Source: Haladaptatus sp. QDMS2
GTDB taxonomy: Archaea; Halobacteriota; Halobacteria; Halobacteriales; Halococcaceae
Assembly: GCF_029338295.1 (NCBI RefSeq)
Contig: NZ_CP119791.1
Location: forward strand, 434,001 to 498,000
DNA length: 64,000 nucleotides
Direction of reading: 5' to 3'
Positions 1-64,000 of this stretch are shown here, in pieces. The notes beneath the pieces were generated by a model that saw only the letters and a program-made list of their open reading frames with translations, was not told the DNA's origin and did not search any database. The translations under genes were made by a program, and so were the position numbers. Each line of letters starts with the position of its first letter. Position 1 is the first letter of the stretch.

Positions 1-490
1 TAATCCCGGCTTTCGAGATGCGGTACGGGCCATATCCACCAGACATGCCCTCGCCGAGTGCGCCCATCCCAGACGAGACGTTGACGATGCGCGGCCCCTC
101 GGTTTCGAGCAACAGTGGGAGCGTGGCGCGAGCGACCAGCACAGCACCCCGAAGGTTCACCGAGAGCGTCTCGTCGATGGTCTCAATCGACTGCTCGTGA
201 AGCGGCCTTCCCGTTCCAACCACGCCGGCGTTGTTCACGAGAATATCGAGTTTCCCGTGCTCGTCTCGAATTCGCTCTGCAGCCGCCTGAATCTGGTCGT
301 CTGCGGTCACGTCGAGCAGAATTGGGTGCTGGTCTGGCGCATCTACGTCGGCCACGTCCCGCGCCCCGGCGTAGACGGTCGCGTCGTGACTTGCGAGCAC
401 CGCCGCTACCTCCTCGCCGATGCCGCGGCTCGCCCCCGTCACGAGTGCGACCTGTCCGTCGAGTGAATCGTAGAGTTCGACGCCGTCCAT
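1..490 (-). CDS. Short-chain dehydrogenase/reductase (SDR), C-terminus cut off by the window edge
   Basis: About 163 residues of an NAD(P)-dependent classical SDR oxidoreductase are present. The cofactor motif TGASRGIG lies near residue 20, NNAG near residue 90, the catalytic Ser in NVSSGMG near 140 and the YxxxK pair in YGPYRISK near 157. The ATG at 490 is the first start in frame and precedes the usual first beta strand. The substrate-binding C-terminal third lies beyond position 1, so the substrate cannot be guessed. The family is clear from motif order and spacing. Confidence 0.9.
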   Translation of the reverse strand, partial: MDGVELYDSLDGQVALVTGASRGIGEEVAAVLASHDATVYAGARDVADVDAPDQHPILLDVTADDQIQAAAERIRDEHGKLDILVNNAGVVGTGRPLHEQSIETIDETLSVNLRGAVLVARATLPLLLETEGPRIVNVSSGMGALGEGMSGGYGPYRISKAGI

Positions 491-580
491 GGCTGTGAGA
501 GGCGCGGAAGCGAGAAAAGGCTGTGGCGGAGGCGGCGCTGTTGAATGTTAGTAAACGTCGATTGCAGAACCGTCTTCGTG

Positions 581-654
581 CGAGCACGGAGTGCTCGCAA
601 CCCTTTTTCGGGCGCGTTTTTCGCGCGAGCGTTTATGGCTCGCGCCCAAAAAGG
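581..654 (-). terminator. Two stacked inverted repeats downstream of idi
   Basis: Positions 602-654 form a long imperfect hairpin: CCTTTTT plus GGGCGCG on the left pairs with CGCGCCC plus AAAAAGG on the right, with an inner GCGAGC/GCTCGC stem. A second perfect palindrome, CGAGCAC-GGA-GTGCTCG, lies at 581-597. Both lie just past the idi stop codon and before the SDR start, so transcript termination or processing for idi is the simplest reading. The role is inferred; the structure is seen. Confidence 0.5.
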
Positions 655-662
655 TGCAGGTG

Positions 663-1256
663 CTAGTTGAAGTCCCGCCGCATCGCAATCTCGAACCACG
701 GGCAGAGACGGAGCTGGCGGTAGAATCGTGGGTTCTCGTGCAGGTACTCGTAGGGGACCCACATCAGGCCGGCCACTTCCTCGTCGTTCACGTCGAGGCT
801 TTTGTCTTGGAGGGTGCACTTGAGCACCGAGCAGACTTCCCATTCGAGACCCTCGTTCTCGTAGTAGCGTTTGTATTCGAACTTGTCCGTGACCCGGAGG
901 TCGTCGTACTGGTCGGGCGTGATGCCGAGTTCCTCTTCTAAGCGTTCGCGGGTGGCTTCTTCCTGGGTCTGGCCCTCGACGGGGTGGGAGGCGACGGTGC
1001 CGTCCCAGTAGGTGTCCCAGAGGCGCTTGTTGAAGGCGCGCTGTGCGAGCAGAATGTTGCCGTCGCCGTCGAAGACGAGCGCGGTGAACGCGCGGTGTCG
1101 GATGCCGTCGCCGGTGTGAGCATCGAGACGGTTTACGAGTTCGAGTTCGGTGTCGTCCTCGTCCACTGCGATAACGTCCTGCATCGCGTTTTTGTGGAGT
1201 TCACCCGTAGACTCGCCCTCCGCCTCAGATTCGGCCGCAGATTTCGTCGTACTCAT
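663..1256 (-). CDS. idi: Isopentenyl-diphosphate delta-isomerase, type I (NUDIX fold)
   Basis: By family it interconverts isopentenyl and dimethylallyl diphosphate, the entry step to archaeal isoprenoid lipids. The NUDIX-like box follows the DGTVASHP segment (EEATRERLEEELGI), and EWEVC supplies the catalytic Glu region (E116 in E. coli Idi). The position of the essential Cys of the E. coli enzyme (VCGHP) is Ala here (VASHP), so catalysis may differ. I chose the ATG at 1256 because longer reading would run into the upstream lipid-kinase gene. About 197 residues, normal for the family, with an acidic N-terminal extension of some 20 residues. Confidence 0.88.
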   Translation of the reverse strand: MSTTKSAAESEAEGESTGELHKNAMQDVIAVDEDDTELELVNRLDAHTGDGIRHRAFTALVFDGDGNILLAQRAFNKRLWDTYWDGTVASHPVEGQTQEEATRERLEEELGITPDQYDDLRVTDKFEYKRYYENEGLEWEVCSVLKCTLQDKSLDVNDEEVAGLMWVPYEYLHENPRFYRQLRLCPWFEIAMRRDFN

Positions 1257-1279
1257 GCTGATACAGACAACGACCCCTT

Positions 1280-2212
1280 TCAAACACCCTTCGGATTCGG
1301 TCGGGTGCCCCACTCCTCCGGGTTGGGGTCGTAGGTCGGCCCGACGTGGAATCGCATCTCGCCGCGGCGACTGCGCGCGGACAGTTTGTTCAGTTTCAGC
1401 ATCTCTCCGTCCAGACTGAAGTGGACCGGGTCGCCCTCGTGGGTCAGGCGCAGTTGGGGAACTTTGATGCGCGTCAGATGGGAGGCTCCGCGCTGGAGCA
1501 GGCGGTCTGCGGCCCCGCGGGTCAGGTAATTCAGCGTCGGCGCGCGCTTGATGATGACGACGTTCATCAGGCCGTCTTCCATGTTTGCCTGTTTGACCTG
1601 CTCGCCGGGGAACCGCCGGCCGTTGCCGATGAGAATCATGATTGCTTCCCCCGACCAGAGCACGTCGCCGCCCTCGCTCGCTCGCACGTCGATTTTCAGG
1701 CCGTCGAAACTCTGGGTCTTCTCCAGCGTGTTCAGGACGTACGCCATCACGCCGAGGCGTCGCTTCTGCTGGGGCGTGGTCGCGGCGCTCGCCTCCGCCG
1801 TGACGCCGGCGACACAGGAGTTAATGAACGGGCGCTCCTCCGCCCACCCGAGGTCGAGGCTGCGGACGTTCTTGCTATCCAGCACCTCGAAGGCGTGCGG
1901 GACGCTCTTGATGCCGATGTTGTCCGCAAAATCGTTCCCTGTCCCTGCTGGAACCACTCCCATCTCCACGTCGGAGAGGGCGTTCGCTTCGTCTACCCCT
2001 CGAACCACTTCGTTCAGCGTGCCGTCCCCGCCGCAGGCGACGACCATGTCGGCCTCCTCTGCGGCCTCCTTTGCGAGGGTGTGTGTCTCACCTTTCTTCG
2101 TGCTGTTCCACACCTCGTACCCCCGTTGCTCCCCGATTTCTGCGGCGCGTTTGCTGCGCTTTCGGTCGCCGCTGTTGGGGTTTCGGACGATGATTCGCCG
2201 CGCGTCGCTCAT
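1280..2212 (-). CDS. Diacylglycerol kinase family lipid kinase (YegS/BmrU-like), copy 1
   Basis: A 310-residue soluble lipid kinase. The nucleotide-binding motifs of the DAGK catalytic domain are intact: NPNSG near the N-terminus, GGDGTLNEV near residue 61 and PAGTGNDFA near 90. The C-terminal beta-sandwich half contains the usual FSLDGE motif. By family it phosphorylates a lipid alcohol such as diacylglycerol or a long-chain base; the haloarchaeal substrate is not known to me. It lies directly upstream of idi (23-base gap) and is a tandem paralogue of the gene ending at 2396. Confidence 0.9.
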   Translation of the reverse strand: MSDARRIIVRNPNSGDRKRSKRAAEIGEQRGYEVWNSTKKGETHTLAKEAAEEADMVVACGGDGTLNEVVRGVDEANALSDVEMGVVPAGTGNDFADNIGIKSVPHAFEVLDSKNVRSLDLGWAEERPFINSCVAGVTAEASAATTPQQKRRLGVMAYVLNTLEKTQSFDGLKIDVRASEGGDVLWSGEAIMILIGNGRRFPGEQVKQANMEDGLMNVVIIKRAPTLNYLTRGAADRLLQRGASHLTRIKVPQLRLTHEGDPVHFSLDGEMLKLNKLSARSRRGEMRFHVGPTYDPNPEEWGTRPNPKGV

Positions 2213-2242
2213 GGGCAGACATTGGACGCGGAGGTGATAGGT

Positions 2243-2329
2243 TTACTCCCGGAATCGCCGGACGATTCGGTACGCGACGTAGCAAAGTGAGAGGGTGACG
2301 GCCAGTGCGAGAATTGCGATGAATTTCAT
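2243..2329 (-). CDS. Tiny single-pass membrane protein (28 aa)
   Basis: A short reading frame lies between the two lipid kinases. From ATG 2329 it encodes 28 residues: MKF, a hydrophobic stretch of about 17 residues (IAILALAVTLSLCYVAY), then a basic tail RIVRRFRE. An in-frame ATG at 2356 would give 37 residues. One transmembrane helix with a positive-inside tail is plausible. It ends 31 bases before the start of the downstream kinase, so co-transcription with both lipid kinases is likely. No family is recognised and expression is unproven. Confidence 0.4.
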   Translation of the reverse strand: MKFIAILALAVTLSLCYVAYRIVRRFRE

Positions 2330-2395
2330 TTTGGGGGCAATTGCGAGGGTGACCATACGCGCACCTCGTCGTCGGTAAAAAAACCGAATTCCGTC

Positions 2396-3292
2396 CTACG
2401 CGTCTTCTGGAACCGGTTTGTACCCCTCGCCGACGAACACCGAGAGCGCCTGTGGCAGCGTCTCGATTGTCAGGCGGTCGGTTTCGAGCATCTCGCCATC
2501 CAGACTGAAGTGGCCAGTCCCATCTAGCACTGAGACCGTGAGCGATTTCGTCTTCAGGCGGTGGATGTGGTCTGTCTCGCCGCCGAAGAAGCGCGAAATC
2601 GCCGCCTCGCCCATCAGTTCGGCCGTCGGTCGTTCCTCGGCTATCGTCACGTCGAGCAGGCCGTCTTCGACGTTCGCCTGCGTCCCCCCGCTCGCGGGGA
2701 ACCGGCGGGCGTTCCCGATGAGTGCGACGACCGCTTCGCCCGCCCACGAGTCGGCTACTTCGTGGTCTGTCTCGATGACGAGGCGCATTCCCTCGAACGA
2801 GTTGATCGTCTGGAACGTCGTGAACACGTAGGCGAGGACGCCGTACTTCGCTTTCATCTCGGGTGTGGTGTTCGCGCTCGCTTCGGCGGTCAGGCCGAAT
2901 ACGCAGGAGTTCACGAACGGGCGGCCGTTCGCGAGGGCGAGGTCGATTTTGCGGGCCTCGCCGCGCTCGATCACGTCGAAGGCGGTTTCGATATCCGTAA
3001 TCCCAATTTGCCCGGCGAAGTTGTTCCCCGTCCCACAGGGAATCACGGCGAGTGTGGTGTCTTCGAGGGCGTCGGCTTCGTAGAGGCCGGCGACGACTTC
3101 GTTGACCGAACCGTCGCCGCCGCAGGCAGCGACGATTTCTGCGTCGGGGCCGAGCGTGCGGGCGAATTCTTTGGTGTCGCCTTCCTCATCAGTTTCGTAG
3201 AGATCGAAGCCGTGCTGGTCGGCGAGTTTTCGGATTTGGGCGACGTGGTTCCCACTCCCGCTGTTCGGGTTGCAGATAAGTACGCGGGACAT
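2396..3292 (-). CDS. Diacylglycerol kinase family lipid kinase, copy 2
   Basis: A 298-residue paralogue of the neighbouring kinase, with NPNSGSGNH at the N-terminus, GGDGSVNEV near residue 58, PCGTGNNFA near 88 and FSLDGEML near 267. GGDGS instead of GGDGT is a common conservative variant. Sequence similarity, shared orientation and adjacency point to an old tandem duplication. The different N- and C-terminal segments suggest the two copies have separate substrates or regulation; this is inference. Confidence 0.9.
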   Translation of the reverse strand: MSRVLICNPNSGSGNHVAQIRKLADQHGFDLYETDEEGDTKEFARTLGPDAEIVAACGGDGSVNEVVAGLYEADALEDTTLAVIPCGTGNNFAGQIGITDIETAFDVIERGEARKIDLALANGRPFVNSCVFGLTAEASANTTPEMKAKYGVLAYVFTTFQTINSFEGMRLVIETDHEVADSWAGEAVVALIGNARRFPASGGTQANVEDGLLDVTIAEERPTAELMGEAAISRFFGGETDHIHRLKTKSLTVSVLDGTGHFSLDGEMLETDRLTIETLPQALSVFVGEGYKPVPEDA

Positions 3293-3346
3293 TGACCGCT
3301 ATCACGCGCCAGAAGACAAAAGGGCTGTTGGCCCTACGAGAAAGGT

Positions 3347-4054
3347 GTGTACGCCATCGACCTCCACTCTCATACCCGATTCTTTCACGGTCATCGTAAT
3401 CTCGGCGATGCCTTCGACCCGATTGGGGTTCGCCTGCTCACGAAGGCGGCCTCGATGCGAGGGCTCGACGCGGTGGCGACGACGAACCACGACTACTACA
3501 CGCCGTTCGACACGGGGTCGGTGGACATCCTCCCTGGCATCGAAGTCTCTTCTTCTCAGGGACACATCCTTGTCGTCGGGCCAGACCCGCCGATGGAGAC
3601 GATTCCCGGGGAACTCACACCCGAGCAGGTCGTCGATATCGCCCACGAACGCGGCTGTGCGGCCATCATCGCCCACCCCTACCGCAACAGCACGGTCCGT
3701 GACGTGAAAGCGGACTTCGACGCCATCGAAATCAATGGCAAACATCCCCGAACCCACGAGTGGGTGCGTCGCCTCGCGCGCAAACGTGATCTCCCGCTGG
3801 TCGGTGGCTCGGACGCACACTATCCTATCGAAGTTGGCCGCGCGTACACGAAAGTCGATGTGGAAGAACCGACGCCAGAGAACATCGTCGCGGCCATTCG
3901 TGATGGCCGGGTCGAACCCCACGTCTCTATCAATTTCATCAACCGACTCGCCCACCGAGGGTACAAACTCACGCACGGCGCGAAGGGCTGGATGACGCCC
4001 CCCGACGCTTCCTCGCCCGGCATCGGCGACCCGCCACAGGAATCCGACAACTAG
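3347..4054 (+). CDS. PHP-domain metal-dependent hydrolase
   Basis: A 235-residue protein of the polymerase-and-histidinol-phosphatase family. The metal-binding motifs appear in order: DLHSHT at residue 5, TTNHD near 45, a GIEVSS segment near 65, IAHPYRN near 110 and GGSDAHYP near 155. By family it hydrolyses phosphoester bonds; the substrate is unknown. The start is a GTG at 3347, chosen because the first strand MYAIDLHSHT begins there. The gene ends head to head with the Lrp gene, overlapping it by 4 bases. Confidence 0.85.
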   Translation: MYAIDLHSHTRFFHGHRNLGDAFDPIGVRLLTKAASMRGLDAVATTNHDYYTPFDTGSVDILPGIEVSSSQGHILVVGPDPPMETIPGELTPEQVVDIAHERGCAAIIAHPYRNSTVRDVKADFDAIEINGKHPRTHEWVRRLARKRDLPLVGGSDAHYPIEVGRAYTKVDVEEPTPENIVAAIRDGRVEPHVSINFINRLAHRGYKLTHGAKGWMTPPDASSPGIGDPPQESDN

Positions 4055-4464
4055 CCGAGGCGCTCGTCGAGAATCAGTCTCGTTTTCGTCCGCACGACTT
4101 CGTCCATCTCGCGGGCCTGTGTGATGAGTTCGTTTACCCCCTGCGTGTCTGCGGCGTCCACGATGAGGACGATGTCCTCCTCGCCGGACACCTGCCAGAC
4201 GAAGTCGACCTCCTCCCATTCGGCCATCTTGTCCGTCACCGTGCGCGTGTCCACGTCCACGGCAACGCGCACCTCAATCATGGCCTTGATGTTCCCCGTC
4301 CGGGTGGTGACGGTGAATCGCTCTATCACCCCGTCTGCGAGCATCCGCTCGACCCGATTTCTGACGGTTCCTTCGGAGGTACCCACCTTCGAGGCGATCT
4401 CCGTGTAGGGCGTCCGGGCGTCGTGTCGCAGGATGCTCAGTATCTCTCGGTCAAGCGCGTCCAT
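4051..4464 (-). CDS. Lrp/AsnC family transcriptional regulator, divergent from carA
   Basis: A 137-residue regulator: an N-terminal winged helix (MDALDREILSILRHDART, recognition region GTSEGTVRNRVERM) and a C-terminal RAM ligand-binding domain with the VSGEEDIVLIVDA segment. ATG 4464 matches the canonical Lrp start; a longer frame would cover the carA promoter. It is transcribed away from carA, with a set of TACGAA/TTCGTA half-sites in the intergenic region, so control of carA, itself, or both is plausible. The effector is not known; amino acids are usual for the family. Confidence 0.88.
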   Translation of the reverse strand: MDALDREILSILRHDARTPYTEIASKVGTSEGTVRNRVERMLADGVIERFTVTTRTGNIKAMIEVRVAVDVDTRTVTDKMAEWEEVDFVWQVSGEEDIVLIVDAADTQGVNELITQAREMDEVVRTKTRLILDERLG

Positions 4465-4503
4465 CGTGAGATTAGCACCTACACCGTGGCAACACTTGAC
4501 GAT

Positions 4504-4557
4504 TACGAAATTCGTAGCGATTCTACGAAAGTAACACTTATGGTGGGGGCTTTCGTA
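4504..4557 (+). promoter_or_regulatory. Palindromic operator half-sites and TATA-like element upstream of carA
   Basis: TACGAA at 4504, TTCGTA at 4511, TACGAA at 4524 and TTCGTA at 4552 form overlapping inverted repeats (for example TTCGTA-7 nt-TACGAA at 4511-4529). A TATA-like ACACTTAT lies at about 4533-4540, some 30 bases before the carA ATG, directly downstream of the 4511-4529 palindrome. This is where a BRE-adjacent operator would sit. The divergent Lrp protein is the natural candidate to bind; this is inferred. Confidence 0.5.
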
Positions 4558-4568
4558 CGCATCTCGTA

Positions 4569-5639
4569 ATGTCGGACGCCTACGTGGCACTGGAGGGCGG
4601 TCGCGTCGTTGAGGCGCGGTCGCGTGCTCCTGGACAAGCCCGCGGGGAACTGGTTTTCACAACAGCCTATACCGGTTACGAGGAGAGCCTCACGGACCCC
4701 TCTTACGAGGAACAGGTCCTGACGTTCTCGTACCCACTCATCGGTAACTATGGCGTCCGAGCGGAGCGATTCGAGTCCGACCGGGTCCACCCTCGCGCCG
4801 TCGTCGCCCGTGAGTTGACCGACGACGTCGCCGAGTGGCTCGCCACCGAAGGCGTGCCCGCGGTGGACCACATCGACACACGCGACCTCGTCATCACTAT
4901 CCGTGAAGGCGGGGCAATCAAGTGTGGCATCTCCGCCGGACCCGACGCCTCCCCGGAGAAAGCACTCGAAGCACTCGACGAGTGCAAGGGGATGAGCGAA
5001 CACACTGACATCGGCGCGCAGGTGAGCGTTACCGAACCGAAAGTCGTGAACGCAGACGGCGACGGCCCCTCGGTCGCACTCGTCGACTGTGGCGCGAAGG
5101 GGAGCATCATCGACTCGCTCGCAGAACGCGACGCGAAAGTCACGGTGCTGCCCTACGACGCGACGCCGGAAGACGTGACCGCGGTGGACCCGGACATCCT
5201 GTTCATCTCGAACGGGCCGGGCGACCCGGCGAACTTCACGGACGCCCAGGCGCTCGTCACCGAGTTCGTGGGCGACCTGCCAATCGCCGGCATCTGCCTC
5301 GGCCAGCAGGTCGTCGCGGGCGCGCTCGGCGGCACGACCGAGAAGATGGCCTTCGGCCACCGCGGCGTGAACCAGCCGGTGCTCGACCTCGAGACGAAGC
5401 AGGTCGTCATGACCACGCAGAACCACGGCTACACGGTCGCAGACCCCGGTGACACCCTAGACGTGACGCAGATTAACGTGAACGACGACACGCCTGAGGG
5501 ACTCGAAAACGAGGAACTCGACATCCTCACCCGGCAGTATCACCCAGAGGCCCACCCTGGCCCACACGACACGCTCGGCTTCTTCGACGACGTGCTCGCG
5601 ATGGCGAAGTCAACACGTCGCCTCGTCACCTGCGACTGA
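4569..5639 (+). CDS. carA: Carbamoyl-phosphate synthase small (glutaminase) subunit
   Basis: A 356-residue glutamine amidotransferase subunit that feeds ammonia to CarB for carbamoyl phosphate, used for arginine and pyrimidine synthesis. The N-terminal CPSase small-chain domain is followed by a class I amidotransferase domain with GPGDP near residue 215, the nucleophile Cys in GICLGQQ near 243 and His/Glu of HPE near 325. Length and motifs are standard. The partner carB lies about 1.8 kb downstream on the opposite strand, so the two subunits are expressed from separate promoters. Confidence 0.96.
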   Translation: MSDAYVALEGGRVVEARSRAPGQARGELVFTTAYTGYEESLTDPSYEEQVLTFSYPLIGNYGVRAERFESDRVHPRAVVARELTDDVAEWLATEGVPAVDHIDTRDLVITIREGGAIKCGISAGPDASPEKALEALDECKGMSEHTDIGAQVSVTEPKVVNADGDGPSVALVDCGAKGSIIDSLAERDAKVTVLPYDATPEDVTAVDPDILFISNGPGDPANFTDAQALVTEFVGDLPIAGICLGQQVVAGALGGTTEKMAFGHRGVNQPVLDLETKQVVMTTQNHGYTVADPGDTLDVTQINVNDDTPEGLENEELDILTRQYHPEAHPGPHDTLGFFDDVLAMAKSTRRLVTCD

Positions 5640-5744
5640 GCTGAACATTCTTTCCGTTTTTCGCCGTACTGAGTGCCAACACTCTCGAATTTTGGAGATT
5701 CCGAGATTCGAAGGCGATATTTACCCGTACACAGTTCCCCCGAT

Positions 5745-6656
5745 ATGGACCGCGCTCCGTCTACCATCGCGTGGGCCGTCCTCGCGATGAGCCGTCCCTC
5801 CCACCTCTTGCTCGTGGCGTGGGTGTACGCCCTCGGCGTAGCCATCGCGTACGCGAGCGGCGCGGCGTACGACCCGCGCACGCTCGTCGCTGGCCTCGCC
5901 GCCCTCCTCCCCGCCGCCGCGAGCATCCACTACGTAAACGAGTACGCAGACCACGAGACGGATGCGCTGACGACGCGTACCCCGTTCTCGGGCGGAAGCG
6001 GAGCGCTTCCGAGAACTGGCCTCACGCCGAAGCTCGCGTTGTCTCTCGCCCTCGGGACGCTCCTCGTCGGCGTGGTGGTCACTGGCTACCTCTACACCGA
6101 GGAGTTCCTCTCGCGGCCCGCCGTCGGCCTGCTCGCTCTCGGGGCCCTCCTCGGGTGGGCGTACTCGCTCCCGCCGGTCGCGCTCGCGTGGCGCGGCCTC
6201 GGCGAACTCGACACCGCCGTCGTGGGCGGCCTCGTGCTCCCGCAGTACGGCGTCGCCGTCGCCGCGGGTGGCCTGAGCCGCACGGCGCTGCTCGCCACGG
6301 TCCCGTTTTCCATCCTCGTCTTCGTAAACCTGCTCGCCGTCATGTGGCCCGACCGCGAGGCGGACGCCGAGGTCGGCAAGCGCACGCTCGCCACGCGCCT
6401 CTCACCGCGGTGGCTGCGACGCCTCTATCTCGGCGGCGTGCTCGCGACGTTCGTGGCGCTCGCGGCGTTCACGGGCGGCGTCCTCCCGCGACCCGTCGCG
6501 CTCGCAAGTTACGCCATCGTTCCGCTGCTCGCCTGGGGGGCCAGCACGTACACGAAAACGGAAAATCCACTCCCGACGGTGCTCGCGATGGTGGTCCTCG
6601 CCGTCGCCCAGGGCCTCGCCTGGTTCCACGTCGCGGGCTTCTACCTCATCTACTGA
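5745..6656 (+). CDS. UbiA-family prenyltransferase
   Basis: An integral membrane protein of about 303 residues with eight or nine hydrophobic helices. The first Asp-rich motif is in HYVNEYADHETD near residue 75 and the second is DREADAEVGKRTLATR near 210, as in UbiA/MenA enzymes that transfer polyprenyl groups to an acceptor. The substrate (quinone ring, geranylgeranylglyceryl phosphate, carotenoid) cannot be decided. The ATG at 5745 is preferred over an upstream GTG at 5673, whose extra residues are polar and unlike the family. It overlaps the convergent DUF547 gene by 7 bases. Confidence 0.85.
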   Translation: MDRAPSTIAWAVLAMSRPSHLLLVAWVYALGVAIAYASGAAYDPRTLVAGLAALLPAAASIHYVNEYADHETDALTTRTPFSGGSGALPRTGLTPKLALSLALGTLLVGVVVTGYLYTEEFLSRPAVGLLALGALLGWAYSLPPVALAWRGLGELDTAVVGGLVLPQYGVAVAAGGLSRTALLATVPFSILVFVNLLAVMWPDREADAEVGKRTLATRLSPRWLRRLYLGGVLATFVALAAFTGGVLPRPVALASYAIVPLLAWGASTYTKTENPLPTVLAMVVLAVAQGLAWFHVAGFYLIY

Positions 6657-7360
6657 GACTGTTCTGAGAAGTTGTTGCGCGCCATCGTCCAGTCCCAGTC
6701 GCTGTACTGCAACCGAGGCCGGTCGGTTCTCGGAACGACGCCGAATTTGTGCAGGAGGTCGTAGATGCCCGCCTTTCCGCCGAAGTCGCCGCGAAACCAC
6801 AGCATGACGCGCGGGATGCGGGCGAAGCCCTTCTCTGGGTAGTGGCGGACCTCCATTTCGAGGGAGTGAGCCGTCGCCCGGTCCAGCGCTTCGTCTACTG
6901 TTTCGGGGTCGTAGCTTCGTATCGGCGGACAACTCTTCGCCCCACAATTCAACGCGAAGTGGATTCGCGGGTCGCGTGCGTCGAGTCGGTGTCGTTTCTC
7001 GAAGCCACTCGCAAACGGGTTGGGAATGTATCCGAGACCGTACTTCGTCTGTGAGCGCCGGAGAATCCCGTGTTCGACGTCGTCCAGGGTGAGGCTTTCG
7101 CCAGCCACGCAGAACGTCTCGGTGCCGAAGAACGCCCTTCGATTTTCGAAGGTCGCTGGCGTTTCTCGAAGCCAGCACTGGACGATGGCGTTGTAGACGT
7201 TCAGCCAGAATGCGAGTTTGTGGTCGTCGTCGGCTAGGCGCTCGTCCAGCGTGGTTCCAGAGAGCGCACAGAGGGCCTCGCGGTATCGACCGCGGGCGTC
7301 GCCACTCTTTACGGCTTCGAGAAACTGCTGTGAGAGGACGATGGGGTCCGTGGCGACCAT
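6650..7360 (-). CDS. DUF547 domain-containing protein
   Basis: A 236-residue protein with the DUF547 signature: FWLNVYNAIVQ near residue 50, a central LTLDDVEHGILR segment near 93, and HFALNCGAKSCPPI near 134. The family is broadly distributed and its function is not established; the conserved Asn/Cys/His residues suggest an enzyme. The ATG at 7360 was chosen; a GTG one codon earlier is possible. It lies downstream of carB (40-base gap, same strand) and tail to tail with UbiA. Confidence 0.85.
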   Translation of the reverse strand: MVATDPIVLSQQFLEAVKSGDARGRYREALCALSGTTLDERLADDDHKLAFWLNVYNAIVQCWLRETPATFENRRAFFGTETFCVAGESLTLDDVEHGILRRSQTKYGLGYIPNPFASGFEKRHRLDARDPRIHFALNCGAKSCPPIRSYDPETVDEALDRATAHSLEMEVRHYPEKGFARIPRVMLWFRGDFGGKAGIYDLLHKFGVVPRTDRPRLQYSDWDWTMARNNFSEQSQ

Positions 7361-7400
7361 CACTGCCCGTAGGTCGCCGGGCCTTTTCTACGTTGGGCGG

Positions 7401-10400
7401 TTATTCGCCCCAGTTGCGCACCTGCTTTGGGCGCTTCTCGACGGCGTCTACGTCGAGTGGGTCGTCGCGGGCCGCGAGCGCTTCGAGCACGGCGTTCGCG
7501 CTCTCTGCGGTGGAGTAGTACGGCACGTCTTCGGTGACGGCCTGCTGGAGCGTCGCCACGTCGTCTGAGATGACGAGGTCGACCTCGCCGTTGCGAATCG
7601 CGGCAGGCGCGTCGTCGAACTCGGCCACGTCGTAGAAGGCGTCGAAGCCGTCTACGTCGAGGTCACAGACGACGGTCCCGCTCTCGGGGAGTTCCTGTCC
7701 GGCGGCGGACTGGGCCTTCTCGTAGGCCTTCGGGAACGAGCGCGCAGAGCCCATCACTTCGCCGGTCGATTTCATCTCCGGACCGAGCCGTGGGTCGCTT
7801 CCTTCGAGGCGGTCGAATGGGAGGACGACCTCTTTCACGCTCACGTGCTCTGGCACCTGCTCTTCGACGCCGAGTTCCGGGAGCGAGCTCCCGGCCATCA
7901 CCTTCGCCGCGAGCTTCGCGATTGGGACGCCCGTCGCCTTCGAGACGAACGGGACGGTGCGCGAAGAGCGTGGGTTCGCTTCGAGGACGTACACCTCGCC
8001 GTCTTTGACGGCCAACTGGACGTTGAGCAGGCCTATCGTTTCGAGAGCGCGCGCAATGTCCGTCGTCACCTCGCGGACGCGCTTCAGGAGGTCGGTATCG
8101 AGCGAGCGCGGCGGAATCATACACGCGGAGTCGCCGGAGTGGACTCCCGCCGTCTCGATGTGTTCCATGATGCCGCCGATGAGGACGTTTTCGCCGTCTG
8201 CGACGGCGTCCACGTCGAGTTCCACTGCGCCATCGAGGAACTGGTCTACGAGAATCGGCTGGTCCGGACTCACGCGGACGGCCTCCTCGATGTAGGTCTT
8301 CAGTTCCTCGTCGTCGTAGACGATTTCCATCGCGCGGCCGCCGAGCACGTAGCTCGGACGGACGAGCACCGGATAGCCCAGGTCGCGAGCGAGGTCGAGC
8401 GCCTCCGCCTCAGAGCGCGCCGTGCCACCCTCTGGCTGGGCGATGTCGAGGTCGTCCATGAGCGCGTTGAAGCGGTCGCGGTTCTCCGCTAAGTCCATCG
8501 CGTCGATGGAGGTGCCGAGAATCTGACAGTCTAAGCCACGACGTTCGAGTTCTTCCTCCAGTGGGTGACCGACGTTGACGGAGGTCTGGCCACCGAATTG
8601 GACCATCACGCCGTCCGCGTTGGTGCGTTCGACGATATCCGCAATCTCCTCTGCGGTAATCGGTTCGAAGAACAGGCCGTCAGAGGTGTCGTAGTCCGTG
8701 CTCACCGTCTCCGGGTTGTTGTTCACGACGTGGGCGTCGATACCCATCTCGCGCAGCGCGCGGACGGCGTGAACCGCACAGTAGTCGAACTCGACGCCCT
8801 GCCCGATGCGGATGGGGCCGCCGCCGACCACGACGACGCTCTCTACGTCCTCGTCTACTTGCACCTCGTTGTGGCGCATCGAACTGATTGGGTCGCGAGC
8901 GGAGTAGTAGTACGGCGTGCTCGCGGCGAACTCACCCGCGCAGGTGTCCACCTGTTTGTAGGTGCGTTCTGGGGCGACGGTTTCGACTTCGTCTACGCCG
9001 ACACCCGCAATCTGTGCGACCTGTGCGTTCGTGTAGCCGGCCTGTGCGGCCTTCGCGAAGTCGCCATTCTGGGCGGCGACGGTGGCCTCTGCGATGCGTT
9101 CGAAGCGTTCTACGTACCACTCGCGGATGCCCGTGAATTCACAGATTTGCTCGGTTGTGTAGCCCCGCTCGAACGCCTCGAAGATGGCGAACGGGCGGTC
9201 GGGAGACGGGGCGATGAGGTAGTCGGTTTCGAGTTCGTCGTCTGAAACCTCGGCCCAGTCTGCGCTCGGTTCGTACTCGGTCGAGCGAAGCGCCTTGAGG
9301 AAGCTCTCCTCGAAGGTGCGCCCGATGGCCATTGCCTCGCCCGTCGACTTCATCGCCGTGCTGAGCGTGAAGTCCACCTCGGGGAACTTGTCCTTGGGCC
9401 AGCGCGGAATCTTCGTGACGACGTAGTCGATTGCCGGTTCGAAGGCGGCAGTCGTCTCGCCGGTGATTTCGTTCTCGATTTCGTGGAGGCGCTTGCCGAG
9501 GGCGACCTTCGCGGTCACGCGGGCAATCGGGTAGCCCGTTGCCTTCGAGGCGAGCGCGGAGGAGCGCGAGACGCGCGGGTTCACTTCGACGACGCGGTAC
9601 TCCCCGCCGGGCGTGCCGTCGTCGTGCCACGCGAACTGGATATTACAGCCACCCTGAATGCCGAGTTCGCGGATGACGTCCAGGGCCGCGGTGCGCATCT
9701 CCTGGTGGCCTTCGTCGGGGATGACCTGACTCGGGGTGACGACGATGGACTCGCCGGTGTGGATGCCCATCGGGTCTAAGTTCTCCATGTTACAGATGAT
9801 GATACAGGAGTCGTCCGCGTCGCGCATCACTTCGTATTCGAGTTCGATCCAGCCGGCGATAGACTCGGTAATGAGCACCTCGTTGTTGCGCGAGAGGCGC
9901 AGGCCCTTGCGCGTGCGCTCTCTCAGTTCGTCCATCTCGGAGACGACGCCCGACCCGCTCCCACCGAGGGTGTAGGTCGTGCGCATGATGACGGGGAGGC
10001 CCCCGACCGCATCGACGGCGGCTTCGAGTTGGTCGATGTCGTCGATGGTCTCAGAGCGCGGCACTGGTTGCCCAATCGACTCCATGCGCTGTCTGAACAG
10101 GTCGCGGTCCTCGGTCGCGTAAATCGTGTCGAGGGGTGTCCCCATGATTTCGACGTCGTACTCCTCTAAGACGCCTTCCTCTGCGAGTTCTGCGGTGACG
10201 TTGAGTCCGGTCTGTCCGCCAAGCCCGGCGATGACGCCGTCGGGGCGCTCCTTGCGGATAATCTCGGTGATGGCGTCAGTGGTAATCGGTTCTAAGTACA
10301 CTGCGTCTGCCATCTCCGGGTCGGTCATGATGGTTGCCGGGTTGGAGTTAACCAGAACAACTCGGGCTCCTTCTTCCTGTAGCGCGCGACAGGCCTGTGC

Positions 10401-10487
10401 GCCGGAGTAGTCGAACTCCGCTGCCTGTCCAATCTGAATTGGCCCACTCCCGATCAAAAGAATCGTCCGGTCGGCTCCGTCGGTCAT
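7401..10487 (-). CDS. carB: Carbamoyl-phosphate synthase large subunit
   Basis: A 1028-residue synthetase with two ATP-grasp halves: the first (GSGPIQIGQAAEFDYSG near residue 13, TLGGSGSG near 175) makes carboxyphosphate and carbamate, the second (GGGPIRIGQGVEFDY near 552, VLGGRAME near 715) phosphorylates carbamate. An oligomerisation linker lies between them. The C-terminal MGS-like allosteric domain is short, making the protein slightly shorter than the 1070 or so residues of bacterial CarB. It works with CarA encoded at 4569-5639. Confidence 0.96.
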   Translation of the reverse strand: MTDGADRTILLIGSGPIQIGQAAEFDYSGAQACRALQEEGARVVLVNSNPATIMTDPEMADAVYLEPITTDAITEIIRKERPDGVIAGLGGQTGLNVTAELAEEGVLEEYDVEIMGTPLDTIYATEDRDLFRQRMESIGQPVPRSETIDDIDQLEAAVDAVGGLPVIMRTTYTLGGSGSGVVSEMDELRERTRKGLRLSRNNEVLITESIAGWIELEYEVMRDADDSCIIICNMENLDPMGIHTGESIVVTPSQVIPDEGHQEMRTAALDVIRELGIQGGCNIQFAWHDDGTPGGEYRVVEVNPRVSRSSALASKATGYPIARVTAKVALGKRLHEIENEITGETTAAFEPAIDYVVTKIPRWPKDKFPEVDFTLSTAMKSTGEAMAIGRTFEESFLKALRSTEYEPSADWAEVSDDELETDYLIAPSPDRPFAIFEAFERGYTTEQICEFTGIREWYVERFERIAEATVAAQNGDFAKAAQAGYTNAQVAQIAGVGVDEVETVAPERTYKQVDTCAGEFAASTPYYYSARDPISSMRHNEVQVDEDVESVVVVGGGPIRIGQGVEFDYCAVHAVRALREMGIDAHVVNNNPETVSTDYDTSDGLFFEPITAEEIADIVERTNADGVMVQFGGQTSVNVGHPLEEELERRGLDCQILGTSIDAMDLAENRDRFNALMDDLDIAQPEGGTARSEAEALDLARDLGYPVLVRPSYVLGGRAMEIVYDDEELKTYIEEAVRVSPDQPILVDQFLDGAVELDVDAVADGENVLIGGIMEHIETAGVHSGDSACMIPPRSLDTDLLKRVREVTTDIARALETIGLLNVQLAVKDGEVYVLEANPRSSRTVPFVSKATGVPIAKLAAKVMAGSSLPELGVEEQVPEHVSVKEVVLPFDRLEGSDPRLGPEMKSTGEVMGSARSFPKAYEKAQSAAGQELPESGTVVCDLDVDGFDAFYDVAEFDDAPAAIRNGEVDLVISDDVATLQQAVTEDVPYYSTAESANAVLEALAARDDPLDVDAVEKRPKQVRNWGE

Positions 10488-10513
10488 TGGTTATTCGGGC
10501 CAAGTCCGTACAT

Positions 10514-10568
10514 CGTAATAAGTCCGACGATAAATTACGAATCCCGAAGCCAAATTTCGAATTTCGAA
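10514..10568 (-). promoter_or_regulatory. carB promoter region with TACGAA/TTCGAA repeats
   Basis: Reading toward carB, a TATA-like ACTTATTACG sits at 10523-10514, about 27-36 bases before the ATG, consistent with a very short leader. Upstream are TACGAA (10536-10541) and two TTCGAA palindromes 7 bases apart (10556 and 10563). TACGAA also occurs in the carA operator and the 7-base step recurs there, which hints that one regulator acts at both carA and carB. Confidence 0.4.
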
Positions 10569-10621
10569 CTATACGGTTGCGATGGTCGCCACTCTCCGTG
10601 TTCCGCCGTCTCAGGGTTCAT

Positions 10622-10849
10622 TCAGGCGAGATCCGAGAGGCGATAGCGATAGGGCTGGCCCTCGATGACCTCGATGTCACCTCGCTGGGCGCGCCGGCCG
10701 AGCACCGTCGCGACCCTGTGGGCACTCTCTATTTCTTCGCCGTGGTCCGCGAGTATCGCACAAATTTCCTTCGCCGTCAGTGGTCCCTCAGGCTCCACCT
10801 CAGCCAGCACTGCGCGAATTCGCTCGAAGTCACCCCCCTCTGGTTGCAT
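10622..10849 (-). CDS. Small winged-helix-like haloarchaeal protein (75 aa)
   Basis: An acidic 75-residue protein whose middle (LTAKEICAILADHGEEIES, then AHRVATVLGRRAQRGDIEVI) and C-terminal beta hairpin (QPYRYRLSDL) resemble a minimal winged helix. No enzymatic motif is present. It starts 112 bases before carB's upstream repeats end and is transcribed in the same direction as carB, but the gap and a TATA-like element suggest separate promoters. The function is unknown; DNA binding is inferred from the pattern. Confidence 0.65.
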   Translation of the reverse strand: MQPEGGDFERIRAVLAEVEPEGPLTAKEICAILADHGEEIESAHRVATVLGRRAQRGDIEVIEGQPYRYRLSDLA

Positions 10850-10945
10850 ACGTCAGAATACGGGTTCTTCATACAAAATTGCTAGTCACACCGGTAGTGA
10901 AACCGATACGACTTATCATCTGTCAAAAATAGGAGGAAATAAACG

Positions 10946-11476
10946 TCAAACCGGCTGGTCGGTCGCCGAGTGGAAGTCGCGTTGGCTGCGATACTCCTCG
11001 ACAAATTCGGCCACGTCGAACGAGAGCATCTGTTCTTCGAACTCGCTCATCGCAGAATCGTCTTCTGCGTGGCTCACGGCGTGTTCCATGAGTTCGATGA
11101 TGAGTTCGACCACGATTTCGTGGAGGCGTCTGTCGTCGAAGTGGCTCACCCAGAGCATCGAACAGCCCAACTGGCCGTCGTTCGAGACGTCCTTGCTCAC
11201 GACCTTCTTGGGGAACTCCTCTTTGACGATGCCCATCATGTGGAGCGTGCCGAACTCCGCCCCGGAGGCGGTGTCGATGGTCTCCTGTAGGACCGCTTCG
11301 AGGAACTCGGGGACGAATCGACCAAGCGGGTGGACGTCCATCACGATGGCGTGAACCTCGCCGCAGTCGCAGGTAAACTCACGCATCCCCATGTCGAATT
11401 GGCGAACGTCCACCGACTCGCCACAGGCGAGCGTGAGGCTGGCGTCCCGGCTTCCGGGCACGCGCGGTTCTGACAT
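10946..11476 (-). CDS. DUF5815-like haloarchaeal protein with a CDC..CGE metal-site candidate
   Basis: A 176-residue acidic protein that I recognise only as a haloarchaeal conserved family of DUF5815 type. An N-terminal segment contains LACGE and FTCDCGEVH, which could bind zinc; the rest is a mixed alpha/beta region (LGCSMLWVSHFDD) and a helical C-terminus ending SATDQPV. ATG 11476 (MSEPRVPG) is preferred over an upstream start at 11530 that reads back across the promoter of the divergent small membrane protein gene. The role is unknown. Confidence 0.65.
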   Translation of the reverse strand: MSEPRVPGSRDASLTLACGESVDVRQFDMGMREFTCDCGEVHAIVMDVHPLGRFVPEFLEAVLQETIDTASGAEFGTLHMMGIVKEEFPKKVVSKDVSNDGQLGCSMLWVSHFDDRRLHEIVVELIIELMEHAVSHAEDDSAMSEFEEQMLSFDVAEFVEEYRSQRDFHSATDQPV

Positions 11477-11567
11477 GGGCGTTCGTTGGACTTTGGGACT
11501 TTTAAACGCCGCGGGTGCGAGTTGCCTCACCCGAAACTATTTGTTTGCTGATAGCATCGACCACGGC

Positions 11568-11834
11568 ATGCTCGGGGTGCGCAACCTGGTTGCGAAAACG
11601 ACACACCGATGCTCGCTCTTTCTGGACGAACACTGGGCGTTCAAGTACTACGTCGTCCCAATCGTGCTGATGGCGAGTGTCCTGTTCGCCCTCGCGCTGG
11701 GTGCATCCAGGCTCACCTCGGCTCAGAGTCTCGAACTAGTGGCCGCGTTTCTGGTCGTCTGCTTCGCTGTCGCGGCAAGCGGGGTGCTTCTCGAAAAGGG
11801 ACTTTCCTGGGTCGGAACGCGAAGACAACGATGA
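11568..11834 (+). CDS. Small two-helix membrane protein (88 aa)
   Basis: An 88-residue protein with an amphipathic start (MLGVRNLVAKTTHRCSLF), then two hydrophobic segments near residues 28-48 and 56-76. ATG 11568 is the best start because upstream in-frame sequence overlaps the divergent gene. It has a Cys/His-containing N-terminus and a basic tail (GTRRQR). No family is recognised. It ends 4 bases from the convergent zinc-ribbon gene. Confidence 0.6.
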   Translation: MLGVRNLVAKTTHRCSLFLDEHWAFKYYVVPIVLMASVLFALALGASRLTSAQSLELVAAFLVVCFAVAASGVLLEKGLSWVGTRRQR

Positions 11835-11838
11835 CGAC

Positions 11839-12030
11839 TCACGAACCGGCGTAAAAGCGCACCAGCCCGCACGCGGGGCAGACGTAACAACCGACGTACT
11901 TTCCTTTTAACTGGAGGACGTTGCCGAGGATGCCACCGTCCGTGTCCACGCGGATGCCGTCACCCTCGTAACTCGTTCTGTGCTCCGACTTCTCCATCGC
12001 CACGTCGCAGTCGGGATAGGTGCGAGCCAT
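11839..12030 (-). CDS. Small zinc-ribbon-like protein (63 aa)
   Basis: A 63-residue protein with a Cys at YPDCDVAM and a C-terminal CYVCPACGLVRFYAG motif typical of a nucleic-acid-binding zinc ribbon. ATG 12030 gives the compact domain; longer frames add an arginine-rich antisense-like stretch. It is followed on the same strand, upstream, by the gene at 12069-12476 with a 38-base gap, so the two may be co-transcribed. The function is unknown. Confidence 0.6.
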   Translation of the reverse strand: MARTYPDCDVAMEKSEHRTSYEGDGIRVDTDGGILGNVLQLKGKYVGCYVCPACGLVRFYAGS

Positions 12031-12068
12031 CGCCTTCGACTTTCGAAATCGCGGGAATACGTCTTCTG

Positions 12069-12476
12069 TCAGGGCCAGTCGTCGCGGACTGGTTCTTCTG
12101 TCTCCGCTTCCGGCTCGTCTTTCGCGAGCGGCCACCCGGCGGCCTCTGCGGCATCTTCGACGTGGAGGAACTCCCACTCTAAGCTCTCGGCGAGTGCTCG
12201 GTCCTCGTCGTTCGTGCTGACGAAGACGTGGCGCGGGGTGTCGAACTGGCGTTTTACGTTTTCCAGACTCTCTTCTTTCCCGCGTGGTCCCGAGAAGAAG
12301 TCCTGGCGGATGCGGTTCTTGCGCGTGAAATTCGTCACGACGTACGTCGGTTTCTCGGAGACGACGCCCACGTACTTGCTCCAGGTCCGAGCGTCGGCGA
12401 ACGCCTCCGATGGCGCAGCGAGCTCTTTCAAGGCTTCGAGCTCGAACGCGAGTGTCATCTCACCGTCGGTACTCAT
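12069..12476 (-). CDS. Conserved haloarchaeal hypothetical protein (135 aa)
   Basis: An acidic 135-residue protein without recognised catalytic motifs. The visible pattern is MTLAFELEALKEL, a beta-rich YVVTNFTRKNRIRQDFF segment, then HVFVSTNDEDRALAESL, ending in an acidic tail. An ATG at 12476 is taken as the start; another ATG 3 codons earlier (12485) is possible. It lies 45 bases downstream of the FAD oxidoreductase gene on the same strand, suggesting one transcript. The VFVSTNDED pattern hints at an alpha/beta fold, but no function can be assigned. Confidence 0.6.
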   Translation of the reverse strand: MSTDGEMTLAFELEALKELAAPSEAFADARTWSKYVGVVSEKPTYVVTNFTRKNRIRQDFFSGPRGKEESLENVKRQFDTPRHVFVSTNDEDRALAESLEWEFLHVEDAAEAAGWPLAKDEPEAETEEPVRDDWP

Positions 12477-12521
12477 ATTCTGCATTCAGACAGCGCGGGC
12501 GAAAACGGCTTCGGTTGGGTA

Positions 12522-13784
12522 CTACTGTTCGGTCGGCGTCGCGAGTTTTTCTGGGTCGAACATCTTCTCCATGAGGATGTCCTTCTGGTCTGCGACGACG
12601 GCCTGCTCGCGGATGAGTTTCTTGTACTTGCCCTGCGGCGAGAGGTCGCCGATGAGGACGCCGCCGACGATTTTGCCGTCCTTGAACGCGAGACGCCGCC
12701 ACTCGGTGTCCGAGTACTTCATCTCGGCTTCGTCGTCGCCGAGCGTCGGGTGGCCAAAGGAGAGGAACGGGAAGTCGAAGTGGGTAATCGAGTACGAGGA
12801 GACCCAGCGGAACTCTTCGAGTTCGTCCTCGCTCGGTTCGCCCTCCGCCTCCATGACCATGTTCTTCCCGGCGACCATGCCCTGCTGTTTCGCACTGCCC
12901 CACGCGCCGTTCTGGGCGTACTCCTCTAAAATCACGTCGTAGAAGCGCGTGATGTCCCCGGCGGCGTACACGTCCGGGTCCTCGGTGCGCATGTACTGGT
13001 CGACGACGATACCGTCGTTGAGTTCGAGACCGGATTCTAAGAGGAGTTCCGTGTTGAAGTCGAGGCCGATGGCGATGCCGACGAAGTCGCTCTCGTAGCG
13101 CTCGCCGTTCGGGTCGATGGTGGCGACGACCTTGCCGTCGTCGTCGGTTTCGAAGCGGTCGACGCCGGACTGGAAGACGGGGGTCACGCCGCGTTCGTCG
13201 AGCGCGTCGTGGATGATTTCTGCACCCTGCTCCGAGAGGGCGTAGCGCCACCAGGCGTTCCCGCGCATGAGGTAGTTCGCGTCGACGCCCTGGGCCGCAC
13301 AGATGGCCGCGAGGTCGATGCCAAGCAGACCGGCCCCGATGACGGCGCCTGTCTCCGCAGTCTCCGCGTGCTCGCGGATGTTGCGGGCGTCCTGGAAGGT
13401 CCAGAAGTGGTGGATGCCCTCGGCATCGGAGTTCTCGACGGGGAGTTGCGTGGGGGTGCCGCCCGTCGCGAGGAGGAGTTTGCCGTACTCGATGGTCTCG
13501 CCTTCGTGGGTAACGAGTTCTTTCGCCTCGCGGTCGATTTTGGTGACGAGCGTGTTGAGTTTGAGCGTGATATCGCGCTCGTCGTACCAGGTCTCGTCGT
13601 GGATCGAGATGGGGGCTTCGGGCAGTTTGCCCTTCGCGAACTCTTTGGTCAGAATGCGGTTATACAGCGCCTCACCCTCATCAGTGACGACGATGATTTC
13701 CGCATCCGGTTTTTCCTGCCGGATTGTCTCGGCTGCGGAACTACCCGCAATCCCGTCGCCGATGATGACGTACGCCTCGGTCAT
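12522..13784 (-). CDS. FAD-dependent NAD(P)H oxidoreductase (pyridine nucleotide-disulphide/rubredoxin reductase type)
   Basis: A 420-residue flavoprotein. The first dinucleotide motif GDGIAGSSAAE (residues 8-18) binds FAD, GAGLLGIDLA near 150 binds NAD(P)H, and the C-terminal FAD signature is TEDPDVYAAGD near 268. The redox-active CxxC of disulphide reductases is absent, so it fits the NirB/rubredoxin/ferredoxin reductase branch, which passes electrons to a separate carrier. A C-terminal domain of about 120 residues with an FGHP segment follows. No electron-carrier gene is adjacent. Confidence 0.85.
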   Translation of the reverse strand: MTEAYVIIGDGIAGSSAAETIRQEKPDAEIIVVTDEGEALYNRILTKEFAKGKLPEAPISIHDETWYDERDITLKLNTLVTKIDREAKELVTHEGETIEYGKLLLATGGTPTQLPVENSDAEGIHHFWTFQDARNIREHAETAETGAVIGAGLLGIDLAAICAAQGVDANYLMRGNAWWRYALSEQGAEIIHDALDERGVTPVFQSGVDRFETDDDGKVVATIDPNGERYESDFVGIAIGLDFNTELLLESGLELNDGIVVDQYMRTEDPDVYAAGDITRFYDVILEEYAQNGAWGSAKQQGMVAGKNMVMEAEGEPSEDELEEFRWVSSYSITHFDFPFLSFGHPTLGDDEAEMKYSDTEWRRLAFKDGKIVGGVLIGDLSPQGKYKKLIREQAVVADQKDILMEKMFDPEKLATPTEQ

Positions 13785-13905
13785 GGCAGGAAGGTTCGTT
13801 TCGGGGGTTAATGTGAATTGCTATCTTCGTGACCTGCCAATGCGGTCACAGGCGAGCGCGTGTGCGGGCGAGAGATTTTAACTGACCAGTCCTAACCCCT
13901 TCCCG

Positions 13906-14496
13906 ATGAAACTCCGTCAGAACGTTCGCCACTTCGCCGCGAAGCAGGCGCTAACCATGCCCGTCGTCGGTGAGGTCGTGTCGGGGAAACTCGTCGACCT
14001 GCACACGGGCATCTTCCTGAAGAAAGCAGATGAGGCGCACCGCGAGGCGCGTCGCGACCACTTGGATGCCTTCTTCGACGCGACGATGGACTCCTACGTC
14101 GCCGGGTTGAACGCTGGGTTCCCCGAGGCCGAGGCCCGGGAAATCACGCACATCCAGGCCAACTTCGACTTCTTTAACCACGGCTGGACCGAAATGATGG
14201 AGATTCCCGGGGACGAACTCGAAGCCCACTACCGGCGCTACGAGACGTTCTTCAAGCAGTACGACATCACCATCGACGACCCGCTCGGCGAGTTCGCCCC
14301 GCCAACAGGTGTCCCCGAGGCCCCGAAGACCCTCTCGAAACTCGAAACCGCCGAGTACGAGATCGCCATCGCTGGCTTCGCAGACGACGTGTACGTAGAG
14401 GATGGAGCGGGCGAACTCAGAAAGGGTGGCGATACCGAGGAACCTGCTGACGTAGACGTGAGCGACGCCCCGGGGATGCGCGGGCGAGACGAGTAA
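13906..14496 (+). CDS. DUF6149-like haloarchaeal protein
   Basis: A 196-residue acidic, mostly alpha-helical protein starting MKLRQNVRHFAAKQAL, with a central helical block (DAFFDATMDSYVAGLNAG, HIQANFDFFNHGWTEMMEI) and a disordered acidic C-terminus (GDTEEPADVDVSDAPG). I recognise it only as a conserved haloarchaeal family, likely DUF6149. No signal peptide or membrane helix is seen. The function is unknown. Confidence 0.65.
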   Translation: MKLRQNVRHFAAKQALTMPVVGEVVSGKLVDLHTGIFLKKADEAHREARRDHLDAFFDATMDSYVAGLNAGFPEAEAREITHIQANFDFFNHGWTEMMEIPGDELEAHYRRYETFFKQYDITIDDPLGEFAPPTGVPEAPKTLSKLETAEYEIAIAGFADDVYVEDGAGELRKGGDTEEPADVDVSDAPGMRGRDE

Positions 14497-14501
14497 TCGG
14501 C

Positions 14502-14705
14502 TCAGGCCCGTTCTTTTTCTGCGATTTGCTGGAGCGCCGAGGCAATCTGCTCGAACGCGCGGATGAACCGAATCGCGAGGTAAATCCACAACACACCGAG
14601 GATGACCATCGCCCCGAGGAGCAGTTGCTGGGCGATGAGGACGCTGTAGAGCATCACGAGCACGCTCGCGACGCCGATGAGGACGAGGAGGGACCGTTCT
14701 TCCAT
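14502..14705 (-). CDS. Small two-helix membrane protein (67 aa)
   Basis: A 67-residue protein with two hydrophobic helices (residues 6-25 and 30-48) followed by an amphipathic, charged helix ending QQIAEKERA. It ends 5 bases from the convergent gene at 13906-14496. The architecture is that of small haloarchaeal membrane proteins without a known role. Confidence 0.65.
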   Translation of the reverse strand: MEERSLLVLIGVASVLVMLYSVLIAQQLLLGAMVILGVLWIYLAIRFIRAFEQIASALQQIAEKERA

Positions 14706-14785
14706 ACTGTTGATTACTCAACTGGTGTCGATAAAACTACCGTGGCGAGTCAGCCATCTGCTGTCGCGAGCGCTTCGAGCCGGTC

Positions 14786-15178
14786 TTATTCGGTGGGGTC
14801 GTGGCCCGTCACGTTTCGATAATCTGCATCCAGTTCCTGCTGTCCCAGGTGCGTGATTTTGTAGAAGGTCTGGCGGCCGTCTGCGCCCTCGGGCGCACCG
14901 GTCCGCGAGATGAGCCCGACGTCGACGAGTTCGCCGAGGTGGTGGCTCAGGTCGAAACTGCTGTCGGCGACAGCCACTTGAATCTCTTTTCGTGCCATCT
15001 CGCCGCGCTCTCCGAGCAGAAATAGGATGGCGTACCGGCGGGTGTCCCCGAGCGCTGCCTTCCTCGCGACGTGGTCTGCGAGCGTCCCGATGCTGTCGTC
15101 GAACAGTCGTTTGTCCACGTACTGTTCGAGGTCGTGCCCCTCAGTCTCGGCCGGACTGTCTTCGTCTATCGCGGCCAT
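14786..15178 (-). CDS. ArsR-type winged-helix transcriptional regulator
   Basis: A 130-residue regulator with an acidic N-terminal extension of about 35 residues and an ArsR-like wHTH: LGDTRRYAILFLLGERGEMARKE for helices 1-2, FDLSHHLGELVDVGLI for the recognition helix, and a wing RQTFYKITHLGQQEL. No Cys metal-binding pair is visible, so metal sensing is unlikely. It is divergent from the deoxyribosyltransferase-like gene at 15309 with a palindrome in the 130-base spacer, which suggests control of that gene. Confidence 0.8.
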   Translation of the reverse strand: MAAIDEDSPAETEGHDLEQYVDKRLFDDSIGTLADHVARKAALGDTRRYAILFLLGERGEMARKEIQVAVADSSFDLSHHLGELVDVGLISRTGAPEGADGRQTFYKITHLGQQELDADYRNVTGHDPTE

Positions 15179-15224
15179 GATTACCTGACACTACGTGGAA
15201 CTCGTATAAGTGTGTACCGACTAC

Positions 15225-15240
15225 AAAGAATATTTTCTTT
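15225..15240. promoter_or_regulatory. Inverted repeat AAAGAA-TATT-TTCTTT in a divergent promoter
   Basis: A perfect 6-base inverted repeat with a 4-base centre lies midway between the ArsR-type gene (start 15178) and the gene at 15309. TATA-like elements flank it: ACTTATAC toward the regulator and TTATTTTAC (about 15278-15286) toward the other gene, 25-30 bases before its ATG. This is a good candidate operator for the regulator. Confidence 0.45.
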
Positions 15241-15308
15241 ATTTATCTTCTACATATAGCTGTTCTCGCCCTGCGGTTATTTTACCCGTCACAGAGATTC
15301 CGTGAATA

Positions 15309-16076
15309 ATGTTCGACGGGCAGACGACCTTCCGGTACGACGGGCGCCCAATCGCCGATATCCTCGCAGAGCAGGCGCCCACACCCCCACAGTTCGGTGC
15401 GCACAACGATTTCACCGTGTACGTCATGGGGCCGTACACTGCATTCGACGCGACGTACGCCTACGACGACGCGGACAAACTCCGAACGCCGTTTCAGGCA
15501 GACCCACTGTTCGACCCGGACGAACACGTAACCGACGACGGAACCGGCGATATGGAACAGGCGCTCCGCGATTTCTGTGCGGAACTCCGCGAGCACCACA
15601 ACTGCCGTGCGTTCATCGCGACAGACATCGATATTCCGACTCACCAGCAGGCTGCGGCGCGAAATCGAGCGCGTGAGCCCGGAACCTCCCGCGTCGAGGG
15701 CATGGACCCGCTCGCCCAGTCGGTCGCCTTCGCGGCCCACAGCGACGCCGTCATCTTTCTGTTCACCGCTGGCGGTCTGACCACCGGCGTCGGAACCGAG
15801 ACGGGCGGCATCCTCGGAGAGTTTCACCTGCGTCGCGGAAACAGCGCACTCACGCACAAACCGGGCCAGCGAATCAGCGTCTACCGACACGCTGCGTTCA
15901 CCAGCGCGACGGTGACGGAACTCCCGCAAGGCTACGACGTTCGATACGACACGTTCGAGGAGAAAGCTGGCCTCCACGACAAGGTGCGAAACTGGCTGGA
16001 TAGCCTCTCTCGTGAAGCCCGCGACACGAACCTCCCGGTGTTCGTCACGGGCGACACCTACGCGCCGGACAGCTAA
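15309..16076 (+). CDS. DUF7509-like protein with nucleoside deoxyribosyltransferase-like motifs
   Basis: A 255-residue haloarchaeal protein. After a leader (MFDGQTTFRYDGRPIADIL), the segment FTVYVMGPYTAFD (around residues 35-47) resembles the first strand and GPY loop of nucleoside 2-deoxyribosyltransferases. RAFIATDIDIP near 105 and SDAVIFLFTAGGLTTGVGTETGGILGE (broken here for clarity: SDAVIFLF, then GVGTETGG, then ILGE) near 145-170 match the Asp and GT..E region of that fold. The enzymatic reaction is unproven. It is divergent from an ArsR-type regulator. The family label is from memory. Confidence 0.6.
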   Translation: MFDGQTTFRYDGRPIADILAEQAPTPPQFGAHNDFTVYVMGPYTAFDATYAYDDADKLRTPFQADPLFDPDEHVTDDGTGDMEQALRDFCAELREHHNCRAFIATDIDIPTHQQAAARNRAREPGTSRVEGMDPLAQSVAFAAHSDAVIFLFTAGGLTTGVGTETGGILGEFHLRRGNSALTHKPGQRISVYRHAAFTSATVTELPQGYDVRYDTFEEKAGLHDKVRNWLDSLSREARDTNLPVFVTGDTYAPDS

Positions 16077-17387
16077 TCAGCGCTTGCTCGCAATCGCGTC
16101 GGCGGCCTCGTAGCCGGCGACGATACCGCCGTTCAACGACCGTTCTGGGTACTGCGCCTTCGAAGCCATGCCGGCGTAGTAGATGCCCTCGGCCACCTCG
16201 TCTCCGAGGTCGTAGGGCACGACCATGTCGAGGTAGCCGCGTTCGTACACGGGTGCTGTCCGCGGGTTTCGTGCGGTCTTTATCCAGTTCACCGAGTCGC
16301 GGTCGAAGTCGGGGAACAGGTCTTCTAACCCGGAGAGCCAGATTTCCTCAACTTCCGCGTCGCTCGCCTGCCAGAGACGCTCGCTTGGCTCCTGAATGTA
16401 CATCGGCGCGTAGAGGATGTGTTCGCCGCCGTAGCGCTCGGGCGGGATGTAGTTCGTGTGTTCGATGAGCGCGCCAAAGGGCGCGTCGTCCGCGATGTTG
16501 AGCCAGTAGGTGTCGGTGAGCGGTTCGTCCATCGAGATGACCGAACAGACCGTCCCCTGGAAGTCGATGTCGCACTCGTAGCCCGTGAGGTCCTCTAAGA
16601 CGTTCGGCATCGAGGCGACGACGACCGAATCGACCTCGTGGTCGGTCGCTCCGTCTTCAGTCTCGACGGTAATCGAGCGTACTTGTTCGTCGAAATCGAC
16701 GGTCGTCACGCGCGCGCCGGTCGTGATGTTCTCGCGACCCACCTCGTCTACGAGGGCGTCGAGTAGTTGCCCGAAGCCACCGATGAGGTAGCCGAGTGGT
16801 TCGCCCCGGAGCAGGTCGCGCTCGCCGCGGAACTTGATGCGCCCGAGCAGCCACGCCGCGGAGACGTCCTCTTTTTTGCTCCCGAACTTGGCGTCGAGCA
16901 GCGGTTCGAAGAAGTTCTCGTAGACGCCGCGGGTGGTGTGCTCGATGAGGAAATCCTTGATGGGCACATCCTCGAAATCTTCGAGCTTCTCGTAGGTGTC
17001 GAACTTCGGGATGCCGCCGCGCATGTCGATTTCCATCGTGAGCATCGTCAGCCGGAACTTGTCGTAGACGCTCATGTGTGGATAGGCGGCGATTTCCCAG
17101 GGCTTGTCGAGCGGGTGGATGACGCCGTCTACGTAGTAGGCGTTCTTGCCGATGGGCCACTCCAGGTTCTCGTCGAGGCCGAGTTCCTCGATGAGGTCGA
17201 TGATGGTCCGTTCAGAGGCAGAGAGATGGTGGTAGAACTTTTCGATGCGGTCGCCGCGCGTCTCGTAGACGGCGGCGAGTCCGCCAACGTCGTCACTGGC
17301 CTCGAAAACGTGCACGTCGTGGCCGTGGTTCTGGAGGCGATACGCCGCTGCGAGTCCGGCGATACCGCCGCCGACGACCCCTATCAT
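16077..17387 (-). CDS. FAD-dependent amine-oxidase-like protein (protoporphyrinogen oxidase/UDP-galactopyranose mutase-like)
   Basis: A 436-residue flavoprotein with GGGIAGLAAAYRL at residues 6-18, then FEASDDVGGLAAVYE and a C-terminal FAD segment (GIYYAGMASKAQYPERSLNGGI near 405, quoted in parts: GIYYAGMA, YPERSLNGGI). The architecture fits the amine oxidase/phytoene desaturase superfamily. In archaea such proteins often act on isoprenoid or sugar-nucleotide substrates; none can be chosen here. It is divergent from thrB, with about 100 bases between the start codons. Confidence 0.82.
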   Translation of the reverse strand: MIGVVGGGIAGLAAAYRLQNHGHDVHVFEASDDVGGLAAVYETRGDRIEKFYHHLSASERTIIDLIEELGLDENLEWPIGKNAYYVDGVIHPLDKPWEIAAYPHMSVYDKFRLTMLTMEIDMRGGIPKFDTYEKLEDFEDVPIKDFLIEHTTRGVYENFFEPLLDAKFGSKKEDVSAAWLLGRIKFRGERDLLRGEPLGYLIGGFGQLLDALVDEVGRENITTGARVTTVDFDEQVRSITVETEDGATDHEVDSVVVASMPNVLEDLTGYECDIDFQGTVCSVISMDEPLTDTYWLNIADDAPFGALIEHTNYIPPERYGGEHILYAPMYIQEPSERLWQASDAEVEEIWLSGLEDLFPDFDRDSVNWIKTARNPRTAPVYERGYLDMVVPYDLGDEVAEGIYYAGMASKAQYPERSLNGGIVAGYEAADAIASKR

Positions 17388-17487
17388 GCCCGGAGGTTTT
17401 GAACCGGCAACAATGTACGTTTTGGCTTCCTGTCAGGCGAAACGATGCTCCGCCAATTATAAACAGACTCTCACACAACCCTGTGCC

Positions 17488-18366
17488 ATGCTTACCGTGC
17501 GGGCGCCTGCGACGAGTGCGAATCTGGGGAGTGGCTTCGACGTGTTTGGGGTGGCGCTCGAACGGCCCGCGGACATCGTCCGCGTCGAAAAGGCCGACCG
17601 AACGACCATCGAGGTGACGGGTACTGGGGCGCAGTACATCCCCGAAGACCCGAACAAGAACACGGTCGGGGCCGTCGCCAGAGCACTCGACGCACCTGCC
17701 CACATTCAAATAGACAAGGGAGTCCGTCCGGCCTCCGGACTCGGCTCCTCTGCCGCGAGCGCCGCGGCCGCCGCCGTCGCGCTCAACGAACTCTACGACC
17801 GGGGACTCACCCGCGAGGAACTCGTCCCCATCGCCGCGAAGGGGGAAGCCGTCGTCTCCGGGGACGCCCACGACGACAATGTCGCGCCCTCGATTCTCGG
17901 TGGATTCACCATCGCGACGCCGGACGGTATCGCGCAGATTGACGCCTCCATCCCGCTCGTGGCGTGCCTGCCCGACATCGTCGTCTCTACGCGCGACGCC
18001 CGCCGGGTCGTCCCCGAGCAGGCGTCGGTCTCCCAGCTCATCGATACCGTTGGCAAGGCCGCCACCCTGACCGCGGGGATGGCGCGAAACGACCCGGTCC
18101 TCGTGGGGCGGGGCATGCACGACACCGTCGTCACCCCGGCGCGCGCAGAACTCATTACGGGCTACGACACCGTCCGTGACTTGGCGCTCGAAACCGGTGC
18201 CACGGGCGTTACCGTGAGCGGGGCGGGTCCGACGATTATCGCCGCCTGCCACGAGGGCGACCAGCGCCCCATCGCCAACGCGATGCTCGACGGGTTCGCC
18301 GACGTAGGCGTTGACGCCCGGGCCTACCAGACGCGCATCGGGCAAGGCGCGACGCTGTTCCCGTGA
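17488..18366 (+). CDS. thrB: Homoserine kinase
   Basis: A 292-residue GHMP kinase that phosphorylates homoserine in threonine synthesis. The start MLTVRAPATSANLGSGFD is characteristic, followed by the ATP loop PASGLGSSAASAAAAA near residue 80 and the C-terminal GAGPTIIAAC motif near 243. The ATG at 17488 aligns with the family N-terminus; a longer frame from 17386 is rejected because it would overlap the divergent promoter. No threonine synthase gene is adjacent. Confidence 0.92.
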   Translation: MLTVRAPATSANLGSGFDVFGVALERPADIVRVEKADRTTIEVTGTGAQYIPEDPNKNTVGAVARALDAPAHIQIDKGVRPASGLGSSAASAAAAAVALNELYDRGLTREELVPIAAKGEAVVSGDAHDDNVAPSILGGFTIATPDGIAQIDASIPLVACLPDIVVSTRDARRVVPEQASVSQLIDTVGKAATLTAGMARNDPVLVGRGMHDTVVTPARAELITGYDTVRDLALETGATGVTVSGAGPTIIAACHEGDQRPIANAMLDGFADVGVDARAYQTRIGQGATLFP

Positions 18367-18466
18367 GACACTCTTAAAACACGGCGGTATTCCGGGCCAA
18401 TGTTTAGGTGTCAATCGGTCTGAGTGTGAGACGTTGTCGCATCACGCGACGGAGACCGTTTCACCA

Positions 18467-18889
18467 ATGGCAATCGAATTTCCGAGCGACCGATGGATCA
18501 GCGAGTGGGAGGACCGACTGCAGAACAACGAAGAATACGCGAAAGCCAGTCAGGGCTGGGGTGTGGGATTCAACGGCGACTTCATCTTCCATCTGAAACC
18601 CGACGATAGACTGCCCGACGACCGCTACTTCTTCATCGGCTTAGAAGACGGCGACGTGTACGACTGCCGTCAGGTAGAGAATCCGGAGGCCATCGACTAC
18701 GGGTTCGCCTATCGGGGCGACTACACCGACTGGGTGCGCCTGACACAGGGCGAGGTGGGAGCCATCGACGGCCTGATGAGCGGCGTGTTCAACCTCGATG
18801 GGGACATGCAGAAGGTGCTCCAGTACAGCGACGCTGCAGTCTCGATGGTCGAGACGGCGAGCGAAATCGACACGGACTACAAGTACTGA
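18467..18889 (+). CDS. SCP2 sterol-binding-domain-like protein
   Basis: A 140-residue soluble protein with the SCP2 pattern: an N-terminal helix (SDRWISEWEDRLQNNEEY), a GWGVGFNGDFIFHL strand pair, and a C-terminal hydrophobic-lid region (GEVGAIDGLMSGVFNLDG, then QKVLQYSDAAVSMVE). SCP2 domains bind hydrophobic ligands and often accompany oxidoreductases. Here the alcohol dehydrogenase gene begins one base after its stop codon, so they almost certainly share a transcript. The ligand is unknown. Confidence 0.75.
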   Translation: MAIEFPSDRWISEWEDRLQNNEEYAKASQGWGVGFNGDFIFHLKPDDRLPDDRYFFIGLEDGDVYDCRQVENPEAIDYGFAYRGDYTDWVRLTQGEVGAIDGLMSGVFNLDGDMQKVLQYSDAAVSMVETASEIDTDYKY

Positions 18890-18890
18890 G

Positions 18891-19991
18891 ATGTTCGGGA
18901 AAGTCGTCGTCAAGGGAGACGAACGGGAGGTGGACATCGTCGAAATCGACGAACGTCCCGACGTCGAAAAGGGGGCCGTCCTCACCGAAGTCGTCCAGAC
19001 GAACGTCTGCGGCTCGGAACTGCACTTCTGGCGCGAGGAGTTCCCCGTGCCGTCGGGCGCGGTGTTCGGCCACGAAGCTGTCCTCGAAATCACCGAACTC
19101 GGCGACGACGTAACCTCAGATTCTGCAGGCAACCGCCTCTCCGAGGGCGACCTCGTCGTCCCCGTCTACTTCCAGCAGTGCGGAGAGTGTCGGGCCTGCT
19201 CGAACGGCCAGTTCTACGCCTGCGACCTGATTCGCTCGACCGGCGAGTGGATGCAACCCCACCACATCGCGCCGCACTTCCGGGGGACGTTCGCGACGCA
19301 CTACTACATCCACCCGGACCAGTACTTCTACAAAGTGCCCGAGGGCGTGCCAAACGAGGTCGCGGCGAGCGCGAACTGCGCGCTCAGCCAGATTCTATTT
19401 AGTGTGGACCACGCTGGCGGCATCACCGCAGGCGAGGAGGTCATCATCCAGGGAGCCGGCGGTCTCGGCCTCCACGCCATCGCCGTCGCCAAAGAGAACG
19501 GCGCAACCGTCACGGTTCTCGAAGGCGCGGAAAATCGCCTCGAACAGGCCGAGAACTTCGGTGCGGACAACGTCATCGACATCACGGACTTCGAATCGCC
19601 CGGCGAGCGCATCCGCCGCGCACAGGAAGTGACCGGTGGCGGTGCAGACCTCGCCATCGAGGTCGCCGGCTTCCCCGAGGTGTTCGACGAGGGGACGCGC
19701 ATGATTCGCTCCGGCGGGCGGTACCTCGAAATCGGGAACATCTCGCCGAACCTGTCTGGCGAGTTCACGCCCGCGAACCTCACGCTGAACCGCATCACGA
19801 CGTACTCGGTGCTGTTCTACCAGCCGTGGTACTTAAAGCGCGCACTGGAGTTCCTCGACGCCCACATCGACGACTACCCCTACGAGTCGTTGCTCGACGC
19901 GGAGTTCTGCCTCGCAGATGCCCAGCAGGCCTTAGAAAAGAGCGACCAACAGGCTGTCACCCGCGCGACGCTCGTCCCCGAACGGGACTGA
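18891..19991 (+). CDS. Zinc-dependent alcohol dehydrogenase (MDR family)
   Basis: A 366-residue medium-chain dehydrogenase. The catalytic zinc region is CGSELHF near residue 41 and GHEAVLEI near 62; structural zinc ligands are in CGECRACSNGQFYAC near 98; the Rossmann motif GAGGLGLHAIAVAKE is near 188. ATG 18891 immediately follows the SCP2 gene's TGA. By family it oxidises an alcohol with NAD(P). The coupling to an SCP2 protein suggests a hydrophobic substrate; that is inference. Confidence 0.9.
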   Translation: MFGKVVVKGDEREVDIVEIDERPDVEKGAVLTEVVQTNVCGSELHFWREEFPVPSGAVFGHEAVLEITELGDDVTSDSAGNRLSEGDLVVPVYFQQCGECRACSNGQFYACDLIRSTGEWMQPHHIAPHFRGTFATHYYIHPDQYFYKVPEGVPNEVAASANCALSQILFSVDHAGGITAGEEVIIQGAGGLGLHAIAVAKENGATVTVLEGAENRLEQAENFGADNVIDITDFESPGERIRRAQEVTGGGADLAIEVAGFPEVFDEGTRMIRSGGRYLEIGNISPNLSGEFTPANLTLNRITTYSVLFYQPWYLKRALEFLDAHIDDYPYESLLDAEFCLADAQQALEKSDQQAVTRATLVPERD

Positions 19992-20033
19992 GCGGTCGCT
20001 TTTCACGAGCGAAACCGAGAGAATTCGAGGGGC

Positions 20034-20942
20034 TTAGACGCCGCGACCCTGCAGCTTCTTCTCTTCGGGGAGGTCGACGTTCGCCTCGCCTTTCATGCCC
20101 TTGCCGATGTTCGACGAAATCTCGGCGAGTTTCTCGGGGTTGTCCCAGTTGTTGACCGCCTCGACGATTGCCTCGCCCATGACCGGCGGGTTCTCTGCGC
20201 CGAAAATCCCGCTGCCGACGAAGATGCCGTCACAGCCGTGGTGCATCATGAGCGCCGCGTCTGCGGGCGTCGCGATGCCACCGGCGGCGAAGTTCACCAC
20301 AGGAAGCCGACCCATCTCGGCCGTCTCGTGGACGAGTTCGGCTGGGGCGCTGATTTCGCGGGCGTAGGCCTCGCGCTCTTCGAAGGTCATACCTTCGAGT
20401 TCGCGAATCGCGCCGCGAATGGCGCGCTGGTGTTTGACGGCCTGATTCACGTCGCCCGTGCCGGCCTCGCCCTTCGTGCGAATCATCGCCGCGCCCTCGT
20501 TGATGCGCCGGAGCGCCTCGCCGAGGTCACGTGCGCCACAGACGAACGGCGAGGTGAAGTTGCGCTTGTCGATGTGGTAGGCGTCGTCCGCGGGCGTCAG
20601 GACCTCGGACTCGTCGATCATGTCCACGCCGATGGCTTCGAGAATCTGCGCCTCGGTCGTGTGGCCGATGCGGGCCTTGCCCATGACCGGAATCGAGACT
20701 TCCTCGATGATTTCTTTGACCTTCGCCGGGTCGGCCATGCGCGAGACGCCCCCGCGTTTGCGGATGTCCGCGGGGACGGCTTCGAGCGCCATGACGGCAA
20801 CCGCACCAGCGTCTTCCGCGATGCGGGCCTGCTCCGCGTTGACAACGTCCATGATGACGCCGCCCTTCTGCATCTTCGCGAATCCGCGCTTCACCAGTTC
20901 GGTGCCGCGCTTCAGTTCCTCAAGATTGGTCTCCTCAGGCAT
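20034..20942 (-). CDS. pdxS: Pyridoxal 5'-phosphate synthase, PdxS subunit
   Basis: A 302-residue TIM-barrel synthase that makes PLP from ribose 5-phosphate, glyceraldehyde 3-phosphate and ammonia. Recognisable segments are [36 protein letters not shown] near residue 38, the [15 protein letters not shown] region near 93, and [16 protein letters not shown] near 213. Length is typical. The glutaminase partner PdxT is not in this window, so ammonia delivery must be encoded elsewhere. Confidence 0.96.
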
Positions 20943-21150
20943 ACGCGACTGTAGCGGTTGGGAGGGTTAATGCGTACCGATTGTGGTAGGGCGGCGCACG
21001 AGAAGGTGAATGGGCTTTCTGGATGCACGCTACTCTTTGTCTGTGTATTCCTTTTCACGCGAAAAAGGTGGTCCTTGACCTCTCAGCTACCACGTTGCAT
21101 ACGCGTCCCAAAAACGCGAACCAGTATGTCACATCGCTTCCACTCTAGAA

Positions 21151-21447
21151 CTACTTCTCATCGATAGTAAGTTGGAACTCGATCTCGAACCTCTCTCGAT
21201 CTATTCCGATTTCATCTGAAAAGATATACTCGCCAGTTTTGACACATTCACCAGGCGGTCCCAACAGTACATATTCGCCAGTGATTGCTGTCCCCGATTC
21301 AACCACTACTTCTCGACCCATCTCGTAGACTGAAATCCTGGCACTCGCACTCCAACAATCAGAACGTAATCCATCGGGAATAACTGCTGTTTCAGAAGCG
21401 ATTCCCTGCTCAAGATGGTCTATAAGGAATAGCTCATCATCTGTTAA
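21151..21447 (-). pseudogene. Startless coding remnant downstream of the broken protease gene
   Basis: An open frame of 98 codons plus stop (TAG at 21153-21151) begins directly after an in-frame TAA (21450-21448) and has no ATG, GTG or TTG before its middle. The translation looks real: IDHLEQGIASETAVIPDGLR, then YEMGREVVVESGTAITGEYV and a C-terminal beta-like FEIEFQLTIDEK. An internal ATG could express about 56 residues. It follows the protease gene on the same strand. The family is not recognised. Truncation of a larger beta-rich protein is the likely explanation. Confidence 0.45.
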
Positions 21448-21479
21448 TTATTTGGGCGATGAAAGTCTGAGAAGGCGAA

Positions 21480-22654
21480 TTAGATAGTGACGTTTAATTC
21501 ATTCTCAATTTCTTCCATGAACGTGAACCAGCGCCAGTCCGGATTATTATCGTCTTTGCGACTGAGGACCCCACCAATAGTTGTCCAAGTTGAGTATGAG
21601 CCTGTTTGAGGTCGGTGGGATGGACCACCAGAGTCTCCTTTCTCAGTTGGATTGTTTGTTGCGTATTGGTCGCCACTCACGGAGGTTACGTTACCGAGAG
21701 AGGTACCCGTTGTACTACCTTGAAAAGTGAGCTTCCCCTGAGTTCCTTCCATATCTTCGATGTATTGACGAGAAAGAGTCCCAGCAATACCCATATCGCG
21801 GTACGTGCCACCATCATCGGCGAGGTCGTATTTGGTGCCAACTCCATCTGTTTCGATTACTGCGGCATCGAAGTAGGGGCTCTCTTCGAAAGTATATCGA
21901 CCTAGGAATCCTTCATGATTATTGTCAACATCTGACTGGTAAACCAGAGTATTCTGTGGGATTACAAAGCAGTGAGCAGCTGAAATTAATACCCCTTCTC
22001 CGTTGCTAATGTTAGTGGCGGGTGTGGCAATTGTACAGCGAGCGCCACTTTCAGTACGGTACGCACATCCATCTGGAATAGGACGGTAATCTGTGTCATA
22101 GTACGTTTGATACGTGCACGAGGTTTCACGAACATAGACTGGGATGTCTTCCACTGTCACCGGTGCAGTACCATTTCGACCTGCAATTCCGTTAATCTTC
22201 TGTGGGAGGGCGTTTTCAACATCTTGCTTCGATACTGAAATCTGGTTCAATTCATTGTTTGGATCCTTCGATGGGACAAACACTTCCACCTGTTTCTCGC
22301 CATTTTTTTGGGTTGAAACTGCTACTTGAAGTTCGAGGCCGAGCGTCGATTTGAGATGGTTCTCGACTTGCTTGCGGACGTCGTGTGCGCTTTGAGTGAC
22401 AGCCCACTCGTCGCGGGAATGGTGTAATAGACCGGTTCTCGCTCAGGTTTCGCACCGTTGTTTATAACGTCTTCATGGTTGGTATGTGTAAGTGACTCAA
22501 GCCGTGGAACCTCGTCGTGAGGGTTTTCAGTAAGTTCAGCGAGTGCATCTTGACTCATGTAGTTGAGAGCTGCTCCTGCAACACCCAGACCAGATAGAGA
22601 TTTTAGAAATTGGCGGCGACCTTGACTTGAAATTTTACGAGTGGAATCTGACAT
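21480..22654 (-). pseudogene. Tat-exported trypsin-like serine protease, single-base frameshift
   Basis: The first frame (22654 to about 22415) starts with a Tat signal (SQGRRQFLKSLSGLGVAGA), and the second (to 21480) carries a trypsin-like domain with the His motif ISAAHCF, an Asp candidate in SPYFDAAVIE and the Ser motif GDSGGPS. Adding one C in the run at about 22415-22417 joins them into one protein of roughly 390 residues, restoring TIPRDEWAVTQSAHD across the break. All catalytic residues survive. Nearby DNA is AT-rich compared with the chromosome, so the gene looks acquired. A sequencing error is the other explanation. Confidence 0.75.
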
Positions 22655-22680
22655 GAGTTATACTACTCCACTCATAACTC
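22655..22680 (-). promoter_or_regulatory. GAGTTAT/ATAACTC inverted repeat touching the protease start codon
   Basis: A 7-base perfect inverted repeat with a 12-base spacer lies directly before the ATG of the protease gene (22654). It could be an operator or a leader hairpin. An AT-rich ATTTTATATG stretch farther upstream (about 22692-22701) may serve as the TATA region. Confidence 0.3.
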
Positions 22681-22957
22681 AAACAAACAACATATAAAAT
22701 TATTCATTTGATTTAATTTATTAATGATTCTATGTATTAATTCTAAGAGGGATTTTAGTGAGCCGACTTAAACTTATATCTCCGTTGTAGAACCTCCACT
22801 CTATAGTCCATATCTCTATTTTGCACCTACTTTCTATCAATCAATTCAATTATAAGCCAACGTCATCAGCCGGCGTTTTACTATTGATATAGATAAGTTG
22901 GGCGCACCTTCTCCTCTTCAGTAGCGTTTTTGCCCCACCCGCCCCTCTCTGCGGGCA
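22681..22957. other. AT-rich intergenic region without a recognisable gene
   Basis: About 280 bases separate the protease from the DUF1405 gene. The first 200 bases are strongly AT-rich, unlike the rest of the window, with several TATA-like stretches; GC content recovers near 22900. No convincing ORF, RNA gene or repeat was seen. It forms the right edge of the AT-rich island. Confidence 0.6.
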
Positions 22958-23677
22958 ATGGCCTCTGAAACCGGACGCGGACTCCTCTCTCGTCTCTTCT
23001 CGAAGCCGGTTCCCGAACCCGACGACCTGCCGTGGTACGTCGCGCCCCTCCCCAAATGGCTCGAAGACTTCGGCCTGCGCATCGCGTGGCTCATCGTCTT
23101 CGTCAACCTCGCCGGGACGGCCTTTGGCTTCTACTACTACCTGTTCCAGTTCTCCATCGAACCGGTGGTGATGTGGCCTCTGGTTCCTGATAGCCCCATT
23201 GCCACCCTGTTCATCGCCCTCGCGCTCGGGGCGTGGCTCCTCGGCAGACAGAACGACTACCTCTCAGCATTGGCCTTCTTCGGGTGTCTGAAACTCGGCG
23301 CGTGGACGCCGTTCGTCCTCGGCGTGTTCATGACCGAGTTCGGCTACCTCCACTGGGCGATGTACAACTTCCTGTTCTGGAGCCACCTCGCCATGGTCGT
23401 CCAGGGCTTCCTCCTGCACCGCATCACCAACTTCCCGGTGAAGGCCGTCGCCGTCGCCGCCGGGTGGTACCTCCTCAACGACGTCGTGGATTACTTCGTG
23501 CCCATCGTCGGGAATCCCCACCACACGCTGCTCCCGCCCGCGGTGGAGCCAATCGTAGACGGCGTCGTGACCCACGCGAGTCCGGGCCACGAAATCGCCG
23601 CCGCGGGGGCGATTACCCTCACGGTGCTCGCGACGTTCCTCGCGCTCGCCACCCGCGTCAAAAAACTGGAAAACTAA
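22958..23677 (+). CDS. DUF1405 family integral membrane protein
   Basis: A 239-residue membrane protein with six or seven hydrophobic segments, including LRIAWLIVFVNLAGTAFGFY near residue 47, ATLFIALALGAWLLG near 85 and ITLTVLATFLALA at the end. The FWSHLAMVVQGFLL and DVVDYFVP segments fit the DUF1405 family, whose role is not established. An N-terminal charged region (SKPVPEPDDLPWYVAPLPKW) precedes the first helix. It ends tail to tail with the DUF6293 gene. Confidence 0.78.
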   Translation: MASETGRGLLSRLFSKPVPEPDDLPWYVAPLPKWLEDFGLRIAWLIVFVNLAGTAFGFYYYLFQFSIEPVVMWPLVPDSPIATLFIALALGAWLLGRQNDYLSALAFFGCLKLGAWTPFVLGVFMTEFGYLHWAMYNFLFWSHLAMVVQGFLLHRITNFPVKAVAVAAGWYLLNDVVDYFVPIVGNPHHTLLPPAVEPIVDGVVTHASPGHEIAAAGAITLTVLATFLALATRVKKLEN

Positions 23678-23678
23678 C

Positions 23679-24590
23679 TTACCGGTCTGCGTGGGCGCGA
23701 ACCCACAGGCTTCCGATTCGAGAGAGCTTCGTCCGGTAGGATTTCCCTTCTTCACGTTGCTCGATGTAGCCTTTCCCGCCCGGTCCGAGGCGGTCGACCG
23801 TGTAAATCACCCGCGAGCGGAAGCTGTCCGAATACTCCTCGCCCAAATCGGCGGCGAGCGCCTGGGCCAGTTCGCTCACGCTCTCGAACTCGCCGTCCTC
23901 TCCGAGTTTGAACAGGATGACCTCCTCGAACGGTTTCACGCTCGAAAACGAGGCCACCGGTAGTTCAACGATGTGACTGCCCTCTACGGGTTTCGCGCCG
24001 ATGGTCGTCCCGCGCTCGTCGAACTCCGAGAGGAGCGACTGCGCTTCCGACAGCCACGAGGAGACGCGCTCGTCCTGGTCGTCGGTCTGGAGTTCCGAGA
24101 CGAGGTCGGTGCCCCGGCGCAGGGTTTCTGCCAGTTCCGTCTCCAGGTACTTCTCCGGGGCGGTGTAGTAGGTGTGGATGCGTTCGCGGTCCTCCTGGCG
24201 CTCGACCATCACGGAGTGGGCGGCCATCGCGAAGGCGAAACTCACGGTCCGGGGCATCGCAGAGAGGTTCACCCAGACCTCGTTGCCGGCGTCGAGTTCG
24301 TCGTTTACGAGTTCGTAGGCCTGTTCGAAGGCGGTGTCGTAGTCGTAGACGTTCTCGATGACCAGTCGTTCGGTTTCCGCGCCGAGCAGGTTCGCGAAGT
24401 CGCGTTCGAGTTTCTCGGCGAGGCGTCTGCTGTACTCGACGTTCGCCTCGCTGCCCACCGCGCCTTCGAGGAGAATCACGCGGTCCACCGAGTGCTGGTC
24501 GCGCACGAGCGGCGCGATGAGTCGGTCGTAGTCGAAGCCGACGGGGACGACGTGCGTCTGGTCGTGAGTAGTCGATTCAGTGCGCGCCAT
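23679..24590 (-). CDS. DUF6293 (HFX_2341-type) regulator: CARF-like domain plus winged helix
   Basis: A 303-residue protein. The N-terminal half has a Rossmann-like arrangement: HVVPVGFDYDRLIAPL near residue 13, VDRVILLEGA near 38, and a VWVNLSAMPRTVSFAFAMAA segment near 130 that corresponds to the ligand loop of CARF domains. The C-terminal third is a winged helix (SVSELAQALAADLG, then RSRVIYTVDRLGPGGKGYIEQ). It overlaps the SSS transporter stop by 1 base and likely shares its transcript. A nucleotide ligand is inferred. Confidence 0.72.
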   Translation of the reverse strand: MARTESTTHDQTHVVPVGFDYDRLIAPLVRDQHSVDRVILLEGAVGSEANVEYSRRLAEKLERDFANLLGAETERLVIENVYDYDTAFEQAYELVNDELDAGNEVWVNLSAMPRTVSFAFAMAAHSVMVERQEDRERIHTYYTAPEKYLETELAETLRRGTDLVSELQTDDQDERVSSWLSEAQSLLSEFDERGTTIGAKPVEGSHIVELPVASFSSVKPFEEVILFKLGEDGEFESVSELAQALAADLGEEYSDSFRSRVIYTVDRLGPGGKGYIEQREEGKSYRTKLSRIGSLWVRAHADR

Positions 24591-26053
24591 CAGTCAGCGC
24601 GAACCTCCTCGAAGTAGACTGCTCGATTTTCGCTCGCCGCGGGGGCCGTGACGAGCGAGATGCCGACCGTCAGGATGAGGCCAATCGCCATACCGTACAG
24701 TGACGAGTCCCAGGTCATTATCGTTCGGGGAACCTGCACGAGGAACACCGAGAACAGATAAAATCCCTGTGCACCGATGATTCCCGCGAGCATCCCCCAT
24801 TTGGTCGTTCGCGCCCAGTAGAGCGCGACGATGACCGGGAGTGCGAGTTGAGCGAAGCCGCCGAATGCAGTTGCGCCGATTTCGATGAGCGTTCCGGGTG
24901 CGAAGAGACTCGCGACGAACGAGACGATGGCGAACACGGCGACGCCGATCCGTGCGACCGTGTCCTCGCGACGGGCGCTGCTGACCACCTGTCGGTAGAT
25001 GTCCCGGGTGAGGTACGACGACCCCGAGAGGAGCATGGAGTCAGAGGAACTCATCATCGCGGCCATTGCCCCGGCGATGACGAGCGCCGCGAACCACGCG
25101 GGCGTCGTATCACGCAGGAGCACCGAGAGGACGTTGCCGTTTTCGGGCACGGTGAGGTTCAGGCCCGCCGCCCACGACCCGAGCATGAACGCGGGGACGA
25201 ACAGCAGGACGACGAGCAGCGGCCAGAGCGCGAACGTGCGCTTCAGGACTTTCTTCGACCCGGCGACGAAGAATCGCTGGTTCACCTGCGGGAACATCGT
25301 CACGCCGAAGGCGATGCTCACGGCGGTGCCGATGATGTACTGGGGTGAGTAGAGACCCCCGCCGAGTGAGAGAAAGTCTGGCCGTGCCGCGCCCATCTGC
25401 GCGGTAGCGGCACTCGGGCCACCGAGCGAACTGAGAATCCAGAGGACAGCCGCCCAAACCATGACCAGCATGAACGCACCCTGGAGGGTGTCGGTCCACG
25501 CGACGCCGCGCATTCCGGAGGCGACGACGTAGGCGATCATGAACAGCGTGATGCCGCCGGCACCGACCCAGTAGGGAATCGCCCCATCGCTCAGGGCGAC
25601 GAGGGCGGAGCCCGCACCCATCTGCTGGAGCATCACGTAGGGGAACAGCCAGAAGATGCTGATTGCGGCGACGAGAATGCGGAGCGATTTCGAGCCAAAG
25701 CGATGGCCGAGCATCTCCCCGAGTGTCACGTAGCCGTGGGCCTTTCCGACGACCCACTGTTTGTAGCCGACGACGTACCAGAGAATCCCGAACAGGACGC
25801 CGTCCATCACCCCCATGACCAGAATCCACTCGGGGCCGGCGCTAAAGGAGATGTTCGGGCCGCCGAAGAAGGTGAACGCAGAGAGGAGTGTCGCGAACGT
25901 CGTAAACAGGAGAACGACGGTGCCAAACGTCCTGCTCGCGAGGTAGTAATCTTCGGCCGTCCTGTCCGTGAGGCGGTAGGCGACGAGCCCGATGATGAGC
26001 GTGAGCAGCAGGTAGCCGCCGATGATACCGAGTTGCAGGGCGACGTCAGCCAC
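24590..26053 (-). CDS. Sodium:solute symporter (SSS family)
   Basis: A 487-residue membrane transporter with 12-13 predicted helices. Family features include GGYLLLTLIIGLVAYRLTD at the start, the SFTFFGGPN/ SAFTFFGG region near residue 60, GYVTLGEMLGHRFGS near 108 and SSSDSMLLSGSSYLTRDIYR near 330. A Na+-coupled uptake role for an organic solute is expected; the substrate is unknown. The GTG start at 26053 overlaps the DUF3311 gene by 8 bases, a pairing seen with many SSS permeases. Confidence 0.9.
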   Translation of the reverse strand: MADVALQLGIIGGYLLLTLIIGLVAYRLTDRTAEDYYLASRTFGTVVLLFTTFATLLSAFTFFGGPNISFSAGPEWILVMGVMDGVLFGILWYVVGYKQWVVGKAHGYVTLGEMLGHRFGSKSLRILVAAISIFWLFPYVMLQQMGAGSALVALSDGAIPYWVGAGGITLFMIAYVVASGMRGVAWTDTLQGAFMLVMVWAAVLWILSSLGGPSAATAQMGAARPDFLSLGGGLYSPQYIIGTAVSIAFGVTMFPQVNQRFFVAGSKKVLKRTFALWPLLVVLLFVPAFMLGSWAAGLNLTVPENGNVLSVLLRDTTPAWFAALVIAGAMAAMMSSSDSMLLSGSSYLTRDIYRQVVSSARREDTVARIGVAVFAIVSFVASLFAPGTLIEIGATAFGGFAQLALPVIVALYWARTTKWGMLAGIIGAQGFYLFSVFLVQVPRTIMTWDSSLYGMAIGLILTVGISLVTAPAASENRAVYFEEVRAD

Positions 26054-26264
26054 TGGTGACCCCCTCGACGCCGAGGCCCCACGCCCGCTGGGCGAAGACG
26101 TAGAACGCGCCTGCGGTCACGAACATCCAGCCGACGTGCCACCATATCCAGAGTGGCAAGCCAAACGCGACCCGCGAGTCCCCCCAGAGGAACCACGGAA
26201 CCGAGAGCGCCACCAGCACGAGCGCCACGGCAATCCAGAGAATGTACTTCCATGTACCGGGCAT
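26046..26264 (-). CDS. DUF3311 small membrane subunit of the symporter
   Basis: A 72-residue protein with two hydrophobic helices (YILWIAVALVLVALSVPWFL and WWHVGWMFVTAGAFYVFA) joined by an aromatic-rich loop (GLPLWI). DUF3311/YhdT-like proteins are encoded next to SSS permeases such as PanF, and the 8-base overlap here supports a joint function. The ATG at 26264 is chosen over a GTG at 26270. Confidence 0.8.
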   Translation of the reverse strand: MPGTWKYILWIAVALVLVALSVPWFLWGDSRVAFGLPLWIWWHVGWMFVTAGAFYVFAQRAWGLGVEGVTSG

Positions 26265-26343
26265 TATCACTGGTTAATACCTTCTACTAGTATCTAAACA
26301 TTGCTAAATGTGACCAAAATTGCGGTTTGAAGAAATTTTCCCT

Positions 26344-26691
26344 TCAATACACGCGGGTTCCGTTCGGCACCTCGCGTTCGGGTCGCAGGTGGACGACGGT
26401 GCCCGACTCGTCGTCTACGCCGGTGACGAGACACTGACTCTCGAACCCGGCAATGTTGACGGTTCCGAGATTGACCACGGCGACCACTTGCTTGCCGAGC
26501 AGGTCGTCAGGGTCGTAGTTCTCGGTCAGGCCGGCTGCGGATTGGCGGACGGTCCCACCGAAATCGACGCGGAGTTTGTACACGTCCTTTCTGGCCTCCG
26601 GAAACGGCGCGACGTCCACGACTTCGCCGATTCGCATCTCTACGTCTGAGAGAAACTGTTCGGGGTCGATGTCGGCTTCTTCGATACCCAT
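26344..26691 (-). CDS. tRNA-binding OB-fold protein (CsaA/MetG C-terminal type)
   Basis: A 115-residue OB-fold protein: MRIGEVVDVAPFPEARKD near residue 19, then VYKLRVDFGG, LLGKQVVAVVNLGTVNIAGF near 65-84, and SQCLVTGVDDE. These match the tRNA-binding domain at the end of methionyl-tRNA synthetase beta subunits and in CsaA. The ATG at 26691 (MGIEEADI) is chosen; longer frames read arginine-rich antisense sequence. It is divergent from dnaG. The exact RNA partner is unknown. Confidence 0.82.
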   Translation of the reverse strand: MGIEEADIDPEQFLSDVEMRIGEVVDVAPFPEARKDVYKLRVDFGGTVRQSAAGLTENYDPDDLLGKQVVAVVNLGTVNIAGFESQCLVTGVDDESGTVVHLRPEREVPNGTRVY

Positions 26692-26897
26692 ATCCCCGTG
26701 TCTCACGGGCCGAGAAGGTGTAGTTTCGGGTGGACGCAAACGGCGCGCGAACCGCCGCAAAAACCGGACGAGAGCGCCCACGCGATACCGCCGACGACAA
26801 GGTATATGAATCGCGCGCGGCGAATCTTTATTTGTGTCCATGAACGCACTCATGGCCTCATCATCATCCAGCCCCGCACAGGGGCAGTTCATCACTC

Positions 26898-28214
26898 ATG
26901 GAGGATTCAGCAAAATACCTCATTCACGCAGACATCACCGCCGACGGGGTGGTCGAACGGAGTGACGTCGTCGGGGCCATCTTCGGCCAGACCGAGGGAC
27001 TCCTCGGCGACGATTTAGACCTCCGCGACCTCCAGAACTCATCGAAGGTCGGTCGGATAGACGTCAGTATCGACTCAGAACGGGGCAACTCGTTCGGCAA
27101 CATCACCATCGCGAGCAGTCTCGACAAGGTGGAGACGGCCATCCTCGCCGCGGCGCTCGAAACCATCGACCGTGTCGGCCCGTGTCGTTCGACCGTCGAG
27201 GTGGCGAACATCGAAGACGTTCGCGCCGCGAAACGCCGCCGCGTCGTCGACCGTGCGAAGGACCTCATCGTGAGTGCCTTCGACGACAGCGTCCTCTCCA
27301 GTGAGGAACTGATAGAGGAAGTCCGCCGGTCGATTCGCGTCGAGGACATCACCGAGTACGAGGGCCTCCCTGCTGGCCCACGAGTCGAAGACAGCGACGC
27401 CATCATCGTCGTCGAGGGCCGCGCAGACGTGCTCACGCTGCTTAAATACGGCATCAAGAACGCCATCGCCGTCGAGGGGACGAACGTCCCCGAGGCGGTT
27501 GCAAAACTCACGAAGCGAAAGACGGTCACGGCCTTCTTGGACGGCGACCGCGGGGGCGAACTCATCCTGAAGGAACTGTCCCAGGTCGGCGACCTGGATT
27601 TCGTCGCGTTCGCGCCCTCCGGCCTCTCGGTCGAGGATTTGGACCGCCACGAGGTCATGGCCGCACTCCGCGAGAAGGTTCCCTACGACGAGGTGACGAA
27701 CGCGGCGGCCGCCCGCGAGGCCATTGCCGCAACCGACGGAAGCGCCCGTCCCGCACCACCCGAGGCAGGCGGAACAGTTCTCGAAGAACCGGACGTCGCC
27801 GTCGAATCGGACGCCGAGGCGGACGAGTCGGAACAGGAAGCCTCCGAAGACGTCGCCGAAACTGACGAGACAAGCGACGGCGAGGCGAGCGACGACGCGG
27901 ACGAACCGCGCCCCGAACCGGAGACACTGCTCGGTCACGTCAAAGCCGTCATCGGCGACGAGACGGGGCTCGTGCGCTTGCTTGACGACGACTTCAAATC
28001 GGTGTCCGACGCCCCCGCGGCGAACGCCTTTGACCTGCTCAAGGACGCAGACGTGCCGCCACACGCGGTCGTTCTGGACGGCGAACTCGGCCAGAAAGTG
28101 CTCGACGTGGCCGCCCAGCGCGGCGTCGAGCAAATCGTCACAAAAAGTGAAGGCGAGTTCGTGAAGAAACCGGCGGCCGTGCGGATTCGAACCGCAGACC
28201 AGTTACTCGCCTGA
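26898..28214 (+). CDS. dnaG: DnaG-type primase (archaeal)
   Basis: A 438-residue archaeal DnaG. The N-terminus [21 protein letters not shown] is family-typical, and the TOPRIM core at about residues 168-240 holds the catalytic Glu of VVEGRADVL near 173 and the acidic DGDRGG near 214. A strongly acidic low-complexity linker (roughly 290-345) precedes a conserved C-terminal domain. In archaea DnaG is linked to both primase activity and exosome-associated RNA processing. The 5' leader appears to be about 60-70 bases from a TATA-like CTTTATTTG near 26826. Confidence 0.95.
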
Positions 28215-28613
28215 GTCGCGGACGAGCAACAGGCCGTCACCGCTTTTATAGTAGTCTTCGAGGCGTTCTTCGACCGCGAAGCTGTGGCTGTCGTAGAATT
28301 TCCGCGCCCCCTCGTCGAATTCCTGAACCGTCAGTTCGAGCCGGCCATTCGTCCGGTCGAGAACAGCAACGAGTAAAGCGGTTCCGTAGCCGTTTCGTCG
28401 CGCCGTTGGTTCGACAGCCAGTTCCGCCAGATACGTCGCCTCCGAGCTCGATATCGCCACGGCGTAGCCGACGGGTGCTGGGTCTTCCGCGACGAGAATG
28501 AGCGGACCGCCTGCGTCGGCAGTCGAGAGCAGGTCCGGCCAGGGTTCGTCGAGCGACGCTTGCTGAATCGCTCGCAGCGTGGGCAGGTCACTCTTCGTCG
28601 CCTCACGAATCAT
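28203..28613 (-). CDS. GNAT family N-acetyltransferase
   Basis: A 136-residue acetyltransferase: [20 protein letters not shown] at the N-terminus, strand [20 protein letters not shown] near residue 55, and the acetyl-CoA loop [10 protein letters not shown] near 72. The C-terminal [11 protein letters not shown] motif is typical. The substrate is unknown. It overlaps dnaG tail to tail by 12 bases and overlaps the DUF92 gene upstream by 4 bases, so it is likely translated with DUF92. Confidence 0.85.
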
Positions 28614-29929
28614 AGCCCGACCAGGCCGGTTGCGAGGGCGAGGCCAACGCCGACGAGGGCGGCGGCGAGCGTCGCGAGGAAATTCACGCCCTGATTCGTG
28701 AGGCGGGTGCCCTCGAGCGTCGCCCCGAGCAGGCTATCGACGGTCATGCCCGCCACGCCCGCGAAGACGACGATGCCAGCGCCGAGCGTGCCGACGGTTT
28801 CGAACAGCAACAGGGCGATGACGGCGATGAGCGCGGCCCCGCCAACGCCGGCGACTTCCCCCTGCCACGTCACGCCGCCGTCGGTACCGGCGGGGACGGG
28901 TTCGAGCGTCGTGATGAGCCGTGGCGTGTCGTAGAGGCCACCGATTTCACTGGAGAGGGTGTCGCTCATCGCGGCGGCAAGCGACCCCGCGAACGCGTAG
29001 AGGAACAGTTCCGGGTCGAGCGTCGTGAGCGCAGAACTCGCCGTGTAGCCGACGACGGCGGCGATGGCCACCGCAGCGTTCGCGAGGACGTTCCCGCTGC
29101 CGCGCGCGCCGTCGTTGTCCTCTGCGATGCCGCGCTGTTGTTTTTCGGCGTAGCGGAACTTCGTCGAGAGGCCGCCGAGGCCGAAGAAGGCGATCAGCAT
29201 GGCGAACCAGCCGTAGCCGCCGAGGACGATGGTGAGGAGGCTGAGGAGCACGCCGGTGAGCATTCCCGGGATGGATGCGGTCTGGAGGGCGTAGGAGACG
29301 TAGCCGAGGATGACCGTGATGACGAGCGCGAGGAGCACCTGCTGGCTCGATACCTCGATGCCGAGGTCGACGAACAGCCAGAGCAGGAAGCCGATGGTGA
29401 GCATCACGAGCGGGTCGTCGCGCTCGAAGAGGACCTCCCGCAGGAGCGCTCCGAGCAGCGCTCCGCTCGCGGCGAGGAACGCGGCCAGCGGGAGAGACGT
29501 GGGTGCGATGTTCACTATAGAAAGGGCGAGCATGCTCGCCACGCCAGCGAGGAAGCCACCCGTCGAGAAGCCAACGGTCGCGAGAAACGGCTCGTCGCTC
29601 CCCTGGCGGACGAGCTCCTGGGCGAGGTTGCCGAAGGCGAGAATCTGCACGCTCGAGATGAACACGGAGACGGGAAGCTGGAAGATGGACGCGAGGATGG
29701 CGAGACCGGCGGCCGCGAGCGAGAAGGCCGCGAGCCCGTAGAGACGCTTGTCCTGGTGGTCGCCCGGTCTGGCGAACAACTCGAACAGCGGCCCCTCGTC
29801 TACGACGAACAGCGCGAGGACGGCGACGGCGACGAACGGAATCGCCGCGGCCCGTCCCAGAACCGGCGCGGAGAGCGAAAGCATTCCAACGAGTGCGAAT
29901 GCGCCGGCCCGCCGGACGGTCGAAGTCAC
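28610..29929 (-). CDS. DUF92 family membrane protein
   Basis: A membrane protein of about 439 residues with 11-12 helices. The C-terminal half contains the DUF92 (TMEM19-like) pattern: KFRYAEKQQRGIAEDNDGARG near residue 260, quoted as FRYAEKQQR and ARGSGNVLANA, then SDTLSSEIGGLYDTPRLIT and GVTWQGEVAGVGGA. The GTG at 29929 is preferred: a TATA-like TTAAATAA lies 23-30 bases upstream, which would make the transcript almost leaderless. In cyanobacteria and plants a related protein is a phytyl-phosphate kinase (VTE6); whether this one acts on prenyl phosphates is speculation. Confidence 0.8.
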   Translation of the reverse strand: MTSTVRRAGAFALVGMLSLSAPVLGRAAAIPFVAVAVLALFVVDEGPLFELFARPGDHQDKRLYGLAAFSLAAAGLAILASIFQLPVSVFISSVQILAFGNLAQELVRQGSDEPFLATVGFSTGGFLAGVASMLALSIVNIAPTSLPLAAFLAASGALLGALLREVLFERDDPLVMLTIGFLLWLFVDLGIEVSSQQVLLALVITVILGYVSYALQTASIPGMLTGVLLSLLTIVLGGYGWFAMLIAFFGLGGLSTKFRYAEKQQRGIAEDNDGARGSGNVLANAAVAIAAVVGYTASSALTTLDPELFLYAFAGSLAAAMSDTLSSEIGGLYDTPRLITTLEPVPAGTDGGVTWQGEVAGVGGAALIAVIALLLFETVGTLGAGIVVFAGVAGMTVDSLLGATLEGTRLTNQGVNFLATLAAALVGVGLALATGLVGL

Positions 29930-30046
29930 GTCTCCGTTTTTCCTGCGTCGGTTATTTAACCTTCCTGAAGCAGTGTCGATACCGAGCCGCCGCCTTCGGT
30001 CTATTGTTATCGTACAGCATGATGTACTCACCGAGGGGGAATCGTG

Positions 30047-31007
30047 ATGCGACTCGAACCGAATCTATCAATCGACACGGCCGCCGTCGAAGCATTTGCC
30101 AGTCTCGGCAACGAGACGCGCGTGGCGAATCTTATACGCCCTCTGGGAGGCACGAACCGCGGACGGGTTGGCCGACGACCCGCTTTCGTTTGCCGACCTC
30201 AGACGCCGCGTCGGGACGCGCGACGGCTCGCAGTTCAACTACCACCTGCAGAAACTCGTTGACCGGTTCGTCTTTCACGACGACGCAGGGTACGTACTCA
30301 CCAGACGCGGTGAACAGGTCATGGGAACGGTCCACGCCGGAACGATGACGGAGTCGGTCACGTTCGACGCAGAACCTATCTCAGATCCGTGTCTCCTCTG
30401 TGGGGGAGCCATCGTCCTCCACTATGGCAACGAGGCGAGTCCGGACAAGTTCACGGTTTGCTGTACCACGTGTGAGGGTGCATGGTTTAATCCTGGACTC
30501 CCTCCCGGCCTCCTGATGATCGTCGACCCGTTGTTGCCGGTCGGCATTCTGGACCGGACGCCAGCGGAGATGTACGAGGCCCAGTACACGGCCACGCAGT
30601 TGCACATCGCGTCGCTCGTCGAGGGCAACTGCCCGACCTGTACGGGTCCGGTCACGGCGACGCCACGGCTGTGCCCCGTCCACGAGGTCGCTCCGGGCAC
30701 CGTCTGTGATACCTGTGGGACGATTTTCCCGCTTCGCTTCTGTAACGTCTGTTCTGTGTGCAAACACGATTTTCTCACGGCAGCGGACCGCCACCTGATT
30801 GCCCACCCTATCGTCGCTGCGTTCTACTACGACCACGGCGTCGATTTCGTTGACCACGGCTGGCTCAGCGTGAAGGCAGAGACGATCGTCGAACAGACGG
30901 TCCTCACCGAAGACCCGCTCTCCGTCCGGTTCGTCGCGGAAATCGACGGCGACCGCCTCGAAATGACGCTCGACTGTGCGGGACCGACCACCACCGTCTA
31001 CGTCTGA
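30047..31007 (+). pseudogene. Winged-helix plus zinc-ribbon regulator with a one-base frameshift
   Basis: Frame one starts at ATG 30047 (MRLEPNLSIDTAAVEAFASL) and would run NETRVA; the next frame continues ILYALWEARTADGLADD to 31007. One extra A at 30128-30129 separates them; removing it gives a 319-residue protein with an ArsR-like wHTH and two zinc-ribbon-like Cys clusters (CLLCGG, CCTTC; CPTC, CDTCG, CNVCSVCK). A downstream ATG at 30096 could express the rest without the first wHTH helix. Either a pseudogene or a sequence error. Confidence 0.7.
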
Positions 31008-31059
31008 CCGCTCGCCCCATCCGTGAGGTTTACCCCACCCGGCCCAGAACCTGCGAGCA

Positions 31060-31668
31060 ATGGGTCTCTACGACCGGTACCTCGCCATGCGCATCCGCCG
31101 CCACGACGCGGCCGTCCCCGAACGGGTGGCCGTCGTCCTCACGGAGCGCGACCTCTTAGAGCGCGGGGCCTACCGGACGCTCGAATCGTTCCTCGAGTGG
31201 GCGTTCGAACTCGGCGCAGAGCGCGTCATGGTCTACATCAGCGTGCTCGACCCCGCCGCGGTGCCGTCGCTCCGGCGTGCCTTCACGCAGGTCGAAAGTC
31301 CGCGCCCGCTCGCGGTTCGGAGTCGTGACGACACGGAACGTGCCGACACGCCGGTGCAGGTGAGCATCGGGCTTGGTGGCAAACACGAGTTCGCGAAGGC
31401 CGTCCGCGCCGCGAGCGAGGACGTGGCCGCGGGAACGCTCGACCCCGAAGACATCGACGAGGCGGTCATCGAAGACCACCTCGTCTTCCCGACCGACCCC
31501 GACCTCGTCGTTAAAACCGGGGCCGAACGGCTCTCTGATTTCATGATCTGGCAATCGGTCTACTCGGAACTCTACTTCACGGATGTAAACTGGCGAGACT
31601 TCCGCCGCCGAGACTACCTGCGTGCGGTACTCGATTACCAGAATCGCCAGCGGCGATTCGGACGATAG
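31060..31668 (+). CDS. Non-catalytic cis-prenyltransferase homologue (NgBR/Nus1-like)
   Basis: A 202-residue member of the undecaprenyl diphosphate synthase family. The C-terminal half is well conserved (DLVVKTGAERLSDFMIWQ, YSELYFTDVNWRDFRRRDYL), but the N-terminal diphosphate-binding motif with its Asp is replaced by VAVVLTERDLL, and the Ser-x-x-Asn motif is lost. The protein ends QRRFGR, which has the RXG motif (R199-F200-G201) known to be essential in NgBR-type subunits. A full catalytic homologue lies at 32691-33614. A subunit role in a two-part enzyme is inferred. Confidence 0.82.
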   Translation: MGLYDRYLAMRIRRHDAAVPERVAVVLTERDLLERGAYRTLESFLEWAFELGAERVMVYISVLDPAAVPSLRRAFTQVESPRPLAVRSRDDTERADTPVQVSIGLGGKHEFAKAVRAASEDVAAGTLDPEDIDEAVIEDHLVFPTDPDLVVKTGAERLSDFMIWQSVYSELYFTDVNWRDFRRRDYLRAVLDYQNRQRRFGR

Positions 31669-31717
31669 TCCGCACCTCGTGGTGAGCGAAGCGAGAGACG
31701 TGGTTCGCTTTTCCTCG

Positions 31718-32638
31718 TCAACTCTGTACTGTTTCACGCCGCGTCCCGCGGACCAGGTCGGCTATCGCCTCGCGTTTGAGCACGAGGAAGCCGGCGAAAA
31801 CGACGAGGAAGCCAAGGACTGTGAGCATCGTAATCTCCTCGCCGAGCACGACCACTCCCACAATCGTCGCGACGACGGGGACGAGGTAGGCGACGAGCGA
31901 CGTTTCGAGTGCGCCGCGGACTTCGAGCAGCGTGAAGTAGATGAAGAAGGCGACGGCGGTTGCGAAGATACCGAGGTAGGCAACGGCGGCGGCGGTCTCG
32001 ACCGTCTCTGGCAGCGAGAACGGCTCGCCGATGAGGGTGCTAATCGCGTGAAGGATGAGGCCGCCGAGGAGCATCGACCACCCCGAGAGGGCAGCTTTGT
32101 CGAGCGTCGGTTTGGCCCGCTGGACGAGCACGCCGCCGAGGGCAACCCCGGAGACTTGCAGGAAGATGAGGAGTCGGCCGACCACGCTCGACCCGAGCAG
32201 GTTCGACGGGTCCGGCCGGACGATGAGCACCACGCCGACGAATCCGAGGAGGATGCCGACCGCACCGACCGGCGAGACGCGTTCTTCCGGCAACAGGCCG
32301 AGCGCCCAGAGCGAGGTCATGATGGGAACGAGGCTCTGCATGATGGCGGCCACGCCGCTCGGCACTGTCTGCTGGCCGATGAAGAGGAAGGCGTTCGCGG
32401 CGACGAGAAACAGGCCGCCGCCCGCGATGGCGGAGAGGTTCGCCCGGCCCGTCGGTCGCCAATCAGTTTTCGCGACCAGCGCGAAGCCGAGCAAGAGGAC
32501 GGCGGCTACGTCGTAGCGAAACGCCGCGAACACCACGGGTTCGAGCGTTTTCAGGCCGACGGTGATGGCGAGAAACGACAGACCCCAGAGGGTTGCGAGG
32601 AGGGCGAAGAGGGAGACGGTTCCGAAACGGTGGTTCAC
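31718..32638 (-). CDS. EamA/DMT superfamily transporter
   Basis: A 306-residue protein with ten hydrophobic helices in two EamA repeats: LFALLATLWGLSFLAITVGL begins the first, and a second repeat begins near residue 160 (FLQVSGVALGGVLVQRAKPT). The C-terminus VFAGFLVLKREAIADLVRG is typical. The GTG at 32638 is the start. It sits between the two cis-prenyltransferase genes. The transported metabolite is unknown; a lipid-linked substrate is possible but unsupported. Confidence 0.85.
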   Translation of the reverse strand: MNHRFGTVSLFALLATLWGLSFLAITVGLKTLEPVVFAAFRYDVAAVLLLGFALVAKTDWRPTGRANLSAIAGGGLFLVAANAFLFIGQQTVPSGVAAIMQSLVPIMTSLWALGLLPEERVSPVGAVGILLGFVGVVLIVRPDPSNLLGSSVVGRLLIFLQVSGVALGGVLVQRAKPTLDKAALSGWSMLLGGLILHAISTLIGEPFSLPETVETAAAVAYLGIFATAVAFFIYFTLLEVRGALETSLVAYLVPVVATIVGVVVLGEEITMLTVLGFLVVFAGFLVLKREAIADLVRGTRRETVQS

Positions 32639-32690
32639 GGTGGGGTGGACGGCCGCCGGACAATTATCCCTCTCGGTCGCGGTCAGTCTT

Positions 32691-33614
32691 TCAGTCGGCC
32701 TGCGTCTCGCGACCGTCGTCTACGTCCATGCCCTCCAGTTCGCCACTCGGTAACTGGTCGCGAAAACGGTCGATGATGCGCTTTGCTTCGTCTAACTCCG
32801 TCCCGCCGAATGACTTGACGAGCGCGACGGCGCGCTGGGCGCGGGTGCGTCGCCAACTCGCTTCGCGGGCCTCGTAGGTGCGAATCGAGCGCAAGAAGTC
32901 GATTTTCGAGAACTCCGGCCAGTAGGGCGTACAGAAGAACACGGCCGCCTCGTTGCCGTTTGCGTGCCAGGGCAAGAAGTTGCTCGTGCGCTCGTCGCCG
33001 CCCGTGCGGATGATGAGGTCCACGTCACGGGCGGGACCGTCGTAGATGCGCTCTTCCAGGGTTTCGACCGTGATGTCCGCCGGCGCGAGGGTTCCTGAGT
33101 GGACCGACCGCGCCACGCCGCGGCAGGCTTCGAGGAGCTCCGCCCGGCCGCCGTAGGCGAGCGCGATGTTCAGGCGGAGGCGGTCGTAGTCTTTCGTCCG
33201 CTCGTGGGCGTATTCGATGGCCTCCTGAACACGTGGGGGGAGCATCTCGAGTTGGCCGATAGCGCGGATGCGCACCTCGCCCTCGTGGACGCGGTCTGCG
33301 TCGGCGAACTCGGTGAGTTTCTCGCAGATGAGGTCGAAGAGGTACTCGCGTTGCTCTGGCGGTCGGTTGAAATTCTCTGTCGAAAAGGCGTACAGGGTGA
33401 GCTCCTCGATGCCGAGGTCGTCACACCAGTAAAGTAGGTTCTCGGTGGTCTTCGCCCCCTGCCGGTGGCCGTCGTTCGCTTCCTCGCCGTGTTCTGAGGC
33501 GTAGCGTCGGTTGCCGTCTTGAATCACGGCGACGTGCGTCGGCGCACCCGAGATTTCGCGTAACAGCAGTCGCTCGTACGTCCGCTGGAGTTGGGTCCGG
33601 ACCCACGTTCGCAT
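32691..33614 (-). CDS. uppS: Catalytic cis-prenyltransferase (polyprenyl diphosphate synthase)
   Basis: A 307-residue enzyme that extends allylic diphosphates with cis-isoprene units, by family supplying the dolichol-type carrier for archaeal N-glycosylation. The catalytic Asp is D33 in AVIQDGNRR; YAFSTENFNRP, NIALAYGGRAEL and LIIRTGGDERTSNFLPW follow in order. The C-terminus continues past the domain with a divergent helical tail (DEAKRIIDRFRDQLPSGE) and lacks the RXG motif. The gene at 31060-31668 has the motif but lacks the catalytic Asp. Confidence 0.93.
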   Translation of the reverse strand: MRTWVRTQLQRTYERLLLREISGAPTHVAVIQDGNRRYASEHGEEANDGHRQGAKTTENLLYWCDDLGIEELTLYAFSTENFNRPPEQREYLFDLICEKLTEFADADRVHEGEVRIRAIGQLEMLPPRVQEAIEYAHERTKDYDRLRLNIALAYGGRAELLEACRGVARSVHSGTLAPADITVETLEERIYDGPARDVDLIIRTGGDERTSNFLPWHANGNEAAVFFCTPYWPEFSKIDFLRSIRTYEAREASWRRTRAQRAVALVKSFGGTELDEAKRIIDRFRDQLPSGELEGMDVDDGRETQAD

Positions 33615-33690
33615 TCATCTGACCATCTGGCTCCGGCTGTATCAGTCTTGCGTCACCCACGTTAGCAAGGCGGACGTTCACTCGCTGCTG

Positions 33691-33698
33691 TATATAAC
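33691..33698 (+). promoter_or_regulatory. TATA box of the cold-shock gene cluster
   Basis: TATATAAC lies about 50 bases before the first cold-shock ATG. With transcription starting 25-28 bases downstream, the leader would be about 20-25 bases. No comparable TATA element is present between the three genes, which have 2-base gaps, so one transcript for all three is likely. Confidence 0.55.
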
Positions 33699-33743
33699 TG
33701 GGCAAGCAGGTATTTACGTGTGGGCCATCAAAAGGCGGTTGCA

Positions 33744-33938
33744 ATGGCAAAAGGTACGGTTGACTTTTTCAACGATACCGGCGGTTACGGTTTCATCAAG
33801 TCTGACGACTCTGATGAAGACGTGTTCTTCCACATGGAAGACGTAGGAGGTCCTGACCTAGAAGAGGGTCAGGAAGTCGAATTCGAAATCGAGCAGGCGG
33901 ACAAAGGTCCCCGAGCGAAGAACCTGGAGCGGCTCTGA
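33744..33938 (+). CDS. Cold-shock domain protein, cluster copy 1
   Basis: A 64-residue single cold-shock (OB-fold) domain that binds single-stranded RNA or DNA. RNP-1-like GGYGFIKS is at residues 13-20 and RNP-2-like DVFFHM near 26-31, and the tail KGPRAKNLERL is shared with its copies. The ATG at 33744 is chosen from alignment with the next two genes. It is the first gene in a row of three with 2-base spacers. Proteins differ by about 8-10 residues. Confidence 0.93.
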   Translation: MAKGTVDFFNDTGGYGFIKSDDSDEDVFFHMEDVGGPDLEEGQEVEFEIEQADKGPRAKNLERL

Positions 33939-33940
33939 CC

Positions 33941-34135
33941 ATGGCGAAAGGTACGGTTGATTTCTTCAACGATACTGGCGGCTACGGTTTCATCAAGACA
34001 GAAGACTCCGACGACGACGTGTTCTTCCACATGGAAGACATCGGCGGCCCCGACCTCGAGGAGGGGCAGGAAGTCGAATTCGAGATTGTGCAGGCCGACA
34101 AAGGCCCACGCGCGAAAAACCTGGAGCGCCTGTAA
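33941..34135 (+). CDS. Cold-shock domain protein, cluster copy 2
   Basis: A 64-residue paralogue, nearly identical to copy 1, with FFNDTGGYGFIKTEDSDDD at the RNP-1 region and EIVQADKGP near the end. The start codon follows the previous stop after 2 bases, and its stop precedes copy 3 by 2 bases, indicating translational coupling. The role as an RNA chaperone is by family. Confidence 0.93.
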   Translation: MAKGTVDFFNDTGGYGFIKTEDSDDDVFFHMEDIGGPDLEEGQEVEFEIVQADKGPRAKNLERL

Positions 34136-34137
34136 TC

Positions 34138-34332
34138 ATGGCGAAAGGGAAAGTCGACTTCTTCAACGACACCGGCGGCTACGGTTTCATCAAGACCGAC
34201 GAGTCCGACGACGACGTGTTCTTCCACATGGAAGACGTCGGCGGTCCTGACTTAGAAGAAGGGACCGAAGTCGAGTTCGATATCGTGCAGGCGGACAAGG
34301 GTCCGCGTGCGAAGAACGTAAAGCGGCTGTAA
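34138..34332 (+). CDS. Cold-shock domain protein, cluster copy 3
   Basis: A 64-residue paralogue with MAKGKVDFF at the start, and EGTEVEFDIVQADKG and AKNVKRL at the end. It is closer at its C-terminus to the remote copy at 56469-56666 (EGTEIEFDIEQ, AKNVTRV) than the other two are, which suggests the dispersed copy arose from this one or its ancestor. Confidence 0.93.
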   Translation: MAKGKVDFFNDTGGYGFIKTDESDDDVFFHMEDVGGPDLEEGTEVEFDIVQADKGPRAKNVKRL

Positions 34333-34425
34333 GGCGCTTTCGAGCGACTCACACCAACATTTTCTGCGACTCAGCAGGCGAGGAGCGACCGTGACGTGTA
34401 AGCCTCCCCAGTGCGGACAGCGGGT

Positions 34426-34824
34426 ATGAGCGACGTACTCGACGAGGACCTCTACCAACGCACGAAGGCACTGCTCGAACCGGGCGACATCGAACTTAAC
34501 GGTGCGGTCGTCCACACGGGGCTCACCAGCGCAGCAGATATCGAGATGCACCAGGCGACCCTCGACGTCGGCGACATCATCGCGAAATATGCCGGCCACG
34601 AGGGCGACACCTACGTTTACTCGGGCAATGATAACCCGAAGTTCTCCTCGAACCAGCACCAGGGGCTGACCATCGACGGCGACGAGTTCGTCTGGGAGTG
34701 CCAGCAACTGCTTCGCAACGGCACCTTCCACATCGTCATCTACTACGAGGCGGCCCACGACCACGAGGCTATTCTCGACGAGATCCGCGACCTCGGCTTC
34801 GAGGTTACGGGCGTTCAGGGCTGA
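34426..34824 (+). CDS. DUF5778-like haloarchaeal protein
   Basis: A 132-residue acidic protein: a helical start (DEDLYQRTKALLEPGDIEL), a beta-rich middle (GALVHT-like NGAVVHTGL, DTYVYSGNDNPKF) and an ending FHIVIYYEAAHDHEAILDEI. I recognise it only as a conserved haloarchaeal family, probably DUF5778. No motif gives a function. The ATG at 34426 follows a GC-rich 90-base gap after the cold-shock genes. Confidence 0.65.
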   Translation: MSDVLDEDLYQRTKALLEPGDIELNGAVVHTGLTSAADIEMHQATLDVGDIIAKYAGHEGDTYVYSGNDNPKFSSNQHQGLTIDGDEFVWECQQLLRNGTFHIVIYYEAAHDHEAILDEIRDLGFEVTGVQG

Positions 34825-34947
34825 CGGACGACCCAATACGTACCTTCTGCACGCCATTTTCCCCAAAGCTATTCATTCACGAAAATAACAGTGTAGTGAC
34901 GATAGTCACCACAGTGCGAACCCGCCTCTGGGCGCGGAGGCAATAAG

Positions 34948-36390
34948 ATGGGTTCCACGAAGGGGGAAGCCGGCACAGGCGGACGTTCTGGGGTACGTAC
35001 TGGTCACGGCAATGGTCGTTTCACTGGTCACGTTTTTGTTGGTGACGGCGTCGGGTGGCATCGTGAGCGTTCAGCGGTCTGCGGACACCAGTCGGGCGGA
35101 GACGGCCCTTGGCGTGCTCGACATGCGTGCGAGCTCGGTGTCGCTTGGCGACTCGGACCTCCAGACGGTCCGCTTTGGCAATACGGGTGACGGCTCGCTT
35201 TCGGAAAACGAGACGGAGGGGTCGCTCAAAGTCTTCCACTCCGACCTCGAAAATCGTTCGACTGAGATTTACAACGGGTCGCTCGGCGCGCTGGTTTACG
35301 AGAACCATGGCACCGAAATCGCCTACCAGGGCGGCGGCGTCTGGCGACACGACCCGAACGACAAGGCGCGCGTCGTCTCGCCGCCGGAAGCTCACTACCG
35401 CGAGGCGACGCTCGTCATGCTCGTCGTTCGCCTGACCGGCAACGGGTCACTGTCGGGCAAGAACGCCCAACTCCAGGCCACCCGCGGCGAACCGCTCAAG
35501 CGTATCTTTCCGAACACGAATCCGAGCAAACGCCTCGCCAACGGCGACCCCTGAACGAATCCCGGGTCTGCGGGACGTGTCGAAGTCATCGTCCAGTCGC
35601 GCTACTACGAGGGCTGGGCGCAGTACTTCGAGATGCGCACCACGGGAACGGTAACTACTGACGACGCGACCCAGACGACGACGCTTGACCTGACGGTTCC
35701 CTACGACATGGGCTGGTTCAAGATGCCTGCAGAGGGCGACTCGCTCAGACTCCGGGCCGTCGGGCCTGACCACCCGCTTGACCAGTTCGCTCTCACGATG
35801 TACGCGGACGACTCTGATCAGGCGTGGTACAACAACCTCAAGTGGTCGTTCGTAGCCAAGGAGGGCGACGAAGAGTTCGAGATTCACCTTCGCAGAGGGA
35901 GTGGCGACGCTCCGGATGACGGTGAGGACTGCGATAAGCGCTGGGTGGGCGTGACCATCTACTACGAGAACGGGATGGTCTACGAGGGCTGGGAGAACGA
36001 ACAGGCGTTCAAAACCTCGTGTTACGACGGTGACGGCGACGGCGTCGAAGACGAGTCGTACCTCGACATCGACCTTCGGAGCATGGACGTGACGATGGAG
36101 TACGAGTCAATCACCAACAGTGATGTTATCGGCGGTGCCGAAGGTGTGAGCCTCGATGCGTCTCAGACCGCCGCAGCCGACGCCAGAACGGTGCCGACAC
36201 GAAACTCGGCGACGTGCTGAGCTACTACCTCGGCGAGATGGGCCCCAATGTCGACCTCACGGTCGTCGACAAGAGCGCCCAGACCATCAACGAGGCTGAA
36301 TCCGAGGGCGTTATCCACTACGACCAGCGTAACTACACGCTGTACTACCTGCACATCTCCGACAACGAGGTCGTCATCGACGTGCAGTAA
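34948..36390 (+). pseudogene. Pilin-like (DUF7289-type) surface protein gene with three lesions
   Basis: Three frames make one protein of about 480 residues. The first 6 codons (ATG 34948, MGSTKG) need one G removed from a five-G run (34962-34966) to join KPAQADVLGYVLVTAMVV, an archaeal type IV pilin-like N-terminal helix. The main frame then hits an in-frame TGA at 35552 in the middle of a beta-rich ectodomain, continues as VEVIVQSRYYEGWAQYFE, and needs one extra C near 36183 to reach the final exon-like segment DTKLGDVLSYYLGEMG to 36390. Four or more N-glycosylation sequons are present. Three independent lesions favour a true pseudogene. Confidence 0.72.
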
Positions 36391-36437
36391 GCGGCGCAAA
36401 CGAGGTTCTTATGCCTCGTGACTCCTGATACCCAGGT

Positions 36438-37493
36438 ATGACAGAGGCGGACCTGAGTCCGACTGACCGCGCCATCGTCAACGCCTTCCAGGGCGGTTTC
36501 CCGGTGACTGAACGGCCCTTCGAACCGGCCGCCGCGGCCCTCCGGGAGCGCGGTATCGACATTTCTGCTGGCGAACTTCTCTCTCGTGTTCAGACGCTCG
36601 ACGAGCAAGGGGTCCTCACCCGGTTCGGGGCGCTCATCAACGCCGAAGCCATCGGTGGGACGGCCACGCTCGTCGCGATGCACGCGCCGCCCGAACGGTA
36701 CGACGAGGTGGCAGAGCAAGTCAATACCTTCCGCGAAGTCGCCCACAACTACGAGCGTGAGCACCCCCATCTCAACATGTGGTTCGTCGTCTCCGTGGGC
36801 CATCCGGACCGCGTCGACGAGGTACTCGGCGAAATCGAGGAGACGACCGGGCAGCGAACGTACAACCTCCCGAAACAGCAGGAGTTCCGCGTCGAAGCCA
36901 AATTCCTCCTCGACGGTCCCATCTCGGAGGGTGACGTGGACCTCTCGCATCTCGGTCCCGACGTGACACCGACCGAGCGCACTACCCTCACGCCCGCGGA
37001 GCGCGACCTCGTGCTCGAAATCCAGGGTGGATTGCCCATCACCGCCACGCCCTACGCCGACGTCGCCGCCGCGATTGGGCAGGAGACGGAGTGGGTCGTC
37101 GCCACCATCAAGCGGTTCAACGTCGAAGGAAAGGTCCGTCGGGTGGGCGTCATCCCGAACCACTACGCCCTCGGCTACACCGAGAATGGGATGACCGTCT
37201 GGAACGTCCCCGACGAGTTGCTGGACGAGGTCGGGCCGGCCATCGCGAGCCTCGATTTCGTCACTCACTGCTACGAACGGCCCCGCCACGAGGGGATCTG
37301 GCCGTACAACTTCTTCGCGATGACCCACGGTCGAACCGAGGCCGAGAGTCAGGAACACATCGAAATGGTCAAAGAACGCATGCACGAGTACTGGGACGTC
37401 GGCGACGACGACTGGGATACCCTGTTCTCGACCCGCATTCTGAAGAAGACGGGCATCCGCATGACGGAACGCGCAAACGCAAACACCGAATGA
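36438..37493 (+). CDS. Siroheme decarboxylase, AhbA-AhbB fusion (Lrp/AsnC-like)
   Basis: A 351-residue protein with two homologous halves. Each has a winged helix followed by a decarboxylase half: residues 1-165 (SPTDRAIVNAFQGGFPVTERP, NMWFVVSVGHPDRVDEV) and about 185-345 (TPAERDLVLEIQGGLPITATPY, YNFFAMTHGRTEAES). In archaea AhbA and AhbB form the heterodimer that decarboxylates siroheme to 12,18-didecarboxysiroheme on the way to haem. A fused form fits haloarchaea. It overlaps the precorrin-2 dehydrogenase gene by 4 bases, forming a haem operon. Confidence 0.88.
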   Translation: MTEADLSPTDRAIVNAFQGGFPVTERPFEPAAAALRERGIDISAGELLSRVQTLDEQGVLTRFGALINAEAIGGTATLVAMHAPPERYDEVAEQVNTFREVAHNYEREHPHLNMWFVVSVGHPDRVDEVLGEIEETTGQRTYNLPKQQEFRVEAKFLLDGPISEGDVDLSHLGPDVTPTERTTLTPAERDLVLEIQGGLPITATPYADVAAAIGQETEWVVATIKRFNVEGKVRRVGVIPNHYALGYTENGMTVWNVPDELLDEVGPAIASLDFVTHCYERPRHEGIWPYNFFAMTHGRTEAESQEHIEMVKERMHEYWDVGDDDWDTLFSTRILKKTGIRMTERANANTE

Positions 37494-38146
37494 TACCACT
37501 GTTTCACGACTTCCACGGCGAGACGGTCCTCGTGTTCGGCGGCGGTGCCGTCGGCGCACGGAAAGCCCGCCGTTTCGCCCGTGAGGCGACCGTGGTCGTC
37601 GTGAGCCCGGACTTTTCGGCCGGTTCCTACGGCGGCGCGGCGAAAGTTCGCGCCGCACCGACACTGGCCGCGGTCGGCGGCTGGCTCGACCGCATCGACC
37701 CCATCCTCGTCGTCGCGGCGACCGACGAACCCGCGCTCAACGCCGCCATCGAGGACGCCGCCCGCGAGCGGCGCATCCTCGTCAATCGCACCGACGTTTC
37801 CGGCGAGCGGGAGGCGGGCAGTGTGGTGGTTCCGGCGACTGTCGACGACGACCCCGTCACAGTGGCAATCTCGACGGGAGCATCGAGTCCAGCACTCGCG
37901 AAGTACCTGCGAGAACGCATCGAGGCAGACGTCGAAGGAGCAGGCGAAATGGCCGAACTGACCGCGACGTTGCGCCTCGAACTCCAGTCGGCCAAGGTCG
38001 CCCCGGCGGCCCGTCGGGACGCCATCCGCGCAGTCGTCAATTCTGACCGCGTTTGGAAGGCTTTAGGTAGTGGGAAGGCAAAGGCCCGCAACGAGGCACA
38101 GACCGTGATAGACGAGACTCTCGTTGGTGGTGATTCTGATGCGTGA
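37490..38146 (+). CDS. Precorrin-2 dehydrogenase/sirohydrochlorin ferrochelatase-like (Met8/CysG N-domain)
   Basis: A 218-residue protein with the NAD-binding motif FGGGAVGARKARRFA near residue 15 and a CysG-type middle (LVNRTDVSGEREAGSVVVPATV near 97-118, quoted as two parts: ILVNRTDVSGE and GSVVVPATV), then a helical dimerisation domain. It makes sirohydrochlorin from precorrin-2, the substrate step ahead of siroheme. The ATG at 37490 overlaps the stop of the upstream gene (ATGA); its own stop is overlapped by the hemA start. Confidence 0.9.
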   Translation: MIPLFHDFHGETVLVFGGGAVGARKARRFAREATVVVVSPDFSAGSYGGAAKVRAAPTLAAVGGWLDRIDPILVVAATDEPALNAAIEDAARERRILVNRTDVSGEREAGSVVVPATVDDDPVTVAISTGASSPALAKYLRERIEADVEGAGEMAELTATLRLELQSAKVAPAARRDAIRAVVNSDRVWKALGSGKAKARNEAQTVIDETLVGGDSDA

Positions 38147-39458
38147 GGCCGGCGTCATTTCGGGCGTGAGCGTTTCCCACAAGGACGCCTGCGTCGAGAC
38201 GATTGAGGCGGCTTGCGCACCGGACCAGCAGATAGGTGTCGAGACGCTGCTCGCACAGGAGGGCGTCAAAGAGGCGTTCGTCCTCCAGACGTGTAACCGC
38301 GCAGAGGCCTACGTCGTCACGGCAACGCCAGAACTCGGTCGGCGCGTCCTCGCGGACTATCTCGCAGACGTCCCCGAGGAGGCAATCACGGAACGAACCC
38401 ACGAGGCCAGCCTTCGCCACCTCATGCGCGTAGCGGCCGGCCTCGAATCGCTCGTCATCGGCGAAGACCAGATTCTCGGCCAGCTCCGCACCGCGTATCT
38501 CGACGCCCGCGGGGTCGGCGCGCTCGGCCGCCTGCTCGACGACGGGATTGCGAAGGCCATCCACGTCGGCGAACGCGCCCGTACCGAGACCGAAATCAAC
38601 GAGGGAACCGTCTCGCTCGCGAGTGCGGCAACCTCACTCGCCGCTCGCGAGATGGACCTCACGAACGCGACGGCGCTCGTCATCGGCGCGGGCGAGATGG
38701 GGTCGCTCGCGGCTACTTCGCTCGCCGACACCGTTTCTCGACTCTACGTCGCGAACCGGACGCTGCCGCGTGCACAGGCCATCGTCGACGTCATCGAGGC
38801 GGAGGCGACCGCCATCTCGCTCGCCGACGTCCCGGCAGTCGTCCCCGACGTGGACCTCGTGGTCACGGCCACGGGCAGTCCAACGCCGATTCTCGATGGC
38901 AACACGCTGTCGAAAGCGGGCGAGTTGCTCGTCATCGACCTCGCCCAGCCCCGCGACGTCGCAAAGCGCGTCGAAGGGCTCGACAACGTCACCCTCTGGG
39001 ACTTAGACCGACTCGAATCGATAACCGACGAGGCCCACGAACAGCGCAAAGAGGCGGCAGAACGGGTCGCAGAGATGATCGACCGCGAGTTCGAACACCT
39101 GCTCACCCAGTACAAGCGAAAGCGCGCAGACCGCGTCATCGCGGCGATGTACGAGAGCGCAGACCGCCTGAAGGCGCACGAACTCGCCACGGCGTTCTCC
39201 CAACTCGAAGCGAATGGCGACCTGAACGAAGACCAGCGTGCGGTCGTCGAATCGCTCGCCGATTCGCTCGTCGGGCAGTTGCTCTCCGCGCCGACACGGA
39301 GTCTTCGCGACGCGGCGGAGGAAGACGACTGGACGACCATCAACACCGCCTTGCAGTTGTTCGACCCGGATTTCGGGTCTGAACCACCCGCGTTCGTGAA
39401 GGCGCTCAGCGAGGCAGACCGCCCGAACTCCGCCGCGACCAGCGCCGAAGACGACTGA
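38139..39458 (+). CDS. hemA: Glutamyl-tRNA reductase
   Basis: A 439-residue enzyme that reduces glutamyl-tRNA to glutamate-1-semialdehyde, the first step of the C5 tetrapyrrole pathway. The nucleophile Cys is about residue 52 in FVLQTCNRAEAYV; ESLVIGEDQILGQ near 107 and the NADPH motif VIGAGEMGSLAA near 185 follow. The ATG at 38139 overlaps the upstream gene by 8 bases, which couples translation. A second ATG lies 5 codons earlier but is less likely. Together with the two genes before it, it makes a compact haem/siroheme operon. Confidence 0.95.
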   Translation: MREAGVISGVSVSHKDACVETIEAACAPDQQIGVETLLAQEGVKEAFVLQTCNRAEAYVVTATPELGRRVLADYLADVPEEAITERTHEASLRHLMRVAAGLESLVIGEDQILGQLRTAYLDARGVGALGRLLDDGIAKAIHVGERARTETEINEGTVSLASAATSLAAREMDLTNATALVIGAGEMGSLAATSLADTVSRLYVANRTLPRAQAIVDVIEAEATAISLADVPAVVPDVDLVVTATGSPTPILDGNTLSKAGELLVIDLAQPRDVAKRVEGLDNVTLWDLDRLESITDEAHEQRKEAAERVAEMIDREFEHLLTQYKRKRADRVIAAMYESADRLKAHELATAFSQLEANGDLNEDQRAVVESLADSLVGQLLSAPTRSLRDAAEEDDWTTINTALQLFDPDFGSEPPAFVKALSEADRPNSAATSAEDD

Positions 39459-39523
39459 TTCTCGGAGTATCCCGGCGTGCTGAACTAGGTATTTGCGCTC
39501 ACGAGACGTATCTTCGGATAACC

Positions 39524-39538
39524 GTTTTCCCGGAAAAC
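39524..39538 (+). promoter_or_regulatory. Palindrome GTTTTCC-C-GGAAAAC before the CBS gene
   Basis: A perfect 7-base inverted repeat with a 1-base centre ends 16 bases before the ATG at 39555. It sits where the transcription start would be, so it could be an operator. A run of seven Gs interrupted by a few bases follows (GACGGGGGGAAC), a possible ribosome-binding site. Confidence 0.35.
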
Positions 39539-39554
39539 CGGAGACGGGGGGAAC

Positions 39555-39989
39555 ATGACACTGAGAGATATCGCGCGACCACGAGAGGAACTCGTCTCCG
39601 CGTCGCCAGACACACCAGTTACCGAACTCGCAACCCAGATGCGCGAACGCACCGTCGGCAGCGTCGTCATCGAGGAAGCCGGAAAGCCAATCGGTATCGT
39701 CACGGACCGCGACCTCGCGATGAAAATCGTCGCGACGGGTAAAGACCCGCTGAACATGACCGCCGCGGACGTGATGAACGGGAACACCGTCACCGTAGAC
39801 ATCGACGCGGGCGTCTTCGACGTCTGCCAGACGATGCGCGAACACGCGGTGCGCCGGCTTCCGGTGATGGAGAACAACCAACTGACCGGCATCATCACGC
39901 TGGACGATATCATCGTCCTGCTCGAAGACGAACTCCACGACCTCTCTGAGGTCATCCGGTCTGAATCGCCGCCGTATGCGCTCCCCTGA
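39555..39989 (+). CDS. CBS-domain pair protein
   Basis: A 144-residue protein made of two CBS repeats: DTPVTELATQMRERTVGSVV plus GIVTDRDLAMKIV in the first, and DIDAGVFDVCQTMREHAVRRL plus GIITLDDIIVLL in the second. CBS pairs bind adenosyl nucleotides and act as energy or ionic sensors. No partner domain is fused, so it must act in trans. A palindromic site lies just upstream. Confidence 0.88.
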   Translation: MTLRDIARPREELVSASPDTPVTELATQMRERTVGSVVIEEAGKPIGIVTDRDLAMKIVATGKDPLNMTAADVMNGNTVTVDIDAGVFDVCQTMREHAVRRLPVMENNQLTGIITLDDIIVLLEDELHDLSEVIRSESPPYALP

Positions 39990-40038
39990 GCCTCAGGTGG
40001 CGACAACGATTATTTCAATCGAGTGAATAGTGGTAGCC

Positions 40039-40314
40039 ATGGCAGACTTGCTCTCAGAGGACGAACTCGAATCGCGACTCCCGAGCGGCTGGGAGAAAGA
40101 TGGCGACGAAATCACGCGAACCTACGAGTTCGACGACTACTTGGACGGAGTCGAGTTCGTGAACGAAATCGCGGAAATCGCCGACGAGGAGTTCCACCAC
40201 CCGGAAATCATCATCGGTTACAAGGAGGTGGAAGTGCGCCTCACGAGCCACGAAGAGGGCGGCATCACCGAGAAGGATACCCACCTCGCGGGACGATTCA
40301 ACGACGTGCAGTGA
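40039..40314 (+). CDS. Pterin-4a-carbinolamine dehydratase
   Basis: A 91-residue protein of the DCoH/PhhB family. The family motif is E-x-x-HHPE in EEFHHPEIIIGYKEVEV near residue 51, which gives the two active-site histidines, and the third conserved region is LTSHEEGGITEKD near 73. It dehydrates hydroxylated tetrahydropterin, though in archaea it is also found without aromatic hydroxylases, where the role is less clear. The start of the next gene overlaps its stop (GTGA). Confidence 0.9.
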   Translation: MADLLSEDELESRLPSGWEKDGDEITRTYEFDDYLDGVEFVNEIAEIADEEFHHPEIIIGYKEVEVRLTSHEEGGITEKDTHLAGRFNDVQ

Positions 40315-40682
40315 CCGACGCAAACTACGCCTTCTCGGTTCGGGTTCGCCCCCGTATCGGTCGACCGGACCTGCGACTTTCGCCCGCGGAATTCGAGCTG
40401 CAACTGTCGAAAACGGCCTCCCAGCCGGGTGACGACGGCTGGCTGTTCTTTCGCGACTACCTCTGGCGGGGCAATCTGAACGACGAGGAGTACTTCCGGC
40501 GCGAACTCGAATCGGCGCTCGATATGCGGGTGACGAGCGTCTCCTTTAGCGGCCTGCGGACGTCTCCGGAGTATCTGGAGGCGCTGAAGAGCGAGATTCG
40601 TGCGCACCTGGACCTGTTCAACGCTGAAACGGTCGAAGAAGTGCTGAACAAGTATCTCGGCAGTTCGATTCAGGTCGAGTAG
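40311..40682 (+). CDS. LWR-salt protein (haloarchaeal)
   Basis: A 123-residue protein starting at a GTG that overlaps the previous stop. It contains the FFRDYLWRGNLND motif near residue 44 for which the family is named, together with an acidic beta-rich N-terminus (NYAFSVRVRPRIGRPD) and a helical C-terminus (ALKSEIRAHLDLFN). I recall it as a haloarchaea-restricted family of unknown role. The tight coupling with the pterin dehydratase suggests shared regulation. Confidence 0.78.
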   Translation: MTDANYAFSVRVRPRIGRPDLRLSPAEFELQLSKTASQPGDDGWLFFRDYLWRGNLNDEEYFRRELESALDMRVTSVSFSGLRTSPEYLEALKSEIRAHLDLFNAETVEEVLNKYLGSSIQVE

Positions 40683-40750
40683 ACGCGAGCGTCCTGATTG
40701 ACCAGTGGGGCGGAAAGGCACTTAGCAGTCGGTGTCGTACCTCTTGGTGA

Positions 40751-41428
40751 ATGGTTGGGGCTGACTACGATTTTTGGCTATTCGATTTAGACGGAACGCT
40801 CATCGACGTCGACTGGGGGTACACCCGCGAGGTGTTCGACCGGGTCGGCGACCGGATGGGCCGTCCGTTCACCGACCGGGAGGCCGAAATCCTCTGGCAC
40901 GGCCTCGGCGGCAAGCGCGACGATAGGCTCGTCGAATGGGGCATCGACCCCAACGAATTCTGGCCCGCGTTCCACGCCGTAGAAGACCCACAGGCCCGCG
41001 CCGAGGCGACCTATCTCCACGACGACGCCACGTTCGTCGCGGACCTCACGACGCCCGTCGGCATCGTCACCCACTGCCAGCCGTTTTTGACTGGGCCGGT
41101 TCTCGCGCATCTCGGCATCGGCGACTGGTTCGACACCGTCGTCTGTTGTAGCGACGACCTCGGCTGGAAACCGGACCCCGGCCCAGTCACCCACGCGATG
41201 TCGCAGCTCGATGTCGAAACCAGCGCACGCGGTGTGCTCGCTGGTGACGGGTCGAACGACATCGGCGCGGCGTGGAACGCCGGCCTCGACGGGATTCACG
41301 TCGAACGCCACGACCCGCACCGACGGGGAGAGTGCGTCCTCGGCGACTATCGCGTCGCGTCGTTCGACGAACTCTGGCGACTCGTAAAAGCAACGGCTGA
41401 CCGGACTGCGACCGAAGCGACTGATTAG
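40751..41428 (+). CDS. HAD superfamily hydrolase (phosphatase)
   Basis: A 225-residue HAD hydrolase. Motif I is FDLDGTLIDVD (residues 11-21, catalytic D12 and D14), motif II is VGIVTHCQP near 102, motif III Lys is GWKPDPGP near 138 and motif IV GDGSNDIGAAWNAG near 163. The cap is of the four-helix C1 type, as in phosphoglycolate phosphatase. The substrate is unknown. It overlaps the convergent zinc-ribbon-like gene by 4 bases. Confidence 0.9.
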   Translation: MVGADYDFWLFDLDGTLIDVDWGYTREVFDRVGDRMGRPFTDREAEILWHGLGGKRDDRLVEWGIDPNEFWPAFHAVEDPQARAEATYLHDDATFVADLTTPVGIVTHCQPFLTGPVLAHLGIGDWFDTVVCCSDDLGWKPDPGPVTHAMSQLDVETSARGVLAGDGSNDIGAAWNAGLDGIHVERHDPHRRGECVLGDYRVASFDELWRLVKATADRTATEATD

Positions 41429-41643
41429 TCGTAGGTGTCCTGGGGGTCTTCCATGCGCGCTTCCATCACTGTCTCTTCGACCGACGAGACCTGCGTCTCG
41501 ACTCGCAGGTCGTGACCACATTCAGGACAGGGTAGCGCCAGCGTCACCACGAGGGCGTCGCTGTCGTCTCGCTGTTCGATTGCTAATACCTCTGCATCTG
41601 ATGGGTACAGGAACTCTGCGTCGAGTGGATGGGAGCAACTCAT
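41425..41643 (-). CDS. Small CPxCG-type zinc-finger protein (72 aa)
   Basis: A 72-residue acidic protein with an N-terminal SCSHP and a PCPECGHDL motif near residue 40, giving three or four possible zinc ligands. Small CPxCG zinc-finger proteins are common and mostly uncharacterised in haloarchaea. ATG 41643 is selected because the longer frame is arginine-rich antisense sequence. The long gap to the moeA fusion gene is small (80 bases) and holds its promoter region. Confidence 0.68.
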   Translation of the reverse strand: MSCSHPLDAEFLYPSDAEVLAIEQRDDSDALVVTLALPCPECGHDLRVETQVSSVEETVMEARMEDPQDTYD

Positions 41644-41722
41644 GGGACACCACCGGAAACCGGTGTCTGGTATAACGCCCCACGCATGGTTATACACTTC
41701 GGCGACCCAGCAGGGCGAATCG

Positions 41723-43615
41723 CTATGCCGTTTCGAAGCCGGGGAGGTCTGCGAACACGGCGTCACCGTCCTCGATGGCCGTTTCGAGCGCCGCGACCCC
41801 TGGTTTCGAAACTCGATCCGGATTCGCGAACACGCGAACCTGTTCGGTTCCGAGCGAGACGAATCCGAGGTCCAGTTTTTCCGCGGTCGCACGAAGACCG
41901 AGTCCCACGTCGGCACGCCCGTCGGCGACCTTCCGGGCCGGACTCTCGTGGGCTTTCACGGTGAGGTCGAACCCGGAAATTGCGCTCACGAGGTCGTGGC
42001 GCGTCTGGCCGCGCTCCTCGGCGAGTGTGGCGAGGGCGTCGGTAAACGAAGTTCTTAGGCCGGCGGCCGTTCCGCGGTTGATGAATCGCAGGTCGCGGTC
42101 CACGAGGTCTGCGAGACCGGCCACGTTTTCGGGGTTGCCCGCCTGCACCACCAGCCCCCACTCGCGGGTCCAGCCGCCGAGTTCCACAGTGTCGAACTCC
42201 GGCTCGCCGCCCGTCGTCGTCACCGCAACGTCGGCGATGCCGTTTCGCAGGCGGCGGAGCCCCTCTCTGCTCCCCACGGACAGATAGCGCGGCCGTTCGA
42301 TGCGGTCGAGCAATCGCGAGAGTGCAGGGTCGTCCTCGCCGACGCCGAACACGGTTGGCGGCCTGACGTCGGGCGAGAAGAGGTCCACCTCGACTTCTTC
42401 GCCAGCGTCGAGAAATGCCGTGTCCGGGTGGACGACGACGACGCCGTCTGCCTCCACGAGGCTCGTCGTCGCGCCGCTGCCCTTGTCAACTGGGTAGACG
42501 AGCAAGTCGCCTGCCCCGTCTTCGACGAGGCCGACCGGCATGAGGCGCATTCGACCCTCGCCGTAGCGCTCGCGGACGGCCATCTTCCCCCGAGCGGTCG
42601 CGACGGCGGGGGCCTGAACTCCCGCCGCATCACGAATCGCCGGCGCGACGAACGTCTGGAAGATGGTGAGCGCGGAGACGGGATACCCCGGCAAGCCGAT
42701 GTACGCGGACTCTTCGAGTCGCCCGACGAGCATCGGTTTCCCGGGTTTCACGGCGACGCCGTGTAACAACAACTCGCCTTGTTCCTCGACGACGCGGTAG
42801 ATGACGTCCACCGCGGAGGCGCTCGTCGAACCCGACGAGAGGACGAGGTCGCACTCGGTGGCGGCTTTCGTCAGCAGTCGCTCCATCTCGTCGTAGTCGT
42901 CACCGGCATGGGGGTAGAGAACCGCCTCGCCGCCCGCGTCTTCGACGCCCGCCGCGACGGTGTAGCTGTTCACGTCGAAAATCTGCCCGGCGGCGCTGTT
43001 GAGCGATTGGCCGGGGCGAACCAGTTCGTCTCCCGTCGAGATGATGCCGACGCGGGGTTTCGCCCGAACTGGCACCGACTCCACGCCGAGTGCAGAGAGC
43101 AGCCCAATTTCTCGGGGCGTAATTCGAGTTCCCGGGCCGAGAGCACGCTCACCCGCGGCGATGTCCGCCCCTGCGAGCATCACGCTGTCGCCGGGGGCCA
43201 CCGCGGTTCGCATCTCGATTTTCCCGTCGCGTTCGTCGGTTCGCTCGACGATGACCACCGCATCCGCACCCGATGGCATCACCGCCCCGGTCGAAATTTC
43301 AGCACACTCACCCTCTGCGATTTCGACGTCCGGTTCGACCCCTGCGTGGACAGCCCCGACGAGGTCGAGGACGGCGGGGTCCGCTTCGTCCGCGCCGAAG
43401 GTGTCCCGCGCTCGCACGGCGTAGCCATCCATGCTCGCCCGGTCGAAGCCGGGGACGTCCATCCCCGCGTCGATGCGTTCTGCGAGAACGCGACCACGGG
43501 CTTCGGCCAGCGGCACCGATTCTGACCCGCCACCGAGGTTCAGCGACGCGATTGCTTCACGGGCTTCCTCTGGCGACGCGAGCTCACGAAACTCCTTGCG
43601 GCTCACGCCGACCAC
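41723..43615 (-). CDS. MoeA-type molybdopterin molybdotransferase fused to a periplasmic-binding-protein-like domain
   Basis: A 630-residue fusion. Residues 1-400 are MoeA (VPGFDRASMDGYAVRA near 55, GAVMPSGADAVVIVERTD near 115, GIISTGDEL near 190, SSGSTSASA near 260), which inserts molybdate into adenylated molybdopterin. Residues about 440-630 resemble the PBP-like/substrate-binding domain (YLSVGSREGLRRLRNGIADVAV) thought to sense or hand over molybdate. It starts at GTG 43615 and overlaps the second moeA gene by 13 bases, so the two are co-translated. The MoeA/PBP fusion is a known haloarchaeal arrangement. Confidence 0.9.
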   Translation of the reverse strand: MVGVSRKEFRELASPEEAREAIASLNLGGGSESVPLAEARGRVLAERIDAGMDVPGFDRASMDGYAVRARDTFGADEADPAVLDLVGAVHAGVEPDVEIAEGECAEISTGAVMPSGADAVVIVERTDERDGKIEMRTAVAPGDSVMLAGADIAAGERALGPGTRITPREIGLLSALGVESVPVRAKPRVGIISTGDELVRPGQSLNSAAGQIFDVNSYTVAAGVEDAGGEAVLYPHAGDDYDEMERLLTKAATECDLVLSSGSTSASAVDVIYRVVEEQGELLLHGVAVKPGKPMLVGRLEESAYIGLPGYPVSALTIFQTFVAPAIRDAAGVQAPAVATARGKMAVRERYGEGRMRLMPVGLVEDGAGDLLVYPVDKGSGATTSLVEADGVVVVHPDTAFLDAGEEVEVDLFSPDVRPPTVFGVGEDDPALSRLLDRIERPRYLSVGSREGLRRLRNGIADVAVTTTGGEPEFDTVELGGWTREWGLVVQAGNPENVAGLADLVDRDLRFINRGTAAGLRTSFTDALATLAEERGQTRHDLVSAISGFDLTVKAHESPARKVADGRADVGLGLRATAEKLDLGFVSLGTEQVRVFANPDRVSKPGVAALETAIEDGDAVFADLPGFETA

Positions 43616-44820
43616 TCCCAGTTCTGGACCGCGACAGTCTCACCTTCGGCGATTCCTTCGCTCGATTCTGGCACTTCGACCCAGCCGTCTGCCAGCGCGA
43701 CGCTCGAGAGGACGCCAGAGCCACTCGCTCGCGTCGGCGTCGCAACCGGTTCCGACTCGTCGTCGGTGAGCCGAACGCGGACGAACGTCCGGTCGCCGAC
43801 GTCGCTTCGAATCTTCCGCGAGAGGCGCGCCTCGACCGTCGGGAACTCCTCGAGGGGCATCCTACCCGCCCATTTGAGCGCGGGGCGAAGGAACTGGACG
43901 GCGTTGATGATGCACGCGACGGGATAGCCAGGAAGCATGATGATTGGCGTGTCTTCGACCACGCCCATCGCGACGGGGTGGCCGGGTTTGAGCGCGACAC
44001 CGTGGACGAACACGTCGCCCATGTCGGCGACGACGTCCGGAATCAGGTCGCGCTCGCCGACGGAGGACCCGCCCGTCGTGACGACGATATCTGCGTCGAG
44101 ATTCCCCGCTACGGCTTCGCGGAGCGCGGTTTCGTCGTCGGTGACGATTTCCTGATAGTCGGCGTCACCGCCCCATCGTTCGACCAGCCGAGACACCGTG
44201 AGACCGTTCGTCTCGACGACCTCGCCCGGTTTCGGGTCCGCCTCGACGAGTTCTTCGCCGGTCGGAATCACGGTCACTCGGGGCGGTTCGTACACCGAAA
44301 CCGTGGCAACGCCGGTCGATTTCAACAGGCCGAGGTCGGAGGGTCGGAGTCGATGTCCGGCGTCGTACAACTGCTGGCCCGCTTCGACGTCTTCGCCCTC
44401 CGGGGCGACGTTCTCGCCCTCCGCAACCGCGTCGAACACTTCGAGGTCGTCACCGACACGGTCTACGTGTTCGACCATGACGACGGCGTCCGCACCTGGG
44501 GGTAGTTCGCTCCCGGTGTGGACGCGGACGCCGCTTCCGGGTGCGACCTCGCCGGTTGCCACGCGAAGTACGTTCGGCGACCGGTCGGAGGCGCCGAAGG
44601 TGTCCGCTGCCCGGACGGCGAACCCGTCCATCGCGGCCCTCCGGTAATGGGGGACGTTGCGGTTGCTGGTAATCGGTTCTGCGAGAACGCGCCCGTCTGC
44701 GTCTTCGAGGGGCACGGCGCCAGTTCGACCGTGGGGGGAGACTGCGTCCCGGAGTCGGTCGCGGGCCGCATCGACGCGGGTCAGTTGCTTGAACCCCGCG
44801 TCACGAAGTTGGTCGCTCAT
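43603..44820 (-). CDS. moeA: Molybdopterin molybdotransferase MoeA
   Basis: A 405-residue MoeA paralogue of the downstream fusion. Motifs: RAAMDGFAVRAADTFG near residue 62, GSELPPGADAVVMVEHVD near 103, VTVIPTGEELVEA near 185 and VVTTGGSSVGERDLI near 242. Two MoeA copies in tandem often divide between molybdenum and tungsten loading in archaea; which one does which cannot be told. It is the first gene of the pair on the minus strand. Confidence 0.92.
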   Translation of the reverse strand: MSDQLRDAGFKQLTRVDAARDRLRDAVSPHGRTGAVPLEDADGRVLAEPITSNRNVPHYRRAAMDGFAVRAADTFGASDRSPNVLRVATGEVAPGSGVRVHTGSELPPGADAVVMVEHVDRVGDDLEVFDAVAEGENVAPEGEDVEAGQQLYDAGHRLRPSDLGLLKSTGVATVSVYEPPRVTVIPTGEELVEADPKPGEVVETNGLTVSRLVERWGGDADYQEIVTDDETALREAVAGNLDADIVVTTGGSSVGERDLIPDVVADMGDVFVHGVALKPGHPVAMGVVEDTPIIMLPGYPVACIINAVQFLRPALKWAGRMPLEEFPTVEARLSRKIRSDVGDRTFVRVRLTDDESEPVATPTRASGSGVLSSVALADGWVEVPESSEGIAEGETVAVQNWEWSA

Positions 44821-44903
44821 GGCACGTCCCTACGACGCGGCCGACAAAAAACACCCGGACGGATTCCCCTACCGGGGGCTTTTTCGCTCCGGCGTCCGTA
44901 CCC

Positions 44904-45266
44904 ATGCGTATGTCAGCGCTGCGCGAAGCCCTGCGTGACCTCCCGGACGCAGTGTTCGCAGACCTCCTCGAGAGCGACGACTCGTACCTCCTCGTTATCG
45001 ACTTCCCCGGTGTCACCAAAGAGACCGTGGACGTTCGCGTCGAAGACGGCCGCCTTCACATCGAGGCGCGGCGCGAGAAAGACCTACCGACGGAGTATCG
45101 CTACCTCAAGGAAGACCGCTCTATGTTCCTCGACGTGGACCTCCCACTCCCACCGAAGGTGACCGGCACGGACGCAGAAGGAGCCGTTTCGCGAGGCGTC
45201 CTCGAAATCACCCTCCCGAAGCGAAGTGCCGCTCCCGGGACCAGCATCCCAATCAGTGACGAGTAG
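44904..45266 (+). CDS. Hsp20/alpha-crystallin family small chaperone
   Basis: A 120-residue protein with an alpha-crystallin domain: YLLVIDFPGVTKETVDVRVED near residue 28 (two strands), LHIEARREKD near 50 and the C-terminal signature GAVSRGVLEITLPKR near 90. The C-terminal I-P-I motif (TSIPISDE) that links dimers into oligomers is present. Two candidate ATGs lie two codons apart; the upstream one (44904) is used. It prevents aggregation of unfolded proteins by family. Confidence 0.88.
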   Translation: MRMSALREALRDLPDAVFADLLESDDSYLLVIDFPGVTKETVDVRVEDGRLHIEARREKDLPTEYRYLKEDRSMFLDVDLPLPPKVTGTDAEGAVSRGVLEITLPKRSAAPGTSIPISDE

Positions 45267-45281
45267 GGGGTCGCACAGTCT

Positions 45282-46940
45282 GTGAACCTCCGCCCGTACA
45301 GACGGTTTTTCACCGTCGCCAGACAGTTCTTGCCGCTTCTCATCGCGTACGCCCGGGACCGCCGCCGATTCCTGCTGTTCGGCGGTCGGCGGACGGTCAC
45401 GCCAGAGATTCGCCGCCGCAGAGCGCGGGCACTGCTTGACGCCATGCTCACGCTCGGGCCGACGTTCATCAAACTCGGCCAGTTGCTCTCGACGCGCCCG
45501 GACATCCTGCCGCCGGAGTACATCGACGAGTTCACGAAACTCCAGGACAGCGTGCCACCGGCCCCGTGGCCTGAGGCAAAACAGGTCATCGAAGACGAAC
45601 TCGGGCCGCTCGAAGCGTGGTTCGACGAGTTCGACACCGACGCGATAAGCGGTGCAAGTCTCGGGCAGGTGTACTACGCCGAAATCGACGGCCAATCCGT
45701 CGCGGTGAAGGTGCGCCGGCCCGGCATCGAGGAGCTCGTGGAAGCGGACCTCAGGGTCATCCGCTGGAGTCTGCCGTTGCTCATGCGCTTTATCGGCACC
45801 GCTCGGGCGTTCTCGCTCGAAAACCTCGCCGACGAGTTCGCGAAGACCATTCGCGAGGAGATGGACTACGGTCGGGAAGGGCGGATGCTCACCGAGATTC
45901 GCGGGAACTTTGCGGACGAAGACCGCATCGCGATTCCCCGCGTCATCGAATCACACTCGGACGCTCGCGTCCTCACGATGGAGTACGTGAGCGGGACGAA
46001 GATAAGCGACATCGAGGATATCGACGCGATGAACGTAGACCGCTCGGAACTCGCAGAGACGCTCCAGCGAATCTACCTCCAGATGATCATCGATGACGGT
46101 GTGTTTCACGCTGACCCGCACCCGGGGAACCTCGCGGTGCGTCCGGACGGCACCATCGTCTTCTACGACTTCGGGATGAGCGGTCGCGTCGATTCGTTCG
46201 TCCAGGACAAAATCGTCGAGTTCTACATCGCCGTGGCGAACCAGGACATCGAGGGGATTCTCGATTCACTCATCGAGATGGGTACGCTGAGCCCGGAAGC
46301 CGACCGGCGGGTGATGGGCGACGTGATGGAACTCGCGATTGCGGACGCTCGCGGTGAGAATATCGAGCAATATCGCGTCCAGCAAATCGTGAGCCAGGTC
46401 GAAGATACAATCTACGAGTTCCCGCTTCGGCTGCCGTCGAACCTCGCGCTGGTGTTGCGCGTGGCGACGGTCGTCGAAGGCGTCTGCGTGACGCTCGACC
46501 CGGATTTCGACTTCATCGCGGTCGCGACCCAGTACCTCACCGAACAGGGGTATCGCGAAGCAGGCGTAAAGCAGTTCATCGAAGACCGCGGCGACGAGGT
46601 GCGCAAGGCGGCTCAATCGACGCTGCGCAGCCCGCCGAAACTTGAGCGTGCGCTCGACCGAATCAACCGCGACGATTTCTACGTTCGGGCAGACATCGAG
46701 GACTCGAACGGACACCTGACGAGACTCGCGAAGCGAATCGTCCTCGGGATGTTGCTTTCGGTCGGTCTCATCATGACGTCAATTTTCTACGCGTTTGGGA
46801 CGCTCGAAGCGACGCTTCTGTCGGGTGGGTTCTCGCTCGTGATAGCCGGCTGGCTCTATGTCTCGTTTCGCAAGCGCCGGGGGATTCGTGCGACGCCGCA
46901 GTTCACGCGGCAGAATCTCCGCCAGCGGCGGGGGAAGTAG
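45282..46940 (+). CDS. UbiB/ABC1 family atypical kinase
   Basis: A 552-residue protein of the ABC1/ADCK/UbiB family. The N-terminal KxGQ motif is FIKLGQLLSTRPDILPPEYI near residue 60 and the A-rich loop is AISGASLGQVYYAE near 120; VAVKVRRPG carries the Lys. HADPHPGNLAV and YDFGMSGR, the catalytic and metal sites, are near 278-292. Two hydrophobic helices close the C-terminus (residues 490-530), tethering it to the membrane. In other organisms these proteins support quinone or lipid metabolism. It starts at GTG 45282, only 15 bases after the Hsp20 stop. Confidence 0.92.
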   Translation: MNLRPYRRFFTVARQFLPLLIAYARDRRRFLLFGGRRTVTPEIRRRRARALLDAMLTLGPTFIKLGQLLSTRPDILPPEYIDEFTKLQDSVPPAPWPEAKQVIEDELGPLEAWFDEFDTDAISGASLGQVYYAEIDGQSVAVKVRRPGIEELVEADLRVIRWSLPLLMRFIGTARAFSLENLADEFAKTIREEMDYGREGRMLTEIRGNFADEDRIAIPRVIESHSDARVLTMEYVSGTKISDIEDIDAMNVDRSELAETLQRIYLQMIIDDGVFHADPHPGNLAVRPDGTIVFYDFGMSGRVDSFVQDKIVEFYIAVANQDIEGILDSLIEMGTLSPEADRRVMGDVMELAIADARGENIEQYRVQQIVSQVEDTIYEFPLRLPSNLALVLRVATVVEGVCVTLDPDFDFIAVATQYLTEQGYREAGVKQFIEDRGDEVRKAAQSTLRSPPKLERALDRINRDDFYVRADIEDSNGHLTRLAKRIVLGMLLSVGLIMTSIFYAFGTLEATLLSGGFSLVIAGWLYVSFRKRRGIRATPQFTRQNLRQRRGK

Positions 46941-46964
46941 GGGCGAACAGACGGCACGGTGGGG

Positions 46965-47002
46965 CGCGAAGCGGTGGCCGTACTCCCGCAGGCCGCTTCG
47001 CG
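46965..47002. terminator. 10-bp inverted repeat between convergent genes
   Basis: CGCGAAGCGG at 46965-46974 pairs with CCGCTTCGCG at 46993-47002 around an 18-base loop that adds a further GCC/GGC pair. It lies after ubiB and before the end of the small convergent gene at 47071, where a bidirectional terminator hairpin would be expected. No T-run follows. Confidence 0.4.
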
Positions 47003-47070
47003 GCGAGGTGTCAACGCATGGGGTCGGTGGCTGCGTTTCCGTATAAAAATGTGTGCGTGGTGGGGGACGA

Positions 47071-47250
47071 CTATCGCCGGCCGATGAGGAAGTACAGGAA
47101 TAGTCCGATGACACCGCCGAGAAAGACGACGACGGTCCACAGAAGTGTTCCCTTCGAACGCCGGTATTCGGCGTCCTGAAAGACCCACAGGGTCACGCCG
47201 AGCCAGACGACGAGGTAGAGCAGTCCGACGGTGACCGTGGTGTCGACCAT
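47071..47250 (-). CDS. Small PLDc_N-like membrane protein (59 aa)
   Basis: A 59-residue two-helix protein: a first helix TTVTVGLLYLVVWLGVTLWV, a short charged loop QDAEYRRSKG, and a second helix VVVFLGGVIGLFLYFLIGRR. The ..GLFLYFLIGRR ending resembles the PLDc_N/cardiolipin synthase N-terminal anchor. The ATG at 47250 is chosen; longer frames cross the promoter of the aminotransferase gene. The function is unknown. Confidence 0.65.
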   Translation of the reverse strand: MVDTTVTVGLLYLVVWLGVTLWVFQDAEYRRSKGTLLWTVVVFLGGVIGLFLYFLIGRR

Positions 47251-47350
47251 GATTCTACTACGCTGACCAGTTTGATGAGCGTTGCTGGCTGGGCGATTTT
47301 GTTGGGTGTAAGCCACGGTACTTTTCTTCGGTTCGGGCAAAGCAGTGGGT

Positions 47351-48418
47351 ATGGAAATCGACCCGTTCGGCCTCGAACGCTGGTTCGCGAAGTACGAACA
47401 CGAGGCCGACATCATGCTGGCAGAGAGCGGGATTCGGTCGCTTCCGGCGACGCGCTTCGACACCGACCCCGGCGAACTTGGTTACGTCATCCCCACGAAC
47501 GGCGACCCCGACCTCCGCGAGCAGCTGGCGGCACGATACGGGCGGACTACCGACGAAGTCATCTTCACCTGTGGCGCACAGGAGGCAAACTTCCTCGTCT
47601 TCCTCGCGCTGCTCGGTCAGGGCGGCCACACGGTGACCGTCACGCCGACGTACCAGTCGCTGCACGCGATTCCAGACGCCTTCGGGGAGGTGACGACGGT
47701 ACAACTCGAACCCCCCGAGTGGGACCTCGATGTCGACGCCGTCGCGGACGCGATTACCGACGACACGCGCCTGCTCGTCGTCAACAACCCGAACAACCCG
47801 ACCGGGAAATATCACGACGAAGCGACGCTGTCCGCGCTCTACGACCTCGCCGTCGAACACGACGCCTACCTGCTCGTAGACGAGGTGTACCGACTGCTCG
47901 CAGACGACCCTCACCCGCCGGCAGCGAGTCTCGGTCGGCGGGCCATCAGCACGGCGAGTCTCTCGAAGGCGTACGGCCTCGCTGGCCTGCGCTTTGGCTG
48001 GATTGTCGGGCCGCCCGAAGTCGTCCAGGCGGCCTGGCACTGGAAAGATTACACGACCATCTCGCCTTCCCAGTTCGGCCAGCACATCGCCCGCCAGGCG
48101 TTCAAGCAGGAGGACGAACTGCTCGCCGAGAGTCGCGCGGTGCGACAGACGAATCACGACATCGTCGCCGAATTCATCGCGGAGACGGGCCTCTCGTGGT
48201 ACGACCCCATCGGCGTGAACGCCTTCATCGAGATCCCAAACTCGTTTTCGAGTGGCAAGGAGTTCTGCCGGGCGGTGTTGAACGAGGAGAGCGTTGTACT
48301 CGCACCCGGTGAGTTCTTCGGCTATCCAGACCGGTTCCGCCTCGGCTTTGGGCTTCCGACCGAAGAATTGGTCGAGGGTCTCTCACGCGTCAAAACCTGT
48401 CTCCAGCGTCACGAATAG
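47351..48418 (+). CDS. PLP-dependent aminotransferase, class I/II
   Basis: A 355-residue fold type I aminotransferase. NNPNNPTGKY near residue 145 contains the conserved Asn, LLVDEVYRLLAD near 175 the Asp/Tyr, and STASLSKAYGLAGLRFGWIVG near 203 (SLSKAYGLAGLRFGW) the PLP-binding Lys. An Arg near the end (YPDRFRLGFG) would bind the carboxylate. The substrate amino acid is not identifiable. The ATG at 47351 is one of two close starts. Confidence 0.9.
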   Translation: MEIDPFGLERWFAKYEHEADIMLAESGIRSLPATRFDTDPGELGYVIPTNGDPDLREQLAARYGRTTDEVIFTCGAQEANFLVFLALLGQGGHTVTVTPTYQSLHAIPDAFGEVTTVQLEPPEWDLDVDAVADAITDDTRLLVVNNPNNPTGKYHDEATLSALYDLAVEHDAYLLVDEVYRLLADDPHPPAASLGRRAISTASLSKAYGLAGLRFGWIVGPPEVVQAAWHWKDYTTISPSQFGQHIARQAFKQEDELLAESRAVRQTNHDIVAEFIAETGLSWYDPIGVNAFIEIPNSFSSGKEFCRAVLNEESVVLAPGEFFGYPDRFRLGFGLPTEELVEGLSRVKTCLQRHE

Positions 48419-48430
48419 CGTTCCAAACCG

Positions 48431-48437
48431 TTTATAC
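48431..48437 (+). promoter_or_regulatory. TATA box of the eIF5A gene
   Basis: TTTATAC lies 24-30 bases before the ATG at 48461, so transcription should start at or next to the ATG, giving a leaderless mRNA, which is common in haloarchaea. Confidence 0.55.
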
Positions 48438-48460
48438 AGTCTCGTGGAAAAAGCAGACAC

Positions 48461-48838
48461 ATGGCGAAGCAGCAAGGCGAGGTCCGCGACCTCCAGGAAG
48501 GTAGCTACGTAATGATCAACGACGTGCCGTGTCTCATCACCGCGTACAGCACGGCCAAACCCGGCAAACACGGCAGTGCGAAAGCCCGTGTCGAGGGCAA
48601 GGGCGTCTTCGACGGGAAAAAGCGCAGCTTCTCCCAGCCTGTCGACGCGAAAATCTGGATTCCAATCATCGAGCGCAAGCAGGGCCAGGTCGTGAGCGTC
48701 GAGAGCTCCGACGTCGCACAGGTCATGGACTTAGACACCTACGAGACCTTCTCCATCAAGGTCCCCGGCGACAAGACTCTGACTCCGGAAGACGAAATCG
48801 AGTACCTCGAGATGGACGCCCAGCGTAAGATTATCTGA
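48461..48838 (+). CDS. Translation factor eIF5A
   Basis: A 125-residue translation elongation/termination factor. The lysine to be modified to deoxyhypusine/hypusine is K36 in [11 protein letters not shown], in the usual loop of the N-terminal SH3-like domain; a C-terminal OB domain follows ([20 protein letters not shown]). It overlaps the agmatinase gene by one base, and deoxyhypusine synthase is about 1.9 kb downstream. Modification enzymes and target are thus in one cluster. Confidence 0.97.
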
Positions 48839-49638
48839 TGTTTCCTGGCGCGCTGACTTCTCGCACAGACGCTTCCTACGTCATCCTCGGCGCGCCGCTC
48901 GACATTTCTACGTCTTTTCAACCCGGGACTCGCTTTGGGCCCGACCGTATTCGACAATACGCAGAGAATTTTGACGACTACGACCACCGGACGGACTCCC
49001 ATTTCACCGACCTCGGCGTGGCAGACGACGGCGACCTCCACGCGTGGGACGACGCGGCCGACTATCTCGACTTTCTGCAGGGCATGGTCACCGACATTCG
49101 GCGCGACGAGGCGCTTCCCATTCTCGTCGGCGGCGAGCACACGGTGACGGTGGCTGGCGTCAGAGCGACGACCCCCGATACGTTCGTCTGTCTCGACGCG
49201 CACCTCGACCTCCGCGAGGAGTACGCCGGCAACCCGCTGAGCCACGCGACGGTCACGCGCCACGCGCTCGACGTCGCAGACGAGGCCATCATCCTCGGCG
49301 CACGCACCGGAAATAAGGTCGAGTGGGAGCGCGCTGCGCAGGGCGACGTGACTGTCGTCCCGCCGGAGGACGTCGCAGACTGGACGTTCGACGGCGACGG
49401 GTCGGTCTACCTGAGCGTGGATATCGATGCCGCCGATCCCGGGTTCGCGCCCGGGACGGGGACGATGGAACCCTACGGACTCACGCCGCGGGAAATGCGC
49501 GACGTGGTCAGGCAAGTTGCACCCACCGCTATCGGATTCGACGTGGTGGAAGTCAACGACAGAGACGACGGGCAGGCGGCGACGCTCGGCGCGAAACTCC
49601 TCAGAGAATTCGTCTTTTCACACGCGGCGCAATCGTAG
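48838..49638 (+). CDS. speB: Agmatinase-type ureohydrolase
   Basis: A 266-residue arginase-family hydrolase. Mn-binding motifs are intact: GGEHTVT near residue 100, DAHLDLREEY near 121 and SVDIDAADPGFAPGTG near 195. The start overlaps the eIF5A stop, so translation is coupled. In haloarchaea an agmatinase-like enzyme is known to remove the guanidino group from agmatine attached to eIF5A during hypusination; the location beside eIF5A and Dys supports that here. Confidence 0.93.
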   Translation: MFPGALTSRTDASYVILGAPLDISTSFQPGTRFGPDRIRQYAENFDDYDHRTDSHFTDLGVADDGDLHAWDDAADYLDFLQGMVTDIRRDEALPILVGGEHTVTVAGVRATTPDTFVCLDAHLDLREEYAGNPLSHATVTRHALDVADEAIILGARTGNKVEWERAAQGDVTVVPPEDVADWTFDGDGSVYLSVDIDAADPGFAPGTGTMEPYGLTPREMRDVVRQVAPTAIGFDVVEVNDRDDGQAATLGAKLLREFVFSHAAQS

Positions 49639-49860
49639 AAAGCGAACTCGGGCCGGTTATGACCCGGGGGTCACCCGGCGCACGAGTCCTTTTCCAGTTC
49701 GGACAATCCGATTCTTTGTTCGTCGAGGCAATCGACGCCAAACGAATGCGGCTTTGCGGAATTTACCCATAGGGAATCAACTCCGTTGTCCGTCCCGCAG
49801 AAAGCGGGTACGCTGTCTGTTATCGCCGTCTTTCTTAACGCTGGTGGCTAACGTGAGACT
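49639..49860 (+). other. Intergenic region with hairpin and TATA-like sequences
   Basis: The 222 bases between agmatinase and Nif3 hold a short GC hairpin (about 49660-49680, GACCCGGGGGTCACCC) and a TATA-like TTTCTTAACG about 25 bases before the Nif3 ATG. A 37-codon frame from 49659 is possible but has no supporting feature. The rest shows nothing recognisable. Confidence 0.4.
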
Positions 49861-50625
49861 ATGCAACTCAGCGAACTCGTCTCTCGATACGACGACCGCC
49901 TCCGAACGGCCGACTACGCCGCCTTCGACGCGAGCGCCAACGGTTTGCAGGTCGGGCCGGAAGACAAGGAAGTCACGACGGTGGCTTTCGGCGTGGACGC
50001 CGCCGTTTCGACCATCGAGGCCGCCGCACGAGCAGACGCGGACGTGTTCGTCGTCCACCACGGGCTCTCGTGGGGTGGCTTCGACCGCGTGACCGGCTCC
50101 ACATACGAACGAATCCGCCTCCTCGTCGAGAACGACATCGCACTCTACGTCTCTCACCTTCCGCTCGACGGGCACGAGGAACTCGGCAACGCCGCCGGTA
50201 TCGCCGACGTGCTCGAACTCGAAAACCGCGAGCGATTCGGCGCGGAGGCCACCGAGTACATCGGCGTTCGCGGAACCGCGCCAGAACCGTTCTCCGTGAC
50301 CGACCTCCGCGAGGAACTCGTCGGCCTCGACAACGGTGGCCAGCGCGTGCAGGTACTCGAACACGGCCCCGCGGAAATCGAGGACATCGGCATCATCACC
50401 GGCAGCGGGACGGACTGGATTCCGGAGGCAGAAGCGACGGGCGTGGACGCACTCATCACGGGCGAGGGGAAACAGCAGGCGTATCACAACTCGAAAGAAG
50501 CGGGTATTCACGTCTTCCTCGCGGGCCACTACGCCACCGAAACCTTTGGCGTCCGTGCCCTCCAGCAACTCGCAGAGGAGTGGGGACTGGAGACGACCTT
50601 CATCGGAGAACCGACCGGACTCTGA
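49861..50625 (+). CDS. Nif3-like dinuclear-metal-centre protein
   Basis: A 254-residue NIF3/YbgI-family protein. Metal ligands appear at VVHHGLSWGGF near residue 62 (two His), an Asp/Glu-containing SHLPLDGHEELGNA near 98 and HYATETFGV near 222. The ATG at 49861 is clear. Some family members are GTP cyclohydrolase I-like, but the role in archaea is not defined. It separates agmatinase from deoxyhypusine synthase. Confidence 0.9.
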   Translation: MQLSELVSRYDDRLRTADYAAFDASANGLQVGPEDKEVTTVAFGVDAAVSTIEAAARADADVFVVHHGLSWGGFDRVTGSTYERIRLLVENDIALYVSHLPLDGHEELGNAAGIADVLELENRERFGAEATEYIGVRGTAPEPFSVTDLREELVGLDNGGQRVQVLEHGPAEIEDIGIITGSGTDWIPEAEATGVDALITGEGKQQAYHNSKEAGIHVFLAGHYATETFGVRALQQLAEEWGLETTFIGEPTGL

Positions 50626-50688
50626 GCCGGGTTGGTCGCCCGCTCCAGACCGCGCCCTTCAAACCTTCGTAACCCACAATCTGTGGCA

Positions 50689-51705
50689 ATGAGCGACGAC
50701 GCAGACCACGAACTCCCGCCCCGCGAGGAGTTCCACCACGACCCAATCGGACACACCGACGTGTGGGCCGGCATGACCGTTGGCGACCTCGTCTCCGAGT
50801 ACGGCAAGGCAGGCATTGGCGCGGCGGACCTCCACGAAGCGGTGGACATCTACGCCGAGATGATCGGCGACGACGACGTGACCAACTTTTTCGGCCTCGC
50901 CGGGGCGATGGTCCCGACGGGGATGCGAAAAATCGTCGCCGACCTCATCCGCGACGGCCACATCGACGTGCTCGTGACGACCGGCGCGAACCTCACCCAC
51001 GACGCCATCGAGGCAATCGGCGGCAAGCACCACCACGGCCGCGAACACGACGGCGAATCCTCTCCTCGCGAGTTCGACGAAAAGCTCCGCGACGAGTGGG
51101 TCGACCGCATCTACAACGTCTACCTCCCGCAAGAGCACTTCACCGCGTTCGAGGGTCACCTGCGCGCTGAGGTGTTCCCGAACGTAGACGAGACGGTCAC
51201 CATCCAGCAACTCACCGAGGAACTCGGCCGAGCGAACGCCGTGGTCAACGAGCGTGAGGGTATCGAGGAGGACGCTGGCATCGCCGCGGCCGCCTACGAA
51301 AATGACGTGCCAATCTACGTTCCCGCAATTCAGGACTCGGTCCTCGGCCTACAGGCGTGGATGTACTCGCAGGTCAACGACTTCAGTCTCGACGCGCTCT
51401 CCGACATGACTGGCCTCACGGACATCGCGTTCGACGCCGAGAAGGCGGCTGCGATGGTCGTCGGCGGCGGCGTCCCGAAGAATTTCGTCCTCCAGACGAT
51501 GCTCGTGGTGCCAGAAGCCTACAACTACGCCGTCCAGCTCACGATGGACCCACCGAACACGGGTGGCCTCTCCGGGGCGACGCTCGACGAAGCGCGGTCA
51601 TGGGGAAAGTTGGAGAAGGCGGCGCGGAACGTTTCGGTGTATGCAGACGCCACAATCACACTGCCGCTGGTGGTTGCAGGGGCGCGTGAACGGATTTCGG
51701 AGTAA
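50689..51705 (+). CDS. dys: Deoxyhypusine synthase
   Basis: A 338-residue enzyme that transfers an aminobutyl (or, in haloarchaea, agmatine-derived) group to the eIF5A lysine. The catalytic Lys is K307 in LDEARSWGKLEK, preceded by NTGGLSGATLDEA; the NAD-binding GGGVPKNFVLQ near 264 is present, and the N-terminal FFGLAGAMVPTGMRK near 65 is typical. The ATG at 50689 is chosen over an upstream frame start at 50632. It sits with eIF5A and agmatinase in one cluster. Confidence 0.95.
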   Translation: MSDDADHELPPREEFHHDPIGHTDVWAGMTVGDLVSEYGKAGIGAADLHEAVDIYAEMIGDDDVTNFFGLAGAMVPTGMRKIVADLIRDGHIDVLVTTGANLTHDAIEAIGGKHHHGREHDGESSPREFDEKLRDEWVDRIYNVYLPQEHFTAFEGHLRAEVFPNVDETVTIQQLTEELGRANAVVNEREGIEEDAGIAAAAYENDVPIYVPAIQDSVLGLQAWMYSQVNDFSLDALSDMTGLTDIAFDAEKAAAMVVGGGVPKNFVLQTMLVVPEAYNYAVQLTMDPPNTGGLSGATLDEARSWGKLEKAARNVSVYADATITLPLVVAGARERISE

Positions 51706-51761
51706 GCCGACCGCGAGTGACGGTTAGTCGAATTCGTCTCTTTCCCGGCGGTTTGGCGCGC

Positions 51762-52058
51762 ATGTTGCATTCACGCCCGCCCGAGTTGGAGTTTTCACTC
51801 GTCTACGCAGCGTTCGCCACACCTGAGCCACTCCGCGAGTACGCGGCGAAGGTTTCGACCGGGGCCCTGCTCGGCATCGGGTTCAGCGTCCTCTTGACCA
51901 TCGTCGCCGTCGGCTTCGTCATGCCACTCTGGTTGCAGGCTATGGGGTTCCCGATGGCTCCGCCCGTGCCAAATCTGCAGGTCCCGAGTTTCGTCGGACA
52001 CGCGGTCTACGGCGTCGTCCTCGGGGCGCTGTACCCGCTGCTCGCGGCGAAGTTCTAA
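51762..52058 (+). CDS. Small membrane protein (98 aa)
   Basis: A 98-residue protein with two hydrophobic segments, GALLGIGFSVLLTIVAVGFV near residue 33 and SFVGHAVYGVVLGALYPLL near 78, separated by a loop rich in Pro and Met (MGFPMAPPVPNLQVP). The ATG at 51762 is used; a GTG at 51717 would add 15 residues. It lies after dys and overlaps the convergent NUDIX gene by 4 bases. The family is not recognised. Confidence 0.6.
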   Translation: MLHSRPPELEFSLVYAAFATPEPLREYAAKVSTGALLGIGFSVLLTIVAVGFVMPLWLQAMGFPMAPPVPNLQVPSFVGHAVYGVVLGALYPLLAAKF

Positions 52059-52510
52059 GCCCCATCGCATCGCTCATTCTTTGCGACATCCACCACCGCT
52101 TCCGGATAGAGCGTTCTGTCACCCGACTCGAAATCGGCGAGCGGTAGCCACCGAACCTCGAACTCCTCGTCTAATTCCTCCTCGTAGCCGGTCATCGACT
52201 CGGCTTCGTACACATCGTCGTCCGCGAGGTCGCCCTCGTACAGCAGGACGATTTCGTGGCCCTGCTCGCCGTCGAAGGTAAACCGATTCTCGATGTGTGA
52301 GAGGAACTCGACCGTTTCGAGTTCGACGCCGAGTTCTTCTTCGAACTCCCGGCACACCGTCTCCTCGCTGGACTCGCCGAACTGCATTCCCCCGCCGAGT
52401 GGTCGCCAGAACACTTCGTCGCTTTCGGGGTCGTATCCTCGACCCACCAGTATCTCGTCGTTCCGTCGGACGAGGCCGAGCACCACCGGGCGAATGTCGC
52501 GCCAACTCAT
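52055..52510 (-). CDS. NUDIX hydrolase
   Basis: A 151-residue hydrolase of nucleoside-diphosphate-linked substrates. The NUDIX box is GGGMQFGESSEETVCREFEEEL (key residues: G near residue 40, REFxEE helix to about 60). The N-terminus SWRDIRPVVLGLVRRNDEIL is typical of bacterial/archaeal MutT-type proteins. The ATG at 52510 gives a family-size protein; longer frames are antisense-like. The preferred substrate is unknown. Confidence 0.88.
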   Translation of the reverse strand: MSWRDIRPVVLGLVRRNDEILVGRGYDPESDEVFWRPLGGGMQFGESSEETVCREFEEELGVELETVEFLSHIENRFTFDGEQGHEIVLLYEGDLADDDVYEAESMTGYEEELDEEFEVRWLPLADFESGDRTLYPEAVVDVAKNERCDGA

Positions 52511-52693
52511 GGCCTCTCGGTTTGCCCGACGGCGCGAAAAACGTTCTGCCAGAGGAAAACTGACTTGCCCACCGGTGGGTAACTGTCGGGTGGCCTGTGA
52601 CGAGGCACCGACTCCGAACCGACCTAGGCAGTCGGTGATGTGGAGCCCTATGAGTGCCGAGGCCTCTCTCGAAAAACCAAAAAACAACACTCC

Positions 52694-53779
52694 CTACAAC
52701 TCCTTCGCAACGAACCTCTGCCGACCAAACTTAAAAAGCGGCCACACGAGCGGGTTCGTCCCTCGCTCCCAGCGGAGGACTGGGACCGCTTTCGCGCCGT
52801 ATTGGGTTTTGAAGCGAAACACCGAATTGTCGAAGTGAGAGCCTGCGGCGCCGAAACTGTACTCTTTGAACCCCTGTTCTATGCCCCACTTGATGGCGCG
52901 GGTGTGCATGAGTTCGGAGGGATAGTGGTCGTAACACTCGCGCTCTGGAATCGCCGAAAACCAATGATGAAGAATCGATTTTTCGGTATCGAGGAGGTAG
53001 ACGTATCGACCTACTATCTCCCCGTCTACGGTGGCCGTGAACACACGCACGCGGTCGGGAACGTAGTCCCGAAGCGTTTCGAAAAACGAGAACGGGATGA
53101 GGTTTCCGCCTACCCGTCTCGTATTCTTCTCGTACATGTCGTACGTTCGGCACATGTCGGAGCCTATCGGCGTTATCTCGACGTGGTAGTCCTGTTCGTG
53201 TGATCGTCTGATGTCTTTTCGCCGAGATTTGTCCATCCCCGCGAGGATGTCCTCCCAACCCGCCGAAAGGTCGATAAAGAACGTGGCGACGTTCGATTTC
53301 GGTTCGTAGCCGCGGGACCGCAGATACTGCCCGTAGCGGATCTGTCCGAGGTCGGCCGTCGAGATAAGGTGATACAGGATTTGGGGTTCGGTCGTGGCTT
53401 CGAGGGCGTCGAAGAGCAGGTCGATGTTCTCGCGTTCGTTGTTGGTGATAATCGGGCCGCCGTATCCGATTCCACCCGACTTCATCACCGAGATTTCGAG
53501 CGACGAAGCGAGAAGATTAGCGACGTCGTTCGGGACTGCTAACGCCGAGACGAAGTTGGGCATGATGGCGACCGGATTGGTATCTTTGCGCACGACGACG
53601 TGGCGGGGTTCGTAGTCGAGTCCGTTCTCGATAGCCGCGAGCCACTCGTGGCGATGGAACAGCGTTCCCTGGTCGGCGTGGGTCACGAGGTTGTTCCACT
53701 GGTTCTCGTTCACCTCGTCGATACTCCTGAGGATAGCCACCCCTTTCGCCCCCGAGTCAGCAGAGTTGCTCCGGGCCAT
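52694..53779 (-). CDS. FemAB-like GNAT acyltransferase
   Basis: A 361-residue protein with two GNAT-like halves, as in the FemAB/Acetyltransf_6 family. Typical segments: LFHRHEWLAAIENGLDYEPR near residue 40, WEDILAGMDKSRRKDIRRS near 178, and the C-terminal SGIP-like KEYSFGAAGSHFDNSVFRFK near 314. Such proteins transfer amino acids or acyl groups to envelope or lipid-linked sugars. The exact acceptor in haloarchaea is unknown. It stands next to a rearrangement scar to its right. Confidence 0.82.
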   Translation of the reverse strand: MARSNSADSGAKGVAILRSIDEVNENQWNNLVTHADQGTLFHRHEWLAAIENGLDYEPRHVVVRKDTNPVAIMPNFVSALAVPNDVANLLASSLEISVMKSGGIGYGGPIITNNERENIDLLFDALEATTEPQILYHLISTADLGQIRYGQYLRSRGYEPKSNVATFFIDLSAGWEDILAGMDKSRRKDIRRSHEQDYHVEITPIGSDMCRTYDMYEKNTRRVGGNLIPFSFFETLRDYVPDRVRVFTATVDGEIVGRYVYLLDTEKSILHHWFSAIPERECYDHYPSELMHTRAIKWGIEQGFKEYSFGAAGSHFDNSVFRFKTQYGAKAVPVLRWERGTNPLVWPLFKFGRQRFVAKEL

Positions 53780-53908
53780 TGTCTGGGCAATTGAGGGGGA
53801 ATGCTCTTCGTTATGGTTCGCCTTATGAGTGCCGTTGCGCCAATCGACGCGAGGGGTTCAAATGTGATTTAATCGATATGTCACAGGAGCTTTCACCACT
53901 CATTAAAA

Positions 53909-54046
53909 GGCACTGTCTAGTTAAGCCAGTTTGAGAAACGAGCAGGTCGTTGAGTTTCTTGTCCAAAGATGCTCGCAGACCTGCTCAGTGAGTCGTTTGC
54001 GGCGGATTTAGAAGAATGTTGGGAGCGTGAGCGGACGGCGACGCCG
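53909..54046 (+). mobile_element. Left-end fragment of an IS6-type haloarchaeal insertion sequence
   Basis: From GGCACTGTCTAGTTAAGCCA at 53909 the sequence resembles the terminal repeat and leader of haloarchaeal IS6-family elements, and the ATG at 53969 opens with MLADLLSESFAADLEECWER and ERTATP, which I recognise as the conserved N-terminus of their transposases. The transposase reading stops matching after codon 26 (about 54046), where it passes in frame into a glutamate-cysteine-ligase-like protein. Only this 138-base end remains. Confidence 0.6.
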
Positions 54047-54889
54047 TTGTCTGACGCGGAGGTCACCGAGATACCCAGCGAACGCACGCGAATTCAAAAC
54101 GAGGTGGTGGGCGGGGACTTCGAATATGTCCGCCACTGTGCCGGGACGCACATACACGTAGATCAGCAACCCGGGCACGAGGTCGACCAGATGAATGCGT
54201 TCGTCGCGCTCGATCCAGCGCTGGCGCTGGTCAACTCTTCGCCATACTACAGGGGAGAATGGCTGGCGACGGGCGCGCGTTCGAAAATGTACCGACGAGA
54301 AGCGTACGACAGCATGCCACATCAGGGACTGCTGTGGTCGTATATCGACGACAAGCGAGAGTGGACGCGCCGTCTGGAGCGTCGCTACGAGGAGTTCGTC
54401 GCCGCCACGCTGGACGCGGGTGTCGACCGGGCGACCGTTGAGGCGAATTTCGACCCAGAGAGCGCCATCTGGACACCGGTTCAGTTCCGCAAGCGGTTCG
54501 GTACCGTCGAATGGCGCTCACCGGACGCGGCACTACCGGGCCATGTCATTCAGCTGGCCGACCGGTTGGCCGACGTGACCGCCACCGTCCGCGACGGCGA
54601 GGTGCGTATCGAGGGCGAGACCGGCCGGTGGACCGGGGAGGAGGTTGTCCTCCCGTCGTTCGACGCCGTCCTCGAGTACGTCGACGCCGCCATCAAGGAC
54701 GGCCTCGGCTCAGAGGAGGTCCGTGGCTACCTCGAACGGATGGGATTCGATATCGCGGCGTACGACCCTCTCACCGAGCACGTCGACGACGGGCCGACGA
54801 TCACAGCCGAGGCAGCCCGGAATCGACGACTGGAGTGTGCCGACCTGCTCGAACAAGAAGTTCGCCGCCTGTCGGTCGATATCGACTGA
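53969..54889 (+). CDS. Chimera: IS6 transposase N-terminus fused in frame to a glutamate-cysteine-ligase-like protein lacking its N-terminus
   Basis: A 306-residue continuous frame. Residues 1-26 match the transposase start (see IS fragment); from residue 27 (LSDAEVTEIPSERTRIQNEV) it aligns with the second half of glutamate-cysteine-ligase-family proteins, including HCAGTHIHVDQQ near 55, ALDPALALVNSSPYYRG near 80 and VEWRSPDAALPGHVIQLADR near 190. The intact family member at 61885-63027 shows what is missing: the first 95 or so residues with the GIEIEFWVV metal site. So catalysis is probably lost although no stop has appeared. Either a recent chimera or a frame kept by selection. Confidence 0.75.
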   Translation: MLADLLSESFAADLEECWERERTATPLSDAEVTEIPSERTRIQNEVVGGDFEYVRHCAGTHIHVDQQPGHEVDQMNAFVALDPALALVNSSPYYRGEWLATGARSKMYRREAYDSMPHQGLLWSYIDDKREWTRRLERRYEEFVAATLDAGVDRATVEANFDPESAIWTPVQFRKRFGTVEWRSPDAALPGHVIQLADRLADVTATVRDGEVRIEGETGRWTGEEVVLPSFDAVLEYVDAAIKDGLGSEEVRGYLERMGFDIAAYDPLTEHVDDGPTITAEAARNRRLECADLLEQEVRRLSVDID

Positions 54890-54962
54890 CGATGCGGGCA
54901 GTTGCTCCGCTACCAATCTGTCTGTATCCCTGCACAAGATTTTTTATGGCATTGCCCTCTCA

Positions 54963-55196
54963 CTACAGAGAAAATCGTTTTAAAAACGACCGCAACAACG
55001 CATTGAACTCCTCCGGCTTCTCGAGCGGCGGCACATGCGCCGTCCCTTCCATGACTTCAACCTGCACATCCGCCAAGCCCGCGTCCAACACCGACGCAAT
55101 GTCTGCCATGACCGGCGCTTTGAGCGCAAATCGACGGTTCCCGACTGGTGAGGGTATTGCGCCTCTCGCCGCCGTCCGCGGTGTGATGCGTCTCAC
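54963..55196 (-). pseudogene. Alpha/beta-hydrolase C-terminal remnant
   Basis: The frame ends with VEVMEGTAHVPPLEKPEEFN and ALLRSFLKRF, the catalytic-His segment that closes many alpha/beta hydrolases. About 50 residues are recognisable; the first 25 or so residues look like non-coding translation. The nucleophile and acid regions are absent. It lies just right of the transposase/ligase chimera, so it is probably another product of the same rearranged region. Confidence 0.5.
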
Positions 55197-55390
55197 GCCC
55201 GTACTCTGGTGATGCAGCGTGCCTCCCGTGTTTGTGACTCTCGATGAACAGAGCCTCGGCGGCGCTCAGAGCGGTCGAGGGAGTGGTCCGAAGCGGGCGG
55301 CCACCATTTACGAAGCGTTCAGGCGCTCGGACCGGACAGCCGGCGGGGCCCGTAGGCTCTTACACCTGGCTCCAGAATGGCCATTCAGTC

Positions 55391-56221
55391 ATGAGTACTG
55401 ATGGGGAGGGAGAGCCATCGGGGGCGTCGCTGTCGTACGAAAACGTCCTCGACCGCGAGATGGAGAACGCGCTAAAGGAATTGAGTCGGCCGAGTGAGGG
55501 ATTGTTCCTCTCGGGACTCGCCGCCGGACTCAACGTCAGTTTCGGGGCGCTGTTCATGGGCATGGTATTGACGTTCTCGCCGTCGTTTCCCTCCCCGCTG
55601 GTCAAACATCTCCTGCTCGCGGGCGCATCGGCGGTTGGCTTTCTCTTCGTCATCCTCGGGCAGACCGAACTGTTCACCGCCCACACGACGCTCGCCGTGT
55701 TGCCCGTCCTCGACGGTCGGTCGTCGCTTGCGGACCTCGGGCACCTGTGGGGCGTCGTGTACGTCGCGAACCTCGTTGGATGTGGACTCTTCGCGGCGCT
55801 CATCGCCGTGCTCGGCCCGTCGCTCGGCATCGTCACGCCTGCGGCGTTCGCCAGCATCGCCGATTCGCTGCTCGGCCTTCCGTGGTGGACCGTCCTCCTG
55901 AGTGGCGTTGTCGCCGGGTGGCTCATGGGCCTCGTGACGTGGCTCGTCGCCGCGAGTCGAGACACCATCAGCCGGATTGTTATCGTTCTCGTCGTCACCA
56001 CGACCATCGGGTTCGGGCCGTTCCATCACGCGCTGCTTGGGACGACCGAACTCCTCTCCGCGATGTTCCTCGGAACCGGGGTAACCGCTGTGCAGTACGG
56101 CACCGTACTCTTCTGGACGACGCTCGGCAATGTCCTCGGAGGGAGCGTATTCGTCGCCGGCCTCAATTACGGGCACGCCGCCCGGGCTGGCAAGGACGTG
56201 TCTGTAACCACAGACGCGTGA
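55391..56221 (+). CDS. Formate/nitrite transporter family (FNT) protein
   Basis: A 276-residue channel-like membrane protein with six helices. After an acidic N-terminus (STDGEGEPSGASLSYENVLD), the first helix region LFLSGLAAGLNVSFGALFMG begins near residue 40; GQTELFTAHTTLAVLP near 95 and HHALLGTTELLSAMFLG near 216 carry the conserved FNT signatures, although the exact anion (formate, nitrite, hydrosulphide) is open. The ATG at 55391 was chosen over an earlier frame start at 55244 that crosses a GC-rich gap. Confidence 0.85.
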   Translation: MSTDGEGEPSGASLSYENVLDREMENALKELSRPSEGLFLSGLAAGLNVSFGALFMGMVLTFSPSFPSPLVKHLLLAGASAVGFLFVILGQTELFTAHTTLAVLPVLDGRSSLADLGHLWGVVYVANLVGCGLFAALIAVLGPSLGIVTPAAFASIADSLLGLPWWTVLLSGVVAGWLMGLVTWLVAASRDTISRIVIVLVVTTTIGFGPFHHALLGTTELLSAMFLGTGVTAVQYGTVLFWTTLGNVLGGSVFVAGLNYGHAARAGKDVSVTTDA

Positions 56222-56468
56222 CGGCAACGGTGTCATCGCTGGTTTCGCCACGGACCGGTTCGAATACTATCACTATACTGGAAATTTGGGATACGACAGA
56301 ACCACCCGGTTGATGTGACTATTCAGTCGCTCTTGCCACGTAGAACCTGTCTTTCAAAAACAAATGGGTGAGAATCTGTGGAATTGAAATTCATTTGCGC
56401 GGAAAAATCGAATTTTTGCGGACGAATGCACAACCCTTATCCGTACACTCCAATTTTGTGTAGATGCA
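56222..56468 (+). other. Intergenic leader region before the fourth cold-shock gene
   Basis: A 247-base AT-richer stretch with no ORF. CCCTTATCC at about 56432-56440 is a TATA-like element 30 bases or so before the cold-shock ATG at 56469, and GCGCGGAAAAATCGAATTTTTGCGG (about 56397-56421; key parts GAAAAATC and GAATTTTTGC) can fold into a hairpin. No RNA gene is recognised. Confidence 0.4.
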
Positions 56469-56666
56469 ATGGTAAACGGTAAAGTTGATTTCTTCAACGA
56501 CACTGGCGGCTACGGTTTCATCGCGACTGACGAATCTGACGACGACGTATTCTTCCACATGGAAGACGTTGGCGGCGAGGACCTCACGGAAGGCACCGAG
56601 ATCGAGTTCGACATCGAACAGGCCCCGAAAGGCCCTCGCGCGAAGAACGTCACCCGCGTCAACTAA
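56469..56666 (+). CDS. Cold-shock domain protein, dispersed copy
   Basis: A 65-residue paralogue of the cluster at 33744-34332. GGYGFIATDESDDDVFFHM contains both RNA-binding motifs; differences include MVNGKVDF at the start and GGEDLTEGTEIEFD. It has its own promoter, so expression may differ from the clustered copies. Binding of single-stranded nucleic acid is by family. Confidence 0.93.
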   Translation: MVNGKVDFFNDTGGYGFIATDESDDDVFFHMEDVGGEDLTEGTEIEFDIEQAPKGPRAKNVTRVN

Positions 56667-56912
56667 CTTTTCCGCATAGTCGCCCACAGGCGACGACGCG
56701 AATTTTCAGTTTATTACATACTCATAGCGTGAGCACTCGCCCCGCCAGCGTGGACACCGCGTCAACCCGTCCCCGGTAGCGTGCATACTCCGCTCGGTTC
56801 TCAATAATTGTTTATTCGAATGTTGCCGGTTCAACCCGTCAGACGGCGAAATCTGCCACTTCTCGATGAAAAATTCTTTTAGGGACGAACCACTGCCACC
56901 CGAGCACACCAA
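56667..56912 (+). other. Intergenic region before the TSUP gene
   Basis: A 246-base gap. A short hairpin CGCCCACAGGCG lies near 56680, and an AT-rich AAAAATTCTTTTAG is 32-45 bases before the ATG at 56913, consistent with the promoter. Nothing else was recognised. Confidence 0.45.
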
Positions 56913-57995
56913 ATGACCGCGGCTTCACCTGCAAGTCGAATCCAACGGACATTCCTCAAGTACCAGCACGTATTCGTTTTCGCCGCGCCGGTTCTGTTCG
57001 TTCTCGGGGTATTCTTTGCCGCTCCGACGCCGACGGGGACTGACAGTGCCTACTGGCTCGAATACTGGTGGTTGTTCCCCTTCTTCCTGCTCGGAGCGAC
57101 CATCGTCAACACCGTCGGCATCAGTGGTTCCGCCATGTTCGTGCCGTTTCTCATCTTCCTGTTTCCGGTGTTCGCGTTCAACCTGGAACCCGAGACTATC
57201 GTGAAAATCGGGCTCATCAGCGAGTCGTTCGGCCTGTCGAGTTCGGCCATCGCGTTCATCCAGTACGGCCTCGTCGACCGCCGATTAGCCCTCACGCTGG
57301 TCGGTGGCTCGATTCCGTTCGTCATCGGTGGGGCGCTCTTGTCGTTCGTCATCCCCGAGCCAATCTTCCAGTTCCTGCTCGGCCTCGCGCTTATCGCCGC
57401 GTCGGCGCTCCTGTTCAAAGCCGACTTGGGCCACGAGGATTCAGAGAGCACGGACAGTGGTGCTGACCCCGCGGTCACCGACGGCGGCCAGTCGCTCCCC
57501 GACGACGACGACAAACTCGGCCCGGCGGGCGTCGACGTAAATAACGGCACCGTCACGCGCGTCGACAAGGACGGGAACGCCTACCGCTACTCCCGTTCGG
57601 GATACGGCGAACGCTTCGCAAACTACAGCGTCGGCGGCGTGTTCCAGGGACTCGCTGGGTTCGGCATCGGCGAACTGGGCATCATCTCGATGCTTCGGTC
57701 GAACGTGCCCGTCAAGGTCGCCATCGGGACGAACCACATCGTCGTCGCACTCACGGCGGTGCTCGCCTCGCTCGTCCACGTCTTCGGCGGCGGCCTCGTC
57801 GGTGGTCACGAGATGGACCTCGCCTCTACACCGTGGAACATGGTCGTCTGGACGGTTCCGGCGACGGTGACTGGCGGACAGATTGCCCCGTACGTCGCTT
57901 CCAGCCTCGATACGGGCGCCATCAAGAAGGGCGTCGGCATGTTGTTCGCCATCATCGCGGTGGCACTGTTCGGCATCTCGGCCGGCGGCCTGTAA
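56913..57995 (+). CDS. TSUP family (TauE/SafE) anion exporter
   Basis: A 360-residue membrane protein with eight or so helices in two repeats. NTVGISGSAMFVPFLIFLFP near residue 65 carries the TauE/SafE signature, repeated as GLAGFGIGELGIISMLRSN near 250. A hydrophilic, acidic central loop (residues about 170-235, rich in D/S) separates the halves. By family it moves sulphite, organosulphonates or related anions. The neighbouring FNT gene also handles small anions; common use is only suggested. Confidence 0.87.
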   Translation: MTAASPASRIQRTFLKYQHVFVFAAPVLFVLGVFFAAPTPTGTDSAYWLEYWWLFPFFLLGATIVNTVGISGSAMFVPFLIFLFPVFAFNLEPETIVKIGLISESFGLSSSAIAFIQYGLVDRRLALTLVGGSIPFVIGGALLSFVIPEPIFQFLLGLALIAASALLFKADLGHEDSESTDSGADPAVTDGGQSLPDDDDKLGPAGVDVNNGTVTRVDKDGNAYRYSRSGYGERFANYSVGGVFQGLAGFGIGELGIISMLRSNVPVKVAIGTNHIVVALTAVLASLVHVFGGGLVGGHEMDLASTPWNMVVWTVPATVTGGQIAPYVASSLDTGAIKKGVGMLFAIIAVALFGISAGGL

Positions 57996-58034
57996 CCCCG
58001 AGACGCCTTCTCGCTCGAACGCGTACCGCACGAC

Positions 58035-58283
58035 GTGAACCACGACCGGATTCACGCGAAACGACCCGCCCACGACGCAGCGAGATTCACTCCCGGCACC
58101 ATCGAACAACTCGAAACGCGCGACGACCACTGCGTCGTCACCGTCGCAGACGAGTCGGGGACGACCCACGACCTCTGGGTCACGCTCGCGGTCCGCGACC
58201 TGTTTTTCAGTCGTCTCGACCTCGCAGAAGACGACTCACCCATCGGAAAGACCGTCTGGTTCCGAAAACACGGCGGGTCGTAA
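58035..58283 (+). CDS. DUF7861-like small haloarchaeal protein (82 aa)
   Basis: An 82-residue protein beginning at GTG 58035 (MNHDRIHAKRPAHDAARFTP). The middle is beta-rich (GTTHDLWVTLAVRDLFFSR) and the C-terminus is basic (GKTVWFRKHGGS). No membrane segment. I recognise only a haloarchaeal conserved family, probably DUF7861. It follows the TSUP gene with a 39-base gap. Confidence 0.6.
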   Translation: MNHDRIHAKRPAHDAARFTPGTIEQLETRDDHCVVTVADESGTTHDLWVTLAVRDLFFSRLDLAEDDSPIGKTVWFRKHGGS

Positions 58284-58348
58284 TCAGCAGAGGTTAGGCG
58301 GCGCTAGCGCTCACCTGTCGCGACCAAAAAATCGAGTTCGAGGTTCAC

Positions 58349-59203
58349 CTAACTCGCAGGCGAGTCGGGATCTTCAGGCACTTCTCCGTCGTCGTCAGAC
58401 GGCTCTTCACCGGGGAGGACGACCGTCACGGTGGCGTCCTCGATGAGGAGGACCTCGAACGGTGCGTCACCGGTTGCCGAATCGGGGTCGAGGTACCCAA
58501 CGGCGAGCGCGGAGTAGGCGACGCCGCTTTCGAGGGTCACGTCGACAGAGGTGACCACGGTGCCGTTGTTATCGTCGGATGCGGCCCGGATGTCCACAGT
58601 GTAGTTGCCGGCAGGCACGGTCAGGTACTCCGTCCCGTTGCCAAAGCTCACGTTGTCAGCGAGGACGATGGTCGTGTTATTGACCGTCGTCGTCACGTCC
58701 ACGGCTGGCGCGTCGGGCGACAGGTGGATGACGCTCAGCGCCGACTCGTTTTCGGCGGGCGTGTAGGCGTCGTCTTCGAACACCTTCGGGGCGAAGGCCG
58801 TGCTCTCGTTCGTTCCGAGCGCACTCACCTCACCGGTCGCGATGACCGTGTTGATGCTCCGTGCGTCAAGGGTGAGCGTTCCGTTGAACACCTCCGCTTC
58901 GCGGTCACCGGCTGCGGTAATCGTCACGTTGTACGACCCCGCGGCGAGCGTCAGATAATCGCTTACGGTCGAGAAGGACACGTTCTCGAGAACGCTCTCG
59001 TTCTCTACGTAGACGTCAACGCTCGGCGCGTCGGGCGAGGCGTGAATCACGCGAAGGTAAGTTCGTTCCTGTGTCGGGATTTCGTCTCCCGCTGTCGGCT
59101 CTTCCTGGGCGAACGCCCCGCCAATGGTGGCGACGCTCCCAATGACGGTGAGCGCGAGCAGTACGGCGAGTACTGCTCGATAGGTTTTGCAACATGCCAG
59201 CAA
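58349..59203 (-). CDS. Secreted DUF4397-repeat protein with many N-glycosylation sites
   Basis: A 284-residue protein with a Sec-type signal (VLAVLLALTVIGSVATIGGA) and two DUF4397 repeats, each starting with VIH.SPDAP near residues 48 and 155. About a dozen N-X-S/T sequons are present (for example NES, NVS, NVT, NGT, NYT). The start is doubtful: the frame begins with TTG 59203, while an ATG at 59195 lies in another frame and would give an RR-containing signal peptide only if one base were gained or lost near 59160. A C-terminal acidic/proline tail ends the protein without a clear anchor. Confidence 0.78.
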   Translation of the reverse strand: MLACCKTYRAVLAVLLALTVIGSVATIGGAFAQEEPTAGDEIPTQERTYLRVIHASPDAPSVDVYVENESVLENVSFSTVSDYLTLAAGSYNVTITAAGDREAEVFNGTLTLDARSINTVIATGEVSALGTNESTAFAPKVFEDDAYTPAENESALSVIHLSPDAPAVDVTTTVNNTTIVLADNVSFGNGTEYLTVPAGNYTVDIRAASDDNNGTVVTSVDVTLESGVAYSALAVGYLDPDSATGDAPFEVLLIEDATVTVVLPGEEPSDDDGEVPEDPDSPAS

Positions 59204-59492
59204 TATAGTGGCAGTTTCGTGGCTTTGTTATGAATCGCCGCTTTCGCGGGAAACCGGCCTCTCTCGCGCCGAAAAATCAGTCAGAGTAGCGGTATTTCAC
59301 GACTGACAACTCGGCGCGCACAGACAGTCAGCCGGATTGAATTCGACCGGATACGGCGCTTTCACGTGAATTCTTCGCTTACTCGCTCAGCAATCACAGA
59401 GTATTCGGTGAAACTGCCAGTTTCTCCGATTTTTCACCGACAACTGGCGGTCTGACCCGTGTGACTATCAGGTCTGCCACACTGGTCCGTGC
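59204..59492 (-). other. Intergenic region with no recognised gene
   Basis: A 289-base gap between the DUF4397 gene and the spermidine-synthase-like gene. TTCATAAC at about 59226-59233 is a TATA-like element for the DUF4397 gene. The remainder has several short GC palindromes and no convincing ORF. Confidence 0.45.
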
Positions 59493-61067
59493 TCACCCGG
59501 CGAGTGCAGCTGGCGCGACTGTCGTGCGATTGTCGGCCTCCTGGACCACGTATCGCTGGCCGATAAGCGGGTCGAGCAGGTCGTCGACCGGTGCGCGGTC
59601 GTCGCGCAGCACGGGCACGTTCTCGACGTTTTCGCTGTTGCGATAGGTCCGGAGTTCGCTGCTGAGGTCGATACCGATGTCACGGTTTGCGTTCCGGGCG
59701 AGCAACTCCTCCTGGGTGAGCACCGTCGCGTTCTTCGTGGCCACCACCTCGATGTTCTGGATGACCGTGGCGTCTACCGTTGGAAAACTGTACACCTGCG
59801 GAAACACCTGCGCCATCGTCTTGTACTCGGCGCGGTAGAACTGCGAGGCCGCTCCCTGTGGCGCGGAGATGATGTTCGCAAAGAGCACACCGTCATCTGA
59901 GAGCCGGCTTTCGGCCAGTCGCATGAACTCCTCGGTGGTCAACTGGAAGGGAACTTTGTCCATCTTGTAGGCGTCGAGGATGATGAGGTCGTACGTTTCG
60001 TCCGTCTGCTGGAGGAACTGACGGCCGTCCATGTTGTGGATGCGAAGGCGGTCCGATTCTTCGACCGCGAAGTACTCTTTTGCCACCGAGATGACCTCGG
60101 GGTCGATTTCCACCACGTCCACGGTCACGTCGTAGTCCTCGACGAACCGTTTCGGTCCGGTGAATCCACCGCCGCCGATGAACAGCACGCGGTCTACGTC
60201 GTCAGTCATGAGCAGCGGAAGGTGAAAATAGCGCGTGTAGGTGAACACGTGTCGAGAGGGATTGTCGAGGTCCATCGCGCTGTGTCGCTGGCCGTCGAGG
60301 TACAGCGTGCGCGTGCCGCCGAGGTCGATGACCTGGAGTTCCTGGTAGGGGGTTTGCGTCTCGTAGACGATGCGTCCCTCGATGCTGACCCCGGCTGCGC
60401 CGCTGCCGACAGCGGCGACGAGTAAGAGCGTCACCGCCGCGCTCCCGAGTGCCTGGTCGGTCGTGATGTCGGGGCGGGCGACGAGGACGGCCGCGCCGAC
60501 GGCGATGAGGCCGAGAACGAGACCAATCTGGTCGATACTCAACTCAGGAATGAGGATGAACGTCGTCCCGAACGCCCCGACGATGCTGCCGACCGTCCCG
60601 ACCGCGTAGACGCGGCCAGAGGCCGCACCCGTGCTCTCCGTCTCAGAGAGTTCGGCGGCGTAGGGGCTCACGAACCCGAGCAGGTAGGTCGGCGGCCCGA
60701 ACAGGAGAACCACGGCGGGCAGCGACGCGAATCGGCTGGGGAGTGGAAACGCCCCTGCTGCACGCAACAGTACCTCGCCGGCGAAAATCAGGACGGCGAC
60801 GTACAACGCGGTGCCGAGCAGGAGACGGACGAGGCGTCTGGTCGAGGCGCGTTTTGCCGCGAGGCGGCCGCCGCGGTAGTAGCCGAGACTGAGCGCCGCG
60901 AGAAAGACGCCGATGATACTCCCCCAGGTGAAAATGCTGCTTCCGTACTGTGGGGCAATCATCCGGCCGGCGAGGATTTCCAGTCCCATACTGGTCATCC
61001 CCGAGGCGAACACGGCCAGTTCCGGCTTTGGGGGTAACGCGGGCAGGCGGGCGGTGCGGGTGGCCAT
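59493..61067 (-). CDS. Membrane-anchored spermidine-synthase-like methyltransferase-fold protein
   Basis: A 524-residue fusion: residues 1-225 hold seven or so hydrophobic helices (EILAGRMIAPQYGSSIFTW, FLAALSLGYYRGGRLAA), and residues about 240-500 form a spermidine-synthase domain with YLDGQRHSAMDL, FIGGGGFTGPKRFVE, VDVVEIDPEVISVAKEYF and LIILDAYKMDKVPF. The usual catalytic Asp of spermidine synthases is replaced in part (DAYKMD), so a polyamine activity is uncertain. Haloarchaea are generally poor in spermidine; the true substrate is unknown. Confidence 0.82.
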   Translation of the reverse strand: MATRTARLPALPPKPELAVFASGMTSMGLEILAGRMIAPQYGSSIFTWGSIIGVFLAALSLGYYRGGRLAAKRASTRRLVRLLLGTALYVAVLIFAGEVLLRAAGAFPLPSRFASLPAVVLLFGPPTYLLGFVSPYAAELSETESTGAASGRVYAVGTVGSIVGAFGTTFILIPELSIDQIGLVLGLIAVGAAVLVARPDITTDQALGSAAVTLLLVAAVGSGAAGVSIEGRIVYETQTPYQELQVIDLGGTRTLYLDGQRHSAMDLDNPSRHVFTYTRYFHLPLLMTDDVDRVLFIGGGGFTGPKRFVEDYDVTVDVVEIDPEVISVAKEYFAVEESDRLRIHNMDGRQFLQQTDETYDLIILDAYKMDKVPFQLTTEEFMRLAESRLSDDGVLFANIISAPQGAASQFYRAEYKTMAQVFPQVYSFPTVDATVIQNIEVVATKNATVLTQEELLARNANRDIGIDLSSELRTYRNSENVENVPVLRDDRAPVDDLLDPLIGQRYVVQEADNRTTVAPAALAG

Positions 61068-61210
61068 TGCCCTCTCCTACGCGCACCGCGACATTAAAGG
61101 GTGCACGCGAAGTGACAGGTCGCCCTCGAAACGAGTCGTCACGGGTGTCAGTCATTTTCGGTGGCAGGTGAGCAGTTACGCATAAACGCATTGAGCGAAT
61201 CAAAGGGGAT

Positions 61211-61876
61211 ATGACCGTCATCGTACGCGGGTCCATCCCCGCAGATGAATTCGCCCTGAACCACGTCCTGTGTTCCTATCCGGATGTGGAGTTCGACATC
61301 GAACGCGTGGTGAAAAGCGGGGAAGACGCCGTCATGCCACTCGTCTGGGTTCGAGGGACAGACCGTGAGGACTTCGAGCAACTGTTGGAGGAAGACGAGA
61401 CGGTCAATTCGGTCTCACTGCTCGCCGACCTCGGCGACGAGTACCTCTATCGCATGGAGTGGGTGGACCAGGTAATCTTGCTCCTCGATATGCTCACCAG
61501 TTCGAAAGCGACGATTCTCGACGCTTACGGCCGCAACGACCGCTGGACCCTTCGGGTGATGTACCCCGACCGCGAGCGATTTTCAGACAACTACGACTTC
61601 GCCGAAGACGTGGGCGTCACCTTCGAAATCGAATCCATCCGCGAACTCGACGAGGAACCCGCCGGCCGGTTCGGTCTCACGAAGAGCCAGTACGAGACGC
61701 TCATCACCGCCGTTGAACACGGCTACTTCGAGGTTCCACGCGACAGTTCGTTAGAAGACCTCGCCGAAAAATTCGACGTGTCTCACCAGGCGCTTTCAGA
61801 GCGCCTCCGCAGGGGCATGAAAGCACTCGTCGAAGACGCGCTCGTCATCGGGCACGTCGACGAAGACGAAGAATAG
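61211..61876 (+). CDS. Bat-type helix-turn-helix regulator (HTH_10)
   Basis: A 221-residue haloarchaeal regulator related to the bacterio-opsin activator. The N-terminal 150 residues form a ligand-type domain (EFALNHVLCSYPDVEFDIER), and the C-terminal HTH_10 is GLTKSQYETLITAVEHGYFEVPRDSSLEDLAEKFDVSHQALSERLRRG, with the key GYFEVPR and SHQALSERLRR segments near residues 175-205. The signal is unknown. It sits between the divergent spermidine-synthase-like gene and the convergent ligase-family gene. Confidence 0.88.
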   Translation: MTVIVRGSIPADEFALNHVLCSYPDVEFDIERVVKSGEDAVMPLVWVRGTDREDFEQLLEEDETVNSVSLLADLGDEYLYRMEWVDQVILLLDMLTSSKATILDAYGRNDRWTLRVMYPDRERFSDNYDFAEDVGVTFEIESIRELDEEPAGRFGLTKSQYETLITAVEHGYFEVPRDSSLEDLAEKFDVSHQALSERLRRGMKALVEDALVIGHVDEDEE

Positions 61877-61884
61877 GTCGCGAG

Positions 61885-63027
61885 TCAGACGTTACTGTCT
61901 GCGTCCGCGACTTGCCGCGTGTGCCCGGCCATCAAGTTGCCGTCGCCGCCCGCACGGGGTGGTGCAGGGGTCGCCAGCAGTTCTACGTCTGCCCGGAGCC
62001 GGTCTGCGTACTGACGGCGAATCGTTCGCGCTTCTGACTCTTTAAGCGTGCCCGGCCCGCGCAATTCCTGGGAAATCGGCTCGTAGGCCGACGGGTCGAA
62101 GCCCATCGCTTCCAGGTAGTTGCACACCATCCCCGAATCGAGCCCCCACCGAATCGCCTGCTGGCTGACGGACTGCAACTGTTCGAACGTGGGGACGCCG
62201 ATGCGGTCGAACTGGACGCCCGTCGTGCCAATTTCGAGTGGCTTCGTCTCCGTCTGGGTGACGACGTCGCGCACGTCCATGGCCAATTGAACCGCCTGGC
62301 TCGGCAGCGTCGAGTCGGGTGCCCGCCACTCGACGGTCGGCTGTTCGTGACGCAGACGGACCGGGTTCAACACGGTGTTCTCTGCGCTGAAGTGTTCACA
62401 GACGTCTTCCTCTGCCACACCGCGCTCTGCAGCGAGGGTTTTGAACGCCTCGTAGGCATCCTCGGTCTGCTCGTTCCAGGCCTCGACGTTGTCTGCGTAC
62501 CCGCGCAGGTCGCAGTAGCGTTCGAAGTCCGATCCGCACTTCTTGCGGTAAGCAGCGGCCCGCGAAGAGTCCACCTCTCGCTCGCCGCAGTAGTACGGCG
62601 AGGAACTCACGAGCGCGAGTGCGGGGTCGAGCGCCGTAAGCAGGTTGAGTTGCCGACAGACGTTCCCCTTCTCGAAGTGAACGTGCGTGCCGGCGCAGTT
62701 TTTCGCGCTCTTGACGCCGTCTTCGTAGATGTCCTCGAAGAGATGCCCGCGCCCCTTCTTGGCCGGCACCGTTGCGTCGGTGAGCGGCGTCCCGAGTGGG
62801 ACGAGTTGCTTTTCGAGCGTGTCCGCGTACTGAATCGTTTTCCGAAGCGTGTCCTGTAAATCTCGTCGGAGTGCAGTCGCTGTTTCGTGCGGGTCTGTCC
62901 GCACCTCGATCAGTGGCCCGACGAACTCGGGTTCCACCTTGTCATGCGCGTCAGTGAGATCGTGGCCGTTACAAAGTCGTCCGTCGTCGTCGACGACCCA
63001 GAACTCGATCTCGATTCCTGTATTCAT
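61885..63027 (-). CDS. Glutamate-cysteine-ligase-family protein (GCS2 type)
   Basis: A 380-residue protein. GIEIEFWVVDDDGRLC at the N-terminus is the metal/ATP site of the GCS2 family, followed by GPLIEVRTDPHETA near residue 35, NCAGTHVHFEKG near 108, ALDPALALVSSSPYYCG near 130 and VEWRAPDSTLPSQAVQLAMD near 227. Haloarchaea make gamma-glutamylcysteine in place of glutathione, so this may be the ligase or a related carboxylate-amine ligase. Start ATG 63027 (MNTGIEIE) is chosen among three close starts. The truncated chimera at 53969-54889 is a paralogue. Confidence 0.82.
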   Translation of the reverse strand: MNTGIEIEFWVVDDDGRLCNGHDLTDAHDKVEPEFVGPLIEVRTDPHETATALRRDLQDTLRKTIQYADTLEKQLVPLGTPLTDATVPAKKGRGHLFEDIYEDGVKSAKNCAGTHVHFEKGNVCRQLNLLTALDPALALVSSSPYYCGEREVDSSRAAAYRKKCGSDFERYCDLRGYADNVEAWNEQTEDAYEAFKTLAAERGVAEEDVCEHFSAENTVLNPVRLRHEQPTVEWRAPDSTLPSQAVQLAMDVRDVVTQTETKPLEIGTTGVQFDRIGVPTFEQLQSVSQQAIRWGLDSGMVCNYLEAMGFDPSAYEPISQELRGPGTLKESEARTIRRQYADRLRADVELLATPAPPRAGGDGNLMAGHTRQVADADSNV

Positions 63028-63172
63028 CATAGTGGACCGGCGTGACTGCATCCCACCCCGGTCTTTCCTCTTTTCTGCTCATCCCCTCTCACTCTCCTGC
63101 TTGCAGGTGCAGTCTGTTTGTATCGGGGTCGATAACCCGTCAAAATACCACAGTGAACCGACCCGTCGGTTC

Positions 63173-64000
63173 TCAGTCCCAGTGGCTCAGATACTCGAAA
63201 TCCGCGGTCCGGTCGTCGAACCGACCGAGTCTGAACTGTTCCATCGGGAACGGGGCATCCTCACCCGTCACGAGACTCCGTACTGCACGACCGGTCACCG
63301 GCGAGAGCATGACCCCTCTGCCGTGCAGGCCAGTGACGAACACGAGACCCTCCGGGACCTCGTCGGGCGCGTCGATGATTGGAAGTCCATCCGGCGAAGC
63401 ACAATCGGCAGTCGGACAGCAGTCTTCCCGTCGGATGTCGCCCGCTTCGACCCCCGCGAGCAGCGGCGCGACGCGCTCCATCACGAGGTCACGAAACGAT
63501 TCCTCGACGCCCATCGGCGTTTCCTCGGGGTCAGAGAGGAGGTGCTCGTTCCCGCCGATGAGCACGTCGCCGCGGGGTGTGGGCCGCCAGTAGACGCGCA
63601 TTGTGGGTTCGGACCCGAGCGGTGCGTCCGCCGGCAACGGCGTGTCTGGTTCGACGACGACGGCGTTCCAGCGAAGCGGTCTGACCGGGAGTTCGACGTA
63701 CTCAGCGAGCAGGTCGCGCGTCTTCCAGCCGGTTGCGTAGACGACGTGGGCTGCGTCCACGGGGCCGTACTCGGTTTCGACGCCGACGACGCGGCCGTCT
63801 TCGACCCGCAGGTCGGTCACCGCGTGGTCGCGGAACACGGCGGCACCGGCCTGCTCTGCGGCCCACTTGAGCGTCATCGTGTAGTCGAGGGCGTCGAGGT
63901 AGCCGGTTCCCTCGTAGGCGAGCGCCCCGCCGTAGGCGGAGAGGTCCCCGAAGGCGTCAGGGTAGCGTGCCAGGAGCTCGTCCTTGGGGAGGAATTTACC
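63173..64000 (-). CDS. FAD-dependent oxidoreductase of the DAO family, N-terminus beyond the window
   Basis: At least 275 residues of a D-amino-acid-oxidase/glycine-oxidase-like flavoprotein. Visible regions: the LARYPDAFG segment, YEGTGYLDALDYTMTLKWAA, strand VVYATGWKTRDLLAEYVELP near the middle, VYWRPTPRGDVLIGGNEHL, and the C-terminal FAD signature EGLVFVTGLHGRGVMLSPVTG (GLHGRGVMLSP). The N-terminal GxGxxG lies past position 64000. By family it oxidises an amino acid or imino acid. The substrate is unknown. Confidence 0.85.
   Translation of the reverse strand, partial: GKFLPKDELLARYPDAFGDLSAYGGALAYEGTGYLDALDYTMTLKWAAEQAGAAVFRDHAVTDLRVEDGRVVGVETEYGPVDAAHVVYATGWKTRDLLAEYVELPVRPLRWNAVVVEPDTPLPADAPLGSEPTMRVYWRPTPRGDVLIGGNEHLLSDPEETPMGVEESFRDLVMERVAPLLAGVEAGDIRREDCCPTADCASPDGLPIIDAPDEVPEGLVFVTGLHGRGVMLSPVTGRAVRSLVTGEDAPFPMEQFRLGRFDDRTADFEYLSHWD

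Follow-up and report, generated by a model that had tools for sequence, protein, structure and literature searches.

The window (the whole 64,000-nt stretch of Haladaptatus sp. QDMS2 DNA analyzed here) contains a 306-codon open reading frame that starts with an ATG at position 53969 and runs to 54889, as stated in the initial annotation. The same annotation described this frame as a chimera in which the start of an IS6 transposase gene is joined, in frame, to part of a GCS2-family gene, a description upheld both by the identity of the 5′ part to an IS6-family insertion sequence (IS) and by the intact ligase gene of a congener (G001). The features of the locus are compiled in Table 1. A Pfam search with the fusion protein returned 0 matches, and no match was found among phage records.

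Table 1. Features of the fusion locus (positions refer to the window)
Feature	Position	Strand	Basis
11-bp site GTGCCGAGGCC where congener homology ends	52654..52664	+	comparison with congeners
FemAB-like acetyltransferase gene, in the block replacing the congeners' CAAX-protease gene and ligase 5′ end	52694..53779	-	Pfam FemAB_like, E=2.6e-14
IS6-family insertion sequence, first 137 bp (5′): left end, 60-bp leader, transposase codons 1-25 and part of 26	53909..54045	+	137/137 identity to L068:2505-3250
Left terminal repeat of the IS6 piece	53909-53928		
Probable fusion remnant, 306-codon open frame	53969..54889	+	ORF listing
9-bp microhomology joint GGCGACGCC, in frame (peptide A-T-P), common to both parents	54037..54045	+	three-way comparison of window, IS and G001
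GCS2/YbdK-like carboxylate-amine ligase gene (369 codons), 3′ part beginning near codon 86	54046..54889	+	93% aa identity with the uninterrupted gene of G001, L088:6030-7139(-)
Intergenic stretch plus the surviving C-terminal end of an alpha/beta-hydrolase gene	54890..55127	-	85% identity to G001, then abrupt loss

Analysis of the 5′ part revealed that the left end of the IS falls exactly at 53909 (sequence GGCACTGTCTAGTTAAGCCA), which confirms the IS-end-like sequence suspected upstream of the frame, and that positions 53909 to 54045 are identical throughout (137/137) to an IS6 element on plasmid NZ_CP119783 of Haladaptatus sp. YSMS36. The plasmid element (L068:2505-3250) is intact and measures 746 bp; its inverted ends match, and the 8-bp target duplication CCTAAATA lies on both sides of it. 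Its annotated IS6 family transposase begins at an ATG equivalent to 53969, and the protein matches the NCBIfam model NF033587 (transpos_IS6) with an E-value of 8.9e-61. Residues 1–26 of the fusion have matches in 80 plasmid records from haloarchaea, and many of these carry the annotation IS6 transposase, in agreement with their earlier assignment to a transposase N terminus rather than to a stretch without any transposase counterpart, and no relative free of the IS was found to carry these 26 residues on the ligase protein. More than 100 plasmid records contain similar IS DNA, and their homology to the window mostly stops at 54045. A functional IS6 element has an inverted end on either side and encodes a complete DDE transposase; here the left end and 25–26 codons remain, the right end and the 3′ 609 bp are missing, and no second IS end was found within the window.

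The ligase part could be traced to the congener as well. Positions 54037 to 55127 show 91.5% DNA identity to G001, where the uninterrupted gene sought in related genomes is intact and syntenic (369 codons, GTG start; L088:6030-7139, (−) strand). The protein it encodes matches GCS2 (PF04107) with an E-value of 1.6e-13 and the YbdK-like model TIGR02050 below its curated cut-off, and orthologues of the fragment with ~60–65% identity are present in other haloarchaea, e.g., Haloferax gibbonsii and Natronorubrum texcoconense. The initial annotation was thus right in aligning residues 27 onward with the second half of GCS2-family proteins, but the "intact copy" at 61885–63027 that it named as the counterpart is a distant paralog (61885–63051; 35% identity), which we rejected as the ligase donor at this identity; the true parent lies in the congener.

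The gene order in the congener is Nudix, CAAX-protease, ligase, alpha/beta-hydrolase (on the opposite strand) and transporter, and in the window a FemAB-like gene and the IS piece stand in place of the CAAX gene and the 5′ part of the ligase gene. The FemAB-like gene is missing at the equivalent position in G001 and in a further congener, G002. Neither the missing 5′ part of the ligase gene nor the CAAX gene was found elsewhere in the QDMS2 genome, which, together with the intact syntenic gene in G001, corroborates the deletion origin proposed earlier for the chimera. On the other side, homology to G001 runs beyond the fusion stop codon into the truncated alpha/beta-hydrolase gene, which is intact in the congeners (L088:5026-5955 and L089:5472-6323), and ends abruptly at 55127. 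Compared with G001, the neighboring genes have dS values of 0.63–0.82 and the ligase fragment one of 0.21; this difference suggests that the fragment (54037–55127) was exchanged between the lineages of the window and G001 after their split. The site GTGCCGAGGCC, at which the FemAB–IS block starts, is empty in G001, and in G002 (L089) these 11 bp stand as a direct repeat on either side of a 3.2-kb insertion, so that this site is an insertion hotspot through which DNA has entered more than once.

The 3.2-kb insertion of G002 encodes a ThiF-like protein (PADLOC E1-E2 models, E-values down to 7.8e-14) and a neighboring small protein. In the window, an apparent second replacement joint follows 55127, where the hydrolase remnant abruptly breaks off: the congeners have an amino-acid permease of 801–859 aa at the place taken here by a formate/nitrite-type transporter gene (55244–56221, in the region 55128–56400). 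Farther along, a ~190-bp stretch (56466–56660) upstream of a TauE-like gene matches several places in G001 and G002, with neighboring copies at, e.g., G001:C1:2015090-2015476, and may represent a conserved segment of a gene or a small repeat family.

Three-way comparison placed the joint precisely. GGCGACGCC occurs at nt 129–137 of the IS, at nt 258–266 of the intact ligase gene and once in the window (54037–54045), which follows the IS alone to the left of these 9 bp and the ligase gene alone to their right; the shared T-P-L stretch (54041–54049) at which the joint had earlier been placed is not where the parents overlap. For joints drawn at random between this IS and 1.2 kb around the ligase gene start, the probability of sharing at least 9 bases is ~4.5e-5. 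Retention of the reading frame is a matter of chance (1 in 3). Repeat-mediated deletions are recognized by a short direct repeat (about 4–20 bp) that is present in both parents and left as one copy at the joint, and by an undeleted gene in relatives with the deleted pieces not relocated, and the locus shows all of these features (with respect to G001 and the QDMS2 genome itself, G000). A pre-deletion arrangement that still carries the IS was not found.

Because the breakpoint lies 137 bp inside the IS and on a 9-bp microhomology, we infer a repeat-mediated deletion: the fusion is most probably the scar of a deletion between short repeats, and its open frame a young, probably non-functional remnant. 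The sequence comparison supports a role of the IS as the passive substrate of this deletion, which it would have undergone rather than caused. A block with the FemAB-like gene and the IS6 element would first have entered at GTGCCGAGGCC, upstream of the genes encoding the CAAX protease and the GCS2/YbdK-like ligase; a deletion between the copy of GGCGACGCC in the transposase gene (IS nt 129–137) and that in the ligase gene (nt 258–266) would then have taken the right part and right end of the IS, the CAAX gene and ligase codons 1–85, ~2.3 kb in all if the block stood at the GTGCCGAGGCC site. That insertion preceded deletion is likewise what we infer. The process itself is already known in haloarchaea: "repeat-mediated deletion" at repeats of 7–19 bp has been described in Haloquadratum and Halobacterium, with repeats of 7–9 bp in 11 cases and of 10–19 bp in 16 among natural isolates, and was likened by the authors to microhomology-mediated end joining (PMC3119063), which operates in Haloferax volcanii (PMC7776575).

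The initial annotation had instead held the IS responsible, through an IS6-mediated adjacent deletion in which the transposase would have linked the IS end directly to the ligase gene, with loss of the intervening DNA. In the case of IS26, the IS stays whole after an adjacent deletion. Adjacent deletions are a known effect of IS6-family elements and act from the IS end (PMC9602291), and one IS6 end is indeed present at the locus, but such an event would start exactly at the terminus and leave a complete IS, whereas here the breakpoint falls within the transposase gene (IS nt 129–137), 137 bp inside the element and at a 9-bp microhomology, and 609 bp including the right end have been lost. The proposal is not borne out by these observations and we regard it as very improbable; a two-step version, with an adjacent deletion followed by an internal one, is possible but unneeded. 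An unlikely, though better placed, alternative is a one-step replacement, in which microhomology end joining connected an incoming FemAB gene, together with an IS already broken at this point, to the ligase gene, i.e., an insertion coupled to a deletion. Several observations fit such an event: the FemAB gene and IS stand where the congeners have the CAAX gene and the 5′ end of the ligase gene, starting from the site used by another insertion in G002; deletion-coupled insertions are common in Haloquadratum (PMC3119063); and the dS of the fragment, low next to that of its neighbors, indicates that DNA exchange happened here. A simple deletion with the whole IS in place would, however, yield the same joint with no need for a coupled event. 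As for an assembly artefact, which we consider extremely improbable, no point in its favor was found: the contig that contains the joint is 2.95 Mb long and belongs to a genome with 99.96% completeness, and no other copy of the IS that could cause a misjoin was detected in the assembly.

Next, we considered what the fusion product could do. With ligase codons 1–85, the fusion has lost the GhExE Mg/ATP motif and core strands 1–3; in the AlphaFold model of an intact relative, the lost residues account for the first long helix, the strand that follows it and three core strands. In this family, the contacts to Mg and ATP come from GhExE (strand 1) and from acidic residues in strands 2 and 3 (PMC2588565), and all N-terminal invariant residues before T88 are gone, including E49 (invariant in relatives) and the E14 and E16 of the GhExE motif that characterizes an active GCS2/YbdK carboxylate-amine ligase. 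The [HD]x[NH] motif of strand 4 is kept (H61-x-H63), followed by D65 in place of an invariant E, shared by the paralog, the congener and all 22 outgroups (E65D); the E-W-R motif is also kept, and a usually conserved R is replaced by W at residue 98. AlphaFold predicted the fusion with a mean pLDDT of 47.8 and a pTM of 0.42, from a shallow alignment that makes these values supporting evidence only, and the intact relative with 68.7 and 0.74 from an alignment of similar, likewise shallow, depth. A fold search with the model of the intact relative placed YbdK (1r8g) and gamma-glutamylcysteine synthetases (gamma-GCS) on top with modest TM-scores, and sequence searches of the PDB (one protein; small profile) found no related structure. 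Given the loss of the Mg/ATP-binding N-terminal part, the E65D change and the poor fold prediction, the fusion product very probably cannot be an active ligase, as far as sequence and model allow this to be judged.

Over 280 codons, pairwise comparison of the fragment with the intact G001 gene gave dS 0.207, dN 0.033 and dN/dS 0.16, a ratio that mixes the time before and after the deletion, with most of the divergence possibly preceding it. The lack of stop codons had been taken to mean that the fusion is young or useful, which is a weak argument: since only ~3.8% of random substitutions would create a stop and the fragment and intact gene differ at 58 sites, summed over both lineages, the absence of stops says little, and about one or fewer would be expected on the fusion branch under neutrality. 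The protein branch is longer for the fusion (0.051) than for the intact gene (0.029), a difference that stems from few substitutions (3–8 versus 1–6 per outgroup; significance not established) and is a weak trend toward relaxed selection. Conversely, the dN/dS of 0.16 and the absence of frameshifts and stops may reflect continued selection on the fragment and count against reading it as a dead remnant.

Signals for expression were sought in the leader. No TATA-like element was found between the IS end and the ATG, and a sigma-70 promoter scan gave no match, although the sigma-70 model is not valid for archaea. Stretches resembling a TATA element come closest at 53903 and 53868, both outside the IS, which leaves the earlier idea that the ligase gene captured the transposase promoter unsupported. 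It is quite improbable, in our estimate, that the chimera is translated and functional, with the start codon of the IS and upstream signals expressing the C-terminal part of the ligase in a retained or new role, for instance as a regulatory partner of the intact paralog (61885–63051). The 306-codon open frame, the dN/dS of 0.16 against the intact gene and the kept H-x-H and E-W-R motifs speak for such a product, but the active-site strands 1–3 are lost, an invariant acidic residue (E65D) and the R at residue 98 are altered, the IS leader is devoid of a TATA-like element, the fold prediction is poor and the fusion is absent from the other genomes searched. The same low probability applies to the wider claim that an IS6 start captured a ligase fragment and that the resulting 306-aa chimera, expressed and selected, is a new protein born of one microhomology deletion. 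Most likely, the fusion is an inactive remnant whose frame is open by chance.

Matches to the IS6 start numbered ~100 in 146 genomes, and because many of them continue into short, decayed frames, truncated IS copies are common; no second long fusion of the IS6 start to a non-transposase sequence stood out by frame length among these genomes. One IS6-start frame of 294 codons (G088:C110) was rejected as a second fusion: its whole length encodes transposase and contains unknown bases as well as repeated sequence, which makes the excessive length a scaffolding artefact.

The locus, resolved to the base and with its two parents identified, exemplifies how deletions at short repeats inactivate mobile elements and adjacent genes in haloarchaea. 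It also calls for caution in annotation pipelines, where a deletion scar can pass for a normal 306-aa gene. The fusion would matter more only if the chimera were expressed and useful.

Among known systems, the IS6-family element carried by plasmid unnamed1 of Haladaptatus sp. YSMS36 (WP_276248646.1) is identical to the window copy over the 137 bp that remain and differs in retaining the other 609 bp and the right end. The C-terminal 280 residues of the fusion derive from a gene for a GCS2/YbdK-family carboxylate-amine ligase (PF04107; TIGR02050; 1r8g) and keep HxH and EWR, but unlike these ligases, the fusion is without the N-terminal 85 residues (GhExE, strands 1–3 and the first helix) and has no Pfam match. 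The repeat-mediated deletions of Haloquadratum walsbyi C23/HBSQ001 and Halobacterium NRC-1/R1 (PMC3119063) likewise involve direct repeats, usually shorter than 20 bp, of which one copy is left, and they often truncate mobile elements and also truncate genes; in the case described here, by contrast, the repeats lie in two different genes and the frame is kept, which yields a long fused ORF.
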